Made by a program: the position numbers and the translations under genes
IMG/VR virus record: IMGVR_UViG_3300023284_000185
Span: 1-31,414 of that record
Direction: 5' to 3' (one strand)
DNA length: 31,414 bases
DNA from: a virus
The notes under the pieces: generated by a model
The model's database searches: none
Told to the model about the DNA's origin: nothing
The model's input: only the letters and a program-made list of their open reading frames with translations
Shown: positions 1-31,414 of the stretch, piece by piece
How the letters are laid out: each line of letters opens with the position of its first letter
How positions within the stretch are numbered: the first letter of the stretch is position 1

Positions 1-227
1 GTACACGGATAATCTGAAGGTTTAAATCCCCGGTATTCTCTTAAACTATTCTCGTCTTGTTCCCAGCCGTCACCGGTCTTTATCGGGACCAAGGGATTAT
101 CTAAATCAAAATCCCGTCCGAAATAGGCCGCATTTAACGCTGACTTTTCAGTCTCAAAAAGTCCTTGTAAGTTATCAATACCTTGACGCACGTCCCAGTG
201 TTCGACTTTTCCAGCTTCTCTGGGCAT
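1..227 (-). CDS. Unknown late protein, N-terminal part (gene leaves the window)
   Basis: The first 75 codons of a leftward gene are present; the rest lies beyond the left edge. It begins MPREAGKVEHWDVRQG and is acidic, with several aromatic residues (YFGRDFD, GDGWEQDE). I do not recognise it. Its ATG overlaps the stop of the beta-helix gene by one base (TAATG), so the two are translationally coupled and belong to the same late transcript. Being just behind the putative Q-dependent promoter, it could be part of a lysis or host-lysis-timing module, but nothing in the visible residues shows this. Confidence 0.75.
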   Translation of the reverse strand, partial: MPREAGKVEHWDVRQGIDNLQGLFETEKSALNAAYFGRDFDLDNPLVPIKTGDGWEQDENSLREYRGFKPSDYPC

Positions 228-1627
228 TAGCAGATAGTGTTTCCACCCTCGTCTATAATAGTTTGTTGTGTTCCATCCTCATTGTCTTGAGGCTGGCGCA
301 TGGTGTCTATAGGGATTCCTTGAGTACAATTATTCTTTAACCACATTGTGTGCGTACCGATATAATTCCAAGGTACGTCAATATGATTATCTTCAAAACG
401 AATCTTCAAGGTGGCCGTATCAGTCAATGTTGTTTCTTTATACCGATCACCCTGATTCAAATAAATATTCCCGCCGTCCTTGAACGTGTTCCGGGTTACG
501 AGTACGTTATAGACCCACGTCCAGTCCAAATTACCGGCATCTGAACCCGATATACGAAATGTTGAGGCCCCGCTACAGTTGTCAAAGTAGTTTCCATCAA
601 GGGTAACTCCATCCAAACTTTCCCCGGCATAATGTCCATAAAACTGTAAGCATCTTCCGCCAATGTGTCCCTCGAAACGGTTGTAACTGATTTCCACGTC
701 ATCATTTAACCCTCTTCCCCCGTGGTATACATCGTGGGAATTATTATCATTCAGTCCTGTGTTGCGGGTTACGTTACCTAAATACCGGAACCCTGCCGGT
801 GTTCGTTGTATCTGCCCACATGCGCCACTGTTTCCCGTTCGGGCGTTCTCACACAAATTGCCAACTACACGAAAGTTTGTTTTCTCTTCGTTCGATATAG
901 AGAAAGCACCCCGTTCGTTATCACAATCGGCGTGGAATTTTGCAAAGGTAAAGTCTTTCCATCCTTGAGAATGACCAGACGTATTTACCGCTGGAATTTC
1001 CGAACAATCCATACGCGGAACTTCACTAGGATAAGCCGTAATTTGAACTCCATCTTTTGGGCGTATGAGGGTGGGTCTTTGCGGGTAGGTATCTTTATCA
1101 TAATCTCCACCCCTCAAATAAACGACATCGCCATCATTAACATCTGACAGATCAATAGGCTCGCTATCATCCATCTCATGTGTCGTTCCATTAGTGACTG
1201 TATACGGCAGACAATCAGTACCAAGACATATAGGCCCGTCCGTACCGTTAACAATTACATACTGCCTCTGGCCCATGGTTTCAAAGGAAGGATGCAAAGG
1301 GTCGTCGCGCAATGTGGTGTGGAATTGGCAAAGCTGACCACCACACTGTAGGGAATTCGCATCTGTGACCCCTTGCATCCAGACCGTGATCCAGGCATTG
1401 GACGGACCACGGTTTATATCGGTGTAAAGTAACTCTCCATCCCCCTGTGAAGGGGGAGGCGGCTGTGAAGTGTTGTTTTCAAGGGCGTCAACCCTCGCGT
1501 CTAGTGCAATTACAGCCGCCTCTAAATCGGATATCTGTTGTTCGTTATCGGGATGTGGTCCGTGAGTCCATTCTATGTCTTGTCCATAAACAGGAAAACA
1601 CAGAAGAAACCCCAACAAGAAACGCAT
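227..1627 (-). CDS. Secreted, cysteine-rich right-handed beta-helix protein
   Basis: 466 aa. The N-terminus is a clear signal peptide (MRFLLGFLLCFPVYG, probable cleavage near residue 15; no lipobox). A short heptad stretch follows at about residues 29-51 (ISDLEAAVIALDARVDALE), likely an oligomerising coiled coil, then a proline linker (PPPPS) and a long region with the irregular N/D/G-rich repeats of parallel beta-helices (for example VEISYNRFEG, VTLDGNYFDNC, VLVTRNTFKDG). More than ten cysteines, many in close pairs, fit disulfides formed after export. It lacks the virion anchor domain seen on the two tail proteins at 15727-18749. Start: ATG with GAGG nine bases upstream, 13 bp behind a terminator. 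Likely role (inference): a polysaccharide-binding or -cleaving protein released to the periplasm or outside during late infection. The catalytic activity is unknown. Confidence 0.85.
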   Translation of the reverse strand: MRFLLGFLLCFPVYGQDIEWTHGPHPDNEQQISDLEAAVIALDARVDALENNTSQPPPPSQGDGELLYTDINRGPSNAWITVWMQGVTDANSLQCGGQLCQFHTTLRDDPLHPSFETMGQRQYVIVNGTDGPICLGTDCLPYTVTNGTTHEMDDSEPIDLSDVNDGDVVYLRGGDYDKDTYPQRPTLIRPKDGVQITAYPSEVPRMDCSEIPAVNTSGHSQGWKDFTFAKFHADCDNERGAFSISNEEKTNFRVVGNLCENARTGNSGACGQIQRTPAGFRYLGNVTRNTGLNDNNSHDVYHGGRGLNDDVEISYNRFEGHIGGRCLQFYGHYAGESLDGVTLDGNYFDNCSGASTFRISGSDAGNLDWTWVYNVLVTRNTFKDGGNIYLNQGDRYKETTLTDTATLKIRFEDNHIDVPWNYIGTHTMWLKNNCTQGIPIDTMRQPQDNEDGTQQTIIDEGGNTIC

Positions 1628-1640
1628 AAAGTGACCTCAT

Positions 1641-1664
1641 AAAAAAGGCCCCGGTGAAGGGGCC
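1641..1664 (-). terminator. Intrinsic terminator in the late leader (tR'-like)
   Basis: On the minus strand GGCCCC-TTCACC-GGGGCC is followed by six T. The perfect 6-bp GC stem plus U-tract is a textbook Rho-independent terminator. It lies 13 bp upstream of the beta-helix start codon and downstream of the Q-like gene, the position of lambda tR', which Q-modified polymerase reads through. Confidence 0.85.
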
Positions 1665-2100
1665 TAAGCCATAGGAGAATACACGCTTATTCCCGCGTGT
1701 GGGGATTTTGTTAGATTGCTGTGCATGGGTTTTGGCTGTAGTCCACCGTCCCCACACATTAGGCTTCCACCGAAACCTTGGTCTTTCACCTTTACACACA
1801 GCGGGCCACAGACGCGCCTCTCTTCGGCTTAAATCACACTGAGTGATAAACTCACCCTGCTTTTGGTTCAAACGGCTCTAGAAGCCTCCCACGGCTTACA
1901 AGGTTACTACATTTCACACGGCCCCGAAGGGCGCACAGCAAATCAAGTCAGGGGTGGTCTACAGGGAGAAACGACTGACCACCCCCTTCTAGGGACTCAT
2001 TTAAAGCGGGCCACGAGGGATGTTCTCGCAAAAGACAACCCCCGCAACCCCTGTGATCTTCGCAGATTCAAATATTTCTTAGTCAGAAACCATATATAAG
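1665..2100 (-). ncRNA. Structured leader / non-coding RNA between Q and the late terminator
   Basis: About 435 nt without a convincing gene on either strand, ending in the terminator at 1641-1664. On the minus strand it holds many strong helices: a 9-bp stem 1977-1985 with 1951-1959; a UUCG-capped hairpin 1921-1932; AAGCC/GGCTT 1882-1897; ATCAC/GTGAT 1833-1847; a 9-bp stem 1749-1757 with 1697-1705; and ACACGC/GCGTGT 1681-1700, which competes with the previous stem for 1697-1700. Lambda makes a terminated ~194-nt leader RNA at the same position. This one is about twice as long and more structured. I could not match it to tRNA, tmRNA, RNase P or 6S RNA by eye. The 5' end is estimated. Confidence 0.55.
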
Positions 2101-2103
2101 CGG

Positions 2104-2132
2104 AGTAGGCCATATCATGTGCCTAGTGTCAA
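2104..2132 (-). promoter_or_regulatory. Candidate late promoter (pR'-like) at the 3' end of Q
   Basis: A perfect -35 box TTGACA (2127-2132) overlaps the stop codon of the Q-like gene. Seventeen bases downstream is CCTACT (2104-2109), a weak -10. A TATATA lies a few bases further on (about 2093-2098) without a spaced -35. A weak -10 is plausible for a Q-dependent promoter. Assignment rests on the -35 and on position. Confidence 0.4.
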
Positions 2133-2539
2133 GCGTTCCGCAACTGCCCCTCTTTAGCAAACATATTATGTGCTACCAAACACTTACCCTCCCTCAAAGC
2201 CTGCCTAAATGTTTCCCTGGAAACCTCTAACAACGCAGCTTTATCCTGATTCGTGTACGTAGTCCCATCTTCCTTGTGGATTAGTGCGTATTTCACCGTC
2301 AGGACGCGCTTATAAGGCGTTCGCAGCGGAGTAATGGCAAAGTGTACCCTCCACACTTCGGGCGGCATATCGCCACACAGGGGCCGTGAGTCGGTGGCCT
2401 CCATGTCTACATGTCCAATGTTTAGGATCTTCCACAAAAGAGACGTTGAAGAAAATCCCGTATCTTCATGAGTAGCCAGCCATTCGCCCCACCGGCATAA
2501 GGGTTGGTCAATCCAGTCATAGGGGCCTTTACGTTTCAT
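2129..2539 (-). CDS. Q-like late antitermination protein
   Basis: 136 aa. The N-terminal part has the aromatic pattern of lambdoid Q proteins (YDWIDQPLCRWGEWLA followed by GFSSTSLLW). The C-terminal third, about residues 96-122 (TNQDKAALLEVSRETFRQAL), looks like a helix-turn-helix. Q proteins bind DNA at the late promoter and convert RNA polymerase to a terminator-resistant form. Supporting context: it is the last gene of the leftward early operon and is followed at once by a -35 box, a long untranslated leader and an intrinsic terminator, the lambda Q-pR'-tR' arrangement. Its start overlaps the previous gene by 11 bp. An alternative is another DNA-binding regulator of late genes; the family call is from memory of the pattern, not a search. 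Confidence 0.7.
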   Translation of the reverse strand: MKRKGPYDWIDQPLCRWGEWLATHEDTGFSSTSLLWKILNIGHVDMEATDSRPLCGDMPPEVWRVHFAITPLRTPYKRVLTVKYALIHKEDGTTYTNQDKAALLEVSRETFRQALREGKCLVAHNMFAKEGQLRNA

Positions 2540-2714
2540 CTACCGTTTGCAAAACAAATCTTGCGATATTTCTCGACTTCCATGCATTTCTCACCTTTGC
2601 TTTTACATTCCACCATGGCGGTATTTTAAGAGAAACGATTTCTTTCAACGCTGTCCTATACAGACTCTTTGCCTGTGTATCCATGTAGGCATCACTAAGG
2701 AAAGATTTATTCAT
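2529..2714 (-). CDS. Small basic phage protein, unknown
   Basis: 61 aa, lysine/arginine rich in its second half (VKAKVRNAWKSRNIARF). The ATG overlaps the stop of the upstream gene (ATGA), supporting translation. It sits directly before the Q-like gene. No domain recognised; a small nucleic-acid-binding protein is possible from its charge only. Confidence 0.7.
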   Translation of the reverse strand: MNKSFLSDAYMDTQAKSLYRTALKEIVSLKIPPWWNVKAKVRNAWKSRNIARFVLQTVDET

Positions 2715-3040
2715 ACATGCCCCCTGCGGCTACTCGCCTCTAATGTGCGCCATACTTCAATCTTGAGTTCAGCCGCCTTCATTTGTGCTTGCAACATGTT
2801 TGCCAAGAATACGGCTTCTCGATACTTTTCAAGAATATCTTTATAACCTTGTGCCCGGTATCCATCCCTGTTTTGTTCCCCGATTGTATTAGCCTTACTC
2901 TCGGCAGCTTCCTGTGCGTGTATGGCTTTTCGCATGTGATCCAAGAACTTCACGTCAGCCCATGCGTTAGCATACGCCTCTGCATTATCTCTCAAAAAAT
3001 CTAAGGCATGTTCGACGTGTTGTTCAGTGACGGTTTTCAC
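2711..3040 (-). CDS. Conserved phage protein of the EEVEYALxxL type, unknown function
   Basis: 109 aa, almost entirely helical and rich in A, E and K. The pattern EQHVEHALDFLRDNAEAYANA near the start and KIEVWRTLEASSRR near the end is one I associate with a widespread small phage protein of early regions, often near recombination or nuclease genes; its function is unknown to me. The start is GTG with no clear Shine-Dalgarno, 9 bp after the previous stop, so coupling or a weak start is likely. Coiled-coil tendency at about residues 70-100. Confidence 0.75.
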   Translation of the reverse strand: MKTVTEQHVEHALDFLRDNAEAYANAWADVKFLDHMRKAIHAQEAAESKANTIGEQNRDGYRAQGYKDILEKYREAVFLANMLQAQMKAAELKIEVWRTLEASSRRGHV

Positions 3041-3048
3041 TTAGATTT

Positions 3049-3225
3049 CTATGTAATCCCATATCCATTTTCTTGAATATCAGTAATAAAATTCTCAATC
3101 ACAGGTTCAAGCCGTTCTAAAGCAGGATTCATATCCCAATATGTATGTAAAATAGACCGCAATTCTCCCTTAGCCCGTTCCCATGCCATTTGCCTAAGAT
3201 TCTCTATTTCTCTGCTTTCGGGCAT
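3049..3225 (-). CDS. Small unknown protein (58 aa)
   Basis: An open frame starting ATG CCC GAA AGC with a strong Shine-Dalgarno, GGAGG nine bases upstream. The protein begins MPESREIENLRQMAWERAKG and ends NGYGIT. Mixed charge, helical, no recognised domain. It overlaps the upstream gene by 32 bp and fills what would otherwise be a gap. Ribosome-binding site and operon position make it likely to be real. Confidence 0.7.
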   Translation of the reverse strand: MPESREIENLRQMAWERAKGELRSILHTYWDMNPALERLEPVIENFITDIQENGYGIT

Positions 3226-3379
3226 TATGTAATTCCTCCGCTAATGCTTTCCTCTGTGCAAACTGTCTTTGTAACTTACAGTCCGGTGGATTTGTCTCCA
3301 CCCAAGACGGCAGGGTCAAAAGCCCTGTATCGTCCATCTGCCATCCATACGGTAAATCAAAATTCCTTAACCACTTCAT
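3194..3379 (-). CDS. Small unknown protein (61 aa)
   Basis: Reads MKWLRNFDLPYGWQMDDTG and ends with a very basic Q/R/K/E-rich helix. The second ATG (3379) is preferred because GGTGA lies six bases upstream; an ATG six bases earlier has no spacing for a ribosome site. Overlaps the end of the previous gene by 23 bp. Function unknown. Confidence 0.6.
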   Translation of the reverse strand: MKWLRNFDLPYGWQMDDTGLLTLPSWVETNPPDCKLQRQFAQRKALAEELHNARKQRNRES

Positions 3380-3590
3380 CGCCATTCACCCAATCCAGTT
3401 TGATTAATCTAAATTTACAGTTCTTTTTGTAGTTCTGTCTTTCCAAACGATAACCATGCGTCACCGCACCGTAACTGTACGGCATGTATCTGTGCGGCCC
3501 TATGTCTACACCCCTTACGTAAAAATCTGCCCTTCTCGGGTGTTTGTCGTCGTGTTCATCCACCTTAGCCCTAGCACCGAAGACAGGCAT
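3357..3590 (-). CDS. Unknown early protein (77 aa)
   Basis: Begins MPVFGARAKVDEHDDKHPRR and is rich in R, Y and H, ending DEVVKEF. The start at 3590 is chosen because it overlaps the stop of the membrane miniprotein gene (TAATG). An in-frame ATG at 3638 with AGGA upstream would give 93 aa but would run through that miniprotein in another frame. No family recognised. Confidence 0.6.
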   Translation of the reverse strand: MPVFGARAKVDEHDDKHPRRADFYVRGVDIGPHRYMPYSYGAVTHGYRLERQNYKKNCKFRLIKLDWVNGDEVVKEF

Positions 3591-3679
3591 TAGGGAAACA
3601 CCCAAATAGCAAACGACATCCCAATAAGAAAACCCCATATAAATCCTATAATGATTCCACGTTTTAGGTGCCAGTTCAT
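3590..3679 (-). CDS. Single-pass membrane miniprotein (29 aa)
   Basis: Starts MNWHLKRG and continues as one hydrophobic segment (IIIGFIWGFLIGMSFAIWVF) to the stop. Both junctions are coupled: its ATG overlaps the stop of the YbcO-type nuclease gene (ATGA) and its TAA overlaps the next ATG (TAATG). Basic N-terminus then a transmembrane helix suggests an inner-membrane protein. It competes with a longer N-terminus for the 77-aa gene, so it is not certain. Confidence 0.55.
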   Translation of the reverse strand: MNWHLKRGIIIGFIWGFLIGMSFAIWVFP

Positions 3680-3966
3680 TCCAGAATGCCTTCTTTGTGG
3701 TAGTGTTCCAGGGTACGGATTAAAGCGTCATATTCAAACAGCCTCTTATTCACATCGACAAATGCCGCGATATTCCGTCCATCTATCCAATCATGACAAG
3801 CCTGACACCCAATCACTCCAAGAATATCAGGCGGCTTTAATCCCATACCGCCTGTGTGCCCTCTGCGTATATGACACAAGCATGTAGGCGACCAATTACA
3901 TATTTCAGGAATGCGGATTTGACAGCCCACATCGGTTTCTCTAGCGTGTTTGCGTAGGTCAATCAA
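3676..3966 (-). CDS. YbcO/DUF1364-type endonuclease
   Basis: 96 aa. The arrangement GCQIRIPEIC (15-24), then CLCH (29-32), the block GGMGLKPPD (39-47) and GCQACHDWIDGR (53-64) is the signature of the DUF1364/YbcO family: small metal-dependent HNH-like nucleases of lambdoid phages, often near recombination genes and Q. C15, C23, C54, C57 and H58 are candidates for zinc or metal binding. The start is TTG, supported by GAAGGA eight bases upstream and a TTGA overlap with the preceding stop; there is no ATG until residue 41. Likely acts on DNA branches or ends during recombination (family inference). Confidence 0.85.
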   Translation of the reverse strand: MIDLRKHARETDVGCQIRIPEICNWSPTCLCHIRRGHTGGMGLKPPDILGVIGCQACHDWIDGRNIAAFVDVNKRLFEYDALIRTLEHYHKEGILE

Positions 3967-4163
3967 CGATTGATTCCTTCGTCAAAACACCTTTGAAAAA
4001 GATTAGATATTTCATGTGTTATATTGATTGCATAACTCGCTAATCCATACTTTTCCTGGTCTAACAACCGCTTTCCCAGTTCTGCTAAAGCTTCTTGTCC
4101 GTCTTTTATCTGACTACTTAATTTAGGATCAAGATAAGTATAAAGTTTTCCCATATCTTTCAT
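3963..4163 (-). CDS. Small helical protein, unknown (66 aa)
   Basis: Reads MKDMGKLYTYLDPKLSS and then an E/K/L-rich helix. The start at 4163 overlaps the stop of the upstream membrane miniprotein (ATGA), preferred over an ATG 12 bases earlier. Its end overlaps the TTG start of the nuclease gene. No domain recognised. Confidence 0.65.
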   Translation of the reverse strand: MKDMGKLYTYLDPKLSSQIKDGQEALAELGKRLLDQEKYGLASYAINITHEISNLFQRCFDEGINR

Positions 4164-4282
4164 AATACCACCCATATAACCAAACCAATTACCAAATAAA
4201 TAATGATTGTTCCGGTAACAAGTTCAAAGAATCCTTCATCACTAGGCTTTTCTGTAACCCGCTTTGGTTGTTTCTTTATCAT
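4160..4282 (-). CDS. Single-pass membrane miniprotein (40 aa)
   Basis: Starts MIKKQPKRVTEKPSDEGFF and ends in a strongly hydrophobic helix (LVTGTIIIYLVIGLVIWVVL). The start lies inside the VRR-NUC gene (41-bp overlap, different frame) and the stop overlaps the next ATG (ATGA). Basic N-terminus plus C-terminal membrane helix predicts an N-in inner-membrane anchor. No clear ribosome site, so translation probably depends on coupling. Confidence 0.6.
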   Translation of the reverse strand: MIKKQPKRVTEKPSDEGFFELVTGTIIIYLVIGLVIWVVL

Positions 4283-4589
4283 GTAGTCCGATTTCATCGA
4301 CTGTTAACCCTTTGCGTAAACCGTTTACTATTTGAACAACTTCCTCTGTGTACTCAACGATCCAGCGCGGACCGCCTTGAGTTGATTGAAATAGGCATTC
4401 CTCAATGTCTGTGACCTTCCACCGCTGGCTTGGGTCTTTAACTTCAAGTACGAAAAATTGACCAGCAGCGAAACAAAGCAAATCAGCAGGTGTGTCCAAG
4501 TCCCAGTGATAAACCCGCATACTTTCCAAAACTTTCTTAATCTTTGGTTCATTGGCGTCTCGCCTTACTGCATGGCGTTTAAGGCTCAA
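4242..4589 (-). CDS. VRR-NUC-type PD-(D/E)XK nuclease
   Basis: 115 aa from the chosen TTG. The N-terminus RRDANEPKIKKVLES matches the start of stand-alone phage VRR-NUC proteins. Catalytic residues are visible: D36 in TPADLL and the E-x-K pair in FFVLEVKD (E49, K51). This fold cuts DNA, typically branched or flapped structures. TTG 4589 has AAAGGA nine bases upstream and gives the usual family length; a GTG at 4652 in frame would add 21 residues inside the preceding gene. The 3' end overlaps the membrane miniprotein. Likely involved in processing of replication or recombination intermediates (family inference). Confidence 0.75.
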   Translation of the reverse strand: MSLKRHAVRRDANEPKIKKVLESMRVYHWDLDTPADLLCFAAGQFFVLEVKDPSQRWKVTDIEECLFQSTQGGPRWIVEYTEEVVQIVNGLRKGLTVDEIGLHDKETTKAGYRKA

Positions 4590-4794
4590 GGTCAAGATTC
4601 CTTTGTTTAGTCCGGTAGGTATACGGTGCTGTCGGAAAACCAAGCCCGTCACGATCCACTAGCCCACCCCAGTACAAAGAGGCCATACACGAATAGATAT
4701 AATCTTTTTCAATATTCATTTCCGCTGCAATCTGTCTCACCGTATACCAATGACGTTCTTCCATTCTGTGTAGTATGTTGTCTTTTAAGGCCAT
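4579..4794 (-). CDS. Small winged-helix DNA-binding protein
   Basis: 71 aa. After MALKDNILHRMEER comes a helix-turn-helix pattern (YTVRQIAAEMNIEKDYIYSC) and a short turn/wing (GGLVDRDGLG), as in small winged-helix regulators. Start ATG 4794 has AGGA eight bases upstream; a longer in-frame start exists but lacks a ribosome site. It overlaps its neighbours by about 10 bp on each side, next to two nucleases. The target is unknown. Confidence 0.7.
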   Translation of the reverse strand: MALKDNILHRMEERHWYTVRQIAAEMNIEKDYIYSCMASLYWGGLVDRDGLGFPTAPYTYRTKQRNLDLEP

Positions 4795-4967
4795 GACGGT
4801 TTTCCTGCGTGTTCCCAACAATACCATTCGATCAGTCTTCTGCCTTTACGCTTGATCTGTTTTGAATATCGCTTCAACTCAGGCCAGTGTTCAGGCCCCC
4901 ACATTTGATCTTTCCAGCATGGATACTCATTCCATTTACAACCCTTTTTATCGCAGAACCTACGCAT
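4785..4967 (-). CDS. Small cysteine- and tryptophan-rich protein
   Basis: 60 aa beginning MRRFCDKKGCKWNEYPCW, with six Trp and a later CWEH. Cys5, Cys10, Cys17 and the Cys/His near residue 50 could bind zinc. Very basic in the middle (KQIKRKGRRL). ATG overlaps the upstream gene by 8 bp. Unknown function. Confidence 0.65.
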   Translation of the reverse strand: MRRFCDKKGCKWNEYPCWKDQMWGPEHWPELKRYSKQIKRKGRRLIEWYCWEHAGKPSWP

Positions 4968-5124
4968 CCCAACAACTTAATTCTTCACACACAGCATCAT
5001 AAGGCGACATGTCATCAACATCTTCCATATCAAAAGCCTTTGCTGAATCCCACGCAAAAGACCAACTACATCTAGTCTGTTTTCTCATGTGCCATGCATA
5101 TCTAATTCGGTAAAGTAATTCCAT
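4960..5124 (-). CDS. Small conserved-looking phage protein (54 aa)
   Basis: Reads MELLYRIRYAWHMRKQTRC and ends SPYDAVCEELSCWDA. The basic N-half and acidic C-half, with the phrase SPYDAV.EELS, resemble a small ORFan seen in several lambdoid early regions. ATG 5124 is preceded by AAAGG at eight bases; a GTG at 5145 coupled to the HNH stop (GTGA) would add seven residues. Confidence 0.6.
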   Translation of the reverse strand: MELLYRIRYAWHMRKQTRCSWSFAWDSAKAFDMEDVDDMSPYDAVCEELSCWDA

Positions 5125-5141
5125 AATTTCAGCCTTTCTTG

Positions 5142-5555
5142 TCACAGAATCGTTTCATATCCCAATTCTTTAGCCTGTTCTAGTTCAGCAAATCCAGTAT
5201 CAAGCCGATAATCCGTTTCGTCTTTCCATCCCTTTTCTTGGTTACAGTCGTAACATAATGGCTGAAGGTTATTAAAATCCCACTGAAGCCTTGGGTACTT
5301 AATCCGTGGTTTTACATGATCCACTTGCACTGTTTTCTGACTCCCACATTTTAAACATCTTCGGCCCCACTTGATAAACACTCTAATCCGCAATCGTTCC
5401 CACCTCTTACTTTTAAAAAAATCCTCTGAAGGAATATATCTGTATTTTCTATTTCCTCTCTTCTTTCCTTTATTTTTTTCTTTCCTCCGTTTAATCTTTT
5501 GTTTAAATCCACTTTCCTCTTGTTTCCAAAAGCCTCTTAATTCATCTTTTCTCAT
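5142..5555 (-). CDS. HNH endonuclease
   Basis: 137 aa. A long lysine-rich N-terminal tail (residues 18-40, likely DNA binding) is followed by the HNH core: CLKC (67-70), VDH (78-80), then NLQPLC (96-101) with CYDC (101-104) and N105. The four cysteines form the structural zinc site and D79-H80 with N105 the beta-beta-alpha metal active site. Such genes in phages are packaging-associated nucleases or free-standing homing nucleases. Here it lies in the early operon, far from the structural genes, next to two other nuclease genes and just downstream of a structured intergenic region, so a homing or recombination role is possible. Upstream GGGG and AAGG provide the ribosome site. Confidence 0.9.
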   Translation of the reverse strand: MRKDELRGFWKQEESGFKQKIKRRKEKNKGKKRGNRKYRYIPSEDFFKSKRWERLRIRVFIKWGRRCLKCGSQKTVQVDHVKPRIKYPRLQWDFNNLQPLCYDCNQEKGWKDETDYRLDTGFAELEQAKELGYETIL

Positions 5556-5563
5556 CCTTACCC

Positions 5564-5640
5564 CTCTATACAGAATGGAGAAGTTCCTGAGTAGAGAGTA
5601 CCCTAGCCTTTCGGCTATCTGTACTCTATACAGAACGGAG
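5564..5640. repeat. 17-bp direct repeats flanking a hairpin in a 213-bp gene-free stretch
   Basis: The stretch 5556-5768 has no convincing gene. CTCTATACAGAATGGAG (5564-5580) recurs as CTCTATACAGAACGGAG (5624-5640), one mismatch, exactly 60 bp apart. Between and partly inside the second copy is a hairpin: AGAGTAC (5595-5601) pairs with GTACTCT (5621-5627), and TAGCC (5604-5608) with GGCTA (5613-5617), giving a GAAA-capped loop on the minus strand. In the leftward transcript this is the leader of the HNH gene. Possible roles are RNA processing, a protein-binding site or the remnant of a mobile insertion. A 10-bp palindrome TCCTTAAGGA lies near 5767-5776. Confidence 0.6.
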
Positions 5641-5768
5641 CCAGCCCGTCGTATCGAGTTCCGGTATCCTTACGGCTCCTTGCCGTTTTTCACTTCTTGA
5701 CCGTGCTACGTTACCGGATTAACCCTATAGCCAGTCTATAATCATTCCACATTGAACCGTGCTTATCC

Positions 5769-5960
5769 TTAAGGACGTTTAGTATGTGGGTGTTTACTCT
5801 CCGTTCCTTGGTTCTTTGTCTCTTGCTGCAATGTCCATAAATCTTTATTCCATTGCGATTCTATTTCTGAAACTCTGCCATGATCTGGGTGAATATCCAA
5901 CAATAAACGGAAAATATCATCTATAGTTTCTTCTACAATTTCATCAAAAGATTTATTCAT
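5769..5960 (-). CDS. Small acidic unknown protein (63 aa)
   Basis: Begins MNKSFDEIVEETIDDIFRL, acidic and helical at the front, basic and polar at the end (ESKHPHTKRP). ATG overlaps the previous stop by coupling. It is the last gene before the 213-bp non-coding stretch. No domain recognised. Confidence 0.65.
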   Translation of the reverse strand: MNKSFDEIVEETIDDIFRLLLDIHPDHGRVSEIESQWNKDLWTLQQETKNQGTESKHPHTKRP

Positions 5961-6138
5961 GAGACGTACCCTCGTTAGGTAGTGAGGGGGACTCGTTAGT
6001 CTCTGGACAATCTAAGCAGTACACGAAATATCTAGGCCCGCCCTCAACATATCTAAAAGAAATGGGTTCTTTTGGGGCATGTATTGAGGTTGCCCTGAAA
6101 TCAGGGATTATCTCGGTTCCGCAGTTGTCACATTTCAT
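5953..6138 (-). CDS. Zinc-ribbon-like small protein
   Basis: 61 aa with CDNC at residues 3-6 and CLDC at 41-44, the spacing of a one-zinc ribbon. Start ATG 6138 has GGGGTGAG five bases upstream; a GTG nine bases earlier is less likely. Overlaps the preceding gene by 11 bp. Unknown role; small zinc ribbons in phage early operons usually bind nucleic acid or protein partners. Confidence 0.7.
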   Translation of the reverse strand: MKCDNCGTEIIPDFRATSIHAPKEPISFRYVEGGPRYFVYCLDCPETNESPSLPNEGTSHE

Positions 6139-6322
6139 CAGACTCACCCCCGCTTTCTACTCTGTCAGGTACAGGGGAAACCGGTTGATATGCAACACCG
6201 GCTACCCAAGCCCGAAATGCTGTACGTTCGATCATCAAGACTGTTCCCTCGGCTAAACTAGACATAGATTTGCTTTCTATGTCCCACCATCGGGTATAGT
6301 CCAGATATGTTTGTTTATTCAT
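6128..6322 (-). CDS. Small phage protein (64 aa)
   Basis: Begins MNKQTYLDYTRWWDIESKS and contains LAEGTVLMIERTAFRAW, ending acidic (ESGGESDEM). ATG 6322 is preferred to an in-frame GTG nine bases upstream. It is the first gene after the 150-bp intercistronic stretch that carries the rightward small RNA. Unknown function. Confidence 0.65.
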   Translation of the reverse strand: MNKQTYLDYTRWWDIESKSMSSLAEGTVLMIERTAFRAWVAGVAYQPVSPVPDRVESGGESDEM

Positions 6323-12362: not shown

Positions 12363-12759
12363 CGAACTAATCAGAAAATTGCAAGAGGCTGGAACAAGCA
12401 TCAAAAAATGGGGCGGTAATTACGGGACATACGCACCGCTTGAAAAATATTTACTGGAAGCGGCACAAGAAATCGAAACCCTACGGGCAGAGAACAAAGA
12501 CCTTCACGAACAAGTGGCCGCCCTGGAATCCAAAGAAGTCTGCAACGTAGCGCATGATGATAAGGCGTTAGAGGGTTGCCCGTATTGCAAACTCACCGAA
12601 CGGGATAAGAAATACAAGCGGCTGGCTGGTGCATTGCGATACAACGAAGGCGACAAAACTATTGACGTGGCCAAGGTGTTGGCAGAAAAAAACGCCCAGA
12701 TTGCGGATCTAGAACACAGAATCTTTAAACTAAGTGAGGAATTACAAGGCAATGGATGA
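12355..12759 (+). CDS. Coiled-coil protein with a CPYC motif (134 aa)
   Basis: The GTG at 12355 is preceded by GGAAG at six bases and overlaps the previous stop. Residues about 40-65 (AAQEIETLRAENKDLHEQV) and 110-134 form coiled coils; between them is GCPYCKLTERDKKY with one CxxC and a distant Cys, possibly zinc binding. Similar coiled-coil plus CxxC proteins occur in many phage early regions without known role. Confidence 0.65.
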   Translation: MSDELIRKLQEAGTSIKKWGGNYGTYAPLEKYLLEAAQEIETLRAENKDLHEQVAALESKEVCNVAHDDKALEGCPYCKLTERDKKYKRLAGALRYNEGDKTIDVAKVLAEKNAQIADLEHRIFKLSEELQGNG

Positions 12760-13102
12760 TTCACAAAGACGGTTTTGTTCTAATATCGTGGCTTCTATTA
12801 TCAGTGAACGTGGAATAGCCATCGTAAATATACCAGACTCCGCGATTGTTGCAGCACAAGCATTGAAAGCCTGTGAATCCGAATATCACAGACCCTGTCT
12901 TATGGATCGGGCTAAATACGTCGATCAATTGATTGTGTGTATAGAAAACAACGATGGGTCTGGAACGGTGGAATTAATTGAAGAAATGGGTCCGACTATG
13001 GAAAGTAGAGTATGGCGGGATTTGAACAGCCACCAAAAGAATGAGATAAGGAAATTACTTCAGGAAGGATTCAGGCTAATGCGGGAGAAAGAGGGTGAAT
13101 GA
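12752..13102 (+). CDS. Unknown early protein (116 aa)
   Basis: Begins MDDSQRRFCSNIVASIISER, helical, with three cysteines. ATG 12752 overlaps the previous stop (ATGGATGA); a GTG six codons upstream is less likely. No domain recognised. Confidence 0.65.
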   Translation: MDDSQRRFCSNIVASIISERGIAIVNIPDSAIVAAQALKACESEYHRPCLMDRAKYVDQLIVCIENNDGSGTVELIEEMGPTMESRVWRDLNSHQKNEIRKLLQEGFRLMREKEGE

Positions 13103-13190
13103 ATTTGAATCGTACTGGTGGCACTTTGCTACTGGATTTGTAGTCGGTGCCTTATTGATGTTTGTGTTAATGATACAGGTGGTGCGGTGA
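13095..13190 (+). CDS. Single-pass membrane miniprotein (31 aa), GTG start
   Basis: (GTG)NEFESYWWHFATGF is followed by a hydrophobic helix (VVGALLMFVLMIQVV) and Arg. GGAG lies seven bases upstream of the GTG, and the TGA overlaps the next ATG (TGATG). The following gene encodes a multi-pass membrane protein, so the two could act together. Confidence 0.6.
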   Translation: MNEFESYWWHFATGFVVGALLMFVLMIQVVR

Positions 13191-13534
13191 TGAAACTACT
13201 AGTGTGGAGAATTTCCTACAGCACATTGGGGGCAAGTCTAGCTTCGTTTTTCATAATGTTTCCATTTGCAACTAGGTGGCCTCCTAATTCAGAAATGAAT
13301 CCTGCTTTTATAGTCTTAATAGGATTAATAGGTGCAGCGTTTTGCTTTGAGAATATCTACAAAGTGTGGTGGAACTTTAGACATAGGGGCTGGCAGGACC
13401 GAAATAAAGAGCCAGTTACTGGAATCTACAAAGAACCCGGCAAAATATGTATTGTGGGACAGTTCATAACTGTAGCCATCTTGTCGGCTGTAGTGGCGAT
13501 AAATTACGGATTTATCCGATACTTTGAATTATAA
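13190..13534 (+). CDS. Multi-pass membrane protein (114 aa)
   Basis: Begins MKLLVWRISYSTLGASLAS. Three hydrophobic segments are visible at about residues 10-27, 43-60 and 90-108, joined by a basic loop (WWNFRHRGWQDRNKE) that should be cytoplasmic. The start is fixed by the TGATG overlap. Small multi-pass membrane proteins at the end of early phage operons include superinfection-exclusion proteins and holins; the sequence does not decide between them. Confidence 0.7.
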   Translation: MKLLVWRISYSTLGASLASFFIMFPFATRWPPNSEMNPAFIVLIGLIGAAFCFENIYKVWWNFRHRGWQDRNKEPVTGIYKEPGKICIVGQFITVAILSAVVAINYGFIRYFEL

Positions 13535-13562
13535 TTGACATGGATAAACAAGGTGAATTGAT

Positions 13563-13841
13563 ATGAAGACTAAAGAATACAATGAACAGATTGAAAAATA
13601 CAATGCTGAGATTGAAACGGAAAACAAAACAAGACCAACCAAACTAGGCCATTATGTCATTGCAATAAGTGCAACCGCAATCTTTATCTTCGGACAAACA
13701 TTAATGGCCCACGCAACGCTCTGGAGTGGTGAATTTATCCTTGCCGGACTCTCTGTGTTTATTGGGGTTTTTGTTTTATGGCACTACATTGGAAAAGGAA
13801 TTGCATCCATTCAATCATCAAAAGAGTCCAACTCATCCTGA
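13563..13841 (+). CDS. Two-pass membrane protein (92 aa), last rightward gene
   Basis: A charged N-terminal helix (MKTKEYNEQIEKYNAEIETE) precedes two hydrophobic segments at about residues 29-47 and 55-76. AAGGTG lies seven bases before the ATG. A TTGACA at about 13536 hints at an extra promoter but lacks a good -10. Its last 31 bp overlap the 3' end of a leftward late gene; no terminator lies between them. Confidence 0.7.
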   Translation: MKTKEYNEQIEKYNAEIETENKTRPTKLGHYVIAISATAIFIFGQTLMAHATLWSGEFILAGLSVFIGVFVLWHYIGKGIASIQSSKESNSS

Positions 13842-14233
13842 GCCGCGTCTAGATCATTAAGCATATCTGCAAGGTCAGTAGCATTCTTCTCTGTCCAGGT
13901 GCCGGGAGACGATTCGTGCTTGTACTCCATAGCCGCTATGTCTTTCGACGTTTCACGGATAAAAGTATGGAGTTGGTATTCTCGTATACTGTTCAATTGT
14001 TCTGCTACTGCTTGCACGTCTGATAACTTCGCAAATTCCGTTAGATCTTCTGCTAATACAATGTTGTCTTTGAACCAAAAAGCAGCGCCCACGATAAATA
14101 TAACCATTGAAACCATGGACGCTATGGTAAGTTTGACAAACCGGTCTTTGGATACGTTCAAAGGTTCGTCTTTTTTAGTCTCTTTCATAGCCTCTTTCAT
14201 GGCTCGGGTTATACGTGTGGTATCGTCAGCCAT
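13811..14233 (-). CDS. Membrane-anchored coiled-coil protein (140 aa), end of the late operon
   Basis: Layout: basic N-terminal region (MADDTTRITRAMKEAMKETK), one membrane helix at about 35-54 (KLTIASMVSMVIFIVGAAFWF), then a helical acidic domain to the end (LNDLDAAQDELDSFDD). Its ATG overlaps the TAA of the frame that follows the amber codon of the previous gene (TAATG). The topology should be N-in with the helical part in the periplasm. It belongs to a set of four such proteins downstream of the tailspike. A spanin-, holin- or exclusion-type role is possible; none is shown. Confidence 0.7.
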   Translation of the reverse strand: MADDTTRITRAMKEAMKETKKDEPLNVSKDRFVKLTIASMVSMVIFIVGAAFWFKDNIVLAEDLTEFAKLSDVQAVAEQLNSIREYQLHTFIRETSKDIAAMEYKHESSPGTWTEKNATDLADMLNDLDAAQDELDSFDD

Positions 14234-14448
14234 TAATCATTGTTCCTAAGAGCCGGGGGCTTGAACCAAGCTTTGATTTCGTCAATTTGTACTTGTTGGG
14301 ATTCATGCCTATGACTTGAATCCTCTTCAGCTTGTGTAAAACGTCTATCCCGTAAAGCAGCTTCGGCCTCAATTTCTTGTTGTAGTTTTACATCCAATTC
14401 TGCCAGGATATCATTAACATGTAAGGTGAATGTTTGCAGCCTTTCTTT
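14233..14448 (-). other. In-frame continuation of the 89-aa gene beyond an amber codon
   Basis: After the TAG at 14449-14451 the same reading frame stays open for 71 codons (KERLQTFTLHVNDILAELD ... KAWFKPPALRNND) and ends in a TAA that overlaps the next ATG (TAATG). It is strongly helical and charged, as expected for the periplasmic part of the upstream protein. There is no ATG or GTG near its beginning; the only candidate is a TTG at 14397 without a ribosome site. So it is either readthrough product, a recently split gene, or a sequencing error. Confidence 0.7.
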
Positions 14449-14718
14449 CTAAAATTCAGCAAGCAAATCCGTGCGTTCACTTTGTCCGGCAATCATTGAA
14501 AAGAAGATTGACCCAAGTGCAATAATTACCACGGCAAAAGTGGCAATAACCCCATATAAACCACCATTGCTATTATGTTTAAAACTAGGGCGAGAGAATC
14601 CCTCAGTGATTGCATGGGCCATAACCCGTATCTCATTGGATAATTCCCCGATTACGGTTTCCGTGCGTTCTGAACTCTTTTCTATAGCGCGTAAGATTGA
14701 AACAGAATCGTCAGTCAT
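14449..14718 (-). CDS. Membrane protein with N-terminal helix (89 aa), truncated by amber
   Basis: Begins MTDDSVSILRAIEKSSERTE, a charged helix, then a membrane segment at about 54-76 (LYGVIATFAVVIIALGSIFF), and stops at TAG (14449-14451) just after leaving the membrane. Relatives of this architecture usually continue as a long periplasmic coiled coil, which is what the in-frame sequence after the TAG would add (160 aa in total). Its start overlaps the previous gene by 8 bp. Confidence 0.7.
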   Translation of the reverse strand: MTDDSVSILRAIEKSSERTETVIGELSNEIRVMAHAITEGFSRPSFKHNSNGGLYGVIATFAVVIIALGSIFFSMIAGQSERTDLLAEF

Positions 14719-14953
14719 CTATGCCACTGATTTTTTTCAATACATCTACTAAGTATTCCTGTTGGTGTTTATTTAGTTGCTTCTCGCCCAAGACTTTAGT
14801 AACCCCGTCAACCAGACCGCTATCCTCTACGCCTCTGGCTATCTCGCCAATGGCGTAAGTGTGCCTTAAGGCTGTCTCTAGTGCGTGTCCTGGGGGAAGA
14901 GTAAACAACTCATTCCAGGAACAGACAATTACTTTACAAGCCGCCGCCGTCAT
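14711..14953 (-). CDS. Unknown late protein (80 aa)
   Basis: Begins MTAAACKVIVCSWNELFTLP; contains GHALETALRHTYAIGEIARG and a K/Q-rich C-terminal helix. ATG 14953 is preferred because GGAGG lies six bases upstream, within the end of the preceding gene (20-bp overlap). No membrane segment. No family recognised; it lies among the membrane coiled-coil genes. Confidence 0.65.
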   Translation of the reverse strand: MTAAACKVIVCSWNELFTLPPGHALETALRHTYAIGEIARGVEDSGLVDGVTKVLGEKQLNKHQQEYLVDVLKKISGIDD

Positions 14954-15305
14954 CAGGTTCCTCCATACGTGGTATATCTGAAATGCCGTACTCAATCATA
15001 CGCCTTTCAAGTACGGACACGTGTGCTTGGGTCATTCTTGCGTTATGAAAATTCTCTTGAATGGACAAATAACGCCAATTCTCAATGTCGTCTACCTTGT
15101 CCTCAAGCCGTTGTTCAAGTCCTTTAATTAAATCAAATACTTTGACTTCGTGGTCTTTTTGATTTTCTCCTACATACCAAAACGACATGGTAGCCATACC
15201 GCCTATAAATGCGGCAATCATGAGAAGAATACTGAGTTGTCCAGCCGTAGATTTACGGATGTGCAAGTCACCCGACATAGGATGATGAATGATATTGTCA
15301 GTCAT
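14934..15305 (-). CDS. Membrane-anchored coiled-coil protein (123 aa)
   Basis: Begins MTDNIIHHPMSGDLHIRKST; one membrane helix at about 27-45 (SILLMIAAFIGGMATMSFW); then a coiled coil (FDLIKGLEQRLEDKVDDIEN) and a short tail. ATG 15305 has GAGGG eight bases upstream; an earlier TTG adds five residues. Same architecture as its neighbours. The 55-bp stretch 15306-15359 holds no gene. Confidence 0.7.
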   Translation of the reverse strand: MTDNIIHHPMSGDLHIRKSTAGQLSILLMIAAFIGGMATMSFWYVGENQKDHEVKVFDLIKGLEQRLEDKVDDIENWRYLSIQENFHNARMTQAHVSVLERRMIEYGISDIPRMEEPDDGGGL

Positions 15306-15359
15306 GGGATCAACCCTCAATGAAAGGAATGATTCGCGCCCATGTGTGTATATACAGCC

Positions 15360-15461
15360 TTAGAAAGCAAAAGTCCAGAGATAGGCTAAAAGAAGCAATA
15401 AGGTTATTGCCATTCCTACTGCCGTCACATCAAACCAGTGTTTCTTAAGGGTGTCCGTCAA
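15360..15461 (-). CDS. Membrane miniprotein (33 aa), TTG start
   Basis: (TTG)TDTLKKHWFDVTAVG leads into a hydrophobic helix (MAITLLLLLAYLWTFAF) that ends the protein. The HWFDVTA phrase recalls small membrane proteins of marine podoviruses. TTG 15461 overlaps the end of the previous gene by 17 bp; an in-frame ATG at 15554 would overlap it by 110 bp and is less likely. Start uncertain, membrane character clear. Confidence 0.5.
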   Translation of the reverse strand: MTDTLKKHWFDVTAVGMAITLLLLLAYLWTFAF

Positions 15462-15726
15462 TGTGTTCTTTGCGCCACCCTTCAAGGTGCTTGATTCTTT
15501 CGTCTGACCTTGGGATAAGCGTAATGTTTTCCTTAATGGTTTTGATTTCGCCATGAATGAACTCCAACTCCGTGTATATCTTGGCAGTATTTGTAGCATC
15601 TGTCTTTGTCCAATTAATAAAAAAAACCGTTAGCCCAATAAATGCTGTTAGCGTCATTAAAATAACTCCGTGGCACAAAGTGGCAGGAACAATGTAATCT
15701 CCATTTTTATCTTTTTGTATTCGCAT
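15445..15726 (-). CDS. Membrane-anchored coiled-coil protein (93 aa)
   Basis: Begins MRIQKDKNGDYIVPATLC, one membrane helix at about 20-40 (VILMTLTAFIGLTVFFI), then a coiled coil (IYTELEFIHGEIKTIKEN) and a basic end. Its ATG follows the tailspike stop without a gap (TAGATG). Layout matches phage proteins placed next to lysis or receptor-binding genes; function not shown. Confidence 0.7.
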   Translation of the reverse strand: MRIQKDKNGDYIVPATLCHGVILMTLTAFIGLTVFFINWTKTDATNTAKIYTELEFIHGEIKTIKENITLIPRSDERIKHLEGWRKEHIDGHP

Positions 15727-17856
15727 CTAGCCAACAATCCCACGTGCTCTAAGATCAACGATTATTGTTCCAACAACATCGGCTAATTCAGCAATAACTA
15801 TGGAATTAGCGTCAAATGCGCGATCCGGGGTTACATTCGTTTCCGTGTAGGTTTGTTTTGTTGCCGCTGGTACTCCGCCAATTTCAACCCATGTTTTTGT
15901 CTCGTCCTTACGTAAGTGTAATATATCATCGGTAGACAAAGTAGCATTGACCGCACCCCGCAAATCAATTTGGCTGCCGGATGTGCCGTGCGTTATGGTG
16001 GTATTGTTATCTCCGGCACGAATGATAATTTCATCACCAATTTGACCGCCGTCTAATTGAGTAATGGTTGTCGCACCGGTATTTGCGGTAGTCCAATGTT
16101 TATTACCACTGACATCCGGCGTGGTATCGGCATCGGTGAATGCTTGTAATCGATCATGAAAAACACTTCCAGATCCTGTATATCGAACCAAACTAAGGGC
16201 AGTTGATCCTTGTCGTAACTGAATATTGGAATAACGAAGAAACGCACCTGTATTGACTCGAATTTCTGCGGTATCTCCGCCATCACCCATGTTGCAGTCA
16301 ATCATGGTCATTTCGCGCACGTCGGTATCAATTTCGATCAATACGTCGTAATCATTCTCAAAAACACAGCCTACAAACGACGGGCCTTGAATACGCTTTA
16401 TTGTAACTCCAGCTTCCGGTGTCGAGCGCATTGCACATACCACGGTAGAATTTGTCGCGCCTTGCAATAAGTCAAAATAACTCGCGTACCATTTCGGCCC
16501 ATAACTCGTGCCTTCGTACACTATTGCTGCTGACTTGTACCGTTTTAGATTGTGTCCCGTGCCCGAACCTGCATTTGTAATATTAACGATTGTGGCTAAC
16601 GCCCTATCTGAATAAAGTTCTACAGTATTAGCATCAATAACTTTGACAAAACGTGAATCATCATCAGTCAATCCGGTTATCGCTGAAGTTCCTTCGGTAT
16701 ACACAACTGGATCGTTATTTGTAAACCCGTGTGTTGTAATTGTGATTCGGTCTGTACTGATATTAATATCGGTATTGTCAAAGTTTTTAGATATTTCACC
16801 AAAAGGTTCTGGGTCAAACCGAACATTGCAATTAACAAATGTATCGCCATACATAGATTGCTGATTTGTGGCAATAGTGGTGTTTGAACTGATAACTTTT
16901 TGCATCGCATTATTTGTGGTGATGTAAACGGATGCATCAGCACCGGTTTTCGGATTACGAAATTCACAGTTTGTCCATTTATTCAACTCAGATCCGTAAT
17001 TATAATAAGCAGCTAGATCGTATCCGCCAATAAGCCGCACATTAACAAATTGATGGTCTCCTGCTGAAGGATTTGGTGAAGCCGTACCTGAACGCGCACA
17101 AAAAATACCAATGAGTGGTGTATTTGTCGGATGACCAAAAACCGTTAAATTAGTCACCCGCATGTTATAACCACCGGCCATATCTACGGCGATCAATCCC
17201 GTAGCTTGACACCAAATTGTGAATCCGGGCTCAAAAAAGAGATTTTTTACTTGGTCGTTATAATCTTCTCCTGTATCGTCATCAGCACCAAAAAATAAAG
17301 TACCGGTTGTTTTGTATTTTCCTGCCGGTCCAATAACAAAGGATTGCCCGTGTTCGTGGTTTGCATTAGTCGTTAAACCGGTAAAACTGGTAAAGTTAGG
17401 GGCCGCACGATACACCGCAAGCGCATTATTAATAGCCGTTGTTGAGTCCAATACACCTAAAGGATCGCCACCATAACGGCGTATATCGTTAGACGTAAAT
17501 TCATAGTTAGTCGGTGTTACTGAAGCATCTTGTTCTGCCTGAGTCCTTGGATTAAGAGTCAAGCCAATATTTGCTTGAGTCAACGCATCCTGAATGGGAT
17601 CTTCATCGTAAATTAGCGCATCATTCGTATCGTCTAAAATCAACCTGTATACGATATCGGGATCAAGATAAATAGTTGCAAATACACCGCTAGAATCCGC
17701 CACAACCGGATTGGCGTGTGGCGTTGCCAATGCCGCATCCGTATAGGTGTTTGTATTTGTAGTGGTTCCGGTTAAGTGAAAGTTGGCCTTAGCGCCGCCA
17801 CTCACCACACCACCTACAATGGGGACTTGTTTAGGAAGTTGGAATATTCTAGACAT
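15727..17856 (-). CDS. Tailspike: P22-type head-binding domain plus beta-helix
   Basis: 709 aa (P22 tailspike is 667). Residues 1-90 form the virion anchor: GAKANFHLTGTTT, TYTDAALATPHANPVVADS and FATIYLDPD, as in many podovirus spikes. A short linker leads to DIRRYGGDPLGVLDSTTAIN (about 120-140), the entry motif of pectate-lyase-type beta-helix depolymerases, followed by about 450 residues of beta-helix-like sequence and a C-terminal beta domain (from about 590) of the kind that trimerises such spikes. Role: bind and probably cleave a surface polysaccharide of the host. Catalytic residues cannot be named from sequence alone. Start ATG overlaps the fibre stop by one base (TGATG). Confidence 0.85.
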   Translation of the reverse strand: MSRIFQLPKQVPIVGGVVSGGAKANFHLTGTTTNTNTYTDAALATPHANPVVADSSGVFATIYLDPDIVYRLILDDTNDALIYDEDPIQDALTQANIGLTLNPRTQAEQDASVTPTNYEFTSNDIRRYGGDPLGVLDSTTAINNALAVYRAAPNFTSFTGLTTNANHEHGQSFVIGPAGKYKTTGTLFFGADDDTGEDYNDQVKNLFFEPGFTIWCQATGLIAVDMAGGYNMRVTNLTVFGHPTNTPLIGIFCARSGTASPNPSAGDHQFVNVRLIGGYDLAAYYNYGSELNKWTNCEFRNPKTGADASVYITTNNAMQKVISSNTTIATNQQSMYGDTFVNCNVRFDPEPFGEISKNFDNTDINISTDRITITTHGFTNNDPVVYTEGTSAITGLTDDDSRFVKVIDANTVELYSDRALATIVNITNAGSGTGHNLKRYKSAAIVYEGTSYGPKWYASYFDLLQGATNSTVVCAMRSTPEAGVTIKRIQGPSFVGCVFENDYDVLIEIDTDVREMTMIDCNMGDGGDTAEIRVNTGAFLRYSNIQLRQGSTALSLVRYTGSGSVFHDRLQAFTDADTTPDVSGNKHWTTANTGATTITQLDGGQIGDEIIIRAGDNNTTITHGTSGSQIDLRGAVNATLSTDDILHLRKDETKTWVEIGGVPAATKQTYTETNVTPDRAFDANSIVIAELADVVGTIIVDLRARGIVG

Positions 17857-18749
17857 CAGTCAAGTAAATACGTGAATATTTGACTACCCACAAATCCCTT
17901 CGTTCCAGAAGCAGTAAATGCTGACGTCGCGATAGTGGCCTGGAAAGATATTTGCCCAGCATTGGAAATAGAAATAACCCCGGCGGCTGTTGTGCCATTA
18001 TCAGTAACCCTATAAAGAGTATTTACTGTTGTTTCTGTCGGTCTTAATGCGGCTATAACGTCCGTTGCACCACTGGTTAATCCCGTTGTATTGCTAGTCG
18101 CGCTCAAAGTTCCATCCGGGTGTAAAACAACCACATTACCTACTCGGGTATAATTCCATGTGGTGGTTGGACTGGTTGTAAATCCTGCCCAAGTAGCAGT
18201 AAATGCCCCCTTAGAAACTCCTAATGGAAGCCCGTTGTGGTTTAATGTGGTAGGTAATAAATCAACTGTATCGACGGTATTTGCCGTTCGATCAACCGTC
18301 AATACATTGGTAAAGGCGGCTAAAGCATCGTTTGCCACTTGCAAGGTTAGTTGTTCAGAATTGACGCCGAAGCGCCAAGACGTATTGTTTGCCGCTGCAT
18401 CCGATTCAATCAAATCAATAAAAGGGGCGGCGGCTTTCAAAGTAAGGCTTTGGCCGGACTGAGACGCGGGGATATCATCCTCAATCCATATAGACACATC
18501 ACTTGAGTCCACCAACTGAACCCGATAGTCCCCAAGGGCAGGGTCAAAATAGATGGGCGCAAACTCCCCGTCTGAATCCGCAATAACAGGGTTAGCATGT
18601 GGTGTTGCCAAGGCCACGTCCGTATAGGTGTTCTGATCGGTAGATGTGCCCGTCTGGGTAAAATGCAGCTTAGCGCCTGCCAATGCATGGCTGGAATTGC
18701 TGTAGTCCTGGGCTATCTGCCGGGGCATGTAGAAAAGATTACCGGCCAT
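17856..18749 (-). CDS. Second tail fibre sharing the tailspike anchor domain
   Basis: 297 aa. Residues 22-75 (AGAKLHFTQTGTSTDQNTYT, ALATPHANPVIADS, FAPIYFDP) are clearly homologous to the tailspike anchor. The remainder is short, beta-rich, and Thr/Asn-rich with no beta-helix entry motif; a domain such as TWAGFTTSPTTTWNYTRVGN recalls collar or fibre-tip modules. AGGA seven bases before the ATG. It probably binds the same virion site as the spike or an adjacent tail position, forming an adapter or alternative receptor-binding protein. The 92-bp gap before it (18750-18841) contains no supported gene. Confidence 0.8.
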   Translation of the reverse strand: MAGNLFYMPRQIAQDYSNSSHALAGAKLHFTQTGTSTDQNTYTDVALATPHANPVIADSDGEFAPIYFDPALGDYRVQLVDSSDVSIWIEDDIPASQSGQSLTLKAAAPFIDLIESDAAANNTSWRFGVNSEQLTLQVANDALAAFTNVLTVDRTANTVDTVDLLPTTLNHNGLPLGVSKGAFTATWAGFTTSPTTTWNYTRVGNVVVLHPDGTLSATSNTTGLTSGATDVIAALRPTETTVNTLYRVTDNGTTAAGVISISNAGQISFQATIATSAFTASGTKGFVGSQIFTYLLD

Positions 18750-18841
18750 GGTACAATCCTAAGATGCTTCTTTTTTGGCTAATCATATTTTTCTTGATCT
18801 TGCAGGTTTTCCACCCGGACGATTTTGACAAACCCATGTGA

Positions 18842-20308
18842 TTACTCACCACGTCTCATTTGTTCTGAGGCTTTCTCGGCTCTCTTAATGGTTTTAGATT
18901 CCGCAATCTTACGGCTTAAAGCCCCAATCAAAGGCAAAGCAAATGCCCCTGCAGGGCCAGCAGCAGCAAACCCCAACCCACTACCGATACCAAAAGAAAC
19001 AACCCCGGTTGGGGCTAATTTACCCAAACCACGGAAAGCATTGTCTAGCGGTGTGCCACTAGCAACGCGTTTGATTGCCGCTTGTTCCGCCTTAGTAAAC
19101 ATTTTTATTTTCTTTCGATTCATAGCTAATGCACGAAATTCAGTTCTTAAAGCATTTTCAAAACCGCTACCGGTGAATTGACCTGCGCGAGTTCCGGCTC
19201 GTTCAATGAGTTCCTCAATGGTTTCAGTTTTACGCGCCCTTGACCACAAACTTCTAGCAGATTTTAGATACTGCACCGCCTCCGTACCGGTGGCCCCAGT
19301 AACGTCTTTTAACTTGATATTTTCAATGTAATCATCCCACCGTCTTAAAACACGTCCAGCCATGGCCGCATCTGCGGTATCCGTAGCGGCTTGCGCTTGC
19401 TTGATAATGCGTCGTGCTTCCTCGGCCTTTTTTAACGTCATTCCACCCTTTATAATGTCTTTTTGAATTTCTCGCAAAGCTGCATGTGTTTTTGGCGTAA
19501 GTGCTTGCCGCATTCCTTGACTCTCTGAAAATTGAACAATTTTATTGAAAGCAGTTGTAACGCTGGCATCAGAAAGTGTCATTCCAGAATTATCCACCAA
19601 ATCATAAAGCGCTGTAGATTCAGCCTTTAACTCTTCAATGGTCTTTGGTTTTACTTTTGCAGGGGCATTAAGCCCGCTTTTTAATTTACTTGCACCACCA
19701 AAACCGACTCCTGACAAAACAAGATCCGGGAATAAATGGGCCATTGTTGATACCAAAGGAGAAAAACCAAGATCCTCTGATAATTCGCCCAAATAATCCC
19801 CCATGGGCATTTCCATAAACTTTTCTCGTTCCTCAGATCCTTCAATCACAAAAGGAATAGCAGACAGTGGATATTTAATGGCGGTCGCAGCAGCCTCTAC
19901 AGTCTTACCGACGCCCTTTTCAACCAACTGCCCGCCCTTAGTTTCTGATGTAAAGAACTCTTGACCAGCCTCTTCAATACCTCTAACTCGTTCTGCCGGG
20001 GCATTAAAATCAGGAGGAAGATGCGGACCCTTAAGAACCTCATGTGCGCCTTGGGCAAGACCACCCAAACCAGCCACAATCTTAGTGCCGATTTTACCCG
20101 CAATATTGAATATGCCTTCTCCAATTTGCCCGCGTGGGTGTTGAAAGCGTTCCAGGCTATTCAGCGTTTGTTCTGACTTTGTCAGTAGTTGTTCGGACTG
20201 TTCTATTCCGGGTTGTTCTATGGGTTCAGCAACGCCCGCAACTGGATCGTTAGCCCAAGGCTGATCGTCAGTCCCTTCGATGGGGTCATTTTCCCAAGGT
20301 TCAGCCAT
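18842..20308 (-). CDS. Ejection (pilot) protein, P22 gp16-like by position
   Basis: 488 aa (P22 gp16 is 609). The front has a repeat-like acidic motif (PWENDPIEG, PWANDPVAG). Then glycine/alanine-rich helices (IAGKIGTKIVAGLGGLAQGA), a long charged helical middle (KKAEEARRIIKQAQAATDTA) and, near the C-terminus, a hydrophobic Gly/Ala stretch (VVSFGIGSGLGFAAAGPAGA) able to enter a membrane. This is typical of proteins stored in the head and injected to form the trans-envelope channel. No lysozyme motif. Its ATG is coupled to the previous gene (TAATG), and it is the last of three consecutive ejection-protein candidates. Confidence 0.7.
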   Translation of the reverse strand: MAEPWENDPIEGTDDQPWANDPVAGVAEPIEQPGIEQSEQLLTKSEQTLNSLERFQHPRGQIGEGIFNIAGKIGTKIVAGLGGLAQGAHEVLKGPHLPPDFNAPAERVRGIEEAGQEFFTSETKGGQLVEKGVGKTVEAAATAIKYPLSAIPFVIEGSEEREKFMEMPMGDYLGELSEDLGFSPLVSTMAHLFPDLVLSGVGFGGASKLKSGLNAPAKVKPKTIEELKAESTALYDLVDNSGMTLSDASVTTAFNKIVQFSESQGMRQALTPKTHAALREIQKDIIKGGMTLKKAEEARRIIKQAQAATDTADAAMAGRVLRRWDDYIENIKLKDVTGATGTEAVQYLKSARSLWSRARKTETIEELIERAGTRAGQFTGSGFENALRTEFRALAMNRKKIKMFTKAEQAAIKRVASGTPLDNAFRGLGKLAPTGVVSFGIGSGLGFAAAGPAGAFALPLIGALSRKIAESKTIKRAEKASEQMRRGE

Positions 20309-21459
20309 TATTGTTTAGTCCTTACTTGGCCGGTGGGGTCGGTGTATTTAGTGCCACTGGGAAGTGCGTTGTATTCTTCAGTGGTTGAGATTTTTGGAGG
20401 CTCATCATCTCCGCCCCCTTCAAGTGCTGCGTAAAAATCATCAACACTTGGCAAATCACCGGCCCACCCCCTCAATGTGCCGTTTTTCTCAAAATAATCC
20501 GCTGCATCCTGTTTGGCTTTTAATGCCAATTCCATTTGCAACAGCAATCTTTTTACACGCTTCGCATTGATCGCTTCATCAAGATTCGGATTAAAAGCAC
20601 GAGCGATTAATCTCTCGCCTTCCTTTTCGGTGAATTGTGCGCCAAGGATAAGTCTTAGATTTCTTTGAACCACTTCTTCAACGTCTTCTCGTGCTGCCAA
20701 AGCCCTTGGGTTAAATAAACTCAAGGCAACATCAGGAACCTTACCCATACCAGGGCCGGTTATGTTTACCTTTCCACTTAACAACTGTTCTTCCACCGCA
20801 CGAAGTTGCACTATTCCCTTTTGCGCATCTGCAAATCCGCCCGTCTTGAAAGTAACGAATTCTTTAGCGAAAGCAGCATCAACCGCCGTTTGTCCAGAAG
20901 TCGGGGTTATCGTTGGATCAACCGGCCCCCCAGAAATAGGAGACATAGAAAGAGGTCTGCCTTCGTCATCGTATGTAATTTGATAGCCTGGAGGTATTGT
21001 TCCCGTATTAATATTGATACCGCTCTTGTTTTGGCTTTTCCAGTCAGCAAATGATCCTTCATACCCTTGAGATTTAGCAAACTGATATTCCTTAATACCA
21101 GACGTTGCTGCTGGCTGTTGCGGTCCACCTAGGGCGGCCATGGCACTTTGATGTAAGTTGGGCAACGTATCCAAGAGTTGTTGCAGGTTAGCATTCTCGG
21201 CAAACCCCGGCTTAAACACACCTCGCCTTTCCCCTTCCTGGATGAATCCTGCTAACCCATCGGGGTTTTGCATGACATATTCAGCGCCCTTGGCGACAAA
21301 TTCCGTGTTAGACCGTATTTGCGCTTCATCAAAGGTTTTCTTTTGAAACTGCGTCTCTTGTCTAAAAGCATCTTGTCTGAGGGCGTTAAATTCTGACCGC
21401 TCTCTGTCATAAACACCCCTGCCGTATGTTTGGGAAAGATTTAATTGATTAATTGGCAT
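20308..21459 (-). CDS. Ejection protein, P22 gp20-like by position
   Basis: 383 aa. Begins MPINQLNLSQTYGRGVYDRE, with a Q/R/A-rich helix. The C-terminal third contains ITGPGMGKVPDVALSLFNP, AREDVEEVVQRNLRLILGAQ and TEKEGERLIARAFNPN, a block I recognise from podovirus ejection or injection proteins. Start ATG 21459 is coupled to the previous stop (TAATG) and is preferred over a TTG at 21477. A disordered Gly/Asp/Pro tail ends the protein. Presumed to be packed in the capsid and released with DNA. Confidence 0.75.
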   Translation of the reverse strand: MPINQLNLSQTYGRGVYDRERSEFNALRQDAFRQETQFQKKTFDEAQIRSNTEFVAKGAEYVMQNPDGLAGFIQEGERRGVFKPGFAENANLQQLLDTLPNLHQSAMAALGGPQQPAATSGIKEYQFAKSQGYEGSFADWKSQNKSGININTGTIPPGYQITYDDEGRPLSMSPISGGPVDPTITPTSGQTAVDAAFAKEFVTFKTGGFADAQKGIVQLRAVEEQLLSGKVNITGPGMGKVPDVALSLFNPRALAAREDVEEVVQRNLRLILGAQFTEKEGERLIARAFNPNLDEAINAKRVKRLLLQMELALKAKQDAADYFEKNGTLRGWAGDLPSVDDFYAALEGGGDDEPPKISTTEEYNALPSGTKYTDPTGQVRTKQ

Positions 21460-22097
21460 TAGATTGGACCCCCCCAAAATGGTTGAGGCGGTACATACGG
21501 TGGTGTAGACACAGGAGTTTGTTGTTGCCCAAATAGCCCAGCCCCTCTCGCATACAAAAAGTTACCAATACCACCAGTAACCGCATTACTAACTCCAGCA
21601 ACACCGGAAGCCCTTGCATCTCCGGCCCCAATATAATTACGGGATATTTGATTAGCCGCATTCTGACCGGCATACGCCGTTCCTGCGGTGGCCGTTTGTC
21701 CAATGCCTGCAAGTCCTGCCTGTCTGTTCCACCAATTCCCAAACTCGTTGCTGGCAAGACCTGAATTGTATTCGGCTAGTGCCTTAAGCGCATTACCACC
21801 CGAGCCTCGGGCAGAAAACGTATTACCGATATCGCGTATTCCTTCGGATCGACGGAACTCATAACCCGGAGAAGCTAGGAATTGCGAGAAATCCCCTTCA
21901 GAGGCGGATGTAAGCCTGTTTAACGCACCCGCACCCGCTTCCCTATAGGGCGCATAGTCTTCACGAGTGATATCGTACTGGCGGGCCTGTTCTGCGGACG
22001 CAGCATCATATCCTTCTCTTTGGACATCAGCCGCCTTTTTAGACCCAACAGCACCAATAATGGCACCCCCGACTATTGCTGTTGCAACCCAAGACAT
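21459..22097 (-). CDS. Ejection / DNA-transfer protein, P22 gp7-like
   Basis: 212 aa (P22 gp7 is 229). It starts with a hydrophobic, Gly-rich helix (WVATAIVGGAIIGAVGSKKA), continues with an A/E/R-rich helix (AASAEQARQYDITREDYAPY) and GAGALNRLTS, and ends in a Gly/Ala/Tyr-rich region and a proline-rich tail. The phrase YAPYREAGAGALNRL is characteristic of DNA transfer proteins annotated in P22-like podoviruses. Coupled to both neighbours by TAATG overlaps. Confidence 0.8.
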   Translation of the reverse strand: MSWVATAIVGGAIIGAVGSKKAADVQREGYDAASAEQARQYDITREDYAPYREAGAGALNRLTSASEGDFSQFLASPGYEFRRSEGIRDIGNTFSARGSGGNALKALAEYNSGLASNEFGNWWNRQAGLAGIGQTATAGTAYAGQNAANQISRNYIGAGDARASGVAGVSNAVTGGIGNFLYARGAGLFGQQQTPVSTPPYVPPQPFWGGPI

Positions 22098-22507
22098 TAC
22101 TTTTCAACCTCAAGCTTTAGTGTTTCATCAAATTCCAGAAAACTTTGGGCAATCACTTCACTCTCTATCTTTTCTAAATCAGTTTCTTCTGTCACATGGA
22201 TGGTTATCCAAACCGAATCTTCTAACACATATCCGGCCCTTTTTGTTCCGGGTGGGGACACATAAATATACGGCGCTTCAAATTCTTTCGATTCGCCTAA
22301 ATTGGAAATCGCTATCTTGCCTTTAGCAAGAATATTCAAATGTTCTGTTTTGTGGATCTTGCCAGTTAACAAAGTACCCTTTGGTATAAACAACTCTCTC
22401 GCATAAACCCCAGGTGCAAAATGATGCGTCACGGGTAAATCCAATTGCGAATGCTTACGCATTTCATCCTCAAGTCTTAGAATCTGTTCTCTCACAAGTT
22501 CATTCAT
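22097..22507 (-). CDS. Cupin-like protein in the gp14 position
   Basis: 136 aa. A helical start (MNELVREQILRLEDEMRKHS) is followed by beta-rich sequence with cupin character: GVYARELFIPKGTLLTGKIH, KTEHLNILAKGKIAI and YIYVSPPGTKRAGY. His residues at the KIHKTEHLN turn may be metal ligands. Similar cupin-fold proteins occur in structural operons of marine and environmental podoviruses. By order (between gp10/needle-like and gp7-like) it occupies the place of P22 gp14, but shows no clear similarity to it. Could be a virion or assembly accessory protein. Confidence 0.65.
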   Translation of the reverse strand: MNELVREQILRLEDEMRKHSQLDLPVTHHFAPGVYARELFIPKGTLLTGKIHKTEHLNILAKGKIAISNLGESKEFEAPYIYVSPPGTKRAGYVLEDSVWITIHVTEETDLEKIESEVIAQSFLEFDETLKLEVEK

Positions 22508-22962
22508 GCCGATAGGCCAAGGGCTTCGATAACATTGTCTTTCAAGTCGTTGAACTTCACGCCTAAAGCATCCAATGCCGCCTCCACTTCTGTATCGGAA
22601 AACACGGGATTCAATGCGTGTGCCGTCACCGCATCAGTAATGTTTGACGGTTGTGCAATAGGTGTGGTGCTGTAAAACCCCACGTTTCCATTAAACTGTG
22701 CAGTCCCGGCAAATACCCAACCTTCCGCTTGTAACAAAACAACCAATTGAGCCGCCGTTAGTTCAGAAGTCACCCCAGCAGAAGTTAATCTTCCTAAAAT
22801 CCTGTCCGCAGTAACGTCCTGAATCTTTGCGTAAGTAACCGCCTTGTCCTGAATCATTGCCGTAGTGACGGAAGAGACGTCAATAGATTGTTCTTGACAC
22901 CACCGTGCGAGCCGCCTTAAATCCGTAAAGTCGGCAATATCAACGGGCGGTCTCAAGGACAT
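22504..22962 (-). CDS. Structural protein in the tail-needle (gp26) position
   Basis: 152 aa. Begins MSLRPPVDIADFTDLRRLAR; the central DRILGRLTSAGVTSELTAAQ and the end FNGNVGFYSTTPIAQP then a short helix are recurrent in phage tail-fibre and tail-associated proteins. Position directly after gp10-like is where P22 encodes the needle gp26, but no long trimeric coiled coil is seen, so a needle is not demonstrated. Coupled to both neighbours (TAATG, ATGA). Confidence 0.6.
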   Translation of the reverse strand: MSLRPPVDIADFTDLRRLARWCQEQSIDVSSVTTAMIQDKAVTYAKIQDVTADRILGRLTSAGVTSELTAAQLVVLLQAEGWVFAGTAQFNGNVGFYSTTPIAQPSNITDAVTAHALNPVFSDTEVEAALDALGVKFNDLKDNVIEALGLSA

Positions 22963-24347
22963 TACAAGCGGCCCCCTTTGTGTTCCAATAAGGTATCCGT
23001 GACGGTCATCTTTACCGGATCAGATACAGCAGCACGGTATACCCTTAGTCGTGAGGAACCCAAGTTGTACCACGTGACCCGCGTTTCATAATTACCCAAT
23101 GCGCCCAGAGAACGGTTAGGCATTGAGACCCACGTCCTACCGCCATCATCTGAATAATCCAACATGACCTCCGGCGCTACACCTTGGCCTGTGGTAAGGC
23201 CTACGCCAGTCTCTAAAACTATTTCTAAACGATAATGAAAGGCTCGCTGACCGTTTGCATAAACAGGCTGATACGTCCATTCCATCCGTTGGATATCACC
23301 AAACTCATCGTAATCTTCTGGATTTAAAGAGCCGATTTTATTACTGTTTGAGTCTCCGACTAACTCAAGGCCAAAGGCTTGTGCGTGATAGCGGGGTTTC
23401 CAAAACGAAGATCCATACGTCTGTCGTTCGTGCCATTCCTGAGTGGTCGCATCGTAGATAAAAGTCCCTTCAGGGGCGGTAATCGCATAAAACAAGTGTC
23501 CGTCCTGAGAATAGGCAAACGCATTCATCGAAGTTATGGTAATCGTACTTAACCATTGTTCGACGGCATGAGTAGACACACGAATAGGGGTGAGTCCTTG
23601 TAGCCTTCTTACGGTGTAATCATTGGCTACCCAAAAGACCGTCTGGTCTTGTTTTTGTAAAGTCTTGCCGTTCAGACAACCTTTTTCTATCAGACCGTTG
23701 ATAGTCCGCACAATGGGAAAACCACTAGCCCCGGTATTCTCAAAGACCTCCATGGACTTAATGCCGGATAAAATCACTTGTCGATGGTCGGACTTCATAC
23801 CGTTGAGTATGTCTGAAGCAGCATCGGCATTGGCAAAATTCAACGCATTAAAGTCCGTGACAGACCCCAGATCCGCACCAAAAAACCGGTCTGAATCAGG
23901 CTCCCGAAACAACATAAAATTATCCAAAAACTCAACATCACCGGCTCCACGAGAAGTAAAGTCGGCATCGGTTATTTGTGCAAAGGTCGTTCCATCATAG
24001 TAATAAGCAGCAGGCTCATTGACCACTACAACAGAATCTTTGTTAGAATCTATGTCTATATTTCCCGGACTGCCGACATTGCCCAAAAGAGTCGATGTTT
24101 TATTGGAATCCGTTTTATACAATTCTGACCCAGATACCGTAAAGAGATTATCAAGGGCTGAATGCATCCCCGCTATAGATCCTGTCCCCACAGTAGTCCA
24201 GTCGGAAATCCCAGGAGACCGCGTAAGCAAGACTGGGGTCTTGGCATCCGGCGGTAAGGCTTCAGCATGGCAATTGACAAGCCGCGCAGGACTGGCGGGC
24301 CTACTGCGAAGCTGGTAGGAGTGAATGGGGACTGACAAAGACGCCAT
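22962..24347 (-). CDS. Tail accessory factor, P22 gp10-like (packaged-DNA stabilisation)
   Basis: 461 aa (P22 gp10 is 472). The start SVPIHSYQLRSRPASPARLVNC and the RLLARSPG-like TRSPGISDWTTVG, the internal DGTTFAQITDADF and FENTGASGFPIVR, plus GYRLQGLTP-type RRLQGLTPIRVSTHAVE, are typical of the Phage_stabilise family. The protein forms the hexameric hub that plugs the portal after gp4 and carries the spikes. Expected length and position next to gp4-like make this robust. Start coupled to the gp4-like stop (TAATG). Confidence 0.9.
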   Translation of the reverse strand: MASLSVPIHSYQLRSRPASPARLVNCHAEALPPDAKTPVLLTRSPGISDWTTVGTGSIAGMHSALDNLFTVSGSELYKTDSNKTSTLLGNVGSPGNIDIDSNKDSVVVVNEPAAYYYDGTTFAQITDADFTSRGAGDVEFLDNFMLFREPDSDRFFGADLGSVTDFNALNFANADAASDILNGMKSDHRQVILSGIKSMEVFENTGASGFPIVRTINGLIEKGCLNGKTLQKQDQTVFWVANDYTVRRLQGLTPIRVSTHAVEQWLSTITITSMNAFAYSQDGHLFYAITAPEGTFIYDATTQEWHERQTYGSSFWKPRYHAQAFGLELVGDSNSNKIGSLNPEDYDEFGDIQRMEWTYQPVYANGQRAFHYRLEIVLETGVGLTTGQGVAPEVMLDYSDDGGRTWVSMPNRSLGALGNYETRVTWYNLGSSRLRVYRAAVSDPVKMTVTDTLLEHKGGRL

Positions 24348-24763
24348 TAGCGCCCCGTCAATATATTTTGTCGATATCCGTAATAATGTCCCGATCCAAT
24401 CGGCAAATGACCCATATCCGTATTGTCCAATTTCTCGGAAATGCTTTTACGCTTAATCATCCCAATAGCCGATTGGGCAACAATGATTGTTTCCTGCGAA
24501 ACAGTGGCACCGTATTTAGAGGCTATCGTTATCGCAAGCGCAGAAGTCACACCCAGTTCAGCCCAATCAGGGACAGGAATAGTGTCAGTAGTGGCGGTTT
24601 GTGCAAACCAGCCAAAATTAACATCCTGTTCTTTCCACACCTCCATAAGCTGATTGAGTTTACGCAGTGCATACGCGCCTTGTTCTGCCGATGCGGTCTC
24701 TATCTCAGAAATGACATTTATGTCCCTGAGTGCATCGTCGATAATGACAAGGTTTGTGGTCAT
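24347..24763 (-). CDS. Tail accessory factor, P22 gp4-like
   Basis: 138 aa (P22 gp4 is 166). Helical, with ALRDINVISEIETASAEQGA, LRKLNQLMEVWKEQDVNFGW and VPDWAELGVTSALAITIASK, the order and phrases found in the gp4 family: L-N-x-L-M-x-x-W and P-x-x-x-x-x-A-L-x-x-x-L-A-x-x-x-x. It binds below the portal ring to close the head after packaging. It lacks an evident lysozyme activity motif. Coupled to both neighbours. Confidence 0.85.
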   Translation of the reverse strand: MTTNLVIIDDALRDINVISEIETASAEQGAYALRKLNQLMEVWKEQDVNFGWFAQTATTDTIPVPDWAELGVTSALAITIASKYGATVSQETIIVAQSAIGMIKRKSISEKLDNTDMGHLPIGSGHYYGYRQNILTGR

Positions 24764-25077
24764 CCCGGATTTACCTTACGCCACAGAACCGTGATTTGTC
24801 CTGATGCTGCCGCATCAGCCGGGTTAATAATCAATGCATCTGGAAAACGCAGACCGTGAAAATCAAGATTGGTATTAGCCGCCAAAGATGCTGCAAGTGT
24901 TAATACAGTCGTTCCAGCCACATTCTCGATTTCACAGGCATTGGCTGACAATACAATATTGACATGAATCCCCATAAGCAGAGTCGGACCCGTGTTTACG
25001 GTCGTCGTATTGTCCGTCATATTGACGATAGTATGTTCACACTCATCATGGACAAGGAGTCCATCCCGTGTAGCCAT
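24760..25077 (-). CDS. Small virion protein candidate (105 aa)
   Basis: Begins MATRDGLLVHDECEHTIVNM; beta- and Thr/Asn/Ala-rich with TVLTLAASLAANTNLDFHGL and VLWRKVNPG at the end. Such Ala/Thr-rich small proteins between coat and gp4 are commonly head-decoration or head-tail proteins. It is preceded by a terminator-like hairpin (25089-25110), so its level may be lower than that of the coat-proximal gene. No homologue recognised. Confidence 0.65.
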   Translation of the reverse strand: MATRDGLLVHDECEHTIVNMTDNTTTVNTGPTLLMGIHVNIVLSANACEIENVAGTTVLTLAASLAANTNLDFHGLRFPDALIINPADAAASGQITVLWRKVNPG

Positions 25078-25088
25078 AGTCTTACCTC

Positions 25089-25110
25089 AAAAGGGGTTCC
25101 GAAGAACCCC
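25089..25110 (-). terminator. Intrinsic terminator-like hairpin after the coat cluster
   Basis: On the minus strand GGGGTTC-TTCG-GAACCCC is followed by TTTTGAGG: a perfect 7-bp stem with a UUCG loop but a U-run of only four, so probably partial. On the plus strand a T-run lies seven bases beyond the stem. It could reduce downstream expression after the coat gene or stabilise the 3' end of a processed coat mRNA. Confidence 0.6.
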
Positions 25111-25121
25111 CCTTAGTTTTT

Positions 25122-25610
25122 TTAGAACGGAGTTGTTCCTGTGCCAACACCCATCATGGTTCCACTAATAGACCAAATGGTCGTACTCAAAGCAACCATG
25201 CGGAAATGAGTACCATTCAAGCGACCTGTCACGTCACTGTCGGCGGTAAACGCCACGGACGCGGTACGGTCGGCGGCAAAGGTATCGCCACCTTCTGCAA
25301 CCGCTGTGGACGAGTAATCAACCCCGCCACCGATGAAAGTGGTAGCAGCATCAGTCGCCACGGAATATGTTCCCGTACCCGTGATGGTAGCAACAAAGTC
25401 GAAATACATGCCCACATCGCGGGCATTAATGGCCGGCAATGTAAAAGCCTGCCCCGCAGCCGTAGCGAATACACACAAAGCCCCCGATTCAGAACGGAGT
25501 AATGTTCGTGCGGTCCCTGTGGGATCAATCACCTGTAAGGCGGCACCAAACAGTGCAGAACCGTCCAGAGAGCCGTAATCAATGCGTTCTCTAGTTACTG
25601 GAATTGCCAT
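25122..25610 (-). CDS. Putative head protein next to the coat gene (162 aa)
   Basis: Begins MAIPVTRERIDYGSLDGSA; beta-rich and Ala/Thr/Gly-rich (AAGQAFTLPAINARDVGMYF, FVATITGTGTYSVATDAAT). AAGGAGG eight bases upstream is one of the strongest ribosome sites here and predicts high expression, as for an abundant virion component. The position right after the coat gene and before a terminator suits a decoration or capsid-stabilising protein. No family named. Confidence 0.65.
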   Translation of the reverse strand: MAIPVTRERIDYGSLDGSALFGAALQVIDPTGTARTLLRSESGALCVFATAAGQAFTLPAINARDVGMYFDFVATITGTGTYSVATDAATTFIGGGVDYSSTAVAEGGDTFAADRTASVAFTADSDVTGRLNGTHFRMVALSTTIWSISGTMMGVGTGTTPF

Positions 25611-25624
25611 AAGTCAACCCTCCT

Positions 25625-26878
25625 TTAGTTAGAAATCCTGCAAGCCCATTCAGGTCGCAGCGCTTTAAAGCCGTACAAAATATCCAGTCTCAGCAAGAGT
25701 TCATCATTCCTGATATCACTACCCTGCCAGCACCGAATCGACAAGCCATCCTGAACTCTGCGTACACAGCGTATTGCATCATCCATAATCGGCAAGTCAG
25801 CCGTTACAAACGTGAACGCCTCCTTGTGATACATGAGGTTTTGCTGTAATACCGCACTTGCAGCGCCATGTTGAACCGTGGCGTTATTCTCCAAGGTGGC
25901 AAAAGTACCGTCTGCGGTAGAGATATTTTGCTTAGCACCGTTCACAACAAGCGCGGGCGCAAAGGTAATCTCAGCTTGGTTGGAAGCTATCGAACCTACT
26001 GCCGTGATAACCAACTGCTTCAAATGGCTGTATGCAGTCTTGGTTTCCGGGTGTACGTCGAACATTGCAGCAATGGTAAACACCGTTCCAACCGTAGGAA
26101 CCACTGTGCCCATTGCATCGAAGTTCAACAAACTAACCGAATTACCAACCGCAGCGTCGCCAGTGGCTAAACGAGTCGTGTCATCAACCGTCCACGCTAC
26201 ATCGGCATCAGAACCCAGCGTATGAGAAAAGGTTTTCTCATTCTCGTAAAAGGTCGCCATGGCATTCCTGCCTATGTAACCTTCACGGAAAGCCATTTTT
26301 ATCTGGTTGCCGTCATGGAATAAGGCTTGTGTGCCATTAACAATCGACCCCATAGTGACCGAATCGAACTGCACACAGCGGCTATTGTCCTTCGGTGCTA
26401 GTTGCTGATTGAGTTTTGCCCGGGCATCAGTGATGGCCGAGATATCGGCAGAAGCACCCACAACAGTCCCGGCGGTGCCGGTCAGTTGGTAAACGGATTG
26501 CGTGACGGAATCCATCACATCGCCTTCAATGCCCGATACCAAAACAGAAGTAGCGGGTTCGATGTAGCGTCGTGAAAGTTCGTCGATTGAAAGTGAAAGT
26601 TCCGCAGAATTAAACTTCATGTCAACGCCGTCTTGTGTGGCAACAACAACGTTTTGTGTAGTTTCTGTCTGATCCTGTACATCCATGATGCGTGAACCTT
26701 TACGCCGGGTGTACTGGTTGGGGTCTCTGACTCTGAGAGTATCCCCTATCTTGCCGCCCGATTGGGCGTAAGACGGATCATAACTGCGGTCAATAGTACC
26801 GATAAAGTTGAGTTTCTCATGCGCAATGCGGAGAGCCTCTCTTGTAACCATATCGATGACGGAGAGAGTATTGGCCAT
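25625..26878 (-). CDS. Major capsid (coat) protein, P22 gp5-like
   Basis: 417 aa (P22 gp5 is 430). The start ANTLSVIDMVTREALRIAHE, DRSYDPSYAQSGGKIGDTLR and IRDPNQYTRRKG-like VRDPNQYTRRKGSRI, with the later VLVSGIEGDVMDSVTQSVYQ, are diagnostic of the P22 coat family (HK97 fold with an inserted I-domain). It assembles the T=7 procapsid around scaffold. Upstream AGGA at eight bases. Neighbours on both sides fit. Confidence 0.95.
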   Translation of the reverse strand: MANTLSVIDMVTREALRIAHEKLNFIGTIDRSYDPSYAQSGGKIGDTLRVRDPNQYTRRKGSRIMDVQDQTETTQNVVVATQDGVDMKFNSAELSLSIDELSRRYIEPATSVLVSGIEGDVMDSVTQSVYQLTGTAGTVVGASADISAITDARAKLNQQLAPKDNSRCVQFDSVTMGSIVNGTQALFHDGNQIKMAFREGYIGRNAMATFYENEKTFSHTLGSDADVAWTVDDTTRLATGDAAVGNSVSLLNFDAMGTVVPTVGTVFTIAAMFDVHPETKTAYSHLKQLVITAVGSIASNQAEITFAPALVVNGAKQNISTADGTFATLENNATVQHGAASAVLQQNLMYHKEAFTFVTADLPIMDDAIRCVRRVQDGLSIRCWQGSDIRNDELLLRLDILYGFKALRPEWACRISN

Positions 26879-26889
26879 ATGTCAAATCC

Positions 26890-27708
26890 TTAACGATTTT
26901 CGATTTGGTTCCTCCTCCATTTTGCAAATTCTGAATCTGACATTTTCGCAGGATCTTTTTCAAGACCTACAGCACCACCCTTTACTTTAGGGGGCGGAGG
27001 AGGCGCTTCACTGACCGTCTTTGGTGTTTTGGCTTTCTCGGCTTTCAATGTAACTTCCAATATTGCCATTCTGCGAACTGCATCACGTTCAGGTAATCTA
27101 GAGATATCCATAGCCTTATCCGGGTTTTTTGCCAAGTGATAGGCAATTTCCGGTCCCATCGTGCTTTGATGGATTTCAGCCGCCATGACTGTAGAACAGG
27201 CCCAACTATCAGGGTCTACCGTCATTCTATAGTCTTCGGTTTTCTTGGAAAACTCTAATTCGCGTTCCTGAAATTCACCGAATGCGTGTTGCGCTTCGGT
27301 CCTTCCCTGAAACTGAGTCATCAGCCTTTCGGCTTCTGCTAAAGATTCTTTTTTGACTTCATCCAAGCGGTAATCTAAAAACTTAGCTTGATCAAACTCG
27401 AAATCTTCCAGAGTTTTCCCCCGTTCCTTCGGGGCTTCTGCTAACTGCTTTCGCAAGCCTGCAATGGTCTCATCTCTTTCCTGAACTGTGCGTTCTGATG
27501 TACGCCAGTTTTTGGTCAGTTTATCCAGCCGGGGTTGAAACTTATCCGGCTCAATTTTTTTATCGGGGGCTTGTTCCCCGGCAGGTGGTGAATCTGCTGC
27601 GTTTTCCTGACCTTCGGGTTCTGTTGGTTCAGCCTCCGCTTCTGCAACCTTACCCGACTCTTCAGAACTTACGTCTGCACCTTTTCCATCCGGTAAAACA
27701 GTAAACAT
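26890..27708 (-). CDS. Scaffolding protein, P22 gp8-like
   Basis: 272 aa (P22 gp8 is 303). Acidic, disordered, proline/glutamate-rich N-terminus (VAEAEAEPTEPEGQENAADS), then long charged helices (KNWRTSERTVQERDETIAGL) with RKQLAEAPKERGK, and a basic C-terminal helical end (KWRRNQIENR) such as binds coat. Position between portal and coat is standard. Nucleates procapsid assembly and leaves before or during packaging. Confidence 0.85.
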   Translation of the reverse strand: MFTVLPDGKGADVSSEESGKVAEAEAEPTEPEGQENAADSPPAGEQAPDKKIEPDKFQPRLDKLTKNWRTSERTVQERDETIAGLRKQLAEAPKERGKTLEDFEFDQAKFLDYRLDEVKKESLAEAERLMTQFQGRTEAQHAFGEFQERELEFSKKTEDYRMTVDPDSWACSTVMAAEIHQSTMGPEIAYHLAKNPDKAMDISRLPERDAVRRMAILEVTLKAEKAKTPKTVSEAPPPPPKVKGGAVGLEKDPAKMSDSEFAKWRRNQIENR

Positions 27709-27740
27709 ATGCGCCTCTCAGCGAATTGAGTGCTTTCACA

Positions 27741-30098
27741 CTATGCCGCGGGTTCAGGCCCCACGTCGGCCTCGGGAACGATCTTTAATTGACCCTTTTC
27801 CCTAACGGCAGCCAAAGTCTTGGTGCTGCCATCATCATATTCTACATCTGCCCGGATTCTACCACCATCCCTAATGATTTTACCACCTGTGGGTTTTCTG
27901 TCTGTTTTTCGTTCTAAATCAATGGCTTTCTGATCGATAACACCCATAGCTTGATCCGCTGCTTGCATGAAACTGGATAGGATTTCATCCAAAGCTTGCG
28001 TGGTATTCACCGCGTCCGTCGTCTCACTGTCACACAAATCAGCGGCTTTTTCGGAAAGTCCTGCCATCTTAGTGACAACTTGCGATTCCTTTGTAGTGAT
28101 TCCAGCCTCTTTTTCAACCAGTTTCGCAAGCTGTTGTGCAACGTTCATGTCAAATTCTGCCTTAGCCCGTCCCAGATTGGCTATTTCAGCCTTTATTTCA
28201 GCTTTACTCTTAGCATCTAGGGCTTTTTGTTCTTCTAACTCTTGGTTAGCCGCCTGGACTAATTGCCCGTATTTCTGGGCCTCTTCCATCATTGCATTGA
28301 CTTGTTGCATCTTCTGCTGGATTTCAGGCGGAACCTCTACGTCCTGATCCAACATTTGCTGTATTTGCGGCGGTAGCATAGTTCTAAGCCGTTCGCCTAT
28401 TTCATCGGCATAGGGCAAATCCATGGATTTAAAAATCAAATCACCAGCTACAGACCTGATTTCTGGGCTTTTATCCATTATCGCGCCATATATCTCTGTC
28501 GCTTCCTGTCTCTGTGTGGCAAAAGCCGGGCCAGTCGTAACAGTAACGTCATACTTACCCGTCGAAAGATCATTAACACGAACGGCTTTATTAGTATCTG
28601 GATCGTAGACAATCTGATTGACACGCTTGTAAGCTTCCTTGCCATCAGAACCCAAAACTCTCAACTCCCGTTCCGTGTCGTAAATTTCAGGAATCAAGTC
28701 AATAATAATTTCATACGTCCACTCAACACCTTTAGACATATTATCCTTGTAGTTGAAGGTGGCTATTTCTCCCTGTTGCTGGCGTGCATAGATAGCACGT
28801 CCTGACTTCTCGCCACTCTGCTTGCCCATGGATGCATCGGGTAAACCCATCACGTCTTTTAAATCTTCATCATCTAAAGCCGATTGTTGCATCAAAGCTA
28901 TAGGAATATCAGCCGCACCCATTCTAGCCGGAGGACCGGGTGCCCTTGGGTCTGGGTTATACATTTGAAACGGTAGATTTTTCTTATGTGCTTCTGCCCA
29001 CTGATCGGTTAAGCCTTCGGCTTGTGAGGGCGTTGCCCAGAACTTAGTTTTTGGTGCTTGGGCGATAGTTTCTGCTATGGCGGTTTTAGATATGTTGTAG
29101 TTCTGCTGGGCATCCTTGGCAAATCGAACCAGACCCCACCAGAATTTTTCATTTTCAATGACTTTGTATTCGCCAAAAATCATCACCCATGGAAAGTGAT
29201 GTCCTGCCCATTCTGTCGGACCTTCAAGGATTTCCTTTCCAGAAGCCACACACATCATGATTTTGTGTGTTTCAACTTCCCGTGTTCGTTTAGGCTTAAA
29301 GCCTTGTTTTTTGAGTGCAGCAGCTTCGTCTGATTCGGAGTCAACTACTGTTGTCTTTGTCTCTCCCTTTTCATCAGCAGTCTCCATCAACCACAGTTCT
29401 TTCTTGTGCGGAACTTTGTACCAGTACTCCGCAACCCTTACCGTTTCCTCATCGATCCAATCATCATCTTGAGTGTCAAACTGACTCTCACCTTCAAAAT
29501 TAGACTTATCAACTTCTTTGCCGTAACGTTCTTCATACACTTTGTAGGAAAGCCGTTCGGTATATACCCAATCCTCGGCATCCCGCTTCATAAACTCTTT
29601 AGCAGTAGGATCGCAAAACAGACTAAGGGGGTTTTCGATACTTTCAACAACAATATCTTGGTCAAACGCTGAGTCAGAAGCATATACGGTGTTGACACGC
29701 CAACAACCCATGCCGCCTTCTACTTGGTATTCAGCCGCATAATCCGTGGCATTATCACCGTGGGAGACGTTCCAGATATTACGGATAAGCCCTTCGTATA
29801 TGTCGGCTATTTCTTTGTCACCGCCCTCAACGGCCCGGACCTTACCCGAAGCACGATTATCCCGCATATCATTAATAACACGCTTACACCGAATTTTAGT
29901 CTTATTGTATTCGTAACAGGGACGCTTGCCGCGTTCCTGCTTCATGTTGGATTCCCACTGTTCGCCAGGAACGTTTACAAAACGAATGTCTTCAAGGGAA
30001 TAAATACGGTTTTCGTAATCGGCTTCAGACATTAACCGGTATCGGTCTTTGACCCTGAATAGTAAGTCCTTGTTCTCTTTGTAGCGCATATCAGCCAT
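27741..30098 (-). CDS. Portal protein, P22 gp1-like
   Basis: 785 aa (P22 gp1 is 725). Start RYKENKDLLFRVKDRYRLMS, then FVNVPGEQWESNMKQERGKR and RVINDMRDNRASGKVRAVEG, plus the internal LMQQSALDDEDLKDVMGLP and SGRAIYARQQQGE, match the P22 portal family. The C-terminal region (about 590-700) is a long K/E/A/Q-rich helix that forms the barrel extending into the capsid, here followed by a more beta-like tail (RKPTGGKIIRDGGR). A dodecameric DNA gate at one vertex. No neighbouring terminase is in the window. Confidence 0.95.
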   Translation of the reverse strand: MADMRYKENKDLLFRVKDRYRLMSEADYENRIYSLEDIRFVNVPGEQWESNMKQERGKRPCYEYNKTKIRCKRVINDMRDNRASGKVRAVEGGDKEIADIYEGLIRNIWNVSHGDNATDYAAEYQVEGGMGCWRVNTVYASDSAFDQDIVVESIENPLSLFCDPTAKEFMKRDAEDWVYTERLSYKVYEERYGKEVDKSNFEGESQFDTQDDDWIDEETVRVAEYWYKVPHKKELWLMETADEKGETKTTVVDSESDEAAALKKQGFKPKRTREVETHKIMMCVASGKEILEGPTEWAGHHFPWVMIFGEYKVIENEKFWWGLVRFAKDAQQNYNISKTAIAETIAQAPKTKFWATPSQAEGLTDQWAEAHKKNLPFQMYNPDPRAPGPPARMGAADIPIALMQQSALDDEDLKDVMGLPDASMGKQSGEKSGRAIYARQQQGEIATFNYKDNMSKGVEWTYEIIIDLIPEIYDTERELRVLGSDGKEAYKRVNQIVYDPDTNKAVRVNDLSTGKYDVTVTTGPAFATQRQEATEIYGAIMDKSPEIRSVAGDLIFKSMDLPYADEIGERLRTMLPPQIQQMLDQDVEVPPEIQQKMQQVNAMMEEAQKYGQLVQAANQELEEQKALDAKSKAEIKAEIANLGRAKAEFDMNVAQQLAKLVEKEAGITTKESQVVTKMAGLSEKAADLCDSETTDAVNTTQALDEILSSFMQAADQAMGVIDQKAIDLERKTDRKPTGGKIIRDGGRIRADVEYDDGSTKTLAAVREKGQLKIVPEADVGPEPAA

Positions 30099-30101
30099 TG
30101 T

Positions 30102-30254
30102 TTACATTCCAAAAGTGTGTGACGGCTTAACCCAACTAGGGCGAGTATTCTTAGGGAACATCCATAGCGGAAATAATTCAAATAGATCGTATTTCTTCTC
30201 ATTTGTGAGATACCACCAGCCATTTGCCAGTGAATATCTATAATGGGGTTTCAT
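30102..30254 (-). CDS. Small unknown protein (50 aa) before the portal
   Basis: From ATG 30254: MKPHYRYSLANGWWYLTNEK and an ending of KPSHTFGM, basic and aromatic. ATG overlaps the stop of the membrane miniprotein (TGATG), and it ends three bases before the portal ATG. Occupies an otherwise unexplained interval. No family recognised. Confidence 0.65.
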   Translation of the reverse strand: MKPHYRYSLANGWWYLTNEKKYDLFELFPLWMFPKNTRPSWVKPSHTFGM

Positions 30255-30349
30255 CACTTACGTCTCCACTTAGCCCACTTCAGACCCATGTATACACCAC
30301 ACAGACCTGAAATCAGGACTAATAATAGGACAAGCCAGGGGTCAAACAT
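30254..30349 (-). CDS. Single-pass membrane miniprotein (31 aa)
   Basis: MFDPW leads into one hydrophobic helix (LVLLLVLISGLCGVYMG), then a basic end (LKWAKWRRK). ATG overlaps the previous stop (TGATG) and TGA overlaps the next ATG (TGATG). The positive-inside rule predicts N-out and C-in topology, opposite to the other miniproteins. Sits between a zinc-ribbon gene and the portal. Unknown function. Confidence 0.65.
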   Translation of the reverse strand: MFDPWLVLLLVLISGLCGVYMGLKWAKWRRK

Positions 30350-30597
30350 CAAGGATTAATCAGAGGATTCCGTTTTTTTAGGTGTTTTTCAACAATATCA
30401 GCAATGGGTAGACTATCGCTAAGGAGTTTGGATGTTTCCTTAGTCCACGCCGCAAGGTATTTAAGGCTGGTATCTAGGGTTACATCCCTATTATCAAGAC
30501 CACAATAACCACAAACCCTATGTGTACCAGCGTCTTTGGCTGAAGTCTCACGCTTGCATGATCTGCAAATGAGGTAATCAGGTTCCACGTGGAACAC
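30349..30597 (-). CDS. Zinc-ribbon protein (82 aa) starting with a parS-like DNA site
   Basis: Residues 11-14 CRSC and 29-32 CGYC form a one-zinc ribbon; the rest is helical (LKYLAAWTKETSKLLSD). Its first codons (GTG TTC CAC GTG GAA) lie within the palindrome at 30581-30596 and give the N-terminus MFHVEP. The start is GTG, five bases after AGGGG, directly following the previous stop. It lies upstream of the portal gene and could be a late regulator or small assembly factor, but no family is recognised. Confidence 0.65.
   Translation of the reverse strand: MFHVEPDYLICRSCKRETSAKDAGTHRVCGYCGLDNRDVTLDTSLKYLAAWTKETSKLLSDSLPIADIVEKHLKKRNPLINP
30581..30596 (-). promoter_or_regulatory. parS-like palindrome
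   Basis: On the minus strand TGTTCCACGTGGAACC, with a perfect 14-bp core GTTCCACGTGGAAC (30582-30595). Chromosomal parS sites bound by ParB follow TGTTNCACGTGAAACA, and Pseudomonas-type sites include TGTTCCACGTGGAAC followed by A or C. It overlaps the start of the zinc-ribbon gene. Whether ParB binds it is not known. Confidence 0.5.
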
Positions 30598-30750
30598 CTA
30601 ATCCCCTGCCTCTAATGCCAGTTCTCGGGCTTCTATTATTTTGCCTACTATCTTTCCGTCTTGCATAAACCAGACTTCACCTTTAGGTATAGCCTCAGTT
30701 ATAAAGACAGGGAATCCGGCCATACGTTCTAATACGTCACTGGTTTTCAT
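30598..30750 (-). CDS. Small unknown protein (50 aa)
   Basis: From ATG 30750: MKTSDVLERMAGFPVFITEA and an ending of REALALEAGD-type acidic helix. The ATG overlaps the preceding stop (ATGA) and the TAG abuts the next start. A beta segment (GEVWFMQDGKIVGKII) in the middle suggests a small mixed fold. No family recognised. Confidence 0.65.
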   Translation of the reverse strand: MKTSDVLERMAGFPVFITEAIPKGEVWFMQDGKIVGKIIEARELALEAGD

Positions 30751-30926
30751 GCCAATACAATCCTTAAGTATTTTCCTTTGTAAGTATTAGCCACTTCATC
30801 CAGCTTGCGTTGTGCAACACAAGCCGTACATGCATTTCGGTCAACAGGTTTACACAAACCATGATCCATTTTACTACGGCGCAATAAGTCACATATCCGA
30901 TGTAACTCAGTCTGGTAATCCATCAT
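30747..30926 (-). CDS. Small cysteine-containing protein (59 aa)
   Basis: From ATG 30926: MMDYQTELHRICDLLRRSKM, then Cys25, Cys33 and Cys36 (CKPVDRNACTAC), a possible zinc knuckle with Cys12, and a basic helical end. Start directly abuts the previous stop (TAGATGATG; a second ATG at 30923 is an alternative). Coupled to the next gene by ATGA. Confidence 0.65.
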   Translation of the reverse strand: MMDYQTELHRICDLLRRSKMDHGLCKPVDRNACTACVAQRKLDEVANTYKGKYLRIVLA

Positions 30927-31100
30927 CTATCCCTCAATAGGCTTTAGTGGTACACCTGGAATCGCCTTTAAAACCTTTAACGCTACTTCTTTTACTGTTT
31001 TCTGAGTAACGTCCTGTTTTAGATCAATAGATAATACGTCACGAACAAATCTCTCAGTCCGATCAAGAGTTTCGCGCTCTAATACGGCACAAGTTTTCAT
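30927..31100 (-). CDS. Small unknown protein (57 aa)
   Basis: Begins MKTCAVLERETLDRTERFVR; charged, helical, then KVLKAIPGVPLKPIEG. ATG 31100 has GGGG nine bases upstream; an in-frame TTG at 31115 is less likely. No domain recognised. First gene after the 190-bp non-coding stretch to its right. Confidence 0.6.
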   Translation of the reverse strand: MKTCAVLERETLDRTERFVRDVLSIDLKQDVTQKTVKEVALKVLKAIPGVPLKPIEG

Positions 31101-31110
31101 TGCATCAGTC

Positions 31111-31220
31111 CCCAATAGGGCCCAGCGGTTAAGTCTATGATATGTAAACCTATTTTCTACAAACCAAGTAGAAATTCGGTCAATCTGTACATGCCGGGCC
31201 CGGCCCTAAAACCTATTGGG
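31111..31220. repeat. Inverted repeats with possible promoter in a 209-bp gene-free stretch
   Basis: The region 31101-31309 lacks a supported gene. CCCAATAGG (31111-31119) is the inverse of CCTATTGGG (31212-31220). Inside are a perfect hairpin TTTCTAC-AAACCAA-GTAGAAA (31154-31174) and a 12-bp palindrome GCCGGGCCCGGC (31193-31204). On the minus strand TTGACC (31178-31183) and TAGAAA (31154-31159) could form a promoter with an 18-bp spacer, overlapping the hairpin. It is not a tRNA by eye: no T-loop and an abnormal anticodon loop. Confidence 0.5.
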
Positions 31221-31309
31221 CTTAGACGACACCCCCGAATACTGGCTCTAAGAAGATCCGCTTTCAACGGAACCAATACTCGTTAGCAGAATACCGTCTA
31301 AACCTCTAT

Positions 31310-31414
31310 TTATGCCGCTTCTTCTCCATCCATTTGAGTGGCCCGGATAATTTCAAAAGTTTTCCCCGTCTCATTCATTACGTATAGCGTGTCATAATGA
31401 ATAGATTGCTGCGA
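31310..31414 (-). CDS. C-terminal end of a gene entering from the right
   Basis: The last 34 codons and TAA of a leftward gene are present (ending FEIIRATQMDGEEAA). An aromatic and beta-like stretch (HYDTLYVMNETGKTFEIIRA) precedes an acidic end. Too short to identify. Its location, ahead of the portal region, means the missing sequence to the right should lead to terminase. Confidence 0.65.
   Translation of the reverse strand, partial: SQQSIHYDTLYVMNETGKTFEIIRATQMDGEEAA

Follow-up and report, generated by a model that had tools for sequence, protein, structure and literature searches.

The closest described counterparts of the locus analysed here are the pR'-tR' regions of lambda, P22 and phage 21/Sf6, in which the late antiterminator gene Q is accompanied by a promoter-like -35 element at or after its stop codon and an intrinsic terminator, and is separated from the first late gene by 430-680 nt of non-coding DNA. 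The Q-to-holin interval is 676 nt long in lambda, 434 nt in P22 and 460 nt in Sf6, where it contains tRNAs and where the annotated late -35 element lies over the Q stop codon. The terminators of these phages are located near the promoter, and the annotated tR' leaders are short (about 58 nt in P22). Processing of this transcript in the Stx phages yields StxS, an sRNA from pR'-tR' that binds Hfq (PMC7873438), and GOLLD and ROOL are large RNAs of phages and prophages (PMC12286853).

The IMG/VR record IMGVR_UViG_3300023284_000185 was analysed over its whole length of 31,414 nt (31.4 kb, hereafter the window) and represents a fragment of a P22-like phage, as indicated by minus-strand matches to the portal (E 4.9e-156) and coat (E 3.4e-22) of P22. 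None of its genes was recognised as a terminase. The record had no end repeats, and the contig was therefore taken as open between positions 1 and 31414. On the minus strand the Q-like gene is followed by a stretch free of genes, the intrinsic terminator and a late gene (Table 1). An earlier note on this DNA had put the gene-free stretch at about 435 nt: the stretch itself was found, but its length is 501 nt (2128 to 1628). A gene hidden in it was rejected, since its open segments had no PHROG match and the tRNA scan of the interval was negative. The structural genes are on the same strand as the gene at 1627-227; because the contig is not closed, the linkage of this gene to them and the order across the open ends were judged from relatives (L013 and L079). 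Elsewhere in the window, a 488-aa gene at 18842-20308, situated among tail/ejection genes, matched PHROG_21712 "major head protein" (E 1.5e-39); since a P22-type coat gene is present at 25625-26878, this family is possibly misnamed. Two adjacent genes, 15727-17856 and 17856-18749, each matched phage MW202691 (L004) at one and the same pair of sites, ~35,800 and ~37,400, and therefore seem to share an N-terminal module.

Table 1. Features of the Q-to-late-gene region of the window (P, predicted pairing probability; z, fold z-score)
Feature	Position	Strand	Basis
Q-like late antiterminator gene	2129..2539	-	136 aa; PHROG_79, PF06530 below cut-off, AlphaFold model
Putative late promoter, TTGACA, 17 nt, TGG CCTACT	2104..2132	-	-35 6/6, -10 3/6
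Non-coding interval, putative late leader and ribosome-binding site	1628..2128	-	no ORF of note; fold z -2.9
12-bp hairpin GGGTTGCGGGGG/CCCTCGTGGCCC	2008..2050	-	mean P 0.99
10-bp hairpin GGGGGTGGTC/GACCACCCCT	1950..1986	-	mean P 0.97
Folded domain at the 3' side, a long imperfect stem enclosing hairpins	1667..1896	-	half-wise z, pair probabilities
Intrinsic terminator, candidate tR'	1640..1665	-	7-bp stem, 6 G-C pairs, and T6
First gene after the terminator	227..1627	-	466 aa, N-terminal signal-peptide-like stretch

In our reading, to which we give a probability of roughly 0.62, the interval serves a P22-like phage as the leader of a late operon under Q control. By analogy with the described Q systems (PMC6606751, PMC7171158), RNA polymerase would start where the Q-like gene ends, probably at about 2097, and transcribe a leader of roughly 450 nt ending at the terminator. 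The Q-like protein would then make the polymerase resistant to termination at 1665-1640, allowing the late genes from 1627 onward to be read, and without Q the terminated leader RNA would accumulate as a by-product. The late-leader interpretation already offered in the earlier note fits the gene order, the synteny in L079, L087 and L088 and the Sf6-like position of the -35 element over the Q stop codon.

The identity of the Q-like protein is central to this reading. Searched alone, it matched PHROG_79 with E 0.062 and the Pfam Q21 family PF06530 with E 0.22, below the cut-off. Homologues were found in four related loci (L079, L085, L087 and L088; 25-31% identity), and all five Q-like proteins, including that of the window, matched PHROG_79 (best E 0.0015), so that a Q-family gene directly upstream of the interval is present at the family level, albeit weakly supported. 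The PDB profile search gave four hits, all weak, one of them 21Q (6p18, 6jnx) at E 0.8. The AlphaFold model, built with 5 sequences (pLDDT 75.8), has a C-terminal helix-turn-helix resembling sigma region 4, and the best PDB hits of the fold search were sigma-factor chains rather than 21Q, none of them significant. Given the sub-threshold PF06530 score and these top hits, a transcription factor of a different kind is conceivable. The PHROG_79 matches of all five homologues and the agreeing synteny support the original gene call, and we call the protein Q-like with fair, though not full, confidence.

The TTGACA reported at the Q stop codon was confirmed at 2132-2127, where it covers the TGA stop of the Q-like gene. 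It is one of nine on that strand of the window, and simple arithmetic from nine per strand in 31 kb gives a chance of ~0.6% for such a hexamer at the stop with a 20-nt target. The candidate promoter is thus placed as in Sf6; its -10 element, CCTACT preceded by TG, is poor and differs in this respect from the lambdoid regions. The promoter score was the best in the region, yet sites of such score occur 1.24 times per kb of strand, and a consensus promoter scan of 1000-3200 found no promoter. We regard the promoter as the weak point of the mechanism. We discarded short inverted repeats close to candidate late promoters as possible Q sites, judging them common by chance.

The terminator (AGGCCCC-TTCACC-GGGGCCT-TTTTTT) lies between the candidate promoter and the first late gene and was the sole one of that quality on both strands of the 31.4 kb in a stricter scan. 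Its end is separated by 12 nt from the ATG at 1627, in agreement with the intrinsic terminator noticed previously just before the next start, for which a distance of 13 bp had been given. In contrast to the lambdoid pR'-tR' regions, it occupies the late-gene end of the interval, and the stretch preceding it is far longer than the annotated tR' leaders. The first late gene is also different, encoding a signal-peptide protein instead of the holin of lambda and P22.

The weak -10 element and the negative consensus scan favor a rather unlikely alternative, in which the interval is the 3' untranslated end of an early operon with no late promoter at all, and the terminator stops early transcription and shields the late gene, whose expression would depend on a promoter elsewhere or on a transcription factor of the phage. 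The sigma-region-4-like domain, with which the Q-like protein could be an activator, points in the same direction, whereas the perfect TTGACA is found where phage 21-type late promoters sit, the gene order matches that of Q-controlled phages, and the short gap between the terminator and the ATG leaves no room there for a promoter.

The relatives of the Q-like gene showed a similar arrangement. In L079, L087 and L088 a terminator is located 16-35 nt past the Q stop and a signal-peptide gene ~130-155 nt past it, with ~40 nt around the terminator common to the three loci at 79-86% identity. L085 has one more gene after Q and then a terminator ~15 nt before the next start, and L038 has a terminator at the stop of its Q-like ORF and a second one ~15 nt before the next gene (4566-4816, ~220 nt apart). 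The succession of Q, terminator and late gene is therefore the rule, and a terminator abutting the late gene has precedents. The long folded interval is absent from all four Q relatives and from L038. A signal-peptide-like start of the first late gene was seen in the window (1627-227), L079 (3056), L087 (1182), L088 (4547) and L013 (1168). L013, with 64% portal identity, has a non-coding early/late junction of 562 nt (606-1167) from an early gene to the signal-peptide gene, unrelated in sequence to that of the window; it includes a terminator-like hairpin at ~615-677, palindromes (TTACG..CGTAA) that recur near 703-782 and then a TTGACA at ~818, resembling an operator cluster. In L005/L007, whose coat is the nearest to that of the window (85% identity), the junction is just 231 nt long and has no excess folding.

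The tRNAs in Sf6 and the unrelated sequences and lengths in the relatives mark this interval as a hot spot of exchange, as would be expected if it were mosaic debris, the remnant of an insert such as a gene or tRNA that had decayed or been exchanged between the promoter and the terminator, its folding being incidental. We consider this highly improbable, given open segments that match no PHROG, the lack of a tRNA and a sense-strand folding bias that is modest but real.

The sense strand of the 488-nt interval folded with a z of -3.0, none of 100 shuffles being as good, compared to -0.95 for the antisense strand; removal of the terminator changed the value of the interval to -1.85, and tiling of the same strand gave a z at least as low in 7 of 83 stretches of 488 nt. 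The excess of structure is moderate. It is concentrated in the 3' half (z -3.44, against -1.44 for the 5' half), mostly within 1880-1640, where a long stem (1817-1795 with 1701-1681) is the dominant predicted helix. Several of the strong helices announced in the earlier note were recovered with a mean P of at least 0.93, namely 2050-2039/2019-2008, 1986-1977/1959-1950, 1857-1852/1846-1841, 1778-1772/1767-1761, 1805-1801/1696-1692 and the terminator. Two helices described as excluding each other do have complementary sequences, but neither is predicted to form (probabilities of 0.07 and about 0). A riboswitch-like terminator/antiterminator was rejected on the same values, the core pairs of the terminator having P = 1. 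Two stretches of the minus strand lying mostly inside coding sequence, 25077-25564 and 1269-1756, gave z values of -6.6 and -6.1, stronger than the leader.

For the corresponding intervals from Q to the holin gene, z was -6.3 in lambda, -5.3 in P22 and -4.5 in Sf6. Those of P22 and lambda were strong on the antisense strand as well, indicating that part of their excess is palindromic DNA. By these lengths and values, the interval of the window is ordinary in length and lesser in folding excess. The idea of a special large folded RNA is not supported: relative to their composition the lambda, P22 and Sf6 intervals fold more strongly, and the Q-bearing relatives have no such RNA.

The searches for related RNAs were negative. 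Rfam gave no matches at the gathering score, GOLLD, ROOL, 6S and other families included, and at a relaxed threshold the best below-threshold hits covered just the terminator end. The statement that the RNA matches no known class thus holds for Rfam; it does not mark the RNA as special, being expected of a fast-evolving leader. Blastn of the interval against phage and plasmid records found no match, no homologue of it was present in 80 portal-related IMG/VR loci, and in three 16-mer scans of IMG/VR the matches extended no further than chance length. A single-sequence covariance model of 1824-1640, run over 86 sources, recovered the window itself and L076 at 20.8 bits, the latter rejected as a homologue because its 68-nt match rests on the terminator hairpin. 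These three approaches, applied to 1.0 Mb of related loci, yielded no homologues for covariation, an absence of evidence that nonetheless shows the RNA not to be conserved among the relatives at hand. It shares with GOLLD and ROOL the nature of a large non-coding phage RNA, but differs from them by having no Rfam match, no tRNA island and no conserved structure that could be found.

A trans-acting role, in which the terminated leader would be stable and regulate host or phage RNAs or proteins, has its precedent in StxS (PMC7873438), and the better folding of the sense strand over the antisense strand agrees with it. Like StxS, the leader would arise by termination of transcripts from a late promoter before induction. 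StxS is, however, short, processed by RNase E and bound by Hfq. With no homologue and hence no conservation, a structure weaker than in the lambda, P22 and Sf6 intervals, and Q relatives that manage without such an RNA, we find this role distinctly unlikely, and very unlikely in its most far-reaching form, a structured RNA of ~450 nt, stable and acting in trans, that the late promoter would supply constitutively before Q acts and that would belong to no described class. None of these results points to a new kind of RNA, and we take the long leader to be a lineage-specific variant rather than a conserved RNA.

Read as the leader of a Q-controlled operon, the locus would be an instance of the lambda-type late switch, with its Q-like gene, terminator and late operon, among environmental phages of a divergent P22-like clade, in which the interval between Q and the late genes is highly variable. 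Should the leader RNA be stable, it would add to the examples of antitermination by-products that phages have made into regulators.
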